Origin: Shewanella baltica
Lineage (GTDB): Bacteria > Pseudomonadota > Gammaproteobacteria > Enterobacterales > Shewanellaceae
Reading direction: 5' to 3'
Length of the DNA stretch: 64,000 nt
NCBI RefSeq assembly: GCF_900456975.1
Contig: NZ_UGYM01000002.1
Location: 124,001 to 188,000 of the forward strand
The position numbers and the translations under genes were made by a program. Of this stretch, positions 1-64,000 are shown piece by piece; within the stretch, counting starts at the first letter, position 1; every line of letters starts with the position of its first letter. The notes below the pieces were generated by a model, which was given only the letters and a program-made list of their open reading frames with translations, searched no databases and was not told the origin of the DNA.

Positions 1-171
1 AGGTTCTGCAGTTCCGATAACTTTACCGTTACGCAGCAGTACGCCACGTTCACCTTGGTCAACCGTATACCAACTGCCAAATAAAGAGATAAAGAGGATT
101 AACAGAATAACGATGGGAATAATCTTGCTGAGGCCGATTGAGCTCGGTAGATTGAGTTCATTTTTAATCAT
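1..171 (-). CDS. SPFH/Band 7 (prohibitin-like) membrane protein, 5' part only
   Basis: The first 57 codons of a minus-strand gene whose remainder lies beyond the left edge. The start ATG is at 169-171. A short polar N-terminus is followed by one hydrophobic membrane segment (about residues 17-32) and then the stretch YTVDQGERGVLLRNGKV. That layout, one N-terminal anchor followed by V-x-x-G-E-R-G-V, is typical of SPFH/Band 7 (prohibitin, HflK/C-like) proteins. These form large ring assemblies at the inner membrane, often linked to protease control or lipid organisation. The substrate or partner cannot be inferred from this fragment. Family assignment is fairly sure; the exact member is not. 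Confidence 0.75.
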   Translation of the reverse strand, partial: MIKNELNLPSSIGLSKIIPIVILLILFISLFGSWYTVDQGERGVLLRNGKVIGTAEP

Positions 172-463
172 TTAGCTTCCTTTGCTGGTAACAGTATCGA
201 TAAAGCGTGAGTCAGGCGTGGTGCTCGATTAGCCTTCAACAAGGCGGCTAAGTGAGCTGTGTTTTAAAAAGCAATGTAACTGAATGGTGAAGTGGTGGCA
301 ACAATTCGATAACTGTCGGAATGACGGGACATGCGATGTATTTGCTGCGTCTTAGTGATGGAATTCAGTACCCAGCTCAAGGCTGTTTGTAGGTATGACA
401 TTGTAGGAATGGTTGAATGAACAACACTGAAATGATCGCTGGAAATTGTTTTTTTATAAAAGC

Positions 464-1165
464 TTAGGCTGTGAAGGAGGCTATCTCGGCTAAGGTTAAC
501 TCGCGCCATTCTCCAACGTCCACATCTAAGGTAACTGCGCCAATTTGTGCCCTGTGCAGGGCAACCACTTTATTGCCCACGGCAGCGAACATCCTTTTAA
601 CTTGATGAAACTTGCCTTCGGTGAGCGTGAGTAGCACGGTTTTGTCATCCACTTGCTGCAGTGTTGCTGGCAGAGTGAGGGCAGTTTCGCCCTGTAATTG
701 CAGCCCTGCGGTAAACGTTGCGGCTATGGCTGCAGTCGCCTCGCTGTCGAGTGGATCTCGCAGTTGGACACGATAGACTTTTTTGCACTGATATTGAGGC
801 GAGATAATATTAAACGACCAGCGGCCATCGTCTGTGAGTAGCACTAAGCCCGTGGTATCGGCATCTAAGCGACCAACGATGTGTAGGTCAAATGCACGCT
901 CAATATCGAGCAGATGAAACAGCGAAGGGTAGGCGCCATCTACATTCGAACACAAGGTATCGGCGGGTTTGTGCAACATGAAATAGCGGGATGGACGTGG
1001 CACTAGCGACTTTCCATTAAAGCAGACGGCATTATTTTCATGCACTTGCATTGCGCAGTCTGTCGCGATAACGCCATTGACTGTGACTGAGCCGCTAAGA
1101 ATGGCGACACTTGCGGCATCACGATCAAGATCTGTGCTTTTACAGAGGAATTTATCGAGGCGCAT
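464..1165 (-). CDS. rsuA: 16S rRNA pseudouridine synthase, RsuA family
   Basis: A 233-residue protein with an N-terminal S4 RNA-binding region (residues 1-45, beginning MRLDKFLCKST) followed by the RsuA/RluB-type catalytic domain. The catalytic motif GRLDADTTGLVLLT, with its nucleophilic Asp, and the late KFHQVKRMFAAVGNKVV motif are both intact. Length fits E. coli RsuA (231 aa), which makes pseudouridine 516 in 16S rRNA during small-subunit assembly. The gene stands alone on the minus strand, downstream of an MFS transporter gene and separated from it by about 340 bp that hold a six-copy 15-bp repeat. A paralogue of the same family (RluE/RluF-type) is possible, but the short length and N-terminus favour RsuA. 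Confidence 0.88.
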   Translation of the reverse strand: MRLDKFLCKSTDLDRDAASVAILSGSVTVNGVIATDCAMQVHENNAVCFNGKSLVPRPSRYFMLHKPADTLCSNVDGAYPSLFHLLDIERAFDLHIVGRLDADTTGLVLLTDDGRWSFNIISPQYQCKKVYRVQLRDPLDSEATAAIAATFTAGLQLQGETALTLPATLQQVDDKTVLLTLTEGKFHQVKRMFAAVGNKVVALHRAQIGAVTLDVDVGEWRELTLAEIASFTA

Positions 1166-1392
1166 AGTGAAAGATCTCAGGCAGAGCGGTGAGCACGGGT
1201 AAGCGGTATTATCGCGACTCAGGGAGGATAAGCAACTGCTCTGTATAAATGTTAAAACTAAGCGTGTTGATTTTATTATATTTTCTAACTAATGACCTTT
1301 GATAATCATCTTGCAGCTCTTTTTGTGTTGATTTTAGCGCAGGTGTTTCTATTTGAGCCACTCGATGAACATGCCGTTCATTTAGTGGCGGC

Positions 1393-1482
1393 TTATTGAG
1401 TGCCTACCTATTGAGTGCCTACCTATTGAGTGCCTGTCTATTAAGTCGCTTCCAATTAAGTAGCTGTCTATTAAGTAGCAGT
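1393..1482. repeat. Tandem 15-bp minisatellite, six copies
   Basis: Six consecutive, in-register 15-bp units follow the pattern CTATTGAGTGCCTAC. The first three are almost identical; the last three are diverged (CTATTAAGTAGCAGT type). The array lies in the roughly 340-bp gap upstream of rsuA and downstream of the MFS gene stop. No ORF crosses it convincingly. Such arrays vary in copy number by slippage. Confidence 0.85.
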
Positions 1483-1504
1483 GCAAGGTGTTTTATGGGG
1501 ACTT

Positions 1505-2671
1505 TTAAGGCGAAGAAAAACTGGGCTTAGTGTTAATAAGCAATTGAGCAAAAATGTAAATACTGCTCAGAATACAGCATATGCCTAAATAAATGAGTAA
1601 GCCGAACTCCGTTTGGCCAAAGCTGCTGGCAACTAATGGCCCTATCACTGACCCCACCGAATAGCTCAGCAGCATCACTTGCGCCACTGAAACCATTTGG
1701 CTAGCAGGCAAGTTGTCACAAGCTAGACTGATTGCTATCGGGTAAAGGGCAAAAGCGCTGGCGCCAAGCAATAGAAATCCAATAATCAGCGTCATACTTG
1801 AATGCTGACTGAGTAGTAATAATGCCGCGATGCCCAGTAGGCTAAAGCTCACTATCAAGCCACTTTTGTTAAATATAGGAGATAAATAACTGACTAAAGG
1901 CTGTACTAGCATGCCACCCACTATGATGAGGGCCATAAATTGTCCTGTTTGCTGATCAAGCCCCATATCCAGTGCCACATAAATGGGCAGTAAACCATAG
2001 ATAGGGCCGAGCAATAATCCAGAGACTAAGCATCCCATAATGGCAGGCTGACTTAGGTTTTTTAGTGCAGACAATGACATTGACTGTTGTTCGCTTACCT
2101 GAGGTTGACCGCGTTTTACCAATAACGCAGGTAAACTTGCCGCGGCTAATAATCCCATGACCACTAGGTAAGGTAGATTGCCCTTTGTACCTAAATAATC
2201 TATGGCTAATTGTCCTATGGCAGTACCGCCATAAAGCGCTGTCATGTAAAGCCCAAGCCGCTTAGCGCGTTGCTTTTGGGTATCGGCCATTAATAGCCAT
2301 GATTCAACCACCACAAAAATCCCTGCAACCGCAAATCCCGCGACGAGTCGAGAGGCTAACCAGACGCCACTTTTGGGGATTAATATCATAGCGACAACGC
2401 TACAAAGCAGGATATTCAAAAAAAGGATAAAGGCTTTACTGTGACCGATACGGGTAACAATGGGAGCAATACAAGGCGCTCCCAGCAGTAAACCTAAATA
2501 AAAAATACTCGCAAGTAATGGGGCAAGTGAAGTGCTGAGTTCGAAAAAAGTGAGTGACAGTGGGATTAAGCTCATCAAGTAGCCAGATGCCAAAGCAAAC
2601 AAACTTAACCCTGCGACGGGGACGAAAAGACTGGGCTTTTGAGCCGACTGAGTTAAGGCAATTTTTTCCAC
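1505..2671 (-). CDS. MFS transporter, YcaD-like
   Basis: A 388-residue protein with about 12 hydrophobic segments in two six-helix halves. The first half carries the MFS hallmark between TM2 and TM3 (IVTRIGHSKAF) and AGFAVAGIFVVVESWL in the TM4-5 region. The latter, an E in a V-x-x-E-S-W-L context, is characteristic of the E. coli YcaD branch of putative efflux permeases (382 aa). It would act in the inner membrane as a proton-driven transporter, substrate unknown. The chosen start is GTG at 2671; no in-frame ATG fits better. Transcribed towards rsuA but probably separate. Family is sure, substrate is not. Confidence 0.82.
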   Translation of the reverse strand: MEKIALTQSAQKPSLFVPVAGLSLFALASGYLMSLIPLSLTFFELSTSLAPLLASIFYLGLLLGAPCIAPIVTRIGHSKAFILFLNILLCSVVAMILIPKSGVWLASRLVAGFAVAGIFVVVESWLLMADTQKQRAKRLGLYMTALYGGTAIGQLAIDYLGTKGNLPYLVVMGLLAAASLPALLVKRGQPQVSEQQSMSLSALKNLSQPAIMGCLVSGLLLGPIYGLLPIYVALDMGLDQQTGQFMALIIVGGMLVQPLVSYLSPIFNKSGLIVSFSLLGIAALLLLSQHSSMTLIIGFLLLGASAFALYPIAISLACDNLPASQMVSVAQVMLLSYSVGSVIGPLVASSFGQTEFGLLIYLGICCILSSIYIFAQLLINTKPSFSSP

Positions 2672-3281
2672 GGGCGGTTCCGAAAACAGACAAATATTAT
2701 ACGCTAGGCAGGGTTGCGGTCGCGACTTTAGGCTGGATCGCTGACAGGGTAAAGTGAGTTAGATTGACTGTGGTGGTGAATAATATTTGTGTTTATTATT
2801 CATGTAGATATTGGGTTTTCTATGTTGCTTTGTTGCAATGGGTTTGTGTTGAACGCGTGGTTTCACTGCATCGCTGTTTTAGTGCTTGTTCAACGACAGC
2901 TATATTCGATTTAGCGCCAAACACATTCAACTTAGTACCAAATTTGGAGGCTCATACCGAATCCTACAAATAATAAGAAGGTATGATGAATTGGCTGTTT
3001 ATCACCTTGATAGAAAGCGTGGCGTGATCTATGTCGCAGTTTTAAACATTAATAAAATTACAGCATAGGTAAGGTTTTGTTCGAACTTTGCTCGTTTGAA
3101 AATTAAAAACAAAGGTGTCGATCAGAATTTGGTGATTATTGTCGCGAATCGGCTATTTCTGCGCGCTGTCTCAGCAATAAATGTTGTTGCTGGGTGATAA
3201 AATTACAAAATAAACCGCTTTGCCAAGTGTGATCTATGCCCTAAATTTGCGTCAAAATAAAATGGTATTAAGGTTGTAACC
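2672..3281. other. Intergenic region between divergent transporter genes
   Basis: About 600 bp separating the YcaD-like gene (minus) from the DASS carrier gene (plus). Short open frames exist (around 2764-3068), but they have poor composition, no good ribosome site and no recognisable protein. A TGTGATC half-site lies at about 3228-3234, near the DASS start; the other half of a CRP palindrome is not evident. No RNA gene or repeat was recognised. Confidence 0.4.
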
Positions 3282-4682
3282 ATGTCATCAACAGATTCAA
3301 GCACTGTTCCACCTAACAAAGCTCCGGTCAGCGAGGGGCTCGATAAAAAGAAAATGCTGATCCTAGCGGCGGATATTGTGCTGTTATTTGCACTCTATTA
3401 CGGCTTACCTTTCGAACAAGGGGTGAACACGGGTCTGGCGATTCTGGTTTTCGCTGGCATTCTTTGGTTGACCGAAGCGATCCACATCAGTATCACTGCG
3501 ATTCTCGTGCCTATACTAGCCGTATTCTTTGGGGTGTTTGAAACCAAGGAAGCAATGAGTAGCTTTGCTAATCCCATCATTTATTTATTCTTCGGTGGCT
3601 TCGTACTGGCTGCGGCTTTGCACCATCAAAAGATTGATACCTTAATCGCCCAAAAGCTGCTTTTGGCCTCTAAGGGCAAACTCAGTATCGCTTGCTTTAT
3701 GCTGTTTGGGGTGACGGCACTGCTCTCTATGTGGATCAGCAATACCGCCACCACGGCGATGATGTTGCCATTGGCACTCGGGATTTTGCAGCAACTAGAC
3801 CGCGAAAAATACCACAGCACTTATGTGTTTTTACTGCTCGGGATTGCCTATTCGGCCAACATAGGCGGTATCGGTACTTTAGTGGGCAGTCCACCGAATG
3901 CGATTGCTGCGGCGCAAGTTGGCTTGAGTTTTAGTGACTGGCTCAAGTTTGGTATTCCGACCGTTATCCTCATGTTGCCGTTAATGTTGATTGCCTTGTA
4001 TTGGTATTTTAAGCCGGATCTTTCTGCCAAGTTCGATGTGCAAGTTGAAGCGCAGAAGCTGACGTTCCAAGGTAAATTCACCCTGCTTATCTTCCTCGCG
4101 ACAGTATGTTGCTGGATTTTCAGTGTGCCATTAGCCAAGGCATTAGGTGGCATCACTCAGTTCGATACTATCGTAGCGTTAGGCGCGGTTGTTTTGCTCG
4201 CGGGCTTAGGGTTAGTTGGCTGGAAGAAGATTGAATCGACCACAGATTGGGGAGTACTAATACTGTTTGGCGGCGGTTTAACGCTAAGCGCAGTGTTGAA
4301 AACCACAGGTACTAGTGTGTTTTTAGCCCACTGGATGACAGATATTTTCGGCAGTACGCACATGTCGTTGTTCGTCTTTGCTGTGATTGCCTTTGTGGTG
4401 ATGCTGACCGAGTTTGCCAGTAACACTGCCAGCGCCGCACTGTTAGTGCCTGTATTTGCAGCGATTGCCGAGGCATTAGGCGTATCGCCTGTGATGTTAT
4501 CTGTGCTGATTGGTATCGCCGCGTCCTGCGCCTTTATGCTGCCAGTGGCGACGCCGCCCAATGCGATCGTTTATGGTTCTGGCCATATCAAGCAATCGGA
4601 AATGGTGCGAGTTGGTATGATCATCAACTTTATCAGCATGATAGTGCTAGGCATTATCGCCCATGTTTTTTGGGATATCTGA
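3282..4682 (+). CDS. SLC13/DASS family anion symporter
   Basis: A 466-residue inner-membrane carrier. Both signature Ser-Asn-Thr motifs of the divalent anion:Na+ symporter family are present: [16 protein letters not shown] in the first half and [14 protein letters not shown] in the second. These form the sodium and carboxylate sites in the inverted-repeat fold. The motif GSPPNAIA after the first and [12 protein letters not shown] after the second are the expected pseudo-symmetric loops. Likely substrates are C4-dicarboxylates or another divalent anion such as sulfate; sequence alone does not decide. Single gene, ending in a strong hairpin terminator shared with convergent trxC. Confidence 0.88.
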
Positions 4683-4711
4683 TGTCAGTAGATTGAGAAC
4701 CACGTAAAACA

Positions 4712-4736
4712 AAATACCCAGCGAGTCTGGGTATTT
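4712..4736. terminator. Bidirectional rho-independent terminator
   Basis: A 10-bp perfect stem AAATACCCAG / CTGGGTATTT around the loop CGAGT, with A/T tracts on both sides. It lies between the converging DASS gene and trxC. Confidence 0.85.
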
Positions 4737-4763
4737 TTATGGGAGCGAAATAGTTATCTGCGA

Positions 4764-5186
4764 TTAACTATGGCTTTTTAACCATTGATTTAAGGCTGAC
4801 TGAGGTAAAGCGCCCGCTTGCTGTGCGAGTATTTTCCCTTGCTTGAAAATCATAAGAGTGGGAATCGAGCGAATATTAAATTGCGCTGCGAGGGCCTGCT
4901 GTTCTTCAGTATTGATTTTACCGAAGCGAAATTGAGGTTCCCACGTCTTAGCTGCCGCGGAAAATACCGGGGCAAAACTTTTACAGGGGCCACACCAACT
5001 GGCCCAAAAATCAACGACTAGGGGAAGCTCTGATTTATTGGCATGGTTGGCAAAGTTTGCGCTAGTGAGTTCAATCGGCGCAGCCGTAAAGACACTGAGC
5101 TTACATTTACCGCAAGTGGGTTGCTGGTTGACACGCTCATCGGGAACGCGGTTTAACGTATCGCAATGGGGGCAGGCAATAATCAT
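4764..5186 (-). CDS. trxC: Thioredoxin 2 (zinc-ribbon thioredoxin)
   Basis: The start is set at ATG 5186, preceded by GGAGC. A much longer open frame upstream has no thioredoxin-like content. The resulting 140-residue protein has an N-terminal zinc ribbon with two CXXC pairs (Cys5/8 and Cys25/28), then a thioredoxin fold with the active site WCGPC (Cys65/Cys68) and the cis-Pro loop IPTLMIFKQG. That layout is diagnostic of TrxC, a cytoplasmic disulfide reductase that supplements TrxA in oxidative stress and in reduction of ribonucleotide reductase. Single gene. E. coli trxC is OxyR-controlled; no OxyR site could be confirmed here. Confidence 0.93.
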   Translation of the reverse strand: MIIACPHCDTLNRVPDERVNQQPTCGKCKLSVFTAAPIELTSANFANHANKSELPLVVDFWASWCGPCKSFAPVFSAAAKTWEPQFRFGKINTEEQQALAAQFNIRSIPTLMIFKQGKILAQQAGALPQSALNQWLKSHS

Positions 5187-5424
5187 GGCAAAGCTCCAAA
5201 ATAAAATGTCTATACGGCTAATATATTGGGTTAACGGACGGTTATTTAAAGGGGGAGTGATGATGTTATCGCCCATGGTGACCTTATTCTCAAGAATAAA
5301 GCAGTGAACCGAGCCGCAGAAATGTGGCAATAGCGCCGACAAGCGTGGTCGTCGGTGATAAAATCCTGCACAAAGTTGAATATCGCGCCATTTATTAAGT
5401 ACGAAAAGAAAAGAGAGTGAAGAA

Positions 5425-5760
5425 ATGACGGAATTAGAAGTAATCGATCTGCAAGTGGGCGAAGGAAAAGAAGCGGTAAAAGGCGCGCTGATCACCACCC
5501 AATACCGTGGTTTTTTGCAGGATGGCACCCAATTCGATTCATCCTATGATCGCGGTCAGGCATTTCAATGTGTGATTGGCACTGGCCGTGTGATTAAAGG
5601 CTGGGACCAAGGCATTATGGGGATGAAAGTCGGTGGTAAACGTAAGTTATTAGTGCCAGCTCATTTAGCCTATGGCGAGCGCCAAGTCGGTGCGCATATT
5701 AAACCAAATTCAGATCTCACCTTTGAAATCGAATTGCTTGAAGTGTTGACGCGCGACTAA
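5425..5760 (+). CDS. Small single-domain FKBP-type peptidyl-prolyl isomerase
   Basis: A 111-residue protein consisting only of an FKBP domain, with no signal peptide, so cytoplasmic. The drug/substrate-pocket residues of FKBP12 can be followed: Tyr in TTQYRGF, Phe-Asp in TQFDSSYDRG, the strand VIGTGRVIKGWDQGIMGM and HLAYGER near the C-terminus. It catalyses cis-trans isomerisation of Xaa-Pro bonds. The gene follows the divergent trxC by about 240 bp and is preceded by AGAGAGTGAAGAA. It is monocistronic. Confidence 0.9.
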   Translation: MTELEVIDLQVGEGKEAVKGALITTQYRGFLQDGTQFDSSYDRGQAFQCVIGTGRVIKGWDQGIMGMKVGGKRKLLVPAHLAYGERQVGAHIKPNSDLTFEIELLEVLTRD

Positions 5761-5901
5761 GCGTGGCATGATAGCGATAGTCTGTGTAAGCTCGATTGAG
5801 CCAATATGATTTTGGCTCATCTTGCACTCCTCGCTATCTTGCTTCGGCATTGAGTGTTTTACACTGGACAAGATTTCCCGCTTTAATGAAAGAGATTTTT
5901 C

Positions 5902-6885
5902 GTGGCATCGGATACGGCAGCAGAACACATCAAGCAACTTCAGGCTGAAATTGCTCAGCTCAAACGCGAAAACGCTCAGTTAACGGCGTTGAATCGTCGT
6001 GCCGAAGAAAAACTGTTTGCCGCCCTCGATGGCAATGGTTTGTGTCTGTGGGAACAGCATATTCCAAGCGGGAATTTAACGATATTCAATATGCGCTGGG
6101 GCGAAATGCTCGGTTTTAGTCCTGAAGAATTAGCCGCCCACGTTGATATCTGGAAAAGTAAGTTACACCCAGAAGATAAAGCATGGGTGATAAAAGCCTT
6201 TGAAGATCATGTCAGTGGCAAGTCCGATTACTACCAGGCAGTACACAGAATGCTGCATAAAGATGGCAGCGTCACTTGGGTGTCTGACCGTGGGCGCATT
6301 GTTGAACGTTTTGCCGATGGCACGCCGCTGCGGATGATGGGCAGTCATATCGATATCACCCAAGAAAAACGCTACGAACTTGATCTGGCACTGTTAGCGC
6401 ACAGCGATCCCCTCACCAACTTAATGAATCGCCAAGCCATAGCCAAAGCGTTCGATGAGTGTTTGCAACCTGAGATGCGCGGTGCATTATTTTTTATCGA
6501 TCTGGATGGTTTTAAAGCCTTAAATGACCGTCACGGCCATAAGTTTGGCGACAATTTATTGATGCATGTGGCGCATACGTTAGTGTCTCACTCGGGTGAG
6601 TTAGCGAAGATCGCTCGGCTAGGTGGCGATGAGTTTGTGATCATACTGCCGTCCTCGGATATTGAATCTTTAGGTATGCTCGCACAATCCTTGCTCGATG
6701 TTTATCGACAGGGCTTTTTGCTTGAAGGTTGTGACGTGGAGATAGGTCTGAGTATCGGTATCGATATATTTAGCTATGGTGATAGTTTTGCCAAAAGCTG
6801 CGATCGCGCGGATGCTGCTATGTATCGCGTGAAACACCAAGGGAAAAATGGTTATCGCTTTTACCAGCAAGCTGATGATTGCTAA
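5902..6885 (+). CDS. PAS-GGDEF diguanylate cyclase
   Basis: A 327-residue cytoplasmic protein starting at GTG. A short coiled coil (residues 5-38) leads into a PAS/PAC domain (about 40-158, with the PAC-type ending MMGSHIDITQEKR) and a GGDEF domain (about 165-325). The catalytic motif RLGGDEF (241-245) is intact and the metal/substrate segment FFIDLDGFKALND is present, so it should make cyclic di-GMP. The inhibitory-site RXXD normally five residues before GGDEF is absent (SGEL/AKIA there), so classic product inhibition is unlikely. No membrane segment is seen. The PAS ligand is unknown. Confidence 0.9.
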   Translation: MASDTAAEHIKQLQAEIAQLKRENAQLTALNRRAEEKLFAALDGNGLCLWEQHIPSGNLTIFNMRWGEMLGFSPEELAAHVDIWKSKLHPEDKAWVIKAFEDHVSGKSDYYQAVHRMLHKDGSVTWVSDRGRIVERFADGTPLRMMGSHIDITQEKRYELDLALLAHSDPLTNLMNRQAIAKAFDECLQPEMRGALFFIDLDGFKALNDRHGHKFGDNLLMHVAHTLVSHSGELAKIARLGGDEFVIILPSSDIESLGMLAQSLLDVYRQGFLLEGCDVEIGLSIGIDIFSYGDSFAKSCDRADAAMYRVKHQGKNGYRFYQQADDC

Positions 6886-6912
6886 CCCTTAACCCGCCAG
6901 TCATTTACTCGT

Positions 6913-7338
6913 CTAGCGAACATCAATAGGTGCGACATTTGCCTGTTCACAACCCCACACCTCAACGGCGGCATCTTGCTTGTTCGGCTGACCAATCCAA
7001 TGACTCATGGCTTGGCATTGCACCTTGCCAGAAGCCTGCGCAAAACAAATATCAAAATCTCCTGCTTCGGGTGTGCGGCCTAAACGTAATTTAGGCAGAG
7101 TGGGTAGCTTGGGCCGATAATGCCAGCTGCCATTTTTAAGATAGGCATCATCTGGGATGTCCATGCCCGCGCCAGTGCCTTTTACTCTCGCTTCGACCAG
7201 CACTAAGCCTTGAGGTGTGACGTGATAGTCTTCCTCCCAGCGGATTTTCTCTATGGTGTGGTTCCATGCCAAGGTGAAGTGGTCTGTGGGCACTTGCGCC
7301 CACAGGGTACCTGCTAGGCCTAAACATAGGCCTAGCAT
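6913..7338 (-). CDS. DUF1850 protein linked to TRAP transporter
   Basis: A 141-residue protein with an N-terminal hydrophobic segment ending LGLAGTLWAQ (signal peptide or anchor). The body begins FTLAWNHTIEKIRWEEDYHV and continues with GTGAGMDIPDDAYLKNGSW, the recognisable core of DUF1850. Genes of this family are usually found directly after a fused TRAP permease, and that is the case here (42 bp gap, same strand). Its exact role is unknown; it is inferred to be an accessory periplasmic protein of the TAXI-TRAP uptake system. Start ATG 7338 has an AAGG ahead of it. Confidence 0.78.
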   Translation of the reverse strand: MLGLCLGLAGTLWAQVPTDHFTLAWNHTIEKIRWEEDYHVTPQGLVLVEARVKGTGAGMDIPDDAYLKNGSWHYRPKLPTLPKLRLGRTPEAGDFDICFAQASGKVQCQAMSHWIGQPNKQDAAVEVWGCEQANVAPIDVR

Positions 7339-7380
7339 AGCTTTACCTTAGACTTATTAACGACTGACAATCCCAAGGGG

Positions 7381-9426
7381 TTATCCTTGCTCTGCTAGAC
7401 GTTTGAGTTTGCGTGCGCGCCAACTGTGCTGCACGATAAACAACAGCGCGAGTCCAAAGCCGATTTCATCGCTCAATGGCGTCGCAAGGATCAAACTTGC
7501 CCCCGCAAGGAAGCCGATAACGCGTTCCCACCAATAGAGTTTTTGTAGTAGATATCCGGTAAAGATCACGCCCCAAATACCAATACCGACCGTTGCCTTC
7601 AGCACCACAAAGCTCGTCGCTAATAAGCTATCACCTTGGAGCATCAAGGCTGGATCGTAAACCGCCATAAAGGGGATCACAAAACCTGCAATGGCAATAC
7701 GAATCGCCCAGAGACTGATCTTAAGCCCGGATTCCTTCGCAATGGGCGCTGCGGCAAAGCAGGCCAAGGCAACGGGTGGCGTGAGATCGGCCATGATGCC
7801 GAAATAGAACACAAACATGTGAGACACAATCAAGGGCACGCCTAAGTCAAGCAATGCGGGCGCGGCTATTGAGCTGGTAATAATGTAGTTAGGAATCGTC
7901 GGGATCCCCATGCCGAGCACTAGGCAAGTGATCATAGTCAACACGAGTGACAAGAACAGGTTGTCTTGGCCAACGGCGAGAATGTAGCTCGCGAAGGTTG
8001 AAGCAATCCCTGTGAGTGACACTATGCCGATAATCACGCCCACTAAGGCGCAGGCAATACCCACAGGCACAGCATGACGCGCGCCTTCAACCAATGCGTG
8101 TAAGCAAACGGTGAGGGTTTCTTTGCCGCCCTTAATAAACCAACAAATGGCGACTAGCAGGGTGATAACCCCAAACACGACTCCGATCCCGAGTTGGAAG
8201 AAGCCAGCACATAACACCCCAAGGGCAATCCAAAAGGCAATCCGCATCGCCATTGATGACAACCGCAGGACGATTGCCGAGCCTAAGATCACTATCGAGG
8301 TAAGCGCTAAACCAACCATGCCAGAGAACAGCGGCGTTCTGCCAGAAAACAGCAAGTAGACCAAAATAAACAAGGGGATAAGGAGATACCAACGTTCTTT
8401 AATCGCCGCCCAAGGATCGGGACATTGATCTTTTGGCAGGCCACAAAGATTGGCGCGTTTGGCCTCTAAGTGCACCATCCAGAATACTGAGCAAAAATAA
8501 AGCAGTGCAGGGATCAATGCCGCTTTAGCGATCTCGATAAAGGGCACGTTAATGGTTTCGGCCATGATAAAGGCCACGGCGCCCATGATCGGTGGCATGA
8601 TCTGGCTGCCCATACTTGAGGTCGCTTCCACGCCACCGGCGAAGGCGGAGCGATAGCCAAATCGCTTCATCAATGGAATGGTAAATTGGCCTGTAGTGAC
8701 GACGTTGGCCACTCCTGAGCCCGTAATCGTTCCCATCAGCGCCGATGAGACCACTGCGACTTTAGCTGGGCCGCCGAGCTTGTGGCCGAACAATCCCATG
8801 GCAAAGTCGGTAAATAAACGGATCATCCCGGCTTGTTCTAAAAAGGAGCCGAAAAGAATAAACAGGAAAATATACGTCGCCGACACATAGGTTGGTGTGC
8901 CGTACAAGCCTTCGGTGCCAAAGGCTAATTGGTTGATAATTTGATCGAAGCCATAGCCGCGGTGCATCAAATCGCCGGGTAGGTATTGACCCAATAAGCC
9001 ATAGGCCAAAAAGATGCCGCAGATAATAGGTAGTGCCCAGCCCATGACTCGGCGCGCCGCTTCAAATACCAATACGATCAAAGTGATACCTATCACCATG
9101 TCCGCATCGGTCAGCTCGCCAGAACGTTGAATTAAGTCAGCTTCGAAATACCACTGATAAGCCGCCGTTGCCATGCCTGCTAAACCGAGTAGCCAAGCGA
9201 GCGGTTGCCAAGGTTGTGATTTACCTCTGGCGGGATAACTCAAAAAAACCACGAGCAGCAAAAAGCCAATATGGGTGGCGCGCAGCACTTGCGTCGACAC
9301 GGGATGAAAAGCGGCAGTGATGATTTGAAAAATAGAAAAAATTAAGGCGGTATAAAACAGCGCCTTGGGCCAATCGCCTGTATTAGCGCTGAGACCTTGT
9401 TGGGGATCACTCATATTATGCCTCAC
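7381..9426 (-). CDS. TRAP transporter fused permease (4TM/12TM)
   Basis: A 681-residue integral membrane protein with roughly 16-18 hydrophobic segments, in which the small (DctQ-like) and large (DctM-like) TRAP permease subunits are joined. The large-subunit signature GTITGSGVANVVTTGQFTIPLMKRFGY and MGSQIMPPIMGAVAFIMAE is clear, as is the pseudo-repeat MGIPTIPNYIITSSIAAPAL and DLTPPVALACFAAA. It moves a solute together with sodium or protons, delivered by the periplasmic TAXI protein encoded just upstream. A hairpin terminator follows the TAXI gene, so the permease may be made at a lower level or from its own promoter. Confidence 0.93.
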   Translation of the reverse strand: MRHNMSDPQQGLSANTGDWPKALFYTALIFSIFQIITAAFHPVSTQVLRATHIGFLLLVVFLSYPARGKSQPWQPLAWLLGLAGMATAAYQWYFEADLIQRSGELTDADMVIGITLIVLVFEAARRVMGWALPIICGIFLAYGLLGQYLPGDLMHRGYGFDQIINQLAFGTEGLYGTPTYVSATYIFLFILFGSFLEQAGMIRLFTDFAMGLFGHKLGGPAKVAVVSSALMGTITGSGVANVVTTGQFTIPLMKRFGYRSAFAGGVEATSSMGSQIMPPIMGAVAFIMAETINVPFIEIAKAALIPALLYFCSVFWMVHLEAKRANLCGLPKDQCPDPWAAIKERWYLLIPLFILVYLLFSGRTPLFSGMVGLALTSIVILGSAIVLRLSSMAMRIAFWIALGVLCAGFFQLGIGVVFGVITLLVAICWFIKGGKETLTVCLHALVEGARHAVPVGIACALVGVIIGIVSLTGIASTFASYILAVGQDNLFLSLVLTMITCLVLGMGIPTIPNYIITSSIAAPALLDLGVPLIVSHMFVFYFGIMADLTPPVALACFAAAPIAKESGLKISLWAIRIAIAGFVIPFMAVYDPALMLQGDSLLATSFVVLKATVGIGIWGVIFTGYLLQKLYWWERVIGFLAGASLILATPLSDEIGFGLALLFIVQHSWRARKLKRLAEQG

Positions 9427-9448
9427 AGCATTAGACTACAGAGGGCGA

Positions 9449-9545
9449 TATATACCCAAGCTACCTCAATATACGAGTTTCAGATACGCTTCAATTCAAG
9501 GCGCATCAATGATTGAATTCTACCGTTTGAGGCTGTTTGGATATA
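9449..9545. repeat. Imperfect palindromic (REP/MITE-like) element
   Basis: The left arm TATATACCCAAGCTACCTCAA and right arm TTGAGGCTGTTTGGATATA are imperfect reverse complements about 60 bp apart. A second nested pair (TTCAAT ... ATTGAA) lies inside. The whole 97-bp block could fold as one long hairpin. It sits between the TAXI and permease genes, next to the terminator. It is probably a dispersed repeat of this genome, but no second copy occurs in this window. Confidence 0.45.
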
Positions 9546-9548
9546 AAA

Positions 9549-9572
9549 AGATGCCGTTATTCAACGGCATCT
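9549..9572 (-). terminator. Terminator after TAXI gene
   Basis: A perfect 10-bp stem AGATGCCGTT / AACGGCATCT with loop ATTC. Read on the minus strand it is followed by CTTTTTATA. Confidence 0.8.
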
Positions 9573-9615
9573 CGATCGCTTAGTTTGGAATAGGGTGCAC
9601 AGATATCAGCAAAAC

Positions 9616-10572
9616 TTAGAGTGCGCCAACTTCTTTGTAATAACGTTCTGCACCTGGGTGAAGCGGTATCGGCAGATTTTTCGTCGCTTTCTCTAGGCTA
9701 ATAGATTTAGCGGCTGAGTGCGCGTTACCGAGACGATCTAAGTGCTCGAACATGATCTTAGTCATTTGATAGGCTAAATCATCCGATACGCCACTTTGCG
9801 TCACTAGCAGGTTTTGAATGGCAACGGTAGAAACGTCAGTGGTTTGGCCTTCATAGGTCGATGCTGGGATCACGCCGTGTTGATAGGCAGGGTTGTTAAT
9901 CTTAGCGATCACATCCTCTGGAATTTCAACAAAGTTGATTGCCATAGTCGCCGCTAAATCGCGGATGGCTGCCATACCGAGACCTGACGATTGCAAGGTC
10001 GCGTCTAACTGACGATTTTTGATGAGTTCAACGGATTCTGCATAGGGCAAAAACTCGACTTTACCCATGTCTTCGTAGCTTAAACCGGCCGCCTTAAAAA
10101 TTGATCTGGCATTGAGCTCGGTACCCGATTTAGGTGCGCCGACAGAGATACGTTTCCCTTTTAAATCGGCCAAGGTTTTAATGCCAGACTCTTTATTGGC
10201 AACAATTTGAATGTAGTTAGGGTAAGCAGAGGCGAGCACACGGATTTTATCCAGTGGCGTTTTAAAGCCCGCATCAATATCACCTTGGTAAGCGGCTGCG
10301 ACTGAGTCACCTAGCGCGAGCGCTAATTCGCCACGACCCGCTTGCAGTAGATTGAGGTTTTCTACCGAGGCTTTGGTCGCTTGAACTGAGGTTTTAGAAC
10401 CTTCGATTCCTGTGCCATAGAGTTGCGATAGAGCTACACCAATAGGGTAATACACGCCACTGGTGCCACCCGTGAGTATGTTAATAAAAGCGGGTGCGGC
10501 GGCCATAGCGGCGGCACTGAGTGTGAGTGTCACGGCAGCGCCTACGGCGACAAAACGTTTTTTGATTTTCAT
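9616..10572 (-). CDS. TAXI-family TRAP solute-binding protein
   Basis: A 318-residue periplasmic protein with a clear Sec signal peptide (residues 1-25, cut after AAAMAAA). The mature start PAFINILTGGTSGVYYPIGVALS is the hallmark of the TAXI (TRAP-associated extracytoplasmic immunogenic) family. The segments DLKGKRISVGAPKSGTELNARSIFKAAGL and the later PASTYEGQTTDVST match the family fold. It binds a ligand in the periplasm, probably a glutamate-like or carboxylate compound, and hands it to the fused permease encoded downstream. The ligand is not known. First gene of the TRAP set. Confidence 0.92.
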   Translation of the reverse strand: MKIKKRFVAVGAAVTLTLSAAAMAAAPAFINILTGGTSGVYYPIGVALSQLYGTGIEGSKTSVQATKASVENLNLLQAGRGELALALGDSVAAAYQGDIDAGFKTPLDKIRVLASAYPNYIQIVANKESGIKTLADLKGKRISVGAPKSGTELNARSIFKAAGLSYEDMGKVEFLPYAESVELIKNRQLDATLQSSGLGMAAIRDLAATMAINFVEIPEDVIAKINNPAYQHGVIPASTYEGQTTDVSTVAIQNLLVTQSGVSDDLAYQMTKIMFEHLDRLGNAHSAAKSISLEKATKNLPIPLHPGAERYYKEVGAL

Positions 10573-10783
10573 TGTGAAATATCCTTATTTTTTATAATGT
10601 TATGTAGGGTCTTTCGAGCTTGGAATACCTTAGCCTGCTGAATATAACTACATAAAACCTGAAAAAGGTCAATTAGGCTATAGTCGATAGCTGCTACTTT
10701 TGCATCATAAAACGAAGATTTTAGGCGGTTTTGCTGCGGCGGTATCGTGGGGCTTAACGAGGTCGGTTTAAGGAAAAACGGAC

Positions 10784-10812
10784 AATAAAAAGGGCTAACC
10801 TGAGTTAACCCT
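10784..10812 (-). terminator. Terminator after the 40-residue gene
   Basis: Stem AGGGTTAAC / GTTAGCCCT (minus strand, one G-T pair) followed by TTTTTATTG. It lies about 40 bp beyond the stop of the small Lys-rich gene. Confidence 0.7.
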
Positions 10813-10852
10813 ATTTGTGTTATTTGAGGATGAACCTTTGAATAACAAGACA

Positions 10853-10975
10853 CTATTTAGTGTTATCTAAGAAACCTTTAGTGGCATTTTTCGCGTGTTT
10901 TGCTGCTTTCTTTTCTTTAGCAGACAACAGCGGTTGTTTCTTCGATTCTTTACGGTTTTTTTGCTCTTTACTCAT
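10853..10975 (-). CDS. Lys-rich 40-residue protein
   Basis: A tiny gene starting at ATG 10975 with GGAG nine bases ahead and ending at TAG 10853-10855, followed by its own terminator. The 40-residue product is very basic (runs such as KNRKESKKQ and AKEKKAAKHAKNATKG) with no signal peptide or membrane segment, so it may be a nucleic-acid or ribosome-associated peptide. The good ribosome site, the terminator and the biased composition support a real gene. No family is recognised. Confidence 0.65.
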   Translation of the reverse strand: MSKEQKNRKESKKQPLLSAKEKKAAKHAKNATKGFLDNTK

Positions 10976-11353
10976 ATAAAACTCCATGTACTCTTTGGTT
11001 ATTCATCAGGCTAATCATGTAAGCCGTACTCAATTGAACCTGTTCCATGATGTCCTGATTGAAGCGAAATTTTGATCTCGAATTACAACATTTTAAAATT
11101 ACAAATATTTAAAATCATTGATAATTATCTGTGAATTTATTTGCCTCAATGAGCGATTACAGCAAAATAATCTTATCACCGAATTCCGTACCATGATCCA
11201 TCTATCACTTAGAATAATTAACGCTAATGCTAGCGTTAACCTGTATAAGAAATATGCGATCTATAACACTGTACTCCTATTTTCATTCGAGTTTGTCATT
11301 TTGTGCGATCGAATGAGTGCGCTCGAACTAAAACTTCACTTAGCACTATATGC
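10976..11353. other. AT-rich intergenic region
   Basis: About 380 bp between the small Lys-rich gene and the end of the yjgR-like gene. It is AT-rich around 11090-11130. A short open frame on the plus strand has no recognisable content. No repeat or RNA was recognised; it presumably holds the promoter of the 40-residue gene. Confidence 0.35.
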
Positions 11354-12868
11354 CTAGCGTCGGCTCGATTTACCTAACATCCCGCCTAATATGCCGCGCA
11401 AAATTTGTTTGCCTAATTGGCTGCCGACAGTGCGTGCCGCTTGCTTTGACAAGGTCTCTGCTAAACCTTGGCGGCGTTTATTACCAAAAATAAGTTCACT
11501 GAACCAACCTTGTTCTTCGGCTTTTTGACCCGTTTGGCCATCATTTGCTGTATTACTTGCTGTGGATGTGGGGTTGCTGGTGGCAACGCCGGTACGTCTT
11601 TGGTTAAGCAGTTCGTAGGCCGATTCGCGGTTGATGGAATGATCGTATTTGCCACCAATCGGGCTTTGGGCGCGGACTTGGTGTAATTCCTCACTCGTGG
11701 CGGGTCCCATGCGACAACGCGGCGGTGCGATGAGTGCGCGCTCGACCATAGTCGGCACGCCCTTGTCGGCCAGCATAGACACTAAAGCTTCGCCCACGCC
11801 GAGCTGGGAAATAACCTCACTGACTACCAGTTTGGGGTTAGGCACAAAGGTTTCTGCGGCGGTTTTGACCGCCTTTTGATCCCTTGGCGTGTAAGCTCGC
11901 AGGGCATGTTGAATGCGATTACCTAATTGCCCGAGAATTTCGCCCGGCACATCATCAGGAAATTGCGAGCAAAAATAAACGCCTACGCCTTTTGAGCGAA
12001 TAAGGCGCATGATCTGTTCGACGCGTTTTAATAAACTCGGTGGGCAACCTTCAAAGAGTAAATGTGCCTCATCGATAAAGAACACGAGTTTAGGTTTTTC
12101 GGGATCGCCGACTTCGGGCAGATTCTCGAATAATTCTGACAGTAGCCAGAGTAAAAAACTCGAATATAAACGTGGCGTTAAAATCAGCTTATTCGCCGCT
12201 AACAAATTGATGATGCCGCGCCCTTGCAAATTAGTGCGCATTAAATCTTCAAGCTGTAACGCGGGTTCGCCAAAAAAGTCTTTGCCGCCATCGCGCTCAA
12301 GTCCTAGCACTGAGCGCTGAATCGCGGCGAGGGATTGGGCGCTGATCAAACCATATTTGGCCGAGACTTCTTTGCGCTCCTCAGCAACTAAAGCCAGCAT
12401 GGCCCGCAGATCATCTAAGTCGAGCAACAATAACCCTTGGTCGTCTGCCAGTTGAAACACTATGTCTAAGATGCCGCTTTGGGTGTCATTTAATTCTAAA
12501 ATTCGGCTGAGTAAGGTCGGGCCCATTTCGCTGATGGTGGTACGCAGTGGATGGCCTTGAACGCCCGCTAAATCCCATAACACCACAGGGTTGGCTTCGT
12601 TGTGATAATCCTCTATGCCAATTTGCGCCGCCCTTTGTAGCAGCTTTTCACTTGGGGTGCCCGCCATCGCAAGACCCGAGATATCACCTTTAACATCCGT
12701 GATAAAAACCGGCACGCCTTGGCGTGAAAAACCTTCGGCTAGGCTCATCAGCGACACGGTTTTGCCTGTCCCAGTGGCGCCGGCAATTAATCCATGACGA
12801 TTAGCATACTTAAGATTTAAGTGAACCTGTTGCTCACCTTTCCCAATCAATAGAGTATTCAAGGGCAT
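11354..12868 (-). CDS. yjgR: HerA-like ATPase, YjgR/DUF853 family
   Basis: A 504-residue cytoplasmic ATPase. The Walker A is GATGTGKT (residues 29-36), the Walker B is KLVFFIDEAHLLF, and GVYFCSQFPDDVPGEILGQLGNRIQHALRAYTPRD is the sensor/arginine-finger region. These are typical of the HerA-FtsK superfamily DUF853 proteins such as E. coli YjgR (500 aa). The C-terminus is low-complexity (Thr/Asn/Gln) and then basic (GKQILRGILGGMLGKSSRR). The molecular role is unknown, although HerA relatives pump DNA or act with nucleases. Single gene, with start ATG 12868. Confidence 0.87.
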   Translation of the reverse strand: MPLNTLLIGKGEQQVHLNLKYANRHGLIAGATGTGKTVSLMSLAEGFSRQGVPVFITDVKGDISGLAMAGTPSEKLLQRAAQIGIEDYHNEANPVVLWDLAGVQGHPLRTTISEMGPTLLSRILELNDTQSGILDIVFQLADDQGLLLLDLDDLRAMLALVAEERKEVSAKYGLISAQSLAAIQRSVLGLERDGGKDFFGEPALQLEDLMRTNLQGRGIINLLAANKLILTPRLYSSFLLWLLSELFENLPEVGDPEKPKLVFFIDEAHLLFEGCPPSLLKRVEQIMRLIRSKGVGVYFCSQFPDDVPGEILGQLGNRIQHALRAYTPRDQKAVKTAAETFVPNPKLVVSEVISQLGVGEALVSMLADKGVPTMVERALIAPPRCRMGPATSEELHQVRAQSPIGGKYDHSINRESAYELLNQRRTGVATSNPTSTASNTANDGQTGQKAEEQGWFSELIFGNKRRQGLAETLSKQAARTVGSQLGKQILRGILGGMLGKSSRR

Positions 12869-13101
12869 TCCTTATGTTAACTTTAGCGTCTGCACATAGA
12901 TTGCAGAGCCTTATTTAAGCCACGGTAGTGCGTCGTATATGGGTATAAAAATTCACCATTGAGTGTTGGCCTTAGCGTAATTTATGTCAACATAGGGCGC
13001 GAATAAGCTTGAGATAACTGAGCCTGCGCGTGGGATTGGCAATATGCTCCTTGTTAATGGTGAAGATGTGTTATTTTTTGTGATTGGCTGAGGCGTGCTT
13101 G

Positions 13102-13348
13102 ATGATGAAAACTCCGTTGATTATGCTGGTCTTGTGCTCTACTTTGTTGACGTCTGGCTGCGCCGAATTAGCATGTTCTGGCAGAATTGATGTCGATCCC
13201 TATGAGCCTATGCGAGATAAACAGCGCAGTGTTGCCTAGGCGGATAAAAATCTCGACGAGTACCAAAAGGCAAAAGGCAAAAGCAGCGGAAGAAAAACAA
13301 CGGCTGAAAACGGCCATAGAACAAGTCACTCAAAAATCGTTAATCTAG
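13102..13348 (+). pseudogene. Broken small lipoprotein gene
   Basis: The frame beginning ATG 13102 encodes a lipoprotein signal peptide (MMKTPLIMLVLCSTLLTSGC, lipobox LTSGC) and about 25 further residues before an in-frame TAG at 13237-13239. Reading through the TAG, a Lys-rich helix follows. A shift of frame within the repetitive AAAGGCAAAAGGCAAAAGC run (13266-13286) restores a sensible C-terminal coiled coil (AKAAEEKQRLKTAIEQVTQKSLI), ending at TAG 13346. So the gene carries two lesions, a nonsense codon and a frameshift. Its end is 11 bp before the next start, so it was probably the first gene of a pair. Confidence 0.6.
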
Positions 13349-13359
13349 AAAGGATATCT

Positions 13360-13785
13360 ATGAAAGGTGCTGGCGGAACACAGGGCGGGACGGGACAATT
13401 TTTTATGGGTCTTGCCATGATGTGTGGCGGATTTTATCTATTGTTCAATGCAATACAAGTGAGCTCTAGCTTTGGGCTAGGCTATGGTTTATATCGAGTG
13501 AATGCCTTTGGGCAAGGCATGTCGATTACCACTGGCATGGTGATGCTACCGTTTATTATCGGCATTGTGATGGTGTTTTTTGACGCTAAGAGTAAGTTAG
13601 CGTGGCTGCTGAGTTTAGGTTCGCTAACGGCCTTGATTGTGGGGGTTATTAGCTCGATTCAATTCCACTTTAAATCCATGTCGGCCTTTGAACTTATCGT
13701 GATCCTCGTTTTGGCCTTTGGTGGTTTGGGATTGTTTTTACGCTCACTGAAAGACGCGCCCACAAGCGATACACAAGCGAAATAA
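13360..13785 (+). CDS. Small four-helix membrane protein
   Basis: A 141-residue inner-membrane protein with a Gly-rich N-terminus (MKGAGGTQGGTGQFF) and four hydrophobic segments at about residues 14-33, 60-76, 83-102 and 110-127. The C-terminus is polar and cytoplasmic-looking. No enzymatic motif or family is recognised. It starts 11 bp after the end of the broken lipoprotein gene, with AAGGATATCT as ribosome site, and precedes the YpfJ-type protease gene by 130 bp. The three may once have formed a transcription unit. Confidence 0.7.
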   Translation: MKGAGGTQGGTGQFFMGLAMMCGGFYLLFNAIQVSSSFGLGYGLYRVNAFGQGMSITTGMVMLPFIIGIVMVFFDAKSKLAWLLSLGSLTALIVGVISSIQFHFKSMSAFELIVILVLAFGGLGLFLRSLKDAPTSDTQAK

Positions 13786-13915
13786 TCACTAGACACTTAA
13801 TCACTAGACTCTTAACCACTAGGCGCTAGAGTGCAAATCCGAAATAAGAGCTGTGCATTTAAGCGATTTTAATAGCGGTTTAACGAAAGTTTTAATTACA
13901 GAGTGAAGGAATGCG

Positions 13916-14794
13916 ATGCGTTGGCGTGACACTGACAGAAGCTCCAATATCGAAGACAGGCGCGGCCAGCAAATGGCATCTGCGGGTGTGCCGAGTGCTT
14001 TGTTACTTAGGTTCTTGCCCTTTTTGCTGAGAACTAAACTTGGCCGTGTGGTGTTGCTCATCGGCGGCATTTATTTCGCTTTTCAGTATTTTACTGGTGG
14101 CCTGTCACTTGACCCCAGCACTCAAGCTAATCTTAGCCAATCCCAATCTAGCGCAACGACTGCGGTACAGGATGAAAATGCCCAGTTTGTGGCGGCCATT
14201 TTAGGCACCACAGAAACCGTTTGGGGCCAGTTACTCAAGGGGAAATATCGAGAGCCTAAGTTAGTGCTTTATCGCAATATGACCTCCACTGGCTGCGGTA
14301 TGGGACAGGCGCAGTCTGGGCCTTTCTATTGCCCCGCCGATAGCAAAGTATATATCGACCTTAGCTTTCTCGATGAGCTTAAAACCTTAGGTGCGCCCGG
14401 TGATTTTGCCTTTGCCTATGTGATTGCCCACGAGGTAGGCCACCATGTGCAAAACCTGCTGGGCACTAGCACTAAGGTGCGTCAAGCACAGCAATCTGGC
14501 AGTAAAGTGCAGGCTAATCAATTGAGTGTCGCGCTTGAATTACAGGCGGATTGCTACGCGGGTATTTGGGGGCATTATGTCAATCAACAACTTAACTTAC
14601 TTGAAGCGGGCGATTTAGCGGAAGGCATTGCCGCCGCCAGTGCAGTGGGTGATGATCGCTTGCAACAGATGGCGGGTCGCGCCGTACAGTCCGATGCTTT
14701 TACCCACGGCAGTTCGGCGCAGCGGGTGAAATGGTTTAAGACAGGGTTTGATTCGGGTAATCTCGCCAGTTGTAATACCTTTGCGGCGAAGTGA
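13916..14794 (+). CDS. ypfJ: Neutral zinc metallopeptidase, YpfJ family
   Basis: A 292-residue protein close in length to E. coli YpfJ (287 aa). The N-terminus MRWRDTDRSSNIEDRRGQ is a family signature. One membrane segment follows (about 44-60). The periplasmic domain has the zinc site HEVGHH (172-177; Glu173 catalytic) and a downstream ELQADCYAGIWGH segment giving the third ligand (ELQAD). A Cys pair (CGMGQAQSGPFYC, with another Cys near the C-terminus) may form disulfides. Its substrates are unknown. Preceded by GAAGGA. Confidence 0.9.
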   Translation: MRWRDTDRSSNIEDRRGQQMASAGVPSALLLRFLPFLLRTKLGRVVLLIGGIYFAFQYFTGGLSLDPSTQANLSQSQSSATTAVQDENAQFVAAILGTTETVWGQLLKGKYREPKLVLYRNMTSTGCGMGQAQSGPFYCPADSKVYIDLSFLDELKTLGAPGDFAFAYVIAHEVGHHVQNLLGTSTKVRQAQQSGSKVQANQLSVALELQADCYAGIWGHYVNQQLNLLEAGDLAEGIAAASAVGDDRLQQMAGRAVQSDAFTHGSSAQRVKWFKTGFDSGNLASCNTFAAK

Positions 14795-14845
14795 TTTTGT
14801 TTGATATCTCAAATACGTACCGAACATAAATGCAAGGATAACTGA

Positions 14846-15292
14846 GTGGCCTTTAACGACACCTTTAGACTGAGCAGCCACGCGGTTATTACTAATGCGC
14901 AGGGGCAAGTGCTGTTGCTTAAGGCTAATTACTGTAATTTTGCTTGGGGCTTGCCCGGCGGCGCACTCGAGCCTGGTGAAACGATTCACGAGGCCTTAGT
15001 ACGCGAATGCCAAGAGGAATTAGGCTTAAGTGTGCGGGTCAACTATTTGAGCGGCGTGTATTATCACAGTGCCTATCAATCCCAAGCTTTTATCTTTCGT
15101 TGTGAACTGCTATTGCCTGAGGGACATGAGGTGGCAAAAAATGGGGTAGAAGGTGAGCCACTGCCGATCCACTTAAGTCACGAACATTCAGAGTTTGCCT
15201 TCCACGATATCGACACCCTTAGCGCGGTTCAGCAGCAAAGAATTAAAGATTGCCTCAATTTCAACGGAGTTGTGATGAGTGCAAAGTTTTAG
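14846..15292 (+). CDS. Nudix hydrolase
   Basis: A 148-residue cytoplasmic protein with a GTG start 51 bp after the YpfJ-type gene (AAGGATAACTGA ahead). The full Nudix box GX5EX7REUXEEXGU occupies residues 39-61 (GALEPGETIHEALVRECQEE), giving the Mg-binding glutamates. Nudix enzymes cleave a nucleoside diphosphate linked to another moiety. Substrate residues outside the box (YYHSAYQSQAFIFRCEL) do not identify the substrate. Confidence 0.88.
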   Translation: MAFNDTFRLSSHAVITNAQGQVLLLKANYCNFAWGLPGGALEPGETIHEALVRECQEELGLSVRVNYLSGVYYHSAYQSQAFIFRCELLLPEGHEVAKNGVEGEPLPIHLSHEHSEFAFHDIDTLSAVQQQRIKDCLNFNGVVMSAKF

Positions 15293-15317
15293 TGCTTTAC
15301 TGGCAAACCGCCGGCCG

Positions 15318-16517
15318 TTAATCGGCTTGGGTTTGCGCGAGCAAGGTTTCTAAGCAATGTTCCTTGATACCGTAATAGGCTTTGATGTCAGCTATTTGCG
15401 CGAGGATTGCGGCGCTGTCTTTCTGATTATGTTGTGGCTTTTTAACGGCCAAAATCATCTTATTTTTATTGGTATGTTCTAGGCTGATAAACTCAAACAC
15501 CTTAGTCGCATAACCGTTGGCTTCCAAAAATAGCGCCCGTAATGAATCGGTCACCATTTCAGCCTGTTGGCCCATGTGCACCCCATATTGCAGCATAGGT
15601 TTAAACAATTCTGGGCTGTGCATCTGCGGGCGAATTTGTTTATGGCAGCAAGGCGAGCACATGATGATGTCGGCATTGGCGCGAATACCATAATGAATCG
15701 CATAGTCAGTGGCGATATCGCAGGCGTGCAGGGCGATCATCACATCGGTTTGCTTAGGCGCATGGGTTCTCACATCGCCGCAGACAAACGACAATCCTTG
15801 ATGATCCAGCGTAGCCGCCGTTTCATTACATAAATCGGCCAAGGCTTGGCGTAATTCCACCCCAGTCACCTGCGCATCATTGTGTAGGCTGTGGCGCAGG
15901 TAATCATGGATTGCAAAGGTGAGATAGCCTTTACCTGAACCAAAATCGACCACATTGATCGGTTGGTCATTCTTGTGGGGTGACGCTTCGAGTGCTTGGC
16001 TGAAAACCTCAATAAATTTATTGATTTGTTTCCATTTGCGCGACATCGCAGGGATAAGATTATGTTGGCTGTCAGTCACCCCTAGCTTGGTCAGGAAGGG
16101 ACGTTCGATATCCACAAAACGCTTTTTCTCACGGTCATGTTCTAACGGCGCCGCGACGGCCTGTTTAACATTATGTGTGCTGATTTGGACTTTACCTTTT
16201 TTGCTGATCTCAAGCTGAACTTCTGCCTGCGCCGTGGCTAAGTGGGCACTCTTAAAATCGTTACCGAGTAACAGTTTTATGCTGGCTAACCCTTCGTCAT
16301 AACTCAGGTTTTTAGTGATGTGATTCGTCTGGTGTTGATACACAAACGACAGCATAGGTTCATTCTGCAAACTGATCGGCCGGATCGTAATGCGCTGCAA
16401 GCTTTTATCTGCCCCTCGGTACTTACTCAATAATAGTTTGATCAGACTATTCTTCGCTAAGCTGTCAGCCAAAAGCTGGTAAAAATCATCAAAAGAATTA
16501 AGCGCTGAATGGGACAT
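15318..16517 (-). CDS. SAM-dependent methyltransferase, Methyltransf_32 type
   Basis: About 399 residues if started at ATG 16517 (MSHSALNS); an ATG 24 bp upstream in the same frame is possible. A mainly helical N-terminal half of unknown fold is followed by a Rossmann methyltransferase core with the glycine-rich motif I VVDFGSGKGYLTFAIHDYL, motif II VTGVELRQALADLCN and motif IV IALHACDIATDYAI. A Cys-rich CSPCCHKQIRPQ follows. This arrangement (DFGSGKG, ALHACD, PCCH) matches the Methyltransf_32/METTL25-like family. RNA or ribosomal protein substrates are likely by analogy only. Convergent with the Nudix gene. Confidence 0.8.
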   Translation of the reverse strand: MSHSALNSFDDFYQLLADSLAKNSLIKLLLSKYRGADKSLQRITIRPISLQNEPMLSFVYQHQTNHITKNLSYDEGLASIKLLLGNDFKSAHLATAQAEVQLEISKKGKVQISTHNVKQAVAAPLEHDREKKRFVDIERPFLTKLGVTDSQHNLIPAMSRKWKQINKFIEVFSQALEASPHKNDQPINVVDFGSGKGYLTFAIHDYLRHSLHNDAQVTGVELRQALADLCNETAATLDHQGLSFVCGDVRTHAPKQTDVMIALHACDIATDYAIHYGIRANADIIMCSPCCHKQIRPQMHSPELFKPMLQYGVHMGQQAEMVTDSLRALFLEANGYATKVFEFISLEHTNKNKMILAVKKPQHNQKDSAAILAQIADIKAYYGIKEHCLETLLAQTQAD

Positions 16518-16653
16518 TATTGTTTCCGAAAAAGTAACCAAGAAAAACAGGGTGAGTATTCTAACCGCGATCCGCCGCTACCTAAAGTTATTCTCATCGA
16601 GAAAGGGGGTTGGGGCAGAGCTCCGCTGCTGATCTATCTATTCAGGTTGTAGT

Positions 16654-16678
16654 GATTAAGCATAGTCATTCTAGTGAC
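16654..16678. repeat. Single terminal repeat of a MITE-like family
   Basis: GATTAAGCATAGTCATTC, continuing TAGTGAC, matches the left end of the element at 18465-18566 with about three mismatches in 25 bp. It is followed immediately by GTGCTTAATT, suggesting a collapsed copy. It lies in the 660-bp gene-free stretch 16518-17182. Apart from this and the multi-hairpin repeat, that stretch shows only the presumed promoter of the methyltransferase gene. Confidence 0.5.
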
Positions 16679-16799
16679 GTGCTTAATTGAAGATGTAGCT
16701 TGATAGTAGGTGAGTCTGATCCATAAGTTGAAATTCGCCATTCTGCGTTGGTTATTTGCTAATGGAATTTTACCTAGACTTTTTTGAGTTTTTTAATAA

Positions 16800-17064
16800 A
16801 AATCAAAGTCAACGTCGTGGGGCTTCACCCCACACCCGACCAAGGAGGACTGCTCGTCCTATCCTCCTTGGATGCTCCATGACGCCCCCAACGGAGTTGA
16901 AAGCCCCTTGTGCTCATTGCCAAATTTGCTATCGCTTCCGAAGGATGCGTCCCTGCACCTGCGAAAGCTAGCTCGCCATCCATGGCGAGACTCACGCAAT
17001 TTGTCTATTCGCCCTGCGGCAACTCCGAGGGGATGGCGTATTCCTTTGATTGTTGAGTTGTCTG
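16800..17064 (+). repeat. Multi-hairpin dispersed repeat, copy 1
   Basis: About 265 bp. It begins with hairpin 1 (GTGGGG-CTTCA-CCCCAC from 16817), then the invariant CACCCGACCAAG and hairpin 2 (CCAAGGAGGA ... TCCTCCTTGG). After a diverged centre comes hairpin 3 (CTCGCC-ATCCAT-GGCGAG, 16972-16989) following GAAAGCTAG. The first roughly 65 bp are almost identical to the copy ending at 53110 (opposite strand) and similar to the copy starting at 50565. It has no protein-coding capacity. Confidence 0.8.
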
Positions 17065-17182
17065 TTGGCCACTTAAAGCATTGAAGAGTTGTGGATGTCT
17101 TGTTTCACCGTTAAAGTGTTAAACTCATTGGTTATTTAACTAAGCGTGCCGTCATGATGCACTTCATTCCCAAAAGCATAAT

Positions 17183-18349
17183 ATGATAACAAGAACCCTA
17201 TTTTTTATAGCGCTAATTCTATCAACAGCAGTAAACGCTTCAGAGAACTCTCAGACAACATTAAAATCGGCAGACGAACTTGTCACAGTAGAACAACTTT
17301 CAATACAGCTTAAAGAGCTTACAGCAAAGCTTGAGGCTGTATCTAAAGATAATACTGAGCTTAAAAATTCTATTATTCCAAATATTGAGGAAGCCAAAAA
17401 GCAAGTTACTCAAATCAACCGGAAAAATACAGAGATAGCTCAATATCTTAAAGAACAAAAAGTTAACTATGAATCGCTTGAAAAGAGAGATGTCGATTTA
17501 CATCTTTTTATGGACTCACCTGACAAACCCGCGTGGATTAATTTTGGGGCGGCGATAGTTAGTATCGTAGGCTCGATTGGACTCTCACTCTATTTTCTTC
17601 ATCGGACTCTACGAAGAGAAACAGATAAGCAGGTTGAACAAATCGAAATAGATGCAAGTAAGCGTATGGAAGAACATCTAGAACTTCTTAAAACTCAAGA
17701 GAAACAACATAATGATTCATTAGAAAGCAAAATTCAACTTGCTAAAAATGAACAGAAAGAACGTCACAAAGTCGTAATTGACGAATTTCGTCAAAAGTGG
17801 ATTAACACCTTTCGAGATGAAGCTAGTAGTTATGTCAGAGTCGCAATTCAACTACTCTATTTCTATAAAATCGAGAAAGATATGCTTGAGATAGTTAAAA
17901 ATTTGAAAAGTGCTGAAAGACGGTGCGCTGTGTTTCGAGCTAAATTCCGTGAAGAAAATAGCGGATTGCCGCGAATCCTCTCTGAAGAAAACAATAATGA
18001 TTATAGAGAATTAATGATTTACGAGAGGCAAGCAAGAGAATATTTTGACAGTGTCAAATCCACGTATGCAGAGCTTAAGAAACTTGAATCTGAACTAATT
18101 GAAAAGACAGTTAAGATTAGTTTTATGCTTAACCCAGATAAAGATGCAAATAGTTTAAATGATAAAGCTTTTGATAATAAGATTTTAGGATTAGTTACCT
18201 TTATAAATGATGCATTTATCTCAGAGGAAAGGGTATATCAAGCTCTTACAAACGAATCTCGTATCAAAGAAAAACTCGCAGAGTTTCAGCGCATCGTACC
18301 CTTAATGCTCAAAGCTGAATGGGATCGAGTGCAGAGAAAACAGCAGTAG
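17183..18349 (+). CDS. Coiled-coil membrane protein of unknown function
   Basis: A 388-residue protein encoded in clearly more AT-rich DNA than its neighbours. Residues 1-19 form a signal peptide (cut near VNASEN). A periplasmic coiled coil follows (about 25-105), then a membrane helix (about 118-137) and a long charged coiled coil (about 140-200) with a helical C-terminal domain on the cytoplasmic side (FRQKWINTFRDEASSYVRVAI onwards). No enzymatic motif is seen. It is flanked by repeats (16800-17064 before, 18465-18708 after), so it is probably an acquired gene. Its shape, with a periplasmic sensor-like coil, one helix and an intracellular helical domain, is compatible with a membrane-linked signalling or defence protein, but nothing confirms this. 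Confidence 0.7.
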   Translation: MITRTLFFIALILSTAVNASENSQTTLKSADELVTVEQLSIQLKELTAKLEAVSKDNTELKNSIIPNIEEAKKQVTQINRKNTEIAQYLKEQKVNYESLEKRDVDLHLFMDSPDKPAWINFGAAIVSIVGSIGLSLYFLHRTLRRETDKQVEQIEIDASKRMEEHLELLKTQEKQHNDSLESKIQLAKNEQKERHKVVIDEFRQKWINTFRDEASSYVRVAIQLLYFYKIEKDMLEIVKNLKSAERRCAVFRAKFREENSGLPRILSEENNNDYRELMIYERQAREYFDSVKSTYAELKKLESELIEKTVKISFMLNPDKDANSLNDKAFDNKILGLVTFINDAFISEERVYQALTNESRIKEKLAEFQRIVPLMLKAEWDRVQRKQQ

Positions 18350-18464
18350 TAAAAAATGATGAGACTATAAAATTTTCTGTGCAGGAATTAACGAGCCATC
18401 CATCTTTAAATTTACAGAGTGCATGCTTGTAAGAAGTGGTTCAAATTACTGTAGGGGTTGGCAA

Positions 18465-18566
18465 GATTAAGCACTGTCATGGAAGTGACCGTTGACGGCA
18501 TGGATGCCGTCGTCGAGCCTATAGGGACATATTCACGGCGTGTCACTGGAATGACAGTGCGTAATC
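18465..18566. repeat. MITE-like element with ~25-bp inverted ends
   Basis: The left end GATTAAGCACTGTCAT and right end ATGACAGTGCGTAATC are inverted repeats, extending inward to GTGAC/GTCAC (about 21 of 25 pair). The interior holds the palindrome GACGGCATGGATGCCGTC (about 18494-18511). The 16-base right end occurs again, perfectly complementary to the left end, at 18693-18708. A left end also occurs at 16654. It carries no coding capacity. Confidence 0.65.
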
Positions 18567-18809
18567 GTTGAAACAGAATGATGAACACCCTCTCTATGAG
18601 CAATTAATACAGCCTTGTATTTGTTCAATTCCTACCCAAAAACAAAGATCTGTTACCGAAACGCTGGATTCCCACCCATGAGCATTGTGGGAATGACAGT
18701 GCTTAATCAATGTCGTCATTACAATACAAGCGCAAAGCAAGATGCGGCAACATATCACTCACCTTATGGCTCTCGTCTTGTGGAGCAAACGCGCAGGCGG
18801 GTTTTCTTC

Positions 18810-18818
18810 TGTTATAAT
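18810..18818 (+). promoter_or_regulatory. Extended -10 promoter of uvrD
   Basis: TG-T-TATAAT, a perfect -10 with the extended TG, lies 27 bp before the uvrD start. No good -35 is visible at 17 bp. No LexA box (CTG-N10-CAG) was recognised nearby. Confidence 0.6.
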
Positions 18819-18844
18819 GCCCCCTCGATTTTTTGGAGGCGAGA

Positions 18845-21013
18845 ATGGACGTATCTTCTTTACTAGACGGCCTGAATGATAAGCAGCGCGAGGCTGTCGC
18901 GGCACCGCAATCTAGCATGTTAGTGTTGGCGGGCGCGGGCAGTGGTAAAACTCGGGTGTTGACCCACCGCATTGCGTGGCTGATGCAGGTTGAACAGCAG
19001 AGTCCTTACTCGATTCTTGCGGTGACATTTACCAATAAAGCTGCGGCTGAGATGCGCGAGCGAGTTGAAAAAGTCGCTGGCACCAATATGGGCCGCATGT
19101 GGATTGGCACTTTCCACGGCTTGGCGCATCGCTTGTTACGCACTCACTTCCAAGATGCGGGTTTACCGCAAAGCTTCCAAATCCTTGATTCTGACGATCA
19201 AGTGCGTTTGATCAAACGTATTCTTAAAAGCTTGAATTTGGATGAGAAACAATATCCTCCACGCCAAGCTCAGGGTTATATCAATGGTAAAAAAGACCAA
19301 GGATTACGCCCTAAACATATCGATGCGGGCGGTTTTCCGCTTGAGCAGAATCTGTTAAAAATCTATCAGGTTTACCAAGAGTCCTGTGACCGCGCAGGTT
19401 TAGTCGATTTTGCCGAAATCCTGTTACGTGCCCATGAGTTATGGCTCAATAAGCCGCATTTGTTGGCCCATTATCAAGACAGATTTAAGCATATTTTGGT
19501 GGACGAGTTTCAAGATACCAACGCGATCCAATATGCGTGGATCCGCGTGCTCGCCGGTCAAACCGCCAATGTGATGATAGTCGGTGATGACGACCAATCG
19601 ATTTACGGCTGGCGCGGCGCTCAGGTTGAAAACCTACATAGATTCTTAAAAGATTTCCCGACGGCGACCACCATTCGCCTCGAGCAAAACTATCGCTCTA
19701 AGGGTAATATTCTTAAAGCTTCCAACGCCTTAATTGCCAATAACCCAGAGCGTATGGGTAAAGAGTTGTGGACGGATGAAGCCGATGGCGATCCAATTTC
19801 GCTCTATTGCGCCTTTAATGAAATGGACGAGGCGCGTTTTATTGTCGGTCGGATTAATGATTGGCACGAAAAGGGCGGCAACCTCAGTGATTGTGCGATT
19901 TTATATCGTTCTAACGCTCAGTCGCGGGTATTGGAAGAAGCCTTATTACACAAAGGCTTAGCTTATCGTATCTACGGCGGTTTACGCTTCTTCGAACGCC
20001 AAGAAATTAAAGATGCCATGGGTTACCTGCGTCTGATTAATAACAAAGACGACGATGCGGCGTTTGAGCGTGTGGTTAACACGCCGCCCCGTGGCATTGG
20101 CGATCGCACTTTGGATATTTTGCGCTCCACGGCGCGTCAGCATGAGTTAACCCTGTGGCAGGCGAGTGTGCGTTTGCTCGACGAGAAAGTGCTTGCGGGC
20201 CGCGCAGCAAATTCTGTGCGTGGTTTCATGGACTTAATCATGACGATGCGTGAAGACACTCAAGATATGGTGCTGTATCGCATGGCTGATACTGTGATCC
20301 AAGCTTCGGGTCTTAAGGCCATGTATGAGGCCGAAAAGGGTGAAAAAGCTCACGCTAGAATCGAAAACTTAGAAGAACTCGTCACAGCGGCACGTACCTT
20401 CGAAATGCCAGAAGAGCTAGAGGACATGGGCGAACTTAACGGTTTCCTCTCCCACGCGGCGCTCGAAGCAGGCGAAGGCCAAGCCGATGCCTTTACCGAT
20501 GCGGTGCAGCTAATGACGCTGCATTCTGCCAAAGGGCTAGAGTTCACTATGGTGTTCATGGCGGGTGTCGAAGAAGGGATCTTCCCGAGTAAAATGGCGC
20601 TCGAAGAGGGCGATAGACTCGATGAAGAACGCCGTCTCTGCTATGTGGGCATGACCCGCGCCATGGAAAAACTCTACATTACCTATGCGGAATCGCGCCG
20701 TATTTATGGCCGCGAAGATTACGCCAGGCCATCGCGTTTTATCAAAGAGATCCCACCGCAATATGTGGATGAAATCCGCCTCAAAGCGCAGGTTTCAACC
20801 CCAATGGCGAATAATCGTTTTAGCACTCAAAAGTCGGCTGCCACAAACGATACCGGTTTTAACGTCGGCCAACGAGTCAATCACCCTAAATTTGGTGAAG
20901 GCAAGGTGACCAACTTTGAGGGCAGCGGTGCCCAAGGGCGCGTGCAAGTCAGCTTTACTGACTTTGGCAGCAAGTGGTTAGTCGTGGCTTACGCTCGTTT
21001 AGAAGCGCTGTGA
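18845..21013 (+). CDS. uvrD: DNA helicase II (UvrD)
   Basis: A 722-residue superfamily 1A helicase (E. coli UvrD is 720 aa). The start is ATG 18845, preceded by GGAGGCGAGA; an in-frame ATG four codons earlier lacks this spacing. The Walker A is GAGSGKT (30-36) and motif II is VDEFQDT. Motif III is GDDDQSIYGWRGA, motif IV is RLEQNYRS, and motifs V/VI are LMTLHSAKGLEF and EERRLCYVGMTRA. The C-terminal Tudor-like tail (GQRVNHPKFGEGKVTNFEG...) that binds RNA polymerase in E. coli is present. It unwinds DNA 3'-5' in nucleotide excision and mismatch repair. Confidence 0.96.
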   Translation: MDVSSLLDGLNDKQREAVAAPQSSMLVLAGAGSGKTRVLTHRIAWLMQVEQQSPYSILAVTFTNKAAAEMRERVEKVAGTNMGRMWIGTFHGLAHRLLRTHFQDAGLPQSFQILDSDDQVRLIKRILKSLNLDEKQYPPRQAQGYINGKKDQGLRPKHIDAGGFPLEQNLLKIYQVYQESCDRAGLVDFAEILLRAHELWLNKPHLLAHYQDRFKHILVDEFQDTNAIQYAWIRVLAGQTANVMIVGDDDQSIYGWRGAQVENLHRFLKDFPTATTIRLEQNYRSKGNILKASNALIANNPERMGKELWTDEADGDPISLYCAFNEMDEARFIVGRINDWHEKGGNLSDCAILYRSNAQSRVLEEALLHKGLAYRIYGGLRFFERQEIKDAMGYLRLINNKDDDAAFERVVNTPPRGIGDRTLDILRSTARQHELTLWQASVRLLDEKVLAGRAANSVRGFMDLIMTMREDTQDMVLYRMADTVIQASGLKAMYEAEKGEKAHARIENLEELVTAARTFEMPEELEDMGELNGFLSHAALEAGEGQADAFTDAVQLMTLHSAKGLEFTMVFMAGVEEGIFPSKMALEEGDRLDEERRLCYVGMTRAMEKLYITYAESRRIYGREDYARPSRFIKEIPPQYVDEIRLKAQVSTPMANNRFSTQKSAATNDTGFNVGQRVNHPKFGEGKVTNFEGSGAQGRVQVSFTDFGSKWLVVAYARLEAL

Positions 21014-21151
21014 TGACTGCCATCATCACGATAAATGTCAGCTTTTTGTGACACGCTTTTAGGGGATGAATTCGCATCGGGAGAAGCATGGGTATATGAT
21101 GCTAAGCCTGAAAACGAGTGGAAACTTGAGGGTATTGGGAGTACCTAGTTA

Positions 21152-22012
21152 ATGAATTTAAAGCAAAAGTGGGATGTGTATTCCCGTCTTACTCGAATCG
21201 ACCGCCCCATAGGTACGCTATTATTGCTGTGGCCATGTTTGATGGCGCTAATGTTAGCTGCGGGTGGTATGCCGGATCTTAAGGTATTGGTTATCTTCAT
21301 TATTGGCGTAGTGATCATGCGTGCCTGTGGCTGCATTATTAACGACTATGCCGATCGCGATCTCGATTCTTTTGTTGAACGCACTCGATCACGCCCGCTA
21401 GCCAGTGGCGAAATCAGCACCAAAGAAGCGCTGATACTGTTCGTCATTTTAGGTTTATCCGCTTTTGGTTTAGTTTTATTACTCAATGGATTAGTCGTTA
21501 AATTATCCGTTGTCGGTATTATCCTCACGATTATTTATCCCTTCACTAAACGCATCACCAACATGCCACAGATGTTTTTAGGCATAGTGTGGAGTTGGTC
21601 TATCCCTATGGCTTACGCCGCGCAAACGGGTGAAGTGCCGATGGAGGCTTGGTGGTTATTTGCCGCCAATTGGTGTTGGACTGTCGCCTACGACACTATG
21701 TATGCCATGGTCGATAGGGACGATGATCTAAAAGTGGGTATTAAATCTACTGCGATTTTGTTTGGTAAATATGATCGCCAAATCATAGGCTTATTTCAGC
21801 TTGCCGCGTTGGCTTGTTTTATCGCCGCCGGTTGGAGCGCTGACCGTGGTTTGCTGTATGGTTTAGGCATACTGACTTTTGTCGGTTTTAGTACTTACCA
21901 GCAAATGCTGATTTTTGATCGTGAACGAGCCCCTTGTTTTAAAGCCTTCCTCAATAATAACTGGGCAGGTTTAGCCTTATTTGTTGGGCTGGGTGCGGAC
22001 TATTTGATTTAA
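21152..22012 (+). CDS. ubiA: 4-hydroxybenzoate octaprenyltransferase
   Basis: A 286-residue integral membrane prenyltransferase with 8-9 hydrophobic helices. The two Asp-rich motifs that bind Mg-polyprenyl diphosphate are present: NDYADRDLD (64-72) and [12 protein letters not shown] (about 181-192). It joins the octaprenyl chain to 4-hydroxybenzoate in ubiquinone synthesis. The next step is decarboxylation by UbiD, which is encoded at about 55 kb. Its TAA overlaps the stop codon of convergent torT. Confidence 0.95.
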
Positions 22013-23091
22013 CGAGTACCGTTTACGCTGGGCAGATCCTGATGGATCATCCACTGATTTTCCGGTGCTAATATTTGTTCTAAATCGATTTGGTGGATGT
22101 TGTCTTGGGAGATGACCTTGATAACAGGGCTCACTCTGCGGGGATAAGGCGCACCTTCGAGTGCGCGCACCGCCAGATCGATAGCAATTCGAGCCTGCAA
22201 TACCGGTGAGTCGCTGACTGTCGCGAGTAGCTGCTTTTTCTGCACTAATTCTATAGTTTGCGCATTAGAGTAAAATGCGATGACTTTGCCGGTTTGATTC
22301 CGGCGTCCATCTAAAAAGCGCGCCGCGAACGTGGCCGCCACCGCATTGGCAATTACATAATCTACGCTTTGTTTTGCAAGTACTTTTCGCACCAAATCCG
22401 CTTGAACGAATAACTCCGTCGTACCGTAACCGCCTTCAATTGTGTCGAACTCTTGTTTAGCTGCCGCCCGTCTAAATCCTTGTTCCGCCGCCATTACCCA
22501 CGAGGCGCCCTTAGGACCAGGAAACCACGCCACTTTAAGCTTAGGTGACTCCTGATTGATAGCTTCTCGCTGCTGCGCCGCAATATATTCTGTCGCCGCA
22601 ACGGACATATCTTCAAAGCTGACTAAGGATCGACTCGTGAGTTTGTCGGTCGCGATACCATTGACTAAATCGATAACCGGAATGCCCGCAGCGCTGAGTT
22701 GTTCAATATCCGCAATCAGTCCGTCAGCGGTATTGGCGGCAATAATATAAGCTTGAGCCTTGAGTGCATAACAATCATGGAGTTGCTGTTTTTGCTGCTC
22801 AATCTTGTCATATCCACCAGCATCATAAATGCCAAGCGTTACGCCTTGGCGCTCGGCTTCTTGTGATAATCCAAAGGCGACGCCCCACCAATATTGATCT
22901 TTACCGTGGGGAAGTAAGGCGCAGATCCGCCATGCTTTATTGGCCTTAGTGAGTGGCGTGTAGAGGGTCTTTTGACCGTCGGCAATGACATCGGCGGGAT
23001 ACCAAGCTGCCTGCACTGCAAAGACGAAACTACTGAGGGTTAAGAGGAGGCAAATCCTGAGGGAACGGGCGAAGAATGCAGTCAAGTGCAT
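22009..23091 (-). CDS. torT: TorT-like periplasmic binding protein
   Basis: About 360 residues if started at ATG 23091 ([10 protein letters not shown]), which gives a normal signal peptide ending in VFAVQA; an ATG 36 bp upstream is possible. The mature protein has the periplasmic sugar-binding fold (type I). [33 protein letters not shown] and [18 protein letters not shown] closely resemble TorT. TorT binds trimethylamine N-oxide and works with the sensor TorS to switch on the tor genes. No torS or torR lies next to it here. It converges on ubiA. Confidence 0.85.
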
Positions 23092-23425
23092 AGGCTCATC
23101 ATGGTAAGTGAACAGTGAACTAAGCATAGAACAAGGATCCGTAGTTGCTTAATCATAGTTAAATAAAGCTAATTTATTGTTTAATAACAAGCGTAAAGCA
23201 GTACTGTTATGGTTTGGTCGCAAAGATATAAAATGACTTAAACGCCGTGGGGCAAAGCATCCGCAGGCTTTACGCTTTGGCTCGTTCACTGAATGCTTAA
23301 GTTTACATTTCACGTTGAAGGCTTAATGGCTGCGGGCTAGTTTTCGCCCTCGTGCTTGGTCTATAGTGCATGACTTATAGTGGCTTTCTATTGTCAACAT
23401 CATGCTTGGGTAACAAGGAGTCGTT
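23092..23425. other. Intergenic region, torT / VOC gene
   Basis: About 330 bp between divergent genes. AT-rich near 23150-23180. AAAGC/GCTTT half-palindromes occur at 23254-23277, but there is no convincing terminator, RNA or gene. It presumably holds both promoters. Confidence 0.3.
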
Positions 23426-23821
23426 ATGTTTATTCCGCCAGGATTTGCACGGGTTAGCCCGTATATGATTATCAACAATGCCGATAGTTTAGTAGCCTTT
23501 ATGCAAAAAGCCTTTGATGCTAAAGCGCTACATATTTCCCATCGATTGGATGGCAAAATAGCCAATGCGCAGATGCAAATCGGCGACTGCCTATTTATGT
23601 TAAGCGAGGCGAGTGAAGCGTTTCCGCCAATGCCAGCATCCTACTATTTGTATGTGGAAGATGCCGATAAGTCGGTGGCTCAGGCGCTCGCTGCTGCGGG
23701 CGAGTTAATCATGGAAGTGGCGGATAAACCCTATGGCGATCGCCAAGGTGGAGTGCGGGATCCCGTGGGCAATTTGTGGTGGATCTCCCAACGTTTAGCC
23801 GCAGGGCCATATCAGGATTGA
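23426..23821 (+). CDS. VOC (glyoxalase/PhnB-like) superfamily protein
   Basis: A 131-residue protein with the paired beta-alpha-beta-beta-beta fold of PhnB-like VOC proteins. The start FIPPGFARVSPYMIINNADSLVAFMQKAFDA and the end YGDRQGGVRDPVGNLWWISQ are typical, the latter supplying the second metal-side residue of the family. Members bind a metal or small molecule; this subgroup has no settled activity. It precedes the nitronate monooxygenase gene by 34 bp on the same strand and is probably co-transcribed. Ribosome site AAGGAG. Confidence 0.85.
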   Translation: MFIPPGFARVSPYMIINNADSLVAFMQKAFDAKALHISHRLDGKIANAQMQIGDCLFMLSEASEAFPPMPASYYLYVEDADKSVAQALAAAGELIMEVADKPYGDRQGGVRDPVGNLWWISQRLAAGPYQD

Positions 23822-23855
23822 TCGTCAAGTGATAACCAGTCAAAGGAGATGATGT

Positions 23856-24905
23856 ATGCCGTGCCAGTTAACCCGATTATTTGGAATCGAATTGCCAATT
23901 ATTCAAGCGCCTATGGCGGGTGTTCAGGGCAGTGCCTTAACGATAGCCGTGTCGCAAGCCGGTGCGTTGGGATCTTTGCCCTGCGCCATGTTATCCCTTG
24001 AAGCCTTAGATGCCGCGTTGACACAAATCCGCGCCCAGACGACTAAGCCCATCAATGTAAACTTCTTTTGTCATCACGAGCCCGAACCGCAAGCGGCGAA
24101 ACAAGCTGCATGGCTCAAGCAACTCGCGCCTTATTTTGTTGAGCTGGGTATCCATTCTGATACCCAAGCTGCGGGAGCACAACGCGCGCCCTACACAAGC
24201 GCTCAGGCTGAAGTGTTAGCGAAATTCAAACCTGAGGTTGTGAGTTTTCACTTTGGTTTACCCAATGAAGACTTGTTGCTGGAGATAAAATCTTGGGGAT
24301 CTAAGATCATCTCGACGGCGACCACAGTAGAAGAGGCGCTCTGGTTAGAAGCGCGTGGCGTAGATGCTATTATTGCGCAGGGCTTAGAAGCTGGCGGCCA
24401 TAGAGGACATTTCTTATCCGATGATTTGACTGAGCAACACGGCACTTTTAGTTTATTGCCGCAAATCATTGCCGCCGTTGATGTGCCCGTTATCGCCGCA
24501 GGTGGCATAGTCGATGCCAAAACCGTGCGCGCCGCCATGGCGATGGGCGCTTCGGCGGTGCAAGTTGGGACGGCTTATTTACTTTGCCCTGAATGCACCA
24601 CCAGTGAGATCCATCGCGCCGCACTGCAAAGCGAGGCGGCGCAGCATACGGCTCTGACTAACTTATTTTCTGGTCGCCCCGCACGCGGCATAGTGAATCG
24701 TTTTATGGCTGAACTTGGACCTATCAATAACGCAGTACCGGATTTTCCGCTCGCCTCCAGTGCCGTCGCAGGATTGCGAAGCGCCGCCGAGCAACAAGGG
24801 TTCGGCGATTTTAGCCCACTTTGGTGCGGCCAAAATGCAACCGGCTGTCAGGCTATTCCCGCCGCAGAGCTAACAAGACAATTGGCGTTAGGTTTGATGG
24901 TCTAA
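23856..24905 (+). CDS. Nitronate monooxygenase-type flavoprotein
   Basis: A 349-residue FMN-dependent TIM barrel of the 2-nitropropane dioxygenase/NMO family. Seen are FGIELPIIQAPMAGVQG at the start, GLEAGGHRGHF (the substrate/flavin motif with the conserved His), and VPVIAAGGIVDAKTVRAAMAMGASAVQVGTAYL, the phosphate-binding segment. It probably oxidises alkyl nitronates, a detoxification reaction using FMN and oxygen. Second gene after the VOC protein, with AAAGGAGATGATGT as ribosome site. Confidence 0.9.
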   Translation: MPCQLTRLFGIELPIIQAPMAGVQGSALTIAVSQAGALGSLPCAMLSLEALDAALTQIRAQTTKPINVNFFCHHEPEPQAAKQAAWLKQLAPYFVELGIHSDTQAAGAQRAPYTSAQAEVLAKFKPEVVSFHFGLPNEDLLLEIKSWGSKIISTATTVEEALWLEARGVDAIIAQGLEAGGHRGHFLSDDLTEQHGTFSLLPQIIAAVDVPVIAAGGIVDAKTVRAAMAMGASAVQVGTAYLLCPECTTSEIHRAALQSEAAQHTALTNLFSGRPARGIVNRFMAELGPINNAVPDFPLASSAVAGLRSAAEQQGFGDFSPLWCGQNATGCQAIPAAELTRQLALGLMV

Positions 24906-25037
24906 TGATCAGTTTGAACGTTTTTAAGCCAGCATTGTATTCATGGTTTTATCCATCATGTTATTGATAAGCCAAGCTACTTTTTTGGGTTTTTACTATC
25001 GCATAGGCTTGGCTAGATCAACTGACAAGGATGTTAA

Positions 25038-26240
25038 ATGCTAAAAATTCGACTAAGACGCCCAGCTAAATATCGAATTTATTTTCTCATTTTGATGATT
25101 ATTGTGTATTGGCTTGGGTTTAATTTACTGCCAGAACAGTTAACGCAAACAAGTGAGCAGTTGTCTTTGGCTGTCGTCAGTGCACTATATTTTGTGTTGT
25201 TACCTCTGCTTTATTGGTATTGGATTATCAAAATTGGTGCGCAAAAAAGCTGGAAAATATTAGTCATTCTCAGTTTGAGCAGCCTCATGGCTCGCCTCAG
25301 CTACCCTCCTCAAATTGCAGAGTATTTCGAGTTTATCGCTTGGCTGCGTTTCCCTATTATCACGGTATTACTGCTCATCGAATTGTACTTGATGGTGAGC
25401 ATTATTAAGGGATTGTGGCAGGCGAGGAAGGCTTCAGGCGATCCAAGATTAGCGATCATTGCTCAATATGCTGCCACTGTGGAGCAAGAGCTGGGTAATG
25501 GGGCAAATGAACTTAGAACGCTTAATATTGAGGGCGCATCAAACACTGATTTGCCAAAGAATCAAATGCCTGACGATAAGAAGCTGACCTTAGGTTTAAT
25601 ACTCGCTACCGAACCCGCGAGTTGGTATTACGCTATCCCTTATTTTTCCCGTCGCCACCCAGCATCGATCACACCGCTTAAGTTACTGAGTGCCCAACCT
25701 TGGCATGCTTTAGTCATCATAATGTGTTTAATCGTGGCCTCCACACTGAGTTACATACTACTCGATTATGTGAGTCATATTGTTGCCGTATTCGTTTCTG
25801 GTTTGATCTTATATTCAGTGGTATTAATCGCAGCCAATTACCGAATCAGTCGTTATTACTCCCTGTATCAAAGGGAAGGTAAGCTCATTATCAATAATGG
25901 TATCTGGGGTTTTATGGCGATTGATTTAACCCAGATAAGTGAACTGAAATTTGGGGCATTTGTGACTCACGTGCAACCACAGCAAGTGGGCGGCATTCCT
26001 ATTGGTACTTCATTTGGTAATTCTGTCGACACATCTGTGGCAATCGCTGCACCAGAAATCTTGACGATAGGACGGGGTGATGTCGCGAATGTGCAGCTGA
26101 TTTTTAAGCATCCCCAAACTTATTATGGCGGAATGGGACAATTGCCTGAGTCGTTAAGTATGGTCAACCTCGTTGTAGATGATCCTCAAGTATTCGCTGA
26201 TGCGTTTGGCCATATCCACAACTTGCAGAAAGCATCGTAG
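25038..26240 (+). CDS. Membrane protein of unknown function
   Basis: A 400-residue protein with about three membrane helices in the first third (residues 10-30, 48-66, 76-120). A cytoplasmic stretch (130-220) follows, then two further helices (about 235-275) and a C-terminal soluble domain that looks PH-like (YSLYQREGKLIINNGIWGFMAIDLTQISELKF). No catalytic motif or family is recognised. It lies alone downstream of the nitronate monooxygenase gene. Confidence 0.7.
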   Translation: MLKIRLRRPAKYRIYFLILMIIVYWLGFNLLPEQLTQTSEQLSLAVVSALYFVLLPLLYWYWIIKIGAQKSWKILVILSLSSLMARLSYPPQIAEYFEFIAWLRFPIITVLLLIELYLMVSIIKGLWQARKASGDPRLAIIAQYAATVEQELGNGANELRTLNIEGASNTDLPKNQMPDDKKLTLGLILATEPASWYYAIPYFSRRHPASITPLKLLSAQPWHALVIIMCLIVASTLSYILLDYVSHIVAVFVSGLILYSVVLIAANYRISRYYSLYQREGKLIINNGIWGFMAIDLTQISELKFGAFVTHVQPQQVGGIPIGTSFGNSVDTSVAIAAPEILTIGRGDVANVQLIFKHPQTYYGGMGQLPESLSMVNLVVDDPQVFADAFGHIHNLQKAS

Positions 26241-26570
26241 ACTGGATTCATCATGATGGGATTGTATTTCAAGATTTTGATTTGTTTAGATATTAGATGA
26301 TGCTATTCACTTGAATATTTGAATTGATCACTTTGGATATCAAATAATGTCATGAGTAAAGGCCGCGATAATTTGGGCATTGATATGCTCACCAAGGCTT
26401 ACATTTTACATGGCTAAATTAGCGGCTTGTTAGTTTATACTCACTGTTTAAAGGTTGGTTGCTGGGTAGACTGTCGCTCCCTTTGATTATGTATTTTCTG
26501 TGTTAATGGCTGCAAATCACTGGCCCCATAGTCGTGGATGCAAGTGGTCTATCAATTTAAGGAAAACACT
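26241..26570. other. Intergenic region, nothing recognised
   Basis: 330 bp of AT-rich sequence between two plus-strand genes. No hairpin terminator, repeat or open frame of note; presumably the promoter region of the double thioredoxin-fold gene. Confidence 0.3.
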
Positions 26571-27488
26571 ATGTTGTTACGTCAAATCATTGTTATGTGC
26601 CTTGCCGTCGTGAGTTTTGCTACGTTTGCGGGCGACAAAGCCTATCAAGATATTGCACTTAAAACCTATCCCGATCAGCAGCAAGTGACCTTAGGCAGCG
26701 TTGCGGGTGACAAGCCGATATATCTAAAGTTTTGGGCAACTTGGTGTCAGCCCTGTATGGAACAAATGCCGCATTTTGAAGTCCTGCAGAAGAAGTATCA
26801 GGACAAGATTAATATCGTCGCAGTGAACATCAATATTAATGAAGAGCAGCCTAAGATCGCTGACGTTATCGCGCGCTTCGGGCTCACTATGCCCGTGTGG
26901 TTGGATAATGAAGGTGAGTTGGGTGTGGCTTTAGGCTTGGTCGGTACGCCCTATAGTATATTGATCAATCGTGCGGGTGATGTGGTTTACACTAGCCATG
27001 AGTCAGACGCTAATTTAGATAAATTTATTGATATGTTGGCGAATGGCCAAGAGTTGACGGCGCAGGCAACAGAGGCGCCCAGTGCCGAGCAAACGGCTAA
27101 GTTACTCAAGCCTTGGGAACAAGGTGAGCATTTACTCTTTTTCACTGCAACTTGGTGTGATTGGTACTTGGCTGAGAGCCGTCCAGAAATGTCGAAAGAG
27201 TGTATTGCCGTCCAAAAAGGCTTAAATAATCTCGCGCAAAAAGTGCCGAATAAAGCGTGGCACGGTGTGGTCAATCACCTGTGGACAGACGATAAAGCGC
27301 TCGAAGATTTTAAGCAGCTTTATCAGACTAAAATTGATTTTAGTATCGATGAGTTAGGCGTGTTATTTAATCATTTTAAAATCCGCAATATCCCGACGTT
27401 ACTTTGGGTTAAGGACGGGAAAGTCATTCAGCGCATTACCGATTTTAGTCAACCAGAGCAGCTCGTTAAGCAACTCTCGGCGCAATAA
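26571..27488 (+). CDS. Periplasmic protein with two thioredoxin-like domains
   Basis: About 305 residues. The start ATG 26571 follows AAGGAAAACACT and yields a signal peptide (cut after ATFA). Domain 1 is a TlpA/ResA-like redoxin with the active site FWATWCQPCMEQMP. Domain 2 (from about residue 165) is a second thioredoxin fold in which the usual CXXC is replaced by a longer-spaced pair (ATWCDWYLAESRPEMSKEC). IRNIPTLLWVKDGKVIQRI is its cis-Pro end. It likely acts in thiol exchange in the periplasm; the partner is unknown. A strong terminator follows. Confidence 0.82.
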   Translation: MLLRQIIVMCLAVVSFATFAGDKAYQDIALKTYPDQQQVTLGSVAGDKPIYLKFWATWCQPCMEQMPHFEVLQKKYQDKINIVAVNININEEQPKIADVIARFGLTMPVWLDNEGELGVALGLVGTPYSILINRAGDVVYTSHESDANLDKFIDMLANGQELTAQATEAPSAEQTAKLLKPWEQGEHLLFFTATWCDWYLAESRPEMSKECIAVQKGLNNLAQKVPNKAWHGVVNHLWTDDKALEDFKQLYQTKIDFSIDELGVLFNHFKIRNIPTLLWVKDGKVIQRITDFSQPEQLVKQLSAQ

Positions 27489-27505
27489 GCTCATTTCAAC
27501 TGTTC

Positions 27506-27535
27506 GGCCTTTGATAGATAGCCAAAGGCCTTTTT
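27506..27535 (+). terminator. Terminator after double thioredoxin-fold gene
   Basis: Stem GGCCTTTG / CAAAGGCC with a 9-base loop, followed by TTTTT. Confidence 0.85.
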
Positions 27536-27711
27536 CTTAAAAGATTGAATCGATACATAACGCAATATTCGGTATTAAAGTGGTTGCCCATGGGAAGCAC
27601 TGCGCAATAAACTGACTCGCAGAACGGGTTGAACTCAAACGTTAACGGTTGGCACAATGCCGAGTGTTTTCCATCTTATCGTTGGATTGTATTGTGGGGA
27701 GTGTTAGCACT

Positions 27712-28794
27712 ATGACGCCGATTTTCAGTAATGCCGCGATTGGTCGTAGTTTGTTGATTTTGCTCTTATGCGCTGGTGTATTCTTTTTTATCGACTTTTT
27801 AGTGCCTGCCTTAGCCGCCTTGATTGTGTGTTTTTCGAGTTGGCCTCTTTATCAAAAACTATTGGCAAAATGCGGTGGCCGCTCGGCGTTGGCGGCAACC
27901 ATTGCCCTATGTTGTATTGTGCTCGGGCTGATTATCCCGCTGGTGTTTGTATTTTCCTATGCGTTACAAGAAATTAGAACTTGGGTTGATTGGTTGGTGT
28001 TTACTAACCAACACGGTTCGCCCGTGCCCTTGTGGATCAAAGATTTACCTTGGATGGGTGAATGGTTAACCCTGCAATGGCAGCAATTTATCGGTGAACC
28101 CCACGAGCTAGGCAAAATCATCAGTGCCATCAGTGGTCAGAACCTAAGTGGCATTTCTCGCTGGGTGCTGCAATTGGGCTGGAACACGCTAGGCCTGCTA
28201 CTGACCTTACTCTTTATGCTTATTACGTTGTTTTTCCTCTATAAAGATGGCGAGCAAGTGGCCAAACAGTTAGATATTGTCGGCGAGCGAGTATTGCCTG
28301 CCCGCTGGCATAGCTTCTCCCGTGTGGTGCCTGCGACGGTCAGTTCGACGGTAATCGGCATGACGCTTATCGCGATTGGTGAGGGCATAGTGCTGGGGAT
28401 TGCCTATTGGATTGCGGGTGTGCCATCGGCCGTGGCTTTTGGGGTGTTAACCGCCTTTATGGCCTTGGTTCCCGGCGGCGCGCCAACCATGTTTACCTTG
28501 ATTTCACTCTATCTTGTCGGCACTGGCGATATGACGGCGGGCGTCGGCTTGTTCCTTTGGGGCAGCATAGAGCTGTTTATTGTTGATAAAACCCTGCGCC
28601 CCAATCTTGTCGGCGGGCCGATTAAATTGCCTTTCTTACCGACTTTTTTCGGTTTGATCGGCGGCGTGAAAACCATGGGTTTTGTCGGTTTGTTTGTCGG
28701 CCCAGTATTGATGGCCTTGCTGGTGGCGATTTGGCGGGAATGGTTAAGGGAAGAACCTGAAATAATACAAAGTGATAAACAGGCGGGAAGCTAA
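27712..28794 (+). CDS. AI-2E/PerM family permease, YdiK-like
   Basis: About 360 residues from ATG 27712 (GGGGAGTGTTAGCACT ahead; a longer frame upstream is unlikely). Hydrophobic segments are arranged as in the AI-2E transporter/UPF0118 family. Diagnostic segments are LFFLYKDGEQVA, VSSTVIGMTLIAIGEGIVLGIAYW and LRPNLVGGPIKLPFLPTFFGLIGG. Family members are implicated in efflux of varied small molecules. It ends 3 bp before the stop of the convergent Cdd1-like gene. Confidence 0.85.
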   Translation: MTPIFSNAAIGRSLLILLLCAGVFFFIDFLVPALAALIVCFSSWPLYQKLLAKCGGRSALAATIALCCIVLGLIIPLVFVFSYALQEIRTWVDWLVFTNQHGSPVPLWIKDLPWMGEWLTLQWQQFIGEPHELGKIISAISGQNLSGISRWVLQLGWNTLGLLLTLLFMLITLFFLYKDGEQVAKQLDIVGERVLPARWHSFSRVVPATVSSTVIGMTLIAIGEGIVLGIAYWIAGVPSAVAFGVLTAFMALVPGGAPTMFTLISLYLVGTGDMTAGVGLFLWGSIELFIVDKTLRPNLVGGPIKLPFLPTFFGLIGGVKTMGFVGLFVGPVLMALLVAIWREWLREEPEIIQSDKQAGS

Positions 28795-28797
28795 AAG

Positions 28798-29094
28798 CTA
28801 AGGTTTAGTCTGCCCTAAGGTATTTTTGCGCTCATCGGTGTAAAACCACCAAGGTTTAGCATCTTCGCCCGCCATAAAACGGGTGATGGAGATAAATACA
28901 TCTATCATGCACGGGTCGTGTGTTTTTCCGGTCAAACGATTGAGTGCTTGATATAGGTCGTAGGGATTTTGCCCCAGCAGTTGCTCAGGTTTATCTAGAC
29001 CGAGCAAACGTAAATCCGCCGCACAGGCTTTGCCAATATTCGGCAAATCAGTTAATTGCTTCACCTCAGCACGCACTACTTTCGCAGGATTCAT
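28798..29094 (-). CDS. Helix-hairpin-helix protein, Cdd1/pathogenicity-locus family
   Basis: 98 residues from ATG 29094 (MNPAKVVRAEVKQLTDL). The segment LTDLPNIGKACAADLRLLGLDKPEQLLGQNPYDLYQALN is a helix-hairpin-helix (PNIGKACAADL) as in the Cdd1/PF11731 family. The end PCMIDVFISITRFMAGEDAKPWWFYTDERK is also typical. HhH domains bind DNA non-specifically or protein partners. The cellular role of the family is unknown. A hairpin separates it from the upstream MazG/HisE-like gene. Confidence 0.8.
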   Translation of the reverse strand: MNPAKVVRAEVKQLTDLPNIGKACAADLRLLGLDKPEQLLGQNPYDLYQALNRLTGKTHDPCMIDVFISITRFMAGEDAKPWWFYTDERKNTLGQTKP

Positions 29095-29177
29095 ACGGAT
29101 TGCCTCGTTAAAACACACGCTGAAAAGTCATTACTGCTGGATAATCGCTTAGGCGAGATAATTGCCTTGGCGAAATA

Positions 29178-29200
29178 AGAGCCTGTAAATAACAGGCTCT
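29178..29200 (-). terminator. Hairpin terminator
   Basis: Perfect 9-bp stem AGAGCCTGT / ACAGGCTCT, loop of 5. On the minus strand it is followed by TATTTCG. It ends the MazG/HisE-like gene. Confidence 0.65.
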
Positions 29201-29217
29201 AAACAAAGCTATAAAAT

Positions 29218-29796
29218 CTAGGCTTTAACCAGCTTAGTCAGATCTGCTGGGCGGTAGTATACCGATTTTAGTACCTTGCCTTGGCGAACCACTTTACCCG
29301 ACATTTCCACATCTTTAGCGCATTTGGCTATGATGAAGTCGCCTTGTTGACTACCAACAATTTCAACACCTTGCTTAGCATAAAAGGCAACTGTCTCAGC
29401 CAATTCTTGCTCGTTGCGGCACACTTTACTCATATTGCTTGAATGGACTTCGTCCCAGCAGCGAATAAAGTCGATTTCACGGTTTTTAGCGACGCATAGC
29501 AACAAGTCGATTAAGTAACTGATTTCGAGTCTGTCGGTCATGGCTTGTGCGCCTAAATGCACTAAACGTCCCATTAAGACATACACAGAGTCGACAATGG
29601 CATCGGCCTGCTCGATACGGCTATCGGCTTCTGCTAGCTCAGTTAACTCTTCAATAATCAATGAAGTATGTAAGGTGTCGGCCTTATCATCCAAAGAATC
29701 AACATCACTAACTGGCAAGTCGAAGGTGCTGCGAAACTCACTGATATCACGATATAAGTGGTCATAAATAGGTTGAGTTAAGCTGGTGAGTTTCAT
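29218..29796 (-). CDS. MazG/PRA-PH (HisE-like) NTP pyrophosphohydrolase
   Basis: About 192 residues from ATG 29796 (MKLTSLTQPIYDHLYRDI). The helical metal-binding core is SLIIEELTELAEADSRIEQADAIVDSVYVLMGRL, which contains the EExxE...ExxDxxxD pattern of all-alpha NTP pyrophosphohydrolases. It hydrolyses a nucleotide to the monophosphate, possibly a damaged or phosphoribosyl nucleotide. The C-terminal third (from about 130) is an extra region with VYYRPADLTKLVKA at the end. An in-frame ATG 72 bp upstream exists but looks non-coding. Confidence 0.82.
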   Translation of the reverse strand: MKLTSLTQPIYDHLYRDISEFRSTFDLPVSDVDSLDDKADTLHTSLIIEELTELAEADSRIEQADAIVDSVYVLMGRLVHLGAQAMTDRLEISYLIDLLLCVAKNREIDFIRCWDEVHSSNMSKVCRNEQELAETVAFYAKQGVEIVGSQQGDFIIAKCAKDVEMSGKVVRQGKVLKSVYYRPADLTKLVKA

Positions 29797-29900
29797 CTGG
29801 ATTGCCTTGGGATCAATAAACAATAAGTAGTTGGCGGCAATTTTAAAGAAATGCGCCGCAGAATACAAAGTTCAGGTATTTGTTCAGAAGTGTAAAAATA

Positions 29901-29926
29901 CCCGCTGCAAATTCGGGTGCAGCGGG
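29901..29926 (-). terminator. Terminator of the sirEFG unit
   Basis: Stem CCCGCTGCA / TGCAGCGGG, 8-base loop. On the minus strand TATTTTTACAC follows. It lies 65 bp past the sirG stop. Confidence 0.75.
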
Positions 29927-29990
29927 TTTCGGCAAATGTAGGGTGGGCTACCGAACGGAGATGTAAACTAGCTTTCTTAGTACAGAATGA

Positions 29991-30575
29991 TTATTGGCCG
30001 TATTTAGCGATCAATTGGTCAAGATAAGGGGCGACGTCTTTATCGCCCCAATCGAGATACCCGCGTACGAAACCAACAAGATTACCTTTAGCATCAAAAA
30101 AATACGTCGCAGGAACGACGTTTGCCGGAATGATCTGTTCTATGTTTTGTGTTGGATCGAACCAAGTTTGATAGTCACTAAAATTATGTTGAGTGAGGAA
30201 AGGTCGCACATCCTTAGGATCTTCATCGATGGATATTGGGACAATGGCAATATTTTTCCCTTGATAATCCTTTTTAAGATGCTGAAGTTCTGGGATTTCA
30301 CGTAGGCAAGGGGCACACCAAGTCGCCCAAAGATTAACGAGAACCAGTTTACCTTGATGTTGTTTTAGGGTTTGAGTTTTCCCCGCTTCATCAATAAAAG
30401 GCACTTCCGGTACGCCGCGTGCATGCTGCATTTCAACGAAGCCAGTCATTACCCTAGGTTTAGGAATCGTTTCGCCAGTGTCGTAAAGCTTATTCTGCAA
30501 TGAATGGGCTTGGACTGCGTTGTTTAACAGGACAAAACTGCACAGCAGAATTAGTCGCAGAGAATATCGTTTCAT
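29991..30575 (-). CDS. sirG: TlpA/CcmG-like thioredoxin of the sulfite-reductase locus
   Basis: 194 residues with an N-terminal signal/anchor (1-23) and a TlpA-type thioredoxin domain. The active site is NLWATWCAPCLREIPEL (Cys87/Cys90), and the cis-Pro segment is VVPATYFFDAKGNLVGFVRGYLDW. It would keep the haem-binding cysteines of the apocytochrome reduced for the haem lyase. Last gene of the sirE-sirF-sirG set on the minus strand (16 bp after sirF). Symbol by analogy with the S. oneidensis sir locus. Confidence 0.85.
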   Translation of the reverse strand: MKRYSLRLILLCSFVLLNNAVQAHSLQNKLYDTGETIPKPRVMTGFVEMQHARGVPEVPFIDEAGKTQTLKQHQGKLVLVNLWATWCAPCLREIPELQHLKKDYQGKNIAIVPISIDEDPKDVRPFLTQHNFSDYQTWFDPTQNIEQIIPANVVPATYFFDAKGNLVGFVRGYLDWGDKDVAPYLDQLIAKYGQ

Positions 30576-30590
30576 GGTGAATCCTTATTT

Positions 30591-31025
30591 TTAGGAAGGG
30601 GAGCTCAGTGCTCGGCGTTTAATGAGTCCAAGGCAAAGACCTACACCGAGTAATAGCAAGAATAATGGGCCAAACCAAAGTGCGACGGTAGAACCTTTAA
30701 GTTCGGGTTGATAACGAATTTTTTCACCATAGCGCTCTACCATAAATAGAATGATTTCATCTTGGCTATATCCTTGTTCCAACATCGAAAATATCTGAGC
30801 TTTAAGCTCATGGGCGATAGGAGCTTGTGATTCAAACAGACTCAGATTAGTTGCCATAGGACAGCGCAGCACTTTAGTGATATTCATAGCTTGTTGTTTA
30901 TGAGAAGGGCTAGAGATGGGCTGCTCTTGAGCCACCGCGAGGAATGCAGTCCCTCCTAAAAATAGTGTGGTAAAGAGCAACCATGTAAAAGCGCAGAGGT
31001 AAGGTGAGCGAAAAAATGGATTCAT
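30591..31025 (-). CDS. sirF: CcmH/NrfF-like haem-lyase subunit with altered CXXC
   Basis: 144 residues with a signal peptide (1-32), a three-helix periplasmic domain and a C-terminal anchor (GPLFLLLLGVGLCLGLIKRR). It resembles CcmH/NrfF in KVLRC..., ESQAPIAHELKAQIFSMLEQGYSQDEIILFMVERYGEKIRYQPEL. The canonical LRCXXC becomes LRCPMA, so only the first cysteine (Cys55) remains and residue 58 is Ala. Thiol chemistry must differ from ordinary CcmH. The start overlaps the sirE stop by one base (TAATG), implying translational coupling. Confidence 0.85.
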   Translation of the reverse strand: MNPFFRSPYLCAFTWLLFTTLFLGGTAFLAVAQEQPISSPSHKQQAMNITKVLRCPMATNLSLFESQAPIAHELKAQIFSMLEQGYSQDEIILFMVERYGEKIRYQPELKGSTVALWFGPLFLLLLGVGLCLGLIKRRALSSPS

Positions 31026-33100
31026 TAGGCAAGTGTCTCCCTTTTCAATGAATGGGATGGGTCAGCTAAGGTTTCTGATTTCGGGTAATAACAAAGGTTG
31101 CGAGCAGGCCAAGCAGCGACAGTTCCGCCTAACATCATTAGCAGTGCCCCAAGCCAGATCCAACTAGCAAGAGGTTTATAGCTGATACGGATCAGGTATT
31201 CGTTATCACTAAGTTGCAATCCCATCGAGACATAAATATCCCGCCATAGGCCGTGGTCAATTCCCGCATGGGACATTTCCATGGCATTGCTTTTAAAGGT
31301 TTGTCGTTGTGGGGTGATATAGCCTATTACCAGCTCATCTTGGGCTGCATCACGGATACTGATATTGGCTTGAATGGCAGTAAAACTCTTGGTCTCAATA
31401 TTCTCAGTACTTTCATAAACTAAGACATAACCTGCCAGAGGTTTTCCTTGCCCAGGCCCCATTCTTAGCAGGGCTTCTTGTTCAAAGAAAGAGACGGCCG
31501 TCGCACCTATTATTGTTACAGCAACACCTAAATGAGCGAGCAGCATGGCCATGAAGCGTCGTTTAGAGGTAGGCTTAGCCATGTTCACGGCATCTTTAAC
31601 TGACTGTTTATGTTGATGAGTTTGCTTGTTCAATCCTAATGCTGCGATCAGTGTTAATAATAAGCAAATCAGTAACCAAAGTGCTGCTGCAGTACCAAGT
31701 AACAGAAATAAACTATTGCCAGTAGCTGCCTGCAAGCTTATCCACAAAGCCGAAATTAAAATCAGCGTGCCAGGAATGATTAAAGGCTTAACTTGAGCTT
31801 TGGATGTTTTTTGCCAATGGGCTAAAGGGGCTACACCCATCAAGAGTACGAGTAAGAAGGTCAGTGGTACAAAGATCGCATTAAAATAAGGGGCACCGAC
31901 AGAAAGTGTACCTAAACCGAGTAGTTCATAGATCAAGGGATAGAAGGTACCGAGTAGAACTGAAAATGCAGCGACGACTAATATTACAATACCGAGTAAT
32001 AACAGCGTTTCTTTACTGAAAATCGTATGCTGGACTGAGTGTCTTAGGTTATTGGCTTTAAGTGCGAAAATGAGCAGAGCTGCACCAATAAAAAGTATTA
32101 ATAAACAGAGGATTGACATGCCACGTGTTGGGTCGGCGGCAAAGGCATGCACCGATTGCACTATGCCGGAACGCACTAAAAAACTGCCGAGTAAACTGAG
32201 TGAGAAAGCCAATATACACAGCAGCAAAGTTGTAATTTGAAAGCCATTAGTGCGTTTAGTCAGGACAATAGAATGGACTAATGCGGTGGCGACAAGCCAA
32301 GGAATAAAAGAGGCGTTTTCTACTGGATCCCAAAACCACCATCCTCCCCAGCCTAATTCGTTATAGGCCCACCAAGATCCAAAGGCATTTCCGCCCGTTA
32401 AAAAAATCCATGCGAGTAACCCCCAAGGCTTTAAGTGGTTAACTTGACGAGCATTAAACTTTCCGCCGAGCAGCGATGCTAAGGCGGCGGCAAAACAAAC
32501 GGTAAGTCCGACATACCCGAGGAAAAGCATAGGTGGGTGCAATATAAGGCCTATGTCTTGCAATATTGGGTTGAGATCGCGTCCTTCTATGGGGATATTG
32601 GGTAGCAAGCGGGCAAAAGGATTCGAAGTAAAAAGTAAAAATAAGTTAAACCCCAGAATCACTAGCGACAAAATCGCCAGCAATCTCGCAAAGTAAACAG
32701 CGTCTTGGTATTGGTTGCTGGCTTTGGCCTGAGTGCAATCCGTTATTGGTAGGCGATAACTGATAATGGCGCCCCAGAGTGCGATTGCAAATACCCAAAA
32801 GAGCATTGAACCTTCGTGGCTGCCCCAAACCGCAGCCACTTTATACCCAAGGGCTAATTGACTATTGGAATGATTGGCAACATAGGCAACAGAAAAATCA
32901 TCACTGATAAAATTATAAATTAAGCAAAGGAGTGCTGCGGATATCGAGGTAAATAATGCTCTAAATAATGCTGGGCTGTAGCCTGTTAAGTAAGCATTAT
33001 CTCTATAAATTCCCACTAAAGGTACCATTGCAGATAATAGTGCAATGACAGTGCTGATAATCAGCAATATATGGCCTATTTCTGGAAGTATAGTGGTCAT
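31025..33100 (-). CDS. sirE: CcmF/NrfE-type cytochrome c haem lyase
   Basis: A 691-residue membrane protein with about 14-15 helices, typical length for CcmF/NrfE. Seen are WGSHEGSMLFWVFAIALWG near the N-terminus, the haem-handling WWD motif GWGGWWFWDPVENASFIPWL, and conserved histidines (HPPMLFLGYVG; LVHSIVLTKRT). It attaches haem to apocytochrome c in the periplasm. Encoded divergently from sirA, it is inferred to be dedicated to SirA, which carries an unusual CX15CH motif that the general Ccm system would not process. Confidence 0.92.
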   Translation of the reverse strand: MTTILPEIGHILLIISTVIALLSAMVPLVGIYRDNAYLTGYSPALFRALFTSISAALLCLIYNFISDDFSVAYVANHSNSQLALGYKVAAVWGSHEGSMLFWVFAIALWGAIISYRLPITDCTQAKASNQYQDAVYFARLLAILSLVILGFNLFLLFTSNPFARLLPNIPIEGRDLNPILQDIGLILHPPMLFLGYVGLTVCFAAALASLLGGKFNARQVNHLKPWGLLAWIFLTGGNAFGSWWAYNELGWGGWWFWDPVENASFIPWLVATALVHSIVLTKRTNGFQITTLLLCILAFSLSLLGSFLVRSGIVQSVHAFAADPTRGMSILCLLILFIGAALLIFALKANNLRHSVQHTIFSKETLLLLGIVILVVAAFSVLLGTFYPLIYELLGLGTLSVGAPYFNAIFVPLTFLLVLLMGVAPLAHWQKTSKAQVKPLIIPGTLILISALWISLQAATGNSLFLLLGTAAALWLLICLLLTLIAALGLNKQTHQHKQSVKDAVNMAKPTSKRRFMAMLLAHLGVAVTIIGATAVSFFEQEALLRMGPGQGKPLAGYVLVYESTENIETKSFTAIQANISIRDAAQDELVIGYITPQRQTFKSNAMEMSHAGIDHGLWRDIYVSMGLQLSDNEYLIRISYKPLASWIWLGALLMMLGGTVAAWPARNLCYYPKSETLADPSHSLKRETLA

Positions 33101-33522
33101 ATTTTATTCCATTCGGATAGTGTGAATTAAATTTTAGTTAATGGTTAAACGAGAATTTTTAATTGCTAACGGCGAGATTAATTGAATGGTACTTCTCATA
33201 ATGTGATCTATTTCGTTATTAAATCCATTGTTTAAACGATCTTAAGTTTTTGAAAGATAAAATGTATTTTTAGTTATTTTTATAATTAAAAACTGCGCTT
33301 TCACATCTAAAAAACTGATATGAATTCTTAATTAAGTAACTGTATTTAAATGTATTAATTTCACTTAGCCATCTTTATTTTTTAATAAAAATTTAATGTG
33401 CACTAGCTCCGATTTTTAATGGTTTGTCTTCTCCATCATGCAGCCACTGGTCAATTGTTTGTGTCGTTCAGTGAACAGTTAGGTTCAGTGGAAAATATAA
33501 AACTAATGATAATTAGGAGTGA
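33101..33522. promoter_or_regulatory. Divergent promoter region sirEFG / sirA
   Basis: A very AT-rich 420-bp region serving both transcription directions. An ATGTGATC half-site lies at 33201-33208 and could be half of a CRP site; the other half is poor. The sirA ribosome site TAGGAGTGA is at 33514-33522. No complete FNR, CRP or NarP palindrome was identified by eye. Confidence 0.5.
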
Positions 33523-35589
33523 ATGATGAAACGATGGAAATCCAAAACAGCCTTAGGTGTGCTGTTTTGTTTAGGAACTATCGTCAGTGCGACAGGAATA
33601 GCGTCTGACGCTAAACCGGGAGAAGTCAAACCTGGCTATGGCAACAAACAACAGAGTGCTGAAGCGCAAGCTATTATGGCTAATCCCGATGTGACCATGG
33701 AATCACGCGGTGTTCGAACTTTGCAGGATTATATCGTTCAGGAAAAAGAGTTATTTGAATTCCTGTTCGAAAATCATCCCGTATTTAAATATGCCGAAGC
33801 GGGAAGACTTAAAGGAACTTATAAAGTCAGCGACCGTGGGGAAGAATATTTACACGGTGGTGATAGCCAGAAATACAGTCAACATCAGGAAGGCGATCGC
33901 CCTATGGCATTGCAATATCGACTTGGTGCTAAGTCGATTTTAGATTTCCCGAATAAGTTTGTTGGCCCAGAAAAATGTGGTGAGTGCCATGGTCCACAGT
34001 ATGAGAAATGGAAACGTTCACGCCATTCAAAAACTTTACGTTTCCCTGGGAATCACCCTGAAGTCGATAATGATTTAAATAAAACCATGTATGGCACAAA
34101 GGATACTTCCATCCTGCCAGACGGTATTACCCCCGATGCAATTTATGCGACAGTGGGAACGCCAAGAACCAAATACGGCTTTATCGACAGCTACTTAGTA
34201 CGCGGTACTTTCCATGTGAAAGATGGTTTACTAAAAGATGGTACTGGGACTATGGTCGCCGGTGGTAACCAATTCTCCCGTGGTTGGGCTGAATGGCTAA
34301 CGCCTGAAATGGCCAAGAAAATTCAGAAAGTTGTACCTGAATTCCCAACAACCATGGAAGGCTTTGGCACGAGTGGTTCGCACCAATGGGGTATGAGCTC
34401 ATATGGTGCGAAATACGAAAAAGAATTCCTGTTCCAGCCTGCGAGTTCCTACTGTGAAATGTGCCATACCTTTAAGTTTGATTTTAAGACTAAGGATGAA
34501 TTCTTTGCTGCTTTAGGTAACCCGAAAGAACTGCAAAAACATACCGTATCACTTGGGATTACCTGCGAAGAGTGTCATGGCGCAGGCGGTCATTTAGACG
34601 GTGGTATTGGTGGTGGCATGCCTTCAAATTGTGAACGTTGTCACCAGCGTTTTAACTTTGTAGAAGAGTTAGCGCAAACGCCGCAGGGTAAAGAAAAGTT
34701 GGAATATGCCTTCAACGTGAAGATGAAATCTTCGTGCCCATCTTGTGGTACAGAAGGTTCGCAGATGTTTGCTTCATCCCACTATGATAAGGGTATGCGC
34801 TGCTCTACCTGTCACGATCCACATGAAGTCACCGACGGTGATTGGAAGTCAGGTATTACTAAACCTAAGTTAGTAAAACAGTGTACTGACTGCCACACAG
34901 CGCAGGCTGAAATCGCCAGCAATACTCAAACCCACAGCAACCAAACTTGCCAAAGCTGTCACATGCCTAATATGGGAAGTTGTGAAAACTTCACCGCTAT
35001 CCAATTCCCTGATATGGCAGGCTTCGACAACGTGCGTAAGTCACATATGTGGAAAATCGATGTCGATCCTCTGCGTAAAACACTAAACCCTCCAGAAGGA
35101 AAACCCCGCGACTCAGCGACTAAAGGTTGGACAGTTGCCAAGGATGAAAACGGCCATAACTATCTCGATTTGATGTGGACCTGTGCCCGTACTTCGGTAT
35201 CTGACCATGACGTGACAGAGAACAAAGGTTGCCATAGCCAATTCCAATCTGAACTCGAAGTGGGCTTACATTTCGAAGACCAAATGGAAATTTACGGCGA
35301 AGTGCAGAAGTGGCAAAAACCCGTGAAGGAAACCTTTGCTTTAGTTGAACAAGCGCTTGCCCGCATCGATAAGTTGCTTGAAGTGACAAAGTTATCGGTA
35401 GAAGACAAGACGCAAGTCTTAATGTTGACCGACAAAGCCCAAGACGTCATTAAGCTGATTAAAGCTGATGGTTCATGGGGCGTCCATGGTCCACGTTACT
35501 CACAAAAACGCTTAGACGCAGCATTGACCTATGTCACCCAAGCTCAAGCCATTATCGATGGTAAAGGTCTGAGTGCACAAAAAATGTAG
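33523..35589 (+). CDS. sirA: Octahaem c-type sulfite reductase SirA (MccA type)
   Basis: A 688-residue periplasmic cytochrome with a signal peptide (1-28, cut near TGIASDA). Seven CXXCH motifs stand at 152, 311, 348, 370, 427, 454 and 476. The eighth is a CX15CH (Cys554 to Cys570-His571), exactly the spacing of the odd haem of MccA/SirA enzymes. A Cys pair CPSC (405-408) without His and a lone Cys487 lie between haems; one or two could ligate the copper ion known in the MccA active site. The protein reduces sulfite to sulfide with six electrons. Start by the AGGAG at 33515-33519; a hairpin follows before the next gene. Confidence 0.96.
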
Positions 35590-35609
35590 TTCAACTTGAG
35601 TCCTAGTAT

Positions 35610-35633
35610 CCCCGACACCTCTGGGTGTCGGGG
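35610..35633 (+). terminator. Intercistronic hairpin after sirA
   Basis: Perfect 10-bp stem CCCCGACACC / GGTGTCGGGG, loop TCTG. No T-run follows, so it is more likely an mRNA-stabilising or attenuating hairpin that lets sirA be made in excess over the downstream genes. Confidence 0.6.
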
Positions 35634-35650
35634 AATTCGAGAGCCAAATT

Positions 35651-36091
35651 ATGAATAAAGTGATTCGTCAAAGCCTAACTCACACCCTAATTGTGTTGGC
35701 CCTAGGCGCTGTAGCTTTGCCTGTGCTTGCAGGTGGCGGCTCAGAGATATCGGAAGCGCCTTACAACGAGATCCAACTTAATCCGATTTCGATGATGGAA
35801 GCCGAGACATTAGTTGCTCAGTCAGGCGTTTATTTTTTCGATGTAAATACGCTGGAGATATGGGCGGAAGGTTTTATCCCCGGAGCGGTTTTTTTCAATG
35901 TTCAAAATTGGAGAGAGTTACTTCCAAAGAATAAAGATGCAGTCATGGTGTTTTATTGTGCCAACCGTCTTTGTACCGCCAGCAATATGGCTGCCAGAGA
36001 GACCATGAAGCTAGGTTACACAGGTGTGCGCCATATGGCCGACGGTATTTATGGCTGGCGTTTATCTGGACGAGTAACAGAAAAACCATAG
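35651..36091 (+). CDS. Periplasmic rhodanese-domain protein of the sir locus
   Basis: 146 residues with a signal peptide (1-27, ALPVLAGG). The single rhodanese fold is seen as YFFDVNTLEIWAEGFIPGAVFFNVQNWRELLPKNKDAVMVFYCANRLCTAS. The catalytic loop is CANRLC, shorter and more Cys-rich than the usual CXXGXR, so activity or metal binding may differ. It could carry sulfur as a persulfide or help in copper or haem thiol chemistry. It lies about 60 bp after sirA. One of the sir accessory genes; symbol withheld because I am not sure of the lettering. Confidence 0.82.
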   Translation: MNKVIRQSLTHTLIVLALGAVALPVLAGGGSEISEAPYNEIQLNPISMMEAETLVAQSGVYFFDVNTLEIWAEGFIPGAVFFNVQNWRELLPKNKDAVMVFYCANRLCTASNMAARETMKLGYTGVRHMADGIYGWRLSGRVTEKP

Positions 36092-36180
36092 TAAAGAACA
36101 CGCGAACTGATTTTCTAGAAGATCTGTTTGCAGGGCCAAGAGGCTAAACCCACAGGGTTCATCATTGTAGAGAACATAAA

Positions 36181-36963
36181 ATGAAAACACGTATGCCAAC
36201 TTCTTTTATCCCAAAAACGTTAACCGTGGCGACCTGTGCTGCGCTATTTGTTTCTGTGACAAGTTTTGCTGCCCCTAGCCTAAAAAGTGATGCGGATAAA
36301 ACCTCTTACAGTATTGGCGCGTCCATTGGCAATTACATTTCAGGCCAAGTTTATAACCAAGTTGAATTAGGGTCTGAGGTCAATATTGATCTAGTCGTGC
36401 AAGGTTTTGTGGATGCGCTGAAGGATAAGCAACAACTGACGGATGAGGAGGTCGTGACCTATCTCAATCAAAGGGCTGAAGAGCTTAATGCTGCCAGAAA
36501 AATCCTTGCTGAAAAAGAAATGGCGGAAACGAAAAAAGCTAGCGCTGACTACCTTGCACAAAATGCCAAGCAATCAAATGTGAAAGTCACAGCTTCCGGT
36601 CTGCAATACCAAGTGATAACCCAAGGCTCTGGTCAAAAGCCAAACCCTGAAGATGTTGTCACTGTGGAATATGTTGGCACGCTCATCGACGGTACAGAGT
36701 TTGAAAATACTGTCGGCCGCAAAGAGCCTACTCGGTTTGCATTAATGACTGTCATTCCCGGTTGGGAAGAGGGACTGAAATTGATGCCTATGGGATCTAA
36801 ATACCGATTTGTGGTTCCCGCTAGTCTGGCCTATGGCACAGAAGCCGTGGGCATTATCCCGCCCGAGTCAGCACTTATCTTTGAAATTGAGCTAAAAAAC
36901 ATCGAAAAACCTAGTGAAATTAAAGAGATGAAGCATCAAAGCATGATGCCTGCCCACGGTTAG
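36181..36963 (+). CDS. Periplasmic FKBP-type isomerase (FkpA-like)
   Basis: 260 residues with a signal peptide (1-29, VTSFAAPS). A helical dimerisation region (about 33-120) is followed by an FKBP domain (about 128-245). The pocket segment that is normally FDSS reads FENT here, so one active-site Asp is Glu; VIPGWEEGLKLMPMGSKY and SLAYGTEAVGIIPP are conserved. The Met/His-rich tail MKHQSMMPAHG could bind copper. A peptidyl-prolyl isomerase gene is likewise part of the Wolinella mcc operon (mccB), so this probably helps SirA fold. Confidence 0.88.
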   Translation: MKTRMPTSFIPKTLTVATCAALFVSVTSFAAPSLKSDADKTSYSIGASIGNYISGQVYNQVELGSEVNIDLVVQGFVDALKDKQQLTDEEVVTYLNQRAEELNAARKILAEKEMAETKKASADYLAQNAKQSNVKVTASGLQYQVITQGSGQKPNPEDVVTVEYVGTLIDGTEFENTVGRKEPTRFALMTVIPGWEEGLKLMPMGSKYRFVVPASLAYGTEAVGIIPPESALIFEIELKNIEKPSEIKEMKHQSMMPAHG

Positions 36964-37030
36964 TGCACCGTTTGAGTTAGCTTTAGCTTGGGTAAATGTG
37001 TCACTTGCTATGACCTGTTTGGGGAATGAG

Positions 37031-37717
37031 ATGGTCAGTTTAGGGTTAGTTATTTGCATGTGTTTAGGTCTGTTCATTGCTTATATTTATTGGCATCACG
37101 GCCGCTTGAAATTGACATTCGCTATGGCTCAATTGCCGTCAATGTCGAGCAAAGTGCCCTTTGCCATGGGCTTAATACTCGTGTTACTGACCTTAGCCAT
37201 TTATAGCCAAATAGGGCGTTTTCAAGATTGGGAAAAAGGAAAAGTTGATGAAAATATTGATTATTTAGTAGCTGCAGAAATTACCAAAGCCACGCGTTTG
37301 GCAGAACGAGAACCACAAAATACTGAGGCACTCATGTCTTTAGCTCGGGCTTATAGCGCGGGTGGTTTGTACTCGGATGCTGTGCTGACCTTGGATAAGT
37401 TGCTCATGCTATCTGAAGACGATGCAGAAGTTTTGGGCGCTAAGGCTAACGCACTTTACTACCGTGAACGTCGGCAAATAACACCAGAAACCCAGCAGGT
37501 GATTGCCAAGGTTTTAGCGCACTCACCCTTTGAATCACAGACACAGTTATTACTCGCTACCGATGCCTATCTGCACGCTCGCTACCAAGTAGCTATAGAT
37601 CATTGGCGGTTACTGCTGGCACAACCAAGCAGCAGTATTAATCGTGAAGCCATCAATAACGCGATTATAAAAGCACAAATCAAATTGAATGAAAGTGGAG
37701 ATAAACCAAGTCGCTAG
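37031..37717 (+). CDS. CcmI/NrfG-like TPR protein of cytochrome c assembly
   Basis: About 228 residues from ATG 37031. Two N-terminal helices (about 1-16 and 36-57) form the membrane part, as in CcmI, followed by a periplasmic tetratricopeptide region (PQNTEALMSLARAYSAGGLYSDAVLTLDKLLMLSEDDAEVLGAKANALYYRERRQITPE). CcmI/NrfG binds the C-terminus of the apocytochrome and presents it to the haem lyase. It therefore completes the SirE/SirF/SirG lyase from the other side of the divergent cluster. An earlier in-frame ATG (36998) is less likely. Confidence 0.82.
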   Translation: MVSLGLVICMCLGLFIAYIYWHHGRLKLTFAMAQLPSMSSKVPFAMGLILVLLTLAIYSQIGRFQDWEKGKVDENIDYLVAAEITKATRLAEREPQNTEALMSLARAYSAGGLYSDAVLTLDKLLMLSEDDAEVLGAKANALYYRERRQITPETQQVIAKVLAHSPFESQTQLLLATDAYLHARYQVAIDHWRLLLAQPSSSINREAINNAIIKAQIKLNESGDKPSR

Positions 37718-37791
37718 TCATTTTCAGGCAAGTTAAGTCGATAACGATATAAATAAAAACGTCGGTTGAAAACCGATAGATGGAGGATGAT

Positions 37792-38499
37792 GTGAGTGAA
37801 AATATAGAGAGACGGAGGTTCCTTAAAAGCGCTGGAATGTGCACTTTGATCTTAACTCCTTTAGGTGGGTGTTCAGTCAAAGAGGACGGTGATAGCGCTC
37901 ATAAACCCCATTACGTCATGGTGTTTGATCAAACTAAATGTGTCGGTTGTGGCGATTGTAAAACTGCCTGTAACCAAGCAAACCACTTACCCGAGGGAAA
38001 ATCTCGCGTATTGCTTGAGCAGCAAAGTGGCCGTGTTGAAGGGCAAGCCTGCCCGCACTGCGGCAAGATGGCCTGTGATTGTGAGCGTAAGTTTGTCCGC
38101 GTATCTTGCCAACAATGTAAAAATGCACCTTGTGTGACAGTGTGCCCAACGGGCGCAGCTCACCGTGATCCTGCAACAGGAATAGTGACTATGGACGCCA
38201 GTAAGTGTGCTGGCTGTAAGTATTGTATTGGTGCCTGTCCCTACAACGCTCGCTTTATTAATGAAGCAACAGATGTTGCGGATAACTGTGACTTCTGTTT
38301 GCACAGCAAGCTAGCCAAGGGGGAATTACCCGCCTGTGTACAGAGTTGCAAGTACGATGCTTTGGTCTTTGGCGATGCCAATGATCCTCAGTCTTATGTC
38401 AGTAAGTTATTGGCGGTAAAGGACTCAGTGCGAATTAAGCCGCACTTTGGCACAGAACCAAGCTTACGTTACATACCTATCGTGAAACTGGGAGTGTAA
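37792..38499 (+). CDS. sirC: 4Fe-4S electron-transfer protein SirC
   Basis: About 235 residues from GTG 37792, which has TGGAGGA just upstream. A twin-arginine signal (RRRFLKSAG) ends in a possible lipobox (LGGC). Cys-rich blocks CVGCGDCKTAC, CQQCKNAPCVTVCP, CAGCKYCIGACPYN and CDFCLHSKLAKGELPACVQSC resemble the four-cluster NrfC/PhsB/DmsB type. An extra Cys block (CPHCGKMACDC) is inserted. It takes electrons from SirD and passes them to SirA in the periplasm. Two bases separate it from sirD. Confidence 0.93.
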   Translation: MSENIERRRFLKSAGMCTLILTPLGGCSVKEDGDSAHKPHYVMVFDQTKCVGCGDCKTACNQANHLPEGKSRVLLEQQSGRVEGQACPHCGKMACDCERKFVRVSCQQCKNAPCVTVCPTGAAHRDPATGIVTMDASKCAGCKYCIGACPYNARFINEATDVADNCDFCLHSKLAKGELPACVQSCKYDALVFGDANDPQSYVSKLLAVKDSVRIKPHFGTEPSLRYIPIVKLGV

Positions 38500-38501
38500 A
38501 G

Positions 38502-39449
38502 ATGGATACCAGTATGGAATTTACCTTAGGGCTTTCCGAAGGTGTTGCTTGGCCATGGCCCATTGCCGTTTACCTGTTTTTTGCGGGGATTTCGGGTGGC
38601 GCGTTAACGACTGCGCTTGTACTACGTTTTTATAAGGGCCAAGTGGAAAACACTGCCTTTTTAAAGGCGGCAGCGCTAGTAGCATTTATCACTATTAGTC
38701 TCGGTATGTTATGTCTCGTTGTTGATTTAACTAACCCATTATTTTTCTGGCGAATTTTAGTTTATTACAACCTCAACTCCGTGATGTCGATTGGTGTTAT
38801 CGCTTTGAGTGTTTATATCCCGCTCGTGGCAATTTTGACCCTATTTGCCCTCGAAAAAGAGCTGTTATCTGTCTCTGCACTGGGGTTCTTAAAGCCGATT
38901 ATCGACAAGTTAGTGGCATTTCGTCGTCCAATTGAGGTTGTAGTCTTAGTGCTGGCTATCTCTGTCTGTGCTTACACTGGGTTCTTGATCTCGGCCTTGA
39001 TCCGCTTTCCTATCATTAACACTTCGGTATTACCTGCGTTATTTATCGCCTCTGGCATATCCGCTGGGGCGGCATCGGCCAAGATGGTCGCTGTGTATTT
39101 CTTTAAAGAGCAATTACATAGCGCTGAGATGAAGGTGCTCCATGGTGCCGAGTGGCCAATCATGTTCGCCGAAGCCATGTTCATTTTCATGATAGCAACA
39201 GCCCTGATGACGGGGAATGAAGGCGCTCAAATGGCCTTTGCCGCTTTCCATGAAGGGACTTGGGCAAGTGTGTTTTGGTTAGGGGTGATTGGTGTCGGAT
39301 TCGTCGGGCCCTTATTACTTAATTTCGCACTTGGTAAACACTTTAGTCATTCAGCCAAAGCCTTTTATATATCAGGCTTGTGTGCTGTTAGCGGCATGAT
39401 GTGTTTGAGGCTTTTTATCCTCTACGCTGGGCAAAATTACGCGATTTAA
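38502..39449 (+). CDS. sirD: NrfD-like quinol oxidase subunit SirD
   Basis: A 315-residue membrane protein with eight hydrophobic segments, as in NrfD/PsrC. WPWPIAVYLFFAGISGGALTTALVLRFY at the N-terminus and TNPLFFWRILVYYNLNSVMSIGVIALSVY are family hallmarks near the quinol site. It oxidises menaquinol in the inner membrane and hands electrons to SirC for sulfite reduction. Directly coupled to sirC. No haem ligands are needed or seen. Confidence 0.93.
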   Translation: MDTSMEFTLGLSEGVAWPWPIAVYLFFAGISGGALTTALVLRFYKGQVENTAFLKAAALVAFITISLGMLCLVVDLTNPLFFWRILVYYNLNSVMSIGVIALSVYIPLVAILTLFALEKELLSVSALGFLKPIIDKLVAFRRPIEVVVLVLAISVCAYTGFLISALIRFPIINTSVLPALFIASGISAGAASAKMVAVYFFKEQLHSAEMKVLHGAEWPIMFAEAMFIFMIATALMTGNEGAQMAFAAFHEGTWASVFWLGVIGVGFVGPLLLNFALGKHFSHSAKAFYISGLCAVSGMMCLRLFILYAGQNYAI

Positions 39450-39558
39450 TATTTTGATTTAAATCGATATCACTATTTTATCGACCCTCGTCTTAAGGTC
39501 TGTCCCTGCAAGGTGCCTAGGCGAGGTGTTGATACTTTTATCAAAAAGGATCAATAGG

Positions 39559-40050
39559 ATGAAGAAGTTCTATTCGTTGTTACTGTTAATGCCTTTGCTA
39601 TTTGGTTGTAATAAGAGTGAGGCAACCGACCAAGTTCATAAAGCTGAGATGATTCATGAACATGACCGTTGTCATTTGTGCGGCATGGTGATCACTAAAT
39701 ATCCTGGACCTAAAGGGCAAGTACATCTTAAGGCTGAAAAAATCGTGCCTAAGTTTTGCTCTAGTCGCGATATGTTTAACTTTGCCCTTCAGAGTGAAAA
39801 CAAGCGTCAGATCGATTACATGATGGTGCATGATGCTGGCTCGACCGACTGGGATCGGCCGGACGATGGTGCTTTTATTGATGCACAGAGTGCGTTCTAT
39901 GTTTACGGCACGACTAAAAAGGCGGTCATGGGGCCTGCCGTCGCACCTTTTAGCACTAAGGCTGCAGCCGAAGCTTTTGCCACAGAATACGGCGGCCGAG
40001 TTTTGGCCTTCAATGAGATTACCCTAGAACTGCTCGCAGGTGATAAGTAA
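39559..40050 (+). CDS. NosL-like copper-binding lipoprotein
   Basis: 163 residues from ATG 39559 (AAGGATCAATAGG ahead). A lipoprotein signal MKKFYSLLLLMPLLFGC is followed by the NosL core HDRCHLCGMVITKYPGPKGQVHLKAEKIVPKFCSSRDMFNFAL. CXXCGM supplies the Cu(I) ligands, with HDAGSTDWDRPDDGAFIDAQSAFYVYG the second family signature. NosL delivers copper to nitrous oxide reductase, but no nosZ is in this window, so here it presumably serves SirA's copper site. Next to NosD/F/Y homologues. Confidence 0.9.
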   Translation: MKKFYSLLLLMPLLFGCNKSEATDQVHKAEMIHEHDRCHLCGMVITKYPGPKGQVHLKAEKIVPKFCSSRDMFNFALQSENKRQIDYMMVHDAGSTDWDRPDDGAFIDAQSAFYVYGTTKKAVMGPAVAPFSTKAAAEAFATEYGGRVLAFNEITLELLAGDK

Positions 40051-40060
40051 GGCTGTGAAA

Positions 40061-41350
40061 ATGAAGCTGCGTTCACTCCTGTTTTGGTTGCTGTACATTA
40101 CTTCTTTTAATAGTTGGGCGGCACTGATCCGGGTGACAGACACAGATGCGCTTACACTTGCCCTTAGTAAGGCTCAAAATGGTGACACGTTATTGCTGGC
40201 TACTGGTGTGTATACCGGCTCTTTTCGAGTCACTCAATCCATTCATTTACAAGGCGAAGTTGGCGCTACCTTAGATGCACAGTATCAAGGTAGTGCGCTG
40301 ATTGTTACCGCGGCGAAGGTGAGGATTGAGGGGCTTAATATTCGGCATTGGGGGAAGGATCTCTATTACCGCGATGCGGGGATCTTGCTGCAACAAGGAG
40401 CGGATAAAGTACAAATTAAAGAAAATCGTTTTGTAGGTGATGGCTTTGGTATTTATGGTGAGCAAATCTATGCCCCTGAGATCGTAGGTAATAGTATCAG
40501 CGGCAACGGTGCTATGTATGTGTTAGACAGAGGGGATGGCATTTATCTTAAGCAGGTCGTTGCCCCGCAAATCCATAAAAACCAACTCATTTTTGTCCGC
40601 GATGGGGTGTATTTAGAGTCAGTCACCCGCAGCCGCATTTCTGAAAATCAATTTACTAAACTGCAATACGGCATTCACTACATGTATACCCAAGCCGATG
40701 AAGCATGGCAAAACCAAGCTATTGCGGTTGATGGTGGCTATGCCTTAATGAATTCAACGAATATTTATCTGCACCACAACCGCGTGACTCAGGCTCGGGA
40801 CTTCGGCATTTTGCTCAATATTACTGAGTCTTCCCATGTGCAGGCCAATGTTGCCAGTGACATCCATAATTCTAAGGGCACAGTGGAGCTGGGTAACGAA
40901 GGCAAAGGCATTTTTATTTACGCTGCTCAAAATAACCGTATTCAAGATAACGAGTTTAGTCATAGCGATACTGGGATCAGTATGGCCATGGGCGGAGAGG
41001 AAAACCGTCTTTGGCATAATCGAATCATTGCGAATCAAAACCAAGTGAAATATGTCGGCGACACACAGTTAGAGTGGAGTTATCAAGGACAAGGCAATTA
41101 TTGGTCAGAATACCAAGGCTGGGATCTGGATCTAGATGGGATAGGTGATTTGGCCCATAGGCCCAATGACAGCTTAGACAAACTATTTTGGCTTTATCCT
41201 GAGGCAAAACTGTTAATGGAAAGTCCAGTTGTTTTACTGCTGCGTTGGGTTGAACGCCAATTTCAGCCCCGAATGACGACGGGAATTAGCGATAGTTTTC
41301 CCTTAATGCAATCGGTCTCGCCCGCACTTATTGATGGAGGTACGCAATGA
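40061..41350 (+). CDS. NosD-like periplasmic beta-helix protein
   Basis: About 429 residues from ATG 40061 (AAGG ahead). A signal peptide (to about 23, NSWA) precedes a parallel beta-helix of the copper-binding/carbohydrate-hydrolase type with repeated short motifs: RIEGLNIRHW, QIKENRFVGDGFGIYG, RISENQFTKLQYGIHY and RIQDNEFSHSDTGISM. It ends in GNYWSEYQGWDLDLDGIGDLAHRPNDSLDKLFWLYPEAKLL, a NosD signature. In nos systems NosDFY helps mature the copper centre. Its stop overlaps the next start (ATGA). Confidence 0.9.
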   Translation: MKLRSLLFWLLYITSFNSWAALIRVTDTDALTLALSKAQNGDTLLLATGVYTGSFRVTQSIHLQGEVGATLDAQYQGSALIVTAAKVRIEGLNIRHWGKDLYYRDAGILLQQGADKVQIKENRFVGDGFGIYGEQIYAPEIVGNSISGNGAMYVLDRGDGIYLKQVVAPQIHKNQLIFVRDGVYLESVTRSRISENQFTKLQYGIHYMYTQADEAWQNQAIAVDGGYALMNSTNIYLHHNRVTQARDFGILLNITESSHVQANVASDIHNSKGTVELGNEGKGIFIYAAQNNRIQDNEFSHSDTGISMAMGGEENRLWHNRIIANQNQVKYVGDTQLEWSYQGQGNYWSEYQGWDLDLDGIGDLAHRPNDSLDKLFWLYPEAKLLMESPVVLLLRWVERQFQPRMTTGISDSFPLMQSVSPALIDGGTQ

Positions 41351-42384
41351 ATCAGACTTTCACATTCTCGACGAATAAGCCTGTGGCCAGTGCTGATATT
41401 GCCGTTAAAGCGATAAATGTCAGTAAATTTTATAACAACTTTAAGGCATTGGAGGACGTGAATTTTGAGGTTCTAAAGGGCCAAGTTGTTGCTCTCCTTG
41501 GCCATAATGGAGCAGGTAAGTCTACGTTACTTAAGCTTATTTTAGGATTGCTAACTCCTACACGTGGCCAGATCCAAGTTCAAGGGCACAATGTGGGATC
41601 TATGAATGTCAGGTTGAGTTTATCTTTAGGTTATTTACCTGAAAATGTGAGCTTTTATGACAACATGACCGCTCTCGAATTACTCGGCTATTTCGCTAAA
41701 CTTAAAGGCGTCGCTCTTGCAAAAGTACATGAATTACTTGCCGAATTTGGTTTAGAAGCCGCTAAAGATAAACGTCTGAGTACATTTTCCAAGGGAATGC
41801 GGCAGCGTCTTGGGCTCGCTCAGGCAATATTGGCTGATCCTCAGATATTGTTACTTGATGAGCCGACTGTCGGTCTAGATCCCTTAGCATCGGCTTTTTT
41901 GTATCAAAAAATAGCCCAACTTAAGGCGAAAGGCTGCGCGATTATCATCAGTACCCATGAGTTAGGATTAGTTCAAGATCAAATGGATCGGGCTTTGATT
42001 TTAGGCCGAGGACGAATGTTAGCTTCGGGAACTTTAACCGCCCTTAGATCTGCAACTCGGTTGCCAAACCAGTTTTTTTTGTATTCTTTGTCTCACACTC
42101 AAAGGCTAGAGGTGCTCGCAGATCCTATTTTAGCCAGCTGTGTTGAGATGAGTTCGCCGCAGGGATTAAAACTGACTGTACCGCAGGGGCAAAAGTCAGG
42201 TGTTTTACATCATCTATTGCAAAAAGTGCCGGCAGGGGATTTTTCTGTTGAGCCTCCGAGTTTGCAGTCTGTGTTTCATCATTATATGGAAACCGTTTGT
42301 CATTCTCTGCCCCAGGTTGTATCTGCAGATACCACTCAAGTAACAGATATGGCTCAAGGCGTTAAGTGGGAGGCCGCCGTATGA
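41347..42384 (+). CDS. NosF-like ABC transporter ATPase
   Basis: 345 residues, longer than usual NosF because of a C-terminal extension (from about 240). Walker A is GHNGAGKST, the signature is LSTFSKGMRQRLGLAQAIL (SKGMR form), Walker B is ILLLDEPTVGLDP and the H-loop is IISTHEL. It energises the permease encoded next (start overlaps the stop, ATGA). With NosD and NosY it forms an ABC complex at the inner membrane, implicated in copper or sulfur supply to periplasmic metal centres. Confidence 0.92.
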   Translation: MNQTFTFSTNKPVASADIAVKAINVSKFYNNFKALEDVNFEVLKGQVVALLGHNGAGKSTLLKLILGLLTPTRGQIQVQGHNVGSMNVRLSLSLGYLPENVSFYDNMTALELLGYFAKLKGVALAKVHELLAEFGLEAAKDKRLSTFSKGMRQRLGLAQAILADPQILLLDEPTVGLDPLASAFLYQKIAQLKAKGCAIIISTHELGLVQDQMDRALILGRGRMLASGTLTALRSATRLPNQFFLYSLSHTQRLEVLADPILASCVEMSSPQGLKLTVPQGQKSGVLHHLLQKVPAGDFSVEPPSLQSVFHHYMETVCHSLPQVVSADTTQVTDMAQGVKWEAAV

Positions 42385-43256
42385 GTCAATCAGAGGTTTT
42401 GCAGTGTGGTCATTTAAGTGCTCTAAATATAGTGAGTACCATAGCTGCCAAGGAGTTTAAGGACAATTTGCGCAATCGATGGCTATGGATGATGGCGGGT
42501 GTATTGTTGCTGCTCTCCCTTAGTGTGAGTTTTATGGGGAGCGTAATATCGGGCAGCTTAGTAGTATTTGAGCCTGCGCAGATCCTTTCTGGGCTTGTGA
42601 CTTTATCGGTATTTATGCTGCCATTAGGCGCGATTTTGTTGAGCTATGACAGCTTTGTCGGTGAGAAAGAATCTGGCACCTTATTGTTATTACTGACCTA
42701 TCCATTGGAGCGTTGGCATCTTGTCTGCGGCAAGTTTTTGGGCCATGCGTGCGTAATGACTATCGCCTGTATCTTAGGTTTTGGTGTGACAGGATTATTA
42801 CTGATACTACTTGGCGATGCTCAGGCTCAATTCGCGATAGTTATCGGATTTACCCATTTGATAATAAGCAGTATTTTGTTGTCATTAGTGTTTGTTCTAT
42901 TGGGCTATTGGGTTAGCCTGTGTGTGCGAGAAAAAGCCAAGGCACTGGGAACGTTACTTATTTTATGGTTTGTGCTTGTGCTGGTTTATGACCTTATTTT
43001 GCTCAGTGTTTTGGTTGGAATGAGTGAAATGCTTAATCGCAATCTATTTAATCTACTCATTTTACTGAATCCTACCGACTTGTTCCGTGCCTTAAATTTG
43101 CTTGCCGCACCTTCGGATACACTAGCAGCTAAAAGTAGCCTTTCCTTAATCGCGCAAACGGGATTGGGATTACCCATGATGTATGGTTTGTTAGGCGGCT
43201 GGATTATTGTTCTATTATTGGGGTGCTCTTGGGTCTTCAAACGTCAAGAAATTTAG
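42381..43256 (+). CDS. NosY-like ABC transporter permease
   Basis: About 291 residues from ATG 42381, overlapping the NosF-like stop by four bases. Six membrane helices are seen. The N-terminal AKEFKDNLRNRWLWMMAGVLLLLSLSVSF and SYDSFVGEKESGTLLLLLTYPLERWHLVCGKFLGH are typical of NosY/ABC-2 permeases. It pairs with the ATPase to form the membrane part of the NosDFY complex and is the last gene of the plus-strand sir/nos-like unit, 219 bp before the regulator gene. Confidence 0.9.
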   Translation: MSQSEVLQCGHLSALNIVSTIAAKEFKDNLRNRWLWMMAGVLLLLSLSVSFMGSVISGSLVVFEPAQILSGLVTLSVFMLPLGAILLSYDSFVGEKESGTLLLLLTYPLERWHLVCGKFLGHACVMTIACILGFGVTGLLLILLGDAQAQFAIVIGFTHLIISSILLSLVFVLLGYWVSLCVREKAKALGTLLILWFVLVLVYDLILLSVLVGMSEMLNRNLFNLLILLNPTDLFRALNLLAAPSDTLAAKSSLSLIAQTGLGLPMMYGLLGGWIIVLLLGCSWVFKRQEI

Positions 43257-43475
43257 TTTAGCAAATCCTGTATTAGTCTAATTTTGTGCTTATTAAACAA
43301 TAACTAAACTGAGCATGCAGTCACAGTATTTTATGTTGTTAAAAAGTAAAATAAACCATCTTAGATAGGTGGCTGCAAGTCACAGTGCTTTTGGGAAAAC
43401 ATGGTCCCAATCTGCTTGCCCGCCGTTAGCGCAATCATACCTTATCTACTTTTGCTGAGTTTTCGGGCGTTTAAC

Positions 43476-44759
43476 ATGCATAAAATCACTTCATATTTAT
43501 TTTTAGATGAACAGGCTAAAAAACTAGTTGATCAAGTGCATGGCACATCCATAGACCTGACTTTTTCTGAAGCGGCTATATTGGTACGCTTGTTATCTTC
43601 CCCCAACGCCATATTGACGAAAGAAGCCTTGTTGCAGGTGGGTTGGCCAGACCGCGTCGTGGCACCGACTTCACTAACACAGTGCATCAGCACCCTAAGA
43701 AAAAAACTCGAGCCTTATACTGAAGTACAGCTCAAAACCGTGGCGCGCCGCGGTTATCAATTGCATATCGCTGAGCAATCCCATGTAAAGATGTTGGCTA
43801 TAAACGATGCAGATGCAATCCGTGATGCTTTAGTTGGGGTATCGGCTTGGACCAAATTTGCAGGTATTGCTTTCTTGGGCCTGATCTTGGCGATCTTCTG
43901 GTATATGAGTGATCACCATGCAGTGGTTAAACAAGTGGCTAAGTGGCATGCAGATAAATACATCAGCCTCAATATCGGTGGGACTCTGGGAACGGCGCAA
44001 ACTTTCTATATTGGCGATGAGGAGCATTTACATCCCTCTTGGTGGCAAAAACATTTGGCGCCAGAGGGAAATCATATCAGCAGTATTAAGCATTTCAGTG
44101 CTTTTGCAGCCACGGATGGTAAAAACTATTCCATGGCAATTTGTCCAGAGCTAGATGCAGAGGCTTGTAATGGTCGCGGTATGATTAATATCACCGCAAT
44201 AGATGCGAAACCTGCAGGCTTAAATATGACGGAATTTATTCCGCTGAGTCAAAAGATGGAGCAGCGGATTCGTTATAACCGCATTGTTCTCCCTGCGGAT
44301 GACAAGGGTAAGGGGGAGTTAGTTGAGCATAATTACCATGCGGATATCTATTTTCCTGTCGCGGGTGAACTCTTAGTTCGGAACGATCTCAGCATGTCTC
44401 TGGTGTATGAAGGGGAGAATCGGGGAAATTTCTATTCAACCTCTTGTATAACAGATCAAGATTGCTTAACGACACCGATTAAGTACACGATCCGCGGTGA
44501 GTTTGAACAGTACCAAACTGAGATTAATGATCTTAAAGTCGATGTTTTCTACGTTAAAGTGTTACAAAAAGAGCTGACAAAACCGGATGAAGTGAGCAAT
44601 TCTGCCATGCAGTTTTATCGTGAAATTCGTAAGCATGATATCCGCGATGAAGAATTATTCTATTATCGTGTTTATCAAAATGAGCATACGGCGGTATGGA
44701 TTATTCCTCAAATGGGACAAGTGCTTGCATGGACTCAGTACAATCAGCTCAAGTTATAG
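43476..44759 (+). CDS. ToxR/CadC-like membrane-bound regulator
   Basis: 427 residues from ATG 43476 (earlier in-frame ATG 43401 gives a non-family extension). An OmpR-type winged helix (1-98, with SPNAILTKEALLQVGW and TLRKKLEP...VKTVARRGYQLHI-like ending) is followed by one membrane helix (about 126-144). A 280-residue periplasmic domain follows with two close Cys pairs (223/231 and 324/330). That is the ToxR/CadC design in which the periplasmic part senses and the cytoplasmic part binds DNA. It ends its own transcript. Adjacent to the sir genes, it may control them, but no target site was found. Confidence 0.8.
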   Translation: MHKITSYLFLDEQAKKLVDQVHGTSIDLTFSEAAILVRLLSSPNAILTKEALLQVGWPDRVVAPTSLTQCISTLRKKLEPYTEVQLKTVARRGYQLHIAEQSHVKMLAINDADAIRDALVGVSAWTKFAGIAFLGLILAIFWYMSDHHAVVKQVAKWHADKYISLNIGGTLGTAQTFYIGDEEHLHPSWWQKHLAPEGNHISSIKHFSAFAATDGKNYSMAICPELDAEACNGRGMINITAIDAKPAGLNMTEFIPLSQKMEQRIRYNRIVLPADDKGKGELVEHNYHADIYFPVAGELLVRNDLSMSLVYEGENRGNFYSTSCITDQDCLTTPIKYTIRGEFEQYQTEINDLKVDVFYVKVLQKELTKPDEVSNSAMQFYREIRKHDIRDEELFYYRVYQNEHTAVWIIPQMGQVLAWTQYNQLKL

Positions 44760-44781
44760 TAACCTTAAACCACACTTGATT

Positions 44782-44807
44782 AAGCCGACATAAAGTCGGC
44801 TTTTTTG
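44782..44807 (+). terminator. Terminator after the membrane regulator
   Basis: Stem AAGCCGAC / GTCGGCTT, loop ATAAA, followed by TTTTG. Confidence 0.85.
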
Positions 44808-44992
44808 TGTCTGCAATGAGGGGATTTTTGATGGCATTAAGTGATTGGTTGAGACGCTGCGGCTCAAAATGTTTGCATTAACTTTTTATCATAAAAAGTG
44901 GCTTTGTTTTACTTCTTCATTCAGAGCCAGTTACACTGCCAAACTTAATCATCACAAGATAAATACAATAATAAAAGAAAGAGGAGTCATTC

Positions 44993-47107
44993 ATGTCGGA
45001 CCGTCTTATTCCCGCGCTGTTACTGTCTACTTCAGTACTGACGGGGCTAACTGCTTGCAGTGATAACACCACAGAAAACACCGTTAAAACCAGCGAAAGC
45101 GCACCTAAAAGCCAAGACGTTGCCGCTCAAATGCCGGTAGGTATTAATGTGGCGGCTATGTCGCCAACGGTAAAACCGGGGGATGATTTTTATACCTACG
45201 CCAATGGCGAATGGATGAAAACGACGATGATCCCTGCCGATCGCTCCAGCACTGGCGCTTTCCTCGTTGCTTTTGAAGCGACCGAAAAGCATAAAACCAG
45301 TTTGATTGCCGAACTGGTGAAAGCGCAGCATGCTGCGGGTAGCGACGAAGCGCGTATCGCCGATTTTTACAAGGCTTACACAGATACTGCCGCCATTGAT
45401 GCCGCTGGAATGAAACCTGCCGAGGCGGATATCGCCCGTTATGAGGCCATTGCGAGCAAGCAAGATTTATCCGCAGTATTAGGTGAAAACCTGCGCGCCG
45501 ATGTTGACCCTCTCAACGCGACCGATTTCCATACCGAAAACCTGTTTGGGATCTTCGTAACTCAAGGTTTAGCCACGCCGGGCGAAGTTTTGCCTTACTT
45601 TTTGCAGGGCGGTTTAGGCTTACCTGAGCGCGAATATTACCTGTCTGCCGATCCTAAAATGGCCGACATTCGCAGCGCTTACCGTGCTTATATTGAAACC
45701 TTGCTCAAAGATGCGGGCGTGAGCGATGCCGCTGCCCGTGCCGATCGTATTTTTGCCCTTGAGAGCAAGATAGCTGCCGCCCACGCTAGCCGTGAAGATA
45801 GTGAAGATTTCGCTAAATCTTCGGGCGTGTGGAGCCGTGCTGACTTTGATGCTAAAGCACCGGGCATCGATTGGACTGCCTTCCTCGCGGCGGCACAATT
45901 GGGCAATCAGCCAAAATTTGCAGCTTACCATGCGACGGCGATTACGGGACTTTCTGCGCTGGTGGCCTCTGAGCCTTTAGAAGCCTGGAAAGATTGGCTC
46001 GTGTTCCACCAGATCAACAGTCACGCCGATGTGTTGCCAACGACCATAGACAATGCTTCGTTTGCCTTTAACGGCACTAAGCTTTCTGGTACGCCAGAAC
46101 AGCGCGGCCGCGATAAACGTGCTTTAGCGGCACTCGATCAATACCTAGGTGATGCCGTAGGCCATGCCTATGCCGAGCAATATTTCCCTGCTTCGGCCAA
46201 GGCTGAAGTCAGCACTATGGTGGATAACATAGTGGCTGCTTTTGGTCAGCGAGTGGAAAAACTCGATTGGATGGACCCTTCCACTAAGAAAGAAGCCTTA
46301 GCGAAAGTGGCGACTATGGCAGTGGGCGTGGGTTATCCCGACAAATGGCGCAACTACGACAGCTATGCTGTGACGGCGACCAATGCCTACGCGAATGCCA
46401 TCAATGGTGAAAAAGTAGAGTACAGCCATCAACTCGCCAAGATTGGCAAACCAATGGATAAAGGCGAGTGGTGGATGACGCCGCAAGTGGTGAATGCGGT
46501 GAACCTGCCCGTGCAAAATGCGCTTAACTTCCCTGCGGGTATTTTACAGCCACCATTCTTCGATGCTAAGGCCGATGCCGCCTACAACTATGGTGCGATT
46601 GGTGCTGTGATTGGCCATGAAATCAGCCATAGCTTTGATAACAATGGTGCGGCATTTGACTCGACTGGCGCTATGCGTAACTGGTGGACGCCAGCTGACT
46701 TTGCTCAATTTGCTAAGCAAGGTGATGCGTTAGCAGGGCAGTTTGATACCTATGCACCTTTCCCTGATTTACACGTGAATGGCAAGCTGACCTTAGGTGA
46801 AAACATTGCCGATGTGGCGGGTTTAGCCGCGGCACTTGATGCGTACCATGCCTCGCTTAAGGGTAAAGAAGCCCCAGTGATTGAAGGCTTTACGGGCGAT
46901 CAACGCTTCTTTATCGGCTTTGCGCAAACCTGGGCCACTAAGATGCGTGATGAAGCGCTGCGGGCTCGGGTGGCAACCGATGGCCATGCACCCGGCATGT
47001 ACCGCGCGCTGACAGTGCGTAACTTAGATGCTTGGTATAGCGCATTCGATGTTAAGCCTGGCGACAAGCTGTATTTAGCGCCAGAAGATCGCGTTAAGAT
47101 CTGGTAA
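44993..47107 (+). CDS. pepO: M13 (neprilysin-like) endopeptidase PepO lipoprotein
   Basis: 704 residues. A lipoprotein signal (LTGLTACS, Cys22) precedes an M13 peptidase of the PepO/neprilysin type. The N-terminal half is the lobe with PGDDFYTYANGEWMKTTMIPAD; the catalytic domain has NALNFPAGILQPPFF, the zinc site VIGHEISHSFD (HEXXH near 540) and the second Glu site LGENIADVAGLAAALDAY. DGHAPGMYRALTVRNLDAWYSAF closes the fold. It degrades peptides in the periplasm or at the outer membrane. Higher GC than the neighbouring sir regulator. Single gene with a very strong terminator. Confidence 0.94.
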   Translation: MSDRLIPALLLSTSVLTGLTACSDNTTENTVKTSESAPKSQDVAAQMPVGINVAAMSPTVKPGDDFYTYANGEWMKTTMIPADRSSTGAFLVAFEATEKHKTSLIAELVKAQHAAGSDEARIADFYKAYTDTAAIDAAGMKPAEADIARYEAIASKQDLSAVLGENLRADVDPLNATDFHTENLFGIFVTQGLATPGEVLPYFLQGGLGLPEREYYLSADPKMADIRSAYRAYIETLLKDAGVSDAAARADRIFALESKIAAAHASREDSEDFAKSSGVWSRADFDAKAPGIDWTAFLAAAQLGNQPKFAAYHATAITGLSALVASEPLEAWKDWLVFHQINSHADVLPTTIDNASFAFNGTKLSGTPEQRGRDKRALAALDQYLGDAVGHAYAEQYFPASAKAEVSTMVDNIVAAFGQRVEKLDWMDPSTKKEALAKVATMAVGVGYPDKWRNYDSYAVTATNAYANAINGEKVEYSHQLAKIGKPMDKGEWWMTPQVVNAVNLPVQNALNFPAGILQPPFFDAKADAAYNYGAIGAVIGHEISHSFDNNGAAFDSTGAMRNWWTPADFAQFAKQGDALAGQFDTYAPFPDLHVNGKLTLGENIADVAGLAAALDAYHASLKGKEAPVIEGFTGDQRFFIGFAQTWATKMRDEALRARVATDGHAPGMYRALTVRNLDAWYSAFDVKPGDKLYLAPEDRVKIW

Positions 47108-47132
47108 GTTTACTGGGTGGATTTGAAAGCAA

Positions 47133-47157
47133 GGGGAACGCTAGCGTTCCCCTTTTT
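47133..47157 (+). terminator. Terminator after pepO
   Basis: Perfect palindrome GGGGAACGCTAGCGTTCCCC followed by TTTTTATT. It ends just before the stop codon of convergent cti. Confidence 0.9.
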
Positions 47158-47158
47158 A

Positions 47159-49552
47159 TTAACGATTTTGCAGGCGGTTATAATCCAGCCAACCACTTTC
47201 TATCGGGTGATTGTCGAAAAAGATCTGATTGAGTTTGTCACTAAAGGCCCAAAAGGTGGGATCGCTACGGCGTACACCCGCAACATCGAGCAGTGCCTCA
47301 TAGTCTTTCTCGGTTTGCATTTGCTCTACCGCCGCCACTATTTTAGGTAAATCTTGTTCTTTCACCAGCCAGAAGGCTTCTGGGTAACTACCTAATAAAC
47401 CATGCACTAAGGTGACATCATCCTTTGCGGGTTCGCGGTTGCTGGCCTCATTAAACAGGCTCGAAATATTACGATGGGCACTATTGCGAACGAAGGTAAA
47501 GACCTCAGCTTTACCCGCTTTTTCGGGCTCGACCATGATCATCGTCAGCTCTGGTAACAGGGTCGCTTGGGTGCCTTTTAATCGACCTAATGCCTGCAAC
47601 AGTGCCTTGCTGTTGGCTTGCAAGTGACTGTTTTCTATTTGATATCTATTCGGCTGTACCTTAGCGACCTTCTGCCCGAGTTTTTGATACAGCTCGCCCT
47701 TGAGGTCATCGCTATAGTAGAGCACGCCCGTGGGCTGATTAAAGGTGTTGATATCCCCCGCGATAAACGCCGTGAGCTGAGTACCAGCCCCTTGATACCA
47801 ATCACTAAATTGTTTGCGCCTTTCCTCCTGCGGTAACAGGGTCAGGAAATTTGATTCCCCTTCCATGCGTAAAAAATCCATGTATAAGCGAGTTAATAGC
47901 TGGTGGCCGTAGTTACCATACACATCGAAACCTGCGACTAGCAAATAGTGGATACGCTCCAATAAGGCGTAATCGATAATCCAAGCGGTTTTGGGCGGCT
48001 CACCAACTAAACCTTTGACCACTGTGGCATTATCGAAGTGGCGAAACACTGTCAGGCTAGCATTATCATTGTTGTCGTCACCATCCCAGAGCCCGTCGAT
48101 AGTGAGGTGTTGGCCGTTTTTAAACTTCTCATTCAAGAACTGATTACGCGCCCGCATGTACTTGCCTTGCTTGGCGGCATATTTCACCCAAGTTACGGCG
48201 AGTGCAGTGCTTTCTTCCTCCGCTGGCATTCGTAGGTTTTCAATCTGGGAATGGTAGAAGGTCCTAAAATCCGTGTCGTCCATATAATCTGGGGTAACAA
48301 AGTACACCCAGAATCTGTCGTTAATCACATTGAGCGCCACCTGACCACGGCACACTGGGCCTTTGATAAAGCCCATAATGGTGTCTTGGGCGCGGTTCAG
48401 CATAAAGCGATAGCGCGCACCGGCAGGAATTTGAATAAAGGCTTCGAAGGGATTGGCCGCAATGCTCGGCTGGTAGCTCGGCAGCTGAGTCACTGAGTAA
48501 TCCGCATCGATAAACCATTGCTGCCAGTCGTGCAGCAAGCCGGTATTTAAGGCATAGGGGATATGAGTTTTATCGACTATGGTCGCCCGATAAGGTCGAA
48601 AACGGTAATAGACACGTTCCACCTTAGGATCGTCGAAGGGGCGGCGGGAGGCGATAATATCCAGCGCTTGCCCCGGCGGCGTCCTCGAACGAACTAACTC
48701 GAAAAACAGAGGCTGGGCGTTTGGCTGATTTAAAGATTCAAAATATAAGTGAAAGGCAAACAAATGCTCGTAGATGTAGCGTGCGCTTAATTGGCTTTTT
48801 AAACTGTCACCGTTTAAGAATTGCTCCCAATGGGTGATTTCCGTTATAAATTCAGGGGCTAGCGATGGTGCGAATGGCAATGGCGCACCTTGTTCGAGCC
48901 AGTGCATCAACACTTGATGTTCATTCGCATTCAGCGCTGGCAAGCCATAGGGCATACCCGCAAACGGTTGGCTTTGCTCGTATTTGTCCATTTCCTCTAG
49001 GCTGGCGCATTGCTGAACACTGTCGAGGCTGAAATCAAAACGCTTATCTAAAATCTTATCTTCAGGCAGGGGATGCATTTGCTTAAGCGTAAGCATTCTG
49101 GCCAATACCGAGGCTTGGGTATTGGCTTCTGGAGTTTGATTGCGCTCGTTTAACATGGGGTAAAACCCGCGTTGACGCCAAGCTTCTGGGGTAAAGGCAT
49201 CGACAAATAAGCGATTGGGCGTGGCGGCGACTAAACGTGTGCCTTGATAGACTTTTTCCTTACTCGCTCCGCGTTCTATGCCTTCGCTTGAGGTCATTTT
49301 GAGCTGGCAGGGAGCATCGTAGCAGGCATGGCACACCACGCAGCGGCTATTGAGGATTGGTTCAACTTCTTTGTGCACAAATTCGGCCTGTTGAACAAAT
49401 TGGTTGTTAAGCTGTGCATTCTCGACGCGCTTTTGAGGTGAGCTAGTGCCAAACAGAGCATTGAAATCGATTTGCGCTACACTGGCACAACCCGTCGCCA
49501 ACAGCACTGTGGCCAATAACAACCTTTTCCATATTCTTTTTATCGCATCCAT
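47159..49552 (-). CDS. cti: Fatty acid cis-trans isomerase
   Basis: 797 residues. A lipoprotein-type signal (LLATGC, Cys22) is followed by one c-type haem motif CVVCH (71-75) and the Cti core, for instance MTSSEGIERGASKEKVYQGTRL, DAFTPEAWRQRGFYPMLNE and MPYGLPALNANEHQVLMHWLEQGAPLPF. Periplasmic Cti converts cis to trans unsaturated fatty acids in membrane phospholipids without ATP, stiffening membranes under solvent or heat stress. Length matches Pseudomonas Cti (about 760-770 aa). Single gene, converging on pepO. Confidence 0.94.
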   Translation of the reverse strand: MDAIKRIWKRLLLATVLLATGCASVAQIDFNALFGTSSPQKRVENAQLNNQFVQQAEFVHKEVEPILNSRCVVCHACYDAPCQLKMTSSEGIERGASKEKVYQGTRLVAATPNRLFVDAFTPEAWRQRGFYPMLNERNQTPEANTQASVLARMLTLKQMHPLPEDKILDKRFDFSLDSVQQCASLEEMDKYEQSQPFAGMPYGLPALNANEHQVLMHWLEQGAPLPFAPSLAPEFITEITHWEQFLNGDSLKSQLSARYIYEHLFAFHLYFESLNQPNAQPLFFELVRSRTPPGQALDIIASRRPFDDPKVERVYYRFRPYRATIVDKTHIPYALNTGLLHDWQQWFIDADYSVTQLPSYQPSIAANPFEAFIQIPAGARYRFMLNRAQDTIMGFIKGPVCRGQVALNVINDRFWVYFVTPDYMDDTDFRTFYHSQIENLRMPAEEESTALAVTWVKYAAKQGKYMRARNQFLNEKFKNGQHLTIDGLWDGDDNNDNASLTVFRHFDNATVVKGLVGEPPKTAWIIDYALLERIHYLLVAGFDVYGNYGHQLLTRLYMDFLRMEGESNFLTLLPQEERRKQFSDWYQGAGTQLTAFIAGDINTFNQPTGVLYYSDDLKGELYQKLGQKVAKVQPNRYQIENSHLQANSKALLQALGRLKGTQATLLPELTMIMVEPEKAGKAEVFTFVRNSAHRNISSLFNEASNREPAKDDVTLVHGLLGSYPEAFWLVKEQDLPKIVAAVEQMQTEKDYEALLDVAGVRRSDPTFWAFSDKLNQIFFDNHPIESGWLDYNRLQNR

Positions 49553-49814
49553 TCAGGACTCCTTTATTTGCCACCTAGCAGAGTTAGCCATTTAGCCCAC
49601 TGATCAGCATCACTTTAGCAGAAAAGTGTGTTGGATCTAAAATTTGCAGCCTGATTTTATCCTCGCTCTCGCTTAACTTATGCCGCAGAGTTTTGGCGAC
49701 ATCCAAGGAACTTAGGTAAGATAGCGACCATAAAAGTGTGCCAGTGATGGCTGTGTTAATCGCTCAAGTCACGGTTGTGGCAATAACAATGTGGCAATAA
49801 CAAAAGGATCAAGT

Positions 49815-50444
49815 ATGACCGCTGATAACCGCTATTTTTACGAACCGAGCAAAGGCCATGGTCTTGCACACGATCCTTTAAATGCAATTGTGGGTCCTCG
49901 ACCGATCGGCTGGATTTCATCACGGAATGCCGAGGGGCAACGCAATCTCGCCCCTTACAGCTTTTTCAATTGTTTCAACTACAAACCGCCCATCATCGGC
50001 TTTGCCAGCACAGGTTGGAAAGACAGTGTGGCCAATATCGTCGAAACAGGGGAGTTTGTGTGGAACCTCACCACTCGCGGCTTAGCCGAGAAAATGAATC
50101 AAACCTCCGCCATGCTGCCACGCGGTCAAGATGAGTTTAGCTTTGCCGGACTCACGGCTAAAGCAGGCACGATTGTTAAGGCCGATTTAGTGGCTGAAAG
50201 CCCAGTGAATTTTGAATGTAAGTTGTCCCAATGTATCCAGTTAACCGCCGCCAATGGCGACAAGATTGATACTTGGTTAGTGTTAGGAGAAGTGGTGGCC
50301 GTGCATATTGCCAATCATTTACTCAATGCCGAGGGGATTTATCAAACTGCACTTGCCGAGCCCGTATTACGTGCCGGCGGCCCATCGGCCTATTATGGGA
50401 TCTCAGAAGATCTGCGTTTCGATTTACATAGACCACAAGTGTAG
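49815..50444 (+). CDS. Flavin reductase-like (split-barrel FMN) protein
   Basis: About 209 residues from ATG 49815 (AAAGGATCAAG ahead). NAIVGPRPIGWISSRNAEGQRNLAPYSFFNCFNYKPPIIGFAS is the FMN-binding signature of the flavin reductase-like/DIM6-NTAB split-barrel family. Members reduce flavin with NAD(P)H or act as small flavoenzymes. The particular substrate is unknown. A repeat element begins about 120 bp downstream, marking the start of an accessory block. Confidence 0.87.
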   Translation: MTADNRYFYEPSKGHGLAHDPLNAIVGPRPIGWISSRNAEGQRNLAPYSFFNCFNYKPPIIGFASTGWKDSVANIVETGEFVWNLTTRGLAEKMNQTSAMLPRGQDEFSFAGLTAKAGTIVKADLVAESPVNFECKLSQCIQLTAANGDKIDTWLVLGEVVAVHIANHLLNAEGIYQTALAEPVLRAGGPSAYYGISEDLRFDLHRPQV

Positions 50445-50564
50445 GGGGCTGCTCAGGCGCCGCAGGGCTGTGGGTTTTTAAACTTCGTTTGAGTTTTTGA
50501 ATTATGAGTTTTGGTATCTCATGGCAGAGTAATACATGACTTAAGCTTTTTTTAAAGAAAAATC

Positions 50565-50830
50565 AACGTCGTGGGGCTTCACCCCACACCCGACCAAGAG
50601 GGGATCAACAGCAATTCCCTCTTGGATCTCCCTTGCCGCCCCTAGCGAAGTTACATGCATTGGTTAGTGGTCTCATACTCCAATAAAAATTGCCTAACGG
50701 CTCAGATGGGACATCCCTGTCCCCCCGAGCCTGCGCCATCATCCATGATGTCGCCACGGCATTTTTATCTGCGTATTTCGACAACTTCGCAGTGGGAGGT
50801 GAACTCCTGCTATTTCGGGGTTAGCTATTA
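50565..50830 (+). repeat. Multi-hairpin dispersed repeat, copy 2
   Basis: Same layout and strand as copy 1. Hairpin 1 is GTGGGG-CTTCA-CCCCAC and hairpin 2 is CCAAGAGGG ... CCCTCTTGG (different stem, still paired). The shared centre CGCCCCTAGCGAAGTTACATGCATT follows, then hairpin 3 CATCAT-CC-ATGATG (50737-50750) and the shared end CAACTTCGCAGTGGGAGGTGAAC. It forms the left flank of the cassette block and is inverted relative to the copy at 52815-53110. The 240 bp after it (to 51068) is AT-rich and shows no gene. Confidence 0.8.
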
Positions 50831-51068
50831 ATCTCAAAACAGTACAGCTGGTCCAAAAACTTCTGCTAGTTCAATTTTTATATCTAGTCTTAATGCTCGA
50901 TTGGTTACGAACAATACTCAAAATAAAATAAGCAGATATCATTCATATGCTCACTTTCTACCTAAAATGATTTTTGCTATTGTGTAAATTAAAATTTAAA
51001 TCAGTGGGTTATTCGTAATTTTATCAAGTGGTCGGGGGTGAGTTTATGCGCATTCGCATGATACAAAT

Positions 51069-51075
51069 GTTAGGC
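51069..51075 (+). other. Integron-type R' core site (GTTAGGC)
   Basis: GTTAGGC fits the attC/attI consensus GTTRRRY and lies 15 bp before the ATG of the first cassette gene, the usual distance. A small hairpin (ATGCG-CATT-CGCAT) stands just upstream. No matching R'' half (GCCTAAC) was found upstream, so the preceding attC or attI is either diverged or truncated. Confidence 0.5.
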
Positions 51076-51089
51076 ATTAAGGGGAGTAA

Positions 51090-51683
51090 ATGACTGCATA
51101 TACCCTTCACGCTTGTGACAACGCTTCAAATATGTGTGGCTCCTCCGACCGCCTGTTTCAGGAGGTAACAGACATTCCTATTTGTTCCGTATGTGGTTAT
51201 AAGACCGATCTCTACTTTGTTAATCCATCATTTTGCGTCAAAAGAAGGGTATACGACTTATCTTCAACCTATGACGGTTACTATGTGGCATCACTGAAGT
51301 TCAAGGAGGCATGTCAACGGCTACAACTGAAGGGATTTGAATTTATTGCCCTTCCATCAGACCCTGAATTCTTTGTTATAAAGCCAACATCGCTAACATC
51401 GTTTGACTCTGTAGCAAGGAAAACAAGATTTGAATCCTTTTGTGTCGAGTGTGGTTTCCATAAGGCCGTCGCAGGTGCAACGCCCGCATTTCTCTTGAAG
51501 GAACCAGAATCTGACCTATCGGCTACTGATGTTGTTTTCGGCTCTGGTAATAGCCGTAGTCGAATGCTCATCGTGACAGAGAGCGCAAAGATGTTGCTCA
51601 TTGCAGAGAAGTTAACAGGACTCGAATTCGAGGCAATCACGTATAATTTGTTCAAGCCGACGCCAAAAAACGGCGTGGCTTAG
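51090..51683 (+). CDS. Double-CXXCG protein in an integron cassette
   Basis: 197 residues, no signal peptide or membrane segment. Two zinc-knuckle-like CXXCG motifs (32-36 CSVCG and 118-122 CVECG) suggest metal binding. The segment SRMLIVTESAKMLLIAEKLTGLEFEAI resembles a common end of double-CXXCG/SitI-like immunity proteins, where such proteins neutralise contact-dependent toxins. That link is by general pattern only. The gene begins 15 bp after a GTTAGGC site with AGGGGAG ahead of the ATG. Its stop codon lies inside the attC site at 51641-51697, as expected for a compact cassette. Confidence 0.75.
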   Translation: MTAYTLHACDNASNMCGSSDRLFQEVTDIPICSVCGYKTDLYFVNPSFCVKRRVYDLSSTYDGYYVASLKFKEACQRLQLKGFEFIALPSDPEFFVIKPTSLTSFDSVARKTRFESFCVECGFHKAVAGATPAFLLKEPESDLSATDVVFGSGNSRSRMLIVTESAKMLLIAEKLTGLEFEAITYNLFKPTPKNGVA

Positions 51684-51697
51684 TTCAAACGTTATAA
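51641..51697 (+). other. Integron attC recombination site (57 bp)
   Basis: Left part GTATAATTTGTTCAAGCC and right part GGCTTAGTTCAAACGTTATAA are imperfect inverted repeats around a central stem GACGCC-AAAAAA-GGCGT type. This closely follows the short attC sites of the aadA class (TTCAAGCCGACGCC ... GGCTTAACTCAAGCGTTAG). The R' core is GTTATAA at 51691-51697. It joins two cassette genes. No integrase gene is in the window. Confidence 0.8.
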
Positions 51698-51710
51698 CGT
51701 AGGAGGAAAT

Positions 51711-52613
51711 ATGAGGTATCCAGCATTTGAGGAAATTAATTACGAGACTGCAAATGAGCTTTGGGAAGCTTTAAGCCCAACTAAGTCTTTCTTCAAAGAA
51801 CCTTATAAACTTATATATCGTGGGCAAGCTGATGCTGAGTGGGGTTTGATTCCATCGTTGTTACGAAATAAAACGTCAAATCCACTTTTGAAGTTTATGG
51901 GACGACCAAGTAGGGCTGACGAGCTAGTGTTTACTGAGGTTCGTTTGCTCGAGGAGTTTGCAAGTTATTGTGACAATGTTGGTATTCGCATCCCTAATGA
52001 TTCTATGAAGTTCCGTACAGATGTCTTGAATTCTCAAGTTCAGGACAAATACTATATTCGACCTGAACTCTGGCCGAATCCAGAACTTGTTGAATTAATG
52101 GCCTTAGCACAGCACCATGGAGTGCCTACTCGGTTACTTGATTGGACGAGGCAGCCATATGTGGCTGTATATTTTGCAGTTTCTAGTGCTATGGCTAACC
52201 ACAAAAACTGGAACCTTGACACTAAACTTACTATTTGGGTTTTAAATACAGAGCTAGTTAACTTATACAAAAATGTAAATATTGTTCAAGTGCCAGGTAG
52301 TACGTCACATCATGTATCAGCTCAGTCTGGCCTATTTACAGTTCATCCGCATTCTGGCTATCGAAACGAGGAATTTGAAGTCGAAGGCCTTGAGCATGGG
52401 TTTTCTTCATTGCCAAACTCACCATTATTAAAGTTGACACTTTCTGTCGACGAAGCTCTTAATTTGTATTACCTCTGTTTAAAAGCAGGAATTAACGGTG
52501 CAACAATCTACCCTAGTGCTGATGGTGCAGGTAAAGCAGTACAGGATTCAATAAACTCATGGACAATCGATAAGATGGATAAGAACAGAAAAGAAGTGGG
52601 CACTCAGCATTAA
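51711..52613 (+). CDS. FRG-domain protein, second cassette
   Basis: 300 residues, soluble. The FRG domain is recognised by YRGQADAEWGLIPSLLR (36-52) and QHHGVPTRLLDWTRQPYVAVYFA (134-156). The remainder includes ISAQSGLFTVHP-like HHVSAQSGLFTVHPHSGY. FRG proteins, named for their Phe/Arg/Gly motif, are common next to phage-defence and toxin systems and in mobile DNA; the enzymatic role is not settled. It starts 13 bp after the attC core with GGAGGAAAT as ribosome site. No attC follows; a repeat element begins about 19 bp past the stop. Confidence 0.85.
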   Translation: MRYPAFEEINYETANELWEALSPTKSFFKEPYKLIYRGQADAEWGLIPSLLRNKTSNPLLKFMGRPSRADELVFTEVRLLEEFASYCDNVGIRIPNDSMKFRTDVLNSQVQDKYYIRPELWPNPELVELMALAQHHGVPTRLLDWTRQPYVAVYFAVSSAMANHKNWNLDTKLTIWVLNTELVNLYKNVNIVQVPGSTSHHVSAQSGLFTVHPHSGYRNEEFEVEGLEHGFSSLPNSPLLKLTLSVDEALNLYYLCLKAGINGATIYPSADGAGKAVQDSINSWTIDKMDKNRKEVGTQH

Positions 52614-52631
52614 TTGCGCGGTCAGTAATGG

Positions 52632-52806
52632 TAGGACAGGCAAAACTCTTTTGGGATAAACAGCCGACACCGAGATTACAGTAGTTCACCTCCCCCTGCG
52701 AAGTTGCTGAAGAGTGTTGAAGAAATCGCGTGAGCTTGGCATGGATGCCAAGCTAGCTTTCGGATTCTTTATTTAATTAATCGGGATGTACCATCGGAAG
52801 CGTTAG
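52632..52806 (-). repeat. Partial copy of multi-hairpin repeat (copy 4)
   Basis: Contains the right-end part of the element: TAGGACAGGCAAA ... CAGCCGACACCGAGATTACAGT, TTCACCTCCCCCTGCGAAGTTGCTGAAG, the hairpin GCTTGGCAT-GG-ATGCCAAGC (52734-52753), then CCATCGGAAGCGTTAG. The same stretch repeats 183 bp later inside the longer copy, so two units stand in tandem. It lacks hairpins 1 and 2. Confidence 0.75.
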
Positions 52807-52814
52807 AAAAAAGA

Positions 52815-53110
52815 TAGGACAGGCAAACCTCTTTTGGGATAAACAGCCGACACCGAGATTACAGTTGTTCACCTCCCCCTGCGAAGTTGCTGAAGGGCGT
52901 TGAAGAAAATAGCGTGACGCAGACAGGACGTCTGCGTAGCTTTCGGGGGGAAGGGACGCCCCATCGGAAGCGTTAGCCATTTTCGAGTAAGCACGAAGCC
53001 AGTCACTAATGCATGTAACTTCGCTAGGGGCGTCTTGGAGCATCCAAGGAGGATAGGACGAGCAGTCCTCCTTGGTCGGGTGTGGGGTGAAGCCCCACGA
53101 CTTTGACTTT
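52815..53110 (-). repeat. Multi-hairpin dispersed repeat, copy 3 (inverted)
   Basis: The full-length element on the minus strand. Read in reverse it starts with GTCGTGGGGCTTCACCCC and hairpin 2 CCAAGGAGGA ... TCCTCCTTGG, has the centre CGCCCCTAGCGAAGTTACATGCATT, hairpin 3 with stem ACGCAGAC/GTCTGCGT (52917-52937) and ends in CAACTTCGCAGGGGGAGGTGAAC and the CAGCCGACACC block. With copy 2 it encloses the two cassette genes as an inverted pair. A minus-strand open frame through it is an artefact of the repeat. Confidence 0.8.
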
Positions 53111-53186
53111 GATTTAAAATAACAAACGAAGTTTGGATATGTAGATTTTCTTGACCGTAAGGCCGTATTCAAAGTGAAATACGGCG

Positions 53187-53312
53187 AAAACTGGGGTTTA
53201 TTTTTTGCAGCCCAACTGGCAAACGTTAGCAGCCAAGCTAACAAATTATCGTGTTATTTGATCAATGCGATCGCATCACCGTAATGTGCCGTCCATTACA
53301 CCAATCACTCTC
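53187..53312 (-). pseudogene. Remnant second copy of the fre 3' end
   Basis: About 126 bp closely similar (roughly 80% by eye) and in the same orientation to 54145-54270, which is the end of fre plus its terminator side. On the minus strand GATTGGTGTA, TACGGTGATGCG, ATCAAATAAC and AGCTTGGCTG can be matched. The copy has small insertions and deletions, so its reading frame is broken. The right half of the fre terminator stem (ACTGGGGTTT) is kept; the left half is not. The gap 53313-53518 (AT-rich) shows only the probable promoter of the lipoprotein gene. A hairpin GCCGTATT/AATACGGC lies just left at about 53162-53185. Confidence 0.7.
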
Positions 53313-53518
53313 GAGATATAGTGAAATCATCTCAATCATTATGATTTATTGGTTACGTGTTTGTTAGGTTATTGACTAATGACATTCTCATTGATAATTT
53401 ACCCTACTTAAAAAATCATTGGTAATAATAGGTTACCTAAGTAGTACTTTGTGATGAGCTTAACTAGCTTAATACAATGTGCGGTATGGATAGACAATAA
53501 CTTAATGGATTAAACGCA

Positions 53519-54052
53519 ATGAAAAAAATGATCTTATGTACCCTTGTTTTAAGTCTTGCTGCTTGTAAGAGTACAGATGTAAGAAACATCGCCGATTCTG
53601 TGTCTGATATCGCAGGCATCGCTAGCACAGGTACTTCAGGCGGCACTTCCGGTAGTAGTTCCATCCCCGCTTACGAACATCAGACTCAGCAATACTCGAA
53701 TAATTCTGAACCATTCAATATTACTAAGAATACTAAGATGTCTCCGGAACGCGGTGCGATCCGCTCTATTACTCAGGAGAAAAATCCTAAGGGTATGACT
53801 ATGGTCAGGGTGTTGGCATACCATCAAGACAGTGGCGCGGCGATGGAAAGTACTAATTACCTTTATGCGGTAGACAGTAATGGTTGGTTAAGTGATAAGC
53901 CAATGACGATGCATCGCCCAGAAACCATGATTATCAATAGCGGCGCCTATTACCTGAAGGCTGAGGATAATAGCAGCAGCAAATTCTATACATCAGGCAT
54001 GATAACCTTGGCTAGAGGCGTCACCAATGTGGTATCGATTGAGCTTCAATAG
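53519..54052 (+). CDS. Small lipoprotein of unknown function
   Basis: 177 residues. A lipoprotein signal MKKMILCTLVLSLAAC gives a lipidated Cys16. A Gly/Ser/Thr-rich linker (TSGGTSGSSS) follows, and then a beta-rich domain. No family is recognised. The gene lies between the decayed fre end (53187-53312) and intact fre, so it occupies a segment bounded by direct repeats of fre sequence and may have been inserted there. It converges on fre and shares its terminator. Confidence 0.75.
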   Translation: MKKMILCTLVLSLAACKSTDVRNIADSVSDIAGIASTGTSGGTSGSSSIPAYEHQTQQYSNNSEPFNITKNTKMSPERGAIRSITQEKNPKGMTMVRVLAYHQDSGAAMESTNYLYAVDSNGWLSDKPMTMHRPETMIINSGAYYLKAEDNSSSKFYTSGMITLARGVTNVVSIELQ

Positions 54053-54133
54053 GTAATTTTATCCTAAAAGGATAATGATTGACGTCATCACGAAGATGCA
54101 GCAAGTGTCATTTTCTTATTGAAAGTAAAAACA

Positions 54134-54157
54134 AAACCCCAGTAAAAACTGGGGTTT
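54134..54157. terminator. Bidirectional terminator, lipoprotein gene / fre
   Basis: Perfect 10-bp stem AAACCCCAGT / ACTGGGGTTT, loop AAAA, with A-rich and T-rich flanks. Confidence 0.85.
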
Positions 54158-54211
54158 ATTATTTGAGCCTATGCTGGCAACGTTAGCCAGCCAAGCTAAC
54201 AAATCAGCGCG

Positions 54212-54925
54212 TTATTTGATAAACGCGAACGCATCACCGTAGAGATGCGCTTCTTCTACACCAATCTCACGGAAGATTTCCCGTGCTGCACCCACCATGT
54301 CGAAACGGCCGGCGATGTAGATGTCGTAGCCATTTAAGCTGACAAAGTCTTGTTTGATTTGCGCTAACAGATTGGCGGTTTTACCTTGCCAATTAGCTGG
54401 GGCTTCTTCGATCACTGGGACGAAGTTCAACCAAGGGTGGGCATCGTGCCATTGGCGGGCGATGGCTTCAAAATACATGGCATCTTGGGTGCGACAACCC
54501 CAATACAGGGTGGTTTTAACCTGTTGGCCAATGGCGATTTGGTGCTCTACGATACTCTTAATGTAAGAGAAACCAGTGCCGCCGGCGATTAATAGGCGAG
54601 GGCGTTGGCTTTCGTGGCGCAGATGGGCTTCGCCGCCTGGGGCTTCGATATCGATAGTGCTGCCATCAATGGCGCAGGCTTTCATGCGCTCGACCACTTG
54701 CATTGGGTAGCTTTCACTGACAGCGGCGCCAATGTGTAATTCGATCAGCTCGGCGTTTGGCGCTGATGCGATAGAGAAGGGACGTTTATCTTTTTCACCC
54801 ATGACAACACATAAGTATTGCCCCGCTTGGAAATCGAAGGCGGTTTCTGGCCTTAACAATACTTGATATACGGCATCGTTAAACGGGCTAACTTTCTCTA
54901 TCTTACAACGTATGGTTTTCATCAA
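54212..54925 (-). CDS. fre: NAD(P)H-flavin reductase
   Basis: 237 residues, ferredoxin-reductase fold. The flavin region is KRPFSIASAP, after YLCVVMGEKD. The NAD(P)H region is LLIAGGTGFSYIKSIVEH and TLYWGCRTQDAMY, then VIEEAP and DIYIAGRFDMVGAAREIF. It matches Fre (E. coli 233 aa), which reduces free FMN/FAD; reduced FMN also feeds prenylated-FMN synthesis for UbiD. It follows ubiD on the same strand (112 bp gap), as in many gamma-proteobacteria. A partial, decayed copy of its 3' end lies beyond the next gene. Confidence 0.95.
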   Translation of the reverse strand: MMKTIRCKIEKVSPFNDAVYQVLLRPETAFDFQAGQYLCVVMGEKDKRPFSIASAPNAELIELHIGAAVSESYPMQVVERMKACAIDGSTIDIEAPGGEAHLRHESQRPRLLIAGGTGFSYIKSIVEHQIAIGQQVKTTLYWGCRTQDAMYFEAIARQWHDAHPWLNFVPVIEEAPANWQGKTANLLAQIKQDFVSLNGYDIYIAGRFDMVGAAREIFREIGVEEAHLYGDAFAFIK

Positions 54926-55036
54926 ACTTCCTTTGCACCTTTCTTCAACAGTATGTGTCTAGGTGTCGCTTTAGCGGCCTGTTATTGGCCTATTCTCTTG
55001 GCTTAAGCCGATATTTGAGTAACGGCTTAAGCTGAA

Positions 55037-56518
55037 TTATAGGGTTGGGCTGTCGTCTATGCCTAACTCATCCCAGATTGAGTCGATCTTTTGTTTTACT
55101 TTTGGATCCATCACGATTGGCGTGCCCCATTCGCGGTTGGTTTCGCCTTCCCACTTATTGGTGGCATCGAGTCCCATTTTTGAGCCTAAGCCCGCGACGG
55201 GTGAGGCAAAATCGAGGTAGTCGATCGGGGTGTTTTCGATCATCACAGTATCGCGTTTTGGGTCCATGCGGGTGGTGATCGCCCAGATCACATCCTGCCA
55301 GTCACGGCAGTTCACATCTTCATCGACGATGACAATAAACTTGGTGTACATAAATTGGCGCAGGAAAGACCAAGCGCCCATCATCACCCGTTTGGCGTGT
55401 CCCGGATATTGTTTACGAATAGAGATCACTGCCATGCGGTACGAACAACCCTCAGGCGGCAGATAAAAATCAACGATCTCAGGATATTGCTTACGCAAAA
55501 TCGGCACAAACACTTCGTTTAATGCAACTCCCAGCATGGCGGGCTCATCCGGTGGACGGCCAGTGTAAGTGCTGTGGTAGATGGCATCTTTACGGTGAGT
55601 GATGTGGGTAACGGTAAATACTGGAAACTTATCGGTTTCGTTGTAGTAACCCGTGTGATCGCCGTAGGGGCCTTCTTCCGCCAGTTCCTCAGGATCGATA
55701 TAACCTTCGAGGATGATTTCACTGGTGGCGGGCACTTCTAAGTCACAGCTTAATGCCTTGCAGACTTCGGTACGTTCACCGCGCAGTAAACCGGCAAAAG
55801 CGTATTCGCTCATGGAATCGGGGACTGGGGTGACGGCACCTAAAATGGTCACAGGATCGGCGCCGAGTGCGACGACAACAGGATAACGCTCACCGGGGAA
55901 TTGTTGTTTAAAATCAGCAAAGTCTAACGCGCCGCCACGGTGGGATAACCAACGCATGATCAGCTTGTTTTTACCCAGTAATTGTTGGCGATAAATACCT
56001 AAATTCTGGCGACTCTTGCGCGGGCCTTTGGTGATGGTTAAGCCCCATGTCACCAGTGGTGCGACATCGCCCGGCCAGCAATGCTGAATAGGTAATTGGG
56101 TCAAATCGACTTCATCGCCGGTTTTGATCACTTGTTGGCAAGGGGGATTGCGCACTGTCTTTGGCGGCATATTCAAGGCTTGCTTGAACATAGGGATCTT
56201 AGCGATCGCGTCTTTAAAGCCCCGTGGTGGTTCGGGTTCTTTTAAAAAGGCTAACAGTTCGCCCACTTCTCGCAACGCTAAGGGATCGTCTTTACCGAGC
56301 GCCATGGCCACACGTTTTGGCGTACCGAACAGGTTTACCAACACGGGCATGTGATGATCTTTGGGATTTTCAAATAATAGCGCAGGGCCCTTAGCGCGTA
56401 ATACGCGATCGGCGATCTCTGTCATTTCTAAATGAGGATCAACTGGGTAGCTAATGCGTTTGAGTTCGCCATTGGCTTCCAGATGATCAATAAAGCTGCG
56501 TAAATCCTTAAAACTCAT
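55037..56518 (-). CDS. ubiD: 4-hydroxy-3-polyprenylbenzoate decarboxylase
   Basis: 493 residues from ATG 56518 ([22 protein letters not shown]), matching E. coli UbiD (497 aa); a longer open frame upstream is not coding. Signature segments are [65 protein letters not shown] (carrying active-site Glu) and [21 protein letters not shown]. It decarboxylates the UbiA product using prenylated FMN in ubiquinone synthesis. Upstream of fre on the same strand. Confidence 0.95.
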
Positions 56519-56677
56519 GTGGAAATAGCCTCTGCAATGAAAATCTGTGTGGCGCGCACTATAGCATTTTTCTGTTTTAGGGTTAACCAATTCAGTGATC
56601 TTCAAGCTTAGGAAGCGTAAAATGGATGCCAGTAAGTCACGATTGATCTCGCTTACGCCCTTTATTTCGAGGTTTAT

Positions 56678-57487
56678 ATGAATATCCCAGTAACGTTTAC
56701 TCAAGGAAAGTGTGTTCAAAGTCAATCACATGGCGTGCATAAGCGGCCGCTAAAGTGCTTGGTTTTGTCGCTGGCTGTGGGGATATCACTCTTGGGCGCG
56801 CTCAGTATGTCGACTGCGGCGGTTGCCGGAAATCGGGACCATTCGGAGCAAGGCGAGCGCCAAGGTCATCGTGATAGCCACAGCCGTGGAGAAAGTCATT
56901 ACAACAATCGTCATGACAACCATTACGATAACCGCCATGTGCGCAACGATAATCGCCACTATCGTCCCTACTACCGACCTTATTACCCTTGGGGTTTAGG
57001 ACTGGGTTTAGGGCTCACTACGGGTTGGGGTTCTGGCTGGAATGTCGGTTATGGTGTGAACAGCCAGTGGAACAATGATTGGGGCTGGAATACTTCGCGT
57101 GACGCTTACGCTCGAAATTACTGGAACTCGCCCTATTCGGGCATAGGATTGTCGATTCCTATGCGCTACGACGATGAACCTGTGGCGATTTCTGTGCCTG
57201 TGCGGGTCACAACCAGTATGCAATATTCTGCGAGTGAAGGCCGTATGGTATCGAGTATGCCTGTAAATATGGCCGGACAATCGACTGGGCAACTGGTGTC
57301 GCAAGCTAGCAATGCCGCAAGCAAGACGGCTGCGACTCCCCGTCCACGGGCGGCGCACAGTGTGTCTAGCTTGCCGAGCAATGCCAGAATTGTGCAGCAA
57401 GATGGCCGTACACTTTACGAGTGGCAAGGCACGCTTTATGCCTTCGACTGGAATAGTCAAACCTATCAAGAGCAGTTAGCACGATAG
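56678..57487 (+). CDS. His/Tyr-rich secreted protein of unknown function
   Basis: 269 residues. A long N-terminus with a hydrophobic signal (about 26-50, ending AAVAGN). A His/Arg/Asp/Asn-rich low-complexity stretch (about 52-100, e.g. [14 protein letters not shown]) could bind metal. A Gly/Trp-rich segment ([15 protein letters not shown]) and a C-terminal domain ([35 protein letters not shown]) follow. That C-terminal part resembles SH3-like tails of periplasmic DUF6515/YjdP-type proteins. Function unknown. It starts 160 bp beyond the ubiD start, divergently. Confidence 0.75.
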
Positions 57488-57514
57488 ATTCAAATCACTT
57501 AATTACTGAAAATC

Positions 57515-57534
57515 GGAGCCCCATAGTGGGCTCC
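57515..57534 (+). terminator. Terminator after His-rich gene
   Basis: Stem GGAGCCC / GGGCTCC, 6-base loop, followed by AATTTATTTTT. Confidence 0.7.
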
Positions 57535-57596
57535 AATTTATTTTTAGCACTTAACTTTTTAATTAATATCATTTTATAGAATAGCGGAGAAGACGT

Positions 57597-58820
57597 TTGG
57601 ACATTGCTCAAAATCAGGCAGCTCAAAATAAGGCTAAGGGAGCCAGTACTCTGTGGGTGTTGCTCGCCTTAGCGCTCGGGACGTTTGCCTTAGGTACCAC
57701 AGAGTTTGCCTCCATGACTTTAGTACCTTACATCGCTAGCGATTTAGGGGTGGAAGTTGCCCATGTGAGTTATGCCATTAGTGCCTATGCGTTGGGAGTC
57801 GTGATCGGCTCACCGATAATTATGGTGCTGGCGGTTAGGGTCAGGCGGCGCACACTATTGATTGCTCTAGCTGCCTTAATGGCGGTGGCCAATGGCTTAA
57901 GTGCGTTAGCGCCATCATTGAATTGGCTAATCTTTTTCCGTTTTCTCAGCGGCTTGCCCCACGGTGCCTATTTTGGTGTGGCTATGTTGCTCGCGGCCTC
58001 TTTAGTGCCGCCAGAAATGAAGGCTCGCGCCGTATCGCGGGTGATTATTGGCCTTACACTGGCGACGATTATCGGTGTGCCGTTTGCGACTTGGATGGGG
58101 CAAACCGTGGGCTGGCGCTCGGGCATTGGCATAGTGGCGATTTTGGCGACTATTACCGCTGTGATGGTGTATTTTTTAGCGCCTGATCAGGCCGTGGCCG
58201 CTGATGCGAGTCCCAGAAAAGAGCTACAAACCCTGAAGAATCGTGAAGTCTGGTTGACGCTTGGCATCGCTGCGATTGGCTTTGGCGGTATCTTTTGCGT
58301 GTATACCTATCTGGCTGAAACCTTAATCCAAGTGACGCAAGTCGAGCCGTTTAAGATCCCGATCATGATGGCGGTATTTGGTATTGGCGCAACACTGGGC
58401 ACGCTAGTGTGTGGCTGGGCGGCGGATAAGTCGGCCTTAGCGGCGGCGTTTTGGTCGTTAGTGTTAAGCACTGTGGTATTAGCGATTTACCCGAGTTTGA
58501 CCGGACATTATTGGGCGCTGATGCCCGTAGTATTCTTTGTCGGTTGTGGCTTGGGACTTGCCACCATAGTGCAAGCAAGATTGATGGATGTGGCGCCCGA
58601 TGGGCAGGCCATGACAGGTGCGTTAGTGCAATGCGCCTTTAATCTTGCCAATGCAATTGGCCCTTGGGTGGGTAGTTTAGTGATCCTTTCTGGACAAGGG
58701 ATTGCCGCGACAGGTTATGCGGCGTCTTTGTTGTCATTAGGAGGACTTGTGATGTGGTGGTTGACCCACAGGGAGAGTCGCCGCGCGGTAAGCTTAAACA
58801 CAGCTAACTGCGCTGACTAG
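57597..58820 (+). CDS. MFS exporter, AraJ/DHA1-like
   Basis: 407 residues with a TTG start (GCGGAGAAGACG ahead). Twelve helices; TTEFASMTLVPYIASDLGVEVAHVSYAISAYALGVVIGSPI is typical of the AraJ/YdhP drug:H+ antiporter group. The TM2-3 loop is VRVRRRTLLIAL, TM4 has FFRFLSGLPHGAYFGVAMLLAASL and TM5 the RVIIGLTLATIIGVPFATWMGQ motif. It probably exports sugars or drugs. It ends in a terminator facing the SDR gene. Confidence 0.88.
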   Translation: MDIAQNQAAQNKAKGASTLWVLLALALGTFALGTTEFASMTLVPYIASDLGVEVAHVSYAISAYALGVVIGSPIIMVLAVRVRRRTLLIALAALMAVANGLSALAPSLNWLIFFRFLSGLPHGAYFGVAMLLAASLVPPEMKARAVSRVIIGLTLATIIGVPFATWMGQTVGWRSGIGIVAILATITAVMVYFLAPDQAVAADASPRKELQTLKNREVWLTLGIAAIGFGGIFCVYTYLAETLIQVTQVEPFKIPIMMAVFGIGATLGTLVCGWAADKSALAAAFWSLVLSTVVLAIYPSLTGHYWALMPVVFFVGCGLGLATIVQARLMDVAPDGQAMTGALVQCAFNLANAIGPWVGSLVILSGQGIAATGYAASLLSLGGLVMWWLTHRESRRAVSLNTANCAD

Positions 58821-58833
58821 CAAGTGGAACACT

Positions 58834-58874
58834 CAGGTTCGAGGTGCTGCTATCCTGCGTTTCGAACCTGTTTT
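58834..58874 (+). terminator. Terminator after MFS gene
   Basis: Stem CAGGTTCGA / TCGAACCTG with a 19-base loop, followed by TTTTGTG. Confidence 0.7.
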
Positions 58875-58908
58875 GTGCGCAATCCGCCAACCTCAGTTTC
58901 GGCTAGAG

Positions 58909-59586
58909 CTAGGCTCTTTGTATGGTGATATCGGCGATATAACCGTGCTGGGTGGCGATTAATGCTTGCTTGAGCATGCCAGCCGCTTCATCGGCGGACA
59001 TAAAGCTGGTGGTATCTAATGCTTTACCGCTACTTGGCCAAAAGCCTGTGTCCATGCCGCCGGGATACACGGCAATCAACTTCATTGGGCTTTGTTTAAG
59101 CTCTAATCGCACCGACTCGATAAATCCTCGTACCGCCCATTTTGCCGCGCAGTAAGTGGACTCTCCCGCTTTGGCGGCCAGTGCTGCGGTGGACATGACT
59201 ACAACCACAGTGACCGCTTGATCTTTATAGCGTTTCACTAGCTCGCGCACTAACAAAATCGTCGAGGTGACATTGTTATTGAGCAGGCTGTGGATATCGC
59301 TCGCCCCTTGGGTTTCAATCGCACCAAAGTAGCCGCTGCCCGCACAGTGGATCACGGTTTTAGGGGCTTGCGTTAGGCCATCGAACAGGGCTTCGAGACT
59401 CGATTCACTGGCGAGATCGGCGGTGATCGCGGCGATAGGCTTGTTGGAGAAGGGCGTTAATGCATTGGCGACGGTTTGTAGACGCTCGGCATTGCGGCCC
59501 GTAAGTGTTAGCGGTTCATTTTCTTTGGCGTAGAGCGATGCTAGCGCCGCGCCTAAACCACTGCTGGCGCCGGTAATTAATATCAT
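58909..59586 (-). CDS. Short-chain dehydrogenase/reductase
   Basis: 225 residues from ATG 59586 (MILITGASSGLGAALASLYA). The cofactor motif TGASSGLG (GxxxGxG) is followed by LTGRNAERL, the NADP-type Arg. The active-site pair is STYCAAKWA (YxxxK), with VVVVMSTAAL supplying the Ser. Substrate unknown. It follows the AccB-like gene by 82 bp on the same strand, occupying the place where accC normally stands. Confidence 0.88.
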   Translation of the reverse strand: MILITGASSGLGAALASLYAKENEPLTLTGRNAERLQTVANALTPFSNKPIAAITADLASESSLEALFDGLTQAPKTVIHCAGSGYFGAIETQGASDIHSLLNNNVTSTILLVRELVKRYKDQAVTVVVVMSTAALAAKAGESTYCAAKWAVRGFIESVRLELKQSPMKLIAVYPGGMDTGFWPSSGKALDTTSFMSADEAAGMLKQALIATQHGYIADITIQRA

Positions 59587-59667
59587 AGTGACCTCGGTTA
59601 ATGCTGCCTTTGCTTGAAAACCGCAGCTTAAACTCAAGTGCGCTTCAATTCATGATAAGGCGAGCGG

Positions 59668-60117
59668 TTAGATTAAGGTAAATAGCGGTTGATCGAATGC
59701 CACTTCATCGCCGTCTTTGGCCCAAATAGCGCTGATCACGCCATCGCGCTCGGCTTGGATGGGATTCATCATTCTCATCGCTTCGATAATGCAGACAACT
59801 TCACCTTGGCTCACTCGTTGACCGACTTTAACCAGTGGCACATCATCGAGTTCTGCCGCCGCGTAAAAAGTACCGACCATAGGCGAGACTTGTACAAAAC
59901 CTTCCATACTTGGCGAAATGCCTGTTTGCTTTGCCTGTGCATTCAAAGGTGCCACGCGTGCTGTGGCTGGCGTTTGCGATGACTGCACATTGGCTGGCAT
60001 AGGGCTGTAGCGAGTGATGCGAATTGATTCTTCACCTTCGGTGATCGCCAGTTCTGCTATGTCAGATTCTTGTACTAACTCAATGAGTTTTTTAATTTTA
60101 CGAAGATCCATTGCCAT
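59668..60117 (-). CDS. accB: AccB-like protein lacking the biotin-acceptor lysine
   Basis: 149 residues with the AccB plan: an N-terminal helix-rich stretch (MAMDLRKIKKLIELVQESDIAEL), a Pro/Ala/Gln-rich linker (38-70) and a biotinyl/lipoyl domain (74-149, FVQVSPMVGTFYAA... ). The acceptor motif, normally EAMKMMN, reads EAMRMMN: residue 115 is Arg (codon AGA at 59775-59773). It therefore cannot be biotinylated in the usual way. No accC lies downstream; an SDR gene does. aroQ is upstream (35 bp). Either a degenerate paralogue or a regulatory form. Symbol describes homology, not proven activity. Confidence 0.8.
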   Translation of the reverse strand: MAMDLRKIKKLIELVQESDIAELAITEGEESIRITRYSPMPANVQSSQTPATARVAPLNAQAKQTGISPSMEGFVQVSPMVGTFYAAAELDDVPLVKVGQRVSQGEVVCIIEAMRMMNPIQAERDGVISAIWAKDGDEVAFDQPLFTLI

Positions 60118-60152
60118 TTATCTGCCCTTGCAAAGCACGCTATTGAATGGGA

Positions 60153-60593
60153 TTACTGTGGCTGGTTGAGCCGCTTAATGGCCGCCGCCAGCGCAAACTC
60201 ATAACCCTGTGAACCGAAACCGCAAATCACGCCTATCGCCTTATCGGAAAAATAGGAATGGTGACGGAAGGCTTCACGGGCGTGCACATTGGATAAATGC
60301 ACTTCAAAGAACGGAATTGCGACACCAAGCAAGGCATCACGCAGGGCAACGCTAGTATGGGTAAAGGCGGCGGGGTTGATAATAATCATCTGCGCATCGG
60401 TCGCATGAATCGCGTTGATCAACTCAAACTCGGCATTGGACTGAATATGCTCGAGCTCAACTTCCGCCAACTTTGCCTGCTGATTTAACTCCGCCACTAT
60501 GTCGGCCAAGGTTTGATGACCATAAACGCTGGGCTCGCGGCGACCTAAGAGGTTGAGATTGGGGCCATTGACGAGCAAAATTTTGTGACTCAT
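60153..60593 (-). CDS. aroQ: Type II 3-dehydroquinate dehydratase
   Basis: 146 residues, the usual length. [24 protein letters not shown] holds the flexible lid with catalytic Arg and Tyr. [13 protein letters not shown] is the QSNHEGELID equivalent (His to Ala, Gly to Phe). [17 protein letters not shown] and [20 protein letters not shown] carry the substrate-binding Asn, Ser and catalytic His. It dehydrates 3-dehydroquinate in the shikimate pathway. The departures from consensus (QSNAEF, INPAAF) are mild. First gene of an aroQ-accB pair. Confidence 0.92.
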
Positions 60594-60826
60594 TGCGCTT
60601 TCCTTTACGACATGCCTTGGGATTAAAGCTGGGAGGCATTTTTTAGTTTTGTTGATAGGTCACTAACTTAACCTGTTCAAATCGATTTTGCATTATCCGT
60701 TAGTCGATTGTGTGCGAGCTGATCATGTACGAGCCGACTATGCCATTGAAATTCTGCGCCATTGTCGGCCGATTTCAACTGCGGCCTAACTTCTATCTAA
60801 GCTAGTAGCGCGACTAATTATTAAAG

Positions 60827-61258
60827 CTAATAGTCAGTCTTTTGCTGACGCATGGCTTTAGTGGCGCCTTTTTGTTTCTTGGACTCTAATCGCCGCGTTT
60901 GGCTGCCTTTAGTCGCGCGGGTAGGGATGCGTTTTTTTTGCACTTCACCGACACTGGCGACTAAGGCGATAAATTGCTCCAACGCCGTTTGGCGGTTGGC
61001 ATCTTGGCTGCGGCTCGCTTGGCATTTGATGATGATTTTGCCGCTTTTAGTGATGCGGTGATCGGCCTTGTTGAGCAAACGTTCTTGGTAAAACTCGGGT
61101 AATGATGAGCTTTTAATATCGAAGATCAGCTGCGCAGCGGTAGACACTTTATTTAAGTGCTGGCCGCCAGCGCCACTCGAACGGATAAATTGCCACTCGA
61201 TTTCATTTTCCTGAAGTTCCACACGGTTTGAGATTTTTATCATGGCAAACTTAGGCAT
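60827..61258 (-). CDS. arfB: Ribosome rescue peptidyl-tRNA hydrolase ArfB
   Basis: 143 residues. The release-factor-type catalytic motif RSSGAGGQHLNKVST (GGQ 31-33) is followed by a class I RF-like fold. A basic C-terminal tail (RATKGSQTRRLESKKQKGATKAMRQQK) is the segment that enters the empty mRNA channel of stalled ribosomes. It releases peptides from non-stop ribosomes. Length matches E. coli YaeJ (140 aa). Single gene. Confidence 0.93.
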   Translation of the reverse strand: MPKFAMIKISNRVELQENEIEWQFIRSSGAGGQHLNKVSTAAQLIFDIKSSSLPEFYQERLLNKADHRITKSGKIIIKCQASRSQDANRQTALEQFIALVASVGEVQKKRIPTRATKGSQTRRLESKKQKGATKAMRQQKTDY

Positions 61259-61394
61259 TTTTCAGCATGGATTGAGAAGCTATCAATAATCACTTATGGC
61301 TTTTCAATAGATTTGTTATCATCGGGCGCATTCTTTGCCACTGCATTGGCCAAGGCCATTGCTTGCAAAAGTGTTCTCGATTCGGAGTGCCTCT

Positions 61395-61760
61395 ATGTTA
61401 TGCCAAATCCCCGATATTGCTAAGGGTGTTATCAGTCTTTTTGCCAGTGGCCGACTATCCTCCACCGATTATCGGACCCGTTTACAGCCAGCGATTAAGA
61501 GTTATCGTAAGGATTGGGGCCAAGTTTGCCTGTATATTGAGGCGGACGTGTTACTCGAGGGCTGGGAATTTGAGTCACTCACCGGTAGTGGTGAAGTCCA
61601 ATTACCTAATTTTGAAGCCTTAGTATTTGTAGGCGGCCCTGATTGGGTTGGAAATGCTGTGCGCTTACTTGGGCCTTTTATGCAGGGCGAAGTGGCATGG
61701 TTTCCCCTAGAACAGAAAACCAAAGCGATTGCTTGGATCACTAAGCGTTCGAATATCTAA
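61395..61760 (+). CDS. SpoIIAA-like (STAS-fold) protein
   Basis: 121 residues from ATG 61395 (MLCQIPDIAKGVISLFASGRLSSTDYRTRLQPAI). The pattern ASGRLSSTDY...WGQVCLYIEADVLLEGWEFES and the ending EVAWFPLEQKTKAIAWITK are those of SpoIIAA-like/DUF3478 proteins with a STAS/SEC14-like fold. Role unknown; some relatives sense small molecules. Divergent from arfB, 36 bp before the next gene on the same strand. Confidence 0.8.
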   Translation: MLCQIPDIAKGVISLFASGRLSSTDYRTRLQPAIKSYRKDWGQVCLYIEADVLLEGWEFESLTGSGEVQLPNFEALVFVGGPDWVGNAVRLLGPFMQGEVAWFPLEQKTKAIAWITKRSNI

Positions 61761-61796
61761 TGGTCTTATGTAGACCGTATTTACAAGGAATGAAGT

Positions 61797-62006
61797 ATGT
61801 CTTTATTTAAATCGCGCGCTTTTTCTAAGCAAAATGTTTCTAAAATCAGTGCTATTGCGTTGGTGCTGGCGTTTACCGCTGGGCTGAGTGCCTGCGCGCC
61901 AGAAGTCGGTAGCGATGCTTGGTGCAAGCAGATGAAAGATAAGCCGTCTGGCGATTGGACTGCTAATGAAGCCGCCGATTACGCTAAACACTGCGTGTTT
62001 AAATAA
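61797..62006 (+). CDS. DUF3012 small lipoprotein
   Basis: 69 residues. A long basic N-terminus and a lipoprotein signal (VLAFTAGLSAC, Cys33) lead to the DUF3012 core, seen in GSDAWCKQMKDKPSGDWTANEAADYAKHC, with a Cys pair likely to form a disulfide. Widespread in marine gamma-proteobacteria, function unknown. Ribosome site CAAGGAATGAAGT. It follows the SpoIIAA-like gene closely. Confidence 0.85.
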   Translation: MSLFKSRAFSKQNVSKISAIALVLAFTAGLSACAPEVGSDAWCKQMKDKPSGDWTANEAADYAKHCVFK

Positions 62007-62105
62007 GCACTGAGTATTTAAGTCAGCGTTAGCCTTTAGAGATCACAGCTTGAAAGACTTTGCTTGCGAGCTGTGAACTTATGTTTATCATACGGGTCAG
62101 ATGTT

Positions 62106-62133
62106 CCGTTATCCGTTATCCGTTATCCGTTAT
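62106..62133. repeat. 7-bp tandem repeat (CCGTTAT) x4
   Basis: Four exact units of CCGTTAT in a row, followed by the related TTGCTAT. They lie 17-44 bp before the start of the 161-residue gene, within its likely promoter. Repeats of this size can change copy number. Confidence 0.8.
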
Positions 62134-62149
62134 TTGCTATAGGTGATAT

Positions 62150-62635
62150 TTGAATTCTACCGCTAAGCCATTTTTTACTCGAATGGTGATCTTACTGATA
62201 GCCATTATCGTGCTGCAATTTGCTGGCGCGAATTTGGGTGCGCATCAGTTACATGCGGGCAATGGCGCGGAAGAAGCCGACAATCATCCCCATTTGCAAT
62301 TTAGCGCCCAAGTGACCACTTTAGCCCAATGTGTCGATTGCGTTTGCCCAAGTGAGCAAGCCCTAGGCTTTACCGACATTGATGCAAGTACCGAAGTGTT
62401 AGGCAATAACGTGGGCGAGAATCATGCCAGCGAATTGCATTCCCACTTAGTGAAAACCACTGAATTACAAGATTTTGACCTGTGCCTCGATTGCCAATGC
62501 CATGGCGGCCATGTGGCGCTGTTATCTCCTGGGCTAAGCCAGCCTGTGCAAGCGTTAGAAAGCGTCTTTCTCGCTGCTAATTTATCCTATTTCCCGCCTG
62601 ATAATTTACCTAAGTACCGTCCTCCAATAGCTTAA
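62150..62635 (+). CDS. Cys/His-rich periplasmic protein, CzcI-like position
   Basis: 161 residues with a TTG start (ATAGGTGATAT ahead). An N-terminal membrane anchor/signal (about 8-28) is followed by a region rich in His and Cys: GAHQLHAGNGAEEADNH, CVDCVCPSE and CLDCQCHGGH, i.e. two CxxCxC motifs. The end YFPPDNLPKYRPPIA recalls the C-terminus of CzcI-type proteins. It precedes the CzcC-like gene and is plausibly a metal-responsive partner of that efflux system. That role is inferred from position and metal ligands only. Confidence 0.65.
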   Translation: MNSTAKPFFTRMVILLIAIIVLQFAGANLGAHQLHAGNGAEEADNHPHLQFSAQVTTLAQCVDCVCPSEQALGFTDIDASTEVLGNNVGENHASELHSHLVKTTELQDFDLCLDCQCHGGHVALLSPGLSQPVQALESVFLAANLSYFPPDNLPKYRPPIA

Positions 62636-63004
62636 TCCCCCAATATCCAGCTTATTCCTCGGTCTAAGGATCTTGATTCATCTTCTTGGATCTCAATCTA
62701 TTTCGCCGCGCGATAAGCCTTTTATATTCATTCCCCAAATGCGATTTAACTGATGCTCAGCAGCGTGAGTTGTTGTGCCGGCCATCGGCCTTAGCCATGC
62801 GATGTGTTGGTTATGCATAGCTTAAGTTACGCATAGTGTTAGCTATGTATTGCTTGGCGGGATGATTCGATCGGCGCTTATTTGCCATGCTCAGAACGAT
62901 AGGATTGCTTTGCATTGAGCTATTTCAAATGAAGCTCAAATCTAGCTGTCTCACATTGGGCGCAAAAGTCAGCCGATCCACATTCGATATTGTTAGGATT
63001 TGCG
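62636..63004. other. Intergenic region before the efflux gene
   Basis: About 370 bp without a credible gene. TTACGCATAG and related GTTAGCTATG pieces recur at 62826-62849 but form no clear array. Presumed promoter of the CzcC-like gene. No terminator hairpin is evident. Confidence 0.35.
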
Positions 63005-64000
63005 ATGAACAAAACGACTCTCGCCCGTACCTTGGCTTGCCTGTTTCGATCGGGCTTGCTGAGCTGCGGATTAGTATTGGCTGCCGGATTGCTAGCCTTT
63101 GCCCTCGCGGCAGAAAATGACACTCTTGAAGTCTTCCTTAAAACCAAAGCCCTTGAAACCAATCCCTTGGAAACCAATGCGCTTGAAATCAAAGCTCCTG
63201 AAGCCGAGGTGTTTAAAGCTCAATCACTGGGCTTACCCGCCAAAGAAACCGACACGCCATATGTTGCCTTCGGCCAATGGTTGCCCGCGTTACTCACACA
63301 GTTCAATCAGTTACCTGAAGTGCAGGCGCAGCTTACACGGCAGCAACAAGCAGAGCTTGCCATTCAGGCGGCGGATCGCGCCGTGTATAACCCTGAGCTT
63401 GGGCTTAACTATCAAAATGCCGACACAGATTCCTACAGCTTAGGCCTGAGTCAAACCTTAGATTGGGGAGATAAGCGCGGCGTGGCGACAAAACGTGCCG
63501 AGCTTGAAGCCCAAATCCTGTTCGCTGATATAGGTTTAGAGCGTAACCAAATGTTGGCCGAACGCTTACTAGCGTTGGCAGAACAGGCGCAAAGTCGTAA
63601 GTCGCTGACCTTTGCCGAGCAGCAACTCAGGTTTACTAAGGCGCAGCTCGGCATTGCCAAGCAGCGGTTGGCGGCAGGGGATTTGTCTAACGTCGAGCTG
63701 CATTTGATGCAACTCGAGTTAGCAACCAATACCGCCGATTATGCCTTAGCCGAACAGGCAGCTTTAGTGGCCGACGGCAAAGTAATTGAGTTGCTTGGGG
63801 ATAATAATCTCGCCTTTAGTGAGTTCATCAAAGAGATCCATGTCTTCGTGACTCAGGCTAAGCAAGCGCCAGCGCTCGAGTTGGGCACCACCAAATCAAC
63901 TTTGCCAGCACTGGCGAGCGCTTACCAACAAGTGTTGTTGGCGCGAGTCAATGCCATGCAAGTGAAGGCCGATACGTCAGCGGACCCGACCATTAGTCTA
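63005..64000 (+). CDS. CzcC/CusC-like outer-membrane efflux protein, 5' part
   Basis: The first 332 codons of a gene running past the right edge. The signal peptide (to about 36, LAFALAAE) is followed by an unusual internal repeat (residues 47-67: KTKALETNPLETNALEIK, with LETN units). The TolC-type helical region follows, e.g. VQAQLTRQQQAELAIQAADRAVYNPELGLNYQNADTDSYSLGLSQTLDWGDKRGVATKRAELEAQ. This is a CzcC-group outer-membrane channel of RND metal efflux systems. Membrane-fusion and RND pump genes would be expected next. The metal is not deducible. Confidence 0.88.
   Translation, partial: MNKTTLARTLACLFRSGLLSCGLVLAAGLLAFALAAENDTLEVFLKTKALETNPLETNALEIKAPEAEVFKAQSLGLPAKETDTPYVAFGQWLPALLTQFNQLPEVQAQLTRQQQAELAIQAADRAVYNPELGLNYQNADTDSYSLGLSQTLDWGDKRGVATKRAELEAQILFADIGLERNQMLAERLLALAEQAQSRKSLTFAEQQLRFTKAQLGIAKQRLAAGDLSNVELHLMQLELATNTADYALAEQAALVADGKVIELLGDNNLAFSEFIKEIHVFVTQAKQAPALELGTTKSTLPALASAYQQVLLARVNAMQVKADTSADPTISL

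Follow-up and report, generated by a model that had tools for sequence, protein, structure and literature searches.

Carrier proteins of acetyl-CoA carboxylase and their non-catalytic relatives

Bacterial biotin carboxyl carrier proteins (AccB or BCCP; TIGR00531; E. coli AccB, structures 4hr7 and 1bdo) combine an N-terminal module with a biotinyl domain, whose E-x-M-K-M motif carries the biotin-accepting lysine; their partners are the biotin carboxylase AccC and the AccA/AccD carboxyltransferase. A regulatory role has been proposed for the N-terminus of the E. coli protein: the accessible text of PMC3896788 reports that this domain autoregulates accBC, but also that accBC transcription was unaltered in an accB deletion mutant, and it describes the biotin operon as controlled by the balance of AccB, AccC and BirA. 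Plant BADC proteins resemble BCCP, lack the AMKL biotinylation motif and sit beside a working BCCP; some accounts treat them as inhibitors, others as a glue for assembly (PMC11926652, available portions). In the biotin carboxylase BC1 of Chloroflexus aurantiacus, it is the N-terminal hairpin of a fused BCCP, and not the biotinyl core, of which four copies form an eight-stranded barrel, holding two dimers of the biotin carboxylase together and supporting activity (PMC11077971, available portions). No earlier description of a lysine-less bacterial AccB appeared among the matches listed from one literature collection.

A lysine-less AccB in Shewanella baltica

The window, i.e. the whole stretch of 64,000 nucleotides that was analysed, contains on its minus strand an AccB homolog of 149 residues (59668..60117), identified by translation of the open reading frame, which contains CIIEAMRMMNPIQAERDG, and by family profiles. 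The protein scores 132.8 bits against the TIGR00531 profile (curated cut-off 115.2) and also matches Pfam Biotin_lipoyl; a Shine-Dalgarno-like AAGGG, recognized by eye, lies seven bases before the ATG (60125..60129, minus strand). Domain order, N-terminal module and biotinyl fold are those of bacterial AccB. The N-terminal module (residues 4-36; 60010..60108, minus) is predicted by AlphaFold2 to form a helix (5-17) and a hairpin (22-27/30-35) with a block pLDDT of 66-76, the linker is disordered in the model (mean pLDDT 75.7), and the biotinyl domain (residues 76-149; 59671..59892, minus), assigned by family match and model, is predicted to be folded, with a block pLDDT of 87-95 for the barrel and a TM score of 0.96 (target-length normalised) at 0.8 A to E. 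coli 1bdo.

What the domain lacks is the acceptor. As the original prediction had stated, residue 115 is an arginine, encoded by AGA at 59773..59775 (minus strand, read 59775-59773), so that EAMKMM has become EAMRMM; in the model it occupies the turn of the hairpin 107-113/116-121. The proline of the 'thumb' is missing as well; we place this region (a term from the available text of PMC11926652) at residues 86-93 (59839..59862, minus), a mapping obtained by inference.

The gene lies downstream of aroQ (type II dehydroquinase; 60153..60593, minus; family profile and locus survey), its upstream neighbour across the genus and in the sister genus, and of arfB (60827..61258, minus; family profile and locus survey), another conserved upstream neighbour; the order aroQ-accB is thus shared with the sister genus. 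Directly after accB, where relatives have accC, stands a gene for an SDR oxidoreductase (58909..59586, minus; family match and locus survey), for which the ATG at 59586 is a likelier start than the TTG at 59637. The absence of accC from this position was part of the original prediction and holds for the locus. Further along, at 57597-58820 on the plus strand, we observed a gene for an MFS transporter, whose best NCBIfam matches, Cmx/CmrA and AraJ, are both under the cut-off.

The remaining acetyl-CoA carboxylase genes of the genome

The S. baltica genome (5.30 Mb, 100% complete) contains no second stand-alone accB: apart from the window gene, a search at E<=10 gave just larger proteins, and no copy with an intact lysine beside accC was found elsewhere. 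Because the window gene is the only stand-alone accB found, the proposal that it is a paralog of an intact accB does not hold. Searches also found no accC, no accA over its cut-off and no accD at E<=1e-20 in this genome. The suggested role as a decoy for AccC is ruled out, since no AccC was found.

The biotin-carboxylase-type domain PF02786 is matched in this genome by a 691-aa protein, a 1079-aa protein and the fused protein described below, and weakly by two open reading frames of 417 and 434 aa. From size and family, we judge the 691-aa protein to be of the methylcrotonyl type and the 1079-aa protein to be carbamoyl-phosphate-synthase-like. The acetyl-CoA carboxylase of the genome is a fused enzyme of 1518 aa, AccS (counted from its TTG), which possesses an EAMKM motif of its own and whose residues 1-1507 match the solved 'AccADCB' structure 9kkm. 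Its gene is divergent from a LysR-like gene (by eye), and accS and accR of S. oneidensis are likewise divergent (PMC11602165, available portions). Beside the LysR-like gene and the gene of the fused enzyme, outside the window, lies an open reading frame (L121:11596-12498, minus) that by eye resembles a class D beta-lactamase, with STFK and KTG motifs.

Distribution of the altered motif in the genus Shewanella

Among 129 Shewanella genomes, accA was found over the cut-off in none, the weaker matches in 128 being the fused protein or its pieces, and accD at E<=1e-20 in none. The fused enzyme is present in 128 of the 129; the exception is a draft genome (G084). The aroQ gene was located in 128 genomes and its surroundings were read in all of them, some clipped by contig ends. 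A motif search showed an AccB-like frame after aroQ in 77 genomes, and tblastn added one more (G032). One genome (G103) has accB away from aroQ, adjoining accC, and its motif is outside the counts given here. No stand-alone accB is seen in the remaining 50 of the 129, all of which have AccS; one of these (G111) is just 52% complete. Five genomes without accB at aroQ (G011, G024, G029, G052 and G127) have an AccC-like frame of 476-491 aa elsewhere, under the AccC cut-off.

The motif at the aroQ locus reads EAMKM in 36 genomes plus G032, EAMRM in 15, EAMTM in 17, DAMTM in two, EAMGM in three, QAMKA in three and QTMKS in one, i.e. 41 genomes have a changed motif: 15 with Arg, 19 with Thr, three with Gly and four with Lys in an eroded motif. 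Because Arg or Gly stands at the acceptor position in 18 Shewanella genomes, the window genome counted, a sequencing error at the Arg codon is rejected; the records are independent and come from many species. The possibility that the Arg is confined to a single strain falls away with its presence in 15 genomes. In a protein search, 74 of 121 sequences (the query and the 120 matches listed) had no Lys at this position; in a scan of contigs, the motif was readable at 52 of 80 loci, with Lys in 51 and Arg in one (Shewanella morhuae).

The change of motif goes hand in hand with the loss of the partner gene. At the aroQ locus, accC adjoins accB in 37 of 37 EAMKM genomes and in 0 of 41 changed-motif genomes, so its absence from the window locus is more than chance. 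A search with the accC family gave one match only in each of the 41 (by eye), which in the window genome is the 691-aa protein. Two further features separate the classes: Pro88 of the thumb (alignment column 87, columns being window-protein residue minus 1) and the Gln four residues past the Lys are invariant in 36 of 36 EAMKM proteins and absent in all 41 others. The motif Glu is altered in six of the 41.

The 37 EAMKM genomes (loci L154, L158, L164 and others) present an observation of their own: they keep an AccB-AccC pair, whereas neither accA nor accD was found in any of the 129 genomes, leaving a biotin carboxylase without the carboxyltransferase it normally works with. Decay of these AccC proteins was rejected, as all 13 single catalytic positions examined are unchanged in the 37 and only the Gly-rich loop varies (residue numbers are in what we take to be E. 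coli numbering). In one genome (G106), a TAG falls inside the accC-family match, yet an open frame of more than 400 aa is present there. The pair would either feed the carboxyltransferase of the fused enzyme or serve something else.

The ortholog in Shewanella oneidensis MR-1

A 222-base stretch of megaplasmid NC_004349 matches one of the surveyed genomes (G064) at 100% and with the same coordinates, which identifies this genome as S. oneidensis MR-1. Its AccB of 152 aa has the Arg form (EAMRMQN). This protein corresponds to SO_0511, for which Table 2 of PMC4793157 gives the same length and which is listed there as an 'additional' AccB homolog beside AccS; the accessible text of that paper makes no mention of the missing lysine. 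A biotin blot of S. oneidensis, as described in the available part of PMC11602165, shows two bands, AccS near 170 kDa and LiuD near 80 kDa; this agrees with a biotin-free AccB, for a blot that is not stated there to resolve a band of 17 kDa. A search for acc and biotin terms in the accessible text of a transposon paper (PMC4168976) gave none.

Direction and number of the losses

Relatives of the genus bear on the direction of these changes. All three genomes of a sister genus of the same family possess accA over the cut-off and the gene order arfB-aroQ-accB(EAMKMM)-accC; the fused enzyme was not found in them at E<=1e-250. In the order as a whole, the fused enzyme occurs in 58 of 394 genomes, 30 from Shewanella and 28 from two other genera. 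None of these 28 yielded a stand-alone accB at E<=1e-5 (in 24 the matches are confined to frames of about 600 aa and in four there are none; a few genomes are incomplete), and accA over the cut-off was absent from all 25 that were searched for it. Within Shewanella, the order aroQ-accB-accC-SDR is kept in G032 and G078, and aroQ-accB-SDR is found in all Arg, Gly and Thr genomes. Hence, the Arg/Gly and Thr lineages lost an accC that had stood between two genes which both remain.

The phylogeny of the fused gene was inferred from codon positions 1 and 2 in 41 genomes picked to span the motif classes. In this tree, the sister of the Arg/Gly group is an EAMKM genome, G078 (SH-aLRT 98), and the Thr genomes (99) and Q genomes (100) each form one clade; at least three changes between EAMKM and other motifs are required. 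A topology that unites Arg/Gly and Thr is rejected (p 6.5e-6), also when Q is added (p 7.2e-6); the motif groups received their names after inspection of a first tree. The tree of aroQ and arfB (128 genomes) likewise rejects a single origin that includes Q (p 0.0195) but does not reject one of Arg/Gly and Thr (p 0.19). On both trees, the Gly genomes fall within or beside Arg. A single origin of all motif changes is thus rejected on the fused gene, and for Arg/Gly and Thr aroQ and arfB alone leave p at 0.19. The tree of the fused gene supports three separate lineages with a changed motif and no accC at the locus; Arg/Gly and Thr have also lost the lysine itself, which the third lineage keeps.

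The third lineage deserves a remark. Its four genomes (G005, G016, G017 and G042; loci L236, L223, L244 and L243) form one clade in which the Lys is kept in an eroded QAMKAL or QTMKSL and accC is gone; an SDR gene was not found at their aroQ locus. Perhaps these four species represent an intermediate stage.

Selection on the lysine-less genes

According to the original prediction, the gene might be decaying. This is not supported, because 41 of 41 changed-motif frames are open and full-length (having been ascertained as open frames) and dN/dS is low. The ratios were pooled from pairwise comparisons within motif classes; the pairs are not independent, and the values are therefore descriptions, not tests. 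For residues 4-36, dN/dS is 0.015 in the EAMKM class, 0.020 in Arg, 0.036 in Arg and Gly combined, and 0.000 in both Thr and Q; for the biotinyl domain, the corresponding values are 0.075, 0.120, 0.116, 0.053 and 0.075, and all classes have a looser linker (0.13-0.46). Taken by themselves, the three Gly genomes yield 0.094 for the N-terminal module, 0.137 for the biotinyl domain and 0.261 for the whole gene. Over the whole gene, accB reaches 0.19 in Arg and Gly combined, 0.07 in Thr, 0.085 in Q and 0.16 in EAMKM, while arfB and aroQ range from 0.03 to 0.07 for the same pairs; selection thus acts on accB but constrains it less than its neighbours. The status of a pseudogene is rejected for the changed-motif genes, and the window gene shows neither relaxed selection nor a broken frame. 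At the 50 aroQ loci that lack accB, tblastn (E<=1e-4) detected no broken remnants of the gene.

The distribution of invariant sites has shifted towards the N-terminus. Compared at the same third-position divergence (0.60 and 0.60), the changed-motif class has more invariant sites than the EAMKM class in the N-terminal module (20 against 11 of 33) and fewer in the biotinyl domain (10 against 25 of 74); of the 25 biotinyl-domain sites invariant in EAMKM proteins, 17 have ceased to be so. Fisher's exact test, with sites treated as independent, gives p 0.006, and subsets of 20 rows concur (N-terminal 14.6 to 21.4, biotinyl domain 27.9 to 12.7). Judged from these alignments, the features tied to biotin went and the N-terminal helix-hairpin stayed, nearly frozen.

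Interpretation of the lysine-less AccB

The lysine-less AccB is real, genus-wide and convergent. The best explanation, which we consider probable with some reservation, is that the N-terminal module of AccB has a biotin-independent function and that the gene is the last remnant of a heteromeric acetyl-CoA carboxylase that has been replaced. The results above show, or lead directly to, the first part of this model: Shewanella has the fused AccS and neither accA nor accD, and accC is gone from three lineages, in which the biotin motif of accB changed and the gene stayed under protein-level selection. The second, biotin-independent role would be carried by the N-terminal helix and beta-hairpin, which probably self-assemble and bind a protein partner, either a biotin-carboxylase domain or a regulatory target, and the apo biotinyl domain would serve as an inert folded cap. 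In its mode of action the protein would resemble a non-catalytic BCCP, such as plant BADC, or the regulatory N-terminal part of E. coli AccB. Of the original prediction there remain the biotinyl fold, the absence of lysine and accC, and the structural or regulatory role, which the selection data favour; the paralog, the decoy for AccC and decay do not remain.

Several observations weigh against this explanation: constraint on the biotinyl domain is somewhat weaker in the Arg class (0.12 versus 0.075), the whole-gene ratio of the Gly genomes is 0.26, the aroQ and arfB data leave p at 0.19, and Lys is still present in the Q lineage. Moreover, the gene is dispensable, as it is absent from two of 20 members of the Arg/Gly clade and, as a stand-alone gene, from 50 of 129 genomes.

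One form of this explanation is possible but rather doubtful: the protein may bind the biotin-carboxylase domain of AccS or of the methylcrotonyl-CoA carboxylase LiuD, assembling or restraining it in the manner of BADC. Its logic is that of the plant proteins (PMC11926652, available portions), which the window protein resembles by description as a BCCP-like protein without the biotinylation motif. The differences are that it is bacterial and occupies accB's own place, that the fused enzyme and larger carboxylases alone were found instead of a working stand-alone BCCP and biotin carboxylase, and that the enzyme it could serve is the fused one. The hairpin is the element that contacts the carboxylase in Chloroflexus (PMC11077971, available portions); there, by description, it is fused to the biotin carboxylase and followed by a biotinylated core. 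Two positions of that interface were mapped by inference from the ANRGE anchor. In the 39 AccC proteins read, the first is always His, Tyr or Phe and the second is Arg or Lys in 38; LiuD of the window genome agrees with them (Tyr32 and Lys37), but all 41 AccS proteins examined have Ala32 and Met37. The data therefore do not support docking on AccS in the manner of AccC, and they weaken a simple AccS docking model. The 50 genomes without stand-alone accB, every one with AccS, also speak against this form.

It is unlikely, though not far-fetched, that the N-terminal part acts on transcription, of its own operon or of accS. The concentration of selection in this part fits such a role, as does the autoregulation of accBC reported for E. 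coli (PMC3896788, available portions), and AccR, which activates accS, is said to require a further ligand of unknown identity (PMC11602165, available portions), a link to AccR being speculation. Against it stand the unaltered accBC transcription in the E. coli deletion mutant mentioned above, the statement in the available part of PMC11602165 that AccB has no DNA-binding motif, and the fact that the accBC operon to be controlled is gone in the window genome.

We regard as improbable that accB is a relic on its way out after AccS took over, persisting by chance or as a folding safety. The many genomes without the gene, including two within the Arg/Gly clade, and the 17 biotinyl-domain sites that are no longer invariant would be expected of a relic. 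It is at odds with dN/dS values of 0.00-0.04 for the N-terminal module and of 0.05-0.12 for the biotinyl domain (Gly alone 0.09 and 0.14), with the absence of detectable remnants at the 50 loci, and with N-terminal invariant sites that became more, not fewer. Very improbable is a decoy or sensor for BirA, in which apo-AccB would bind BirA without being biotinylated and shift the repressor balance: the biotinyl fold and much of its hairpin are kept and the E. coli biotin operon responds to the AccB/AccC/BirA balance (PMC3896788, available portions), but selection is strongest on the N-terminus and not on the biotinyl domain, the motif Glu is altered in six of 41 proteins, and nothing specific points to BirA.

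Implications for the AccB family

A broader reading of the biotin-independent function is plausible, although we lean slightly against it: every bacterial AccB may have a regulatory or assembly function in its N-terminal helix-hairpin, normally hidden because AccB is needed for catalysis and exposed in Shewanella, where the protein would be a bacterial counterpart of BADC or a stand-alone regulator of fatty-acid synthesis. In E. coli AccB, the regulatory role proposed for the N-terminus is difficult to tell apart from the enzymatic one; a lysine-less AccB without AccC separates the two. If SO_0511 has a phenotype in S. oneidensis, it should be independent of biotin. For the lysine-less proteins, the database name 'acetyl-CoA carboxylase biotin carboxyl carrier protein' is misleading. 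Finally, Shewanella shows the stepwise dismantling of a four-subunit enzyme after its replacement, including 37 genomes that still possess AccB together with an intact-looking AccC.
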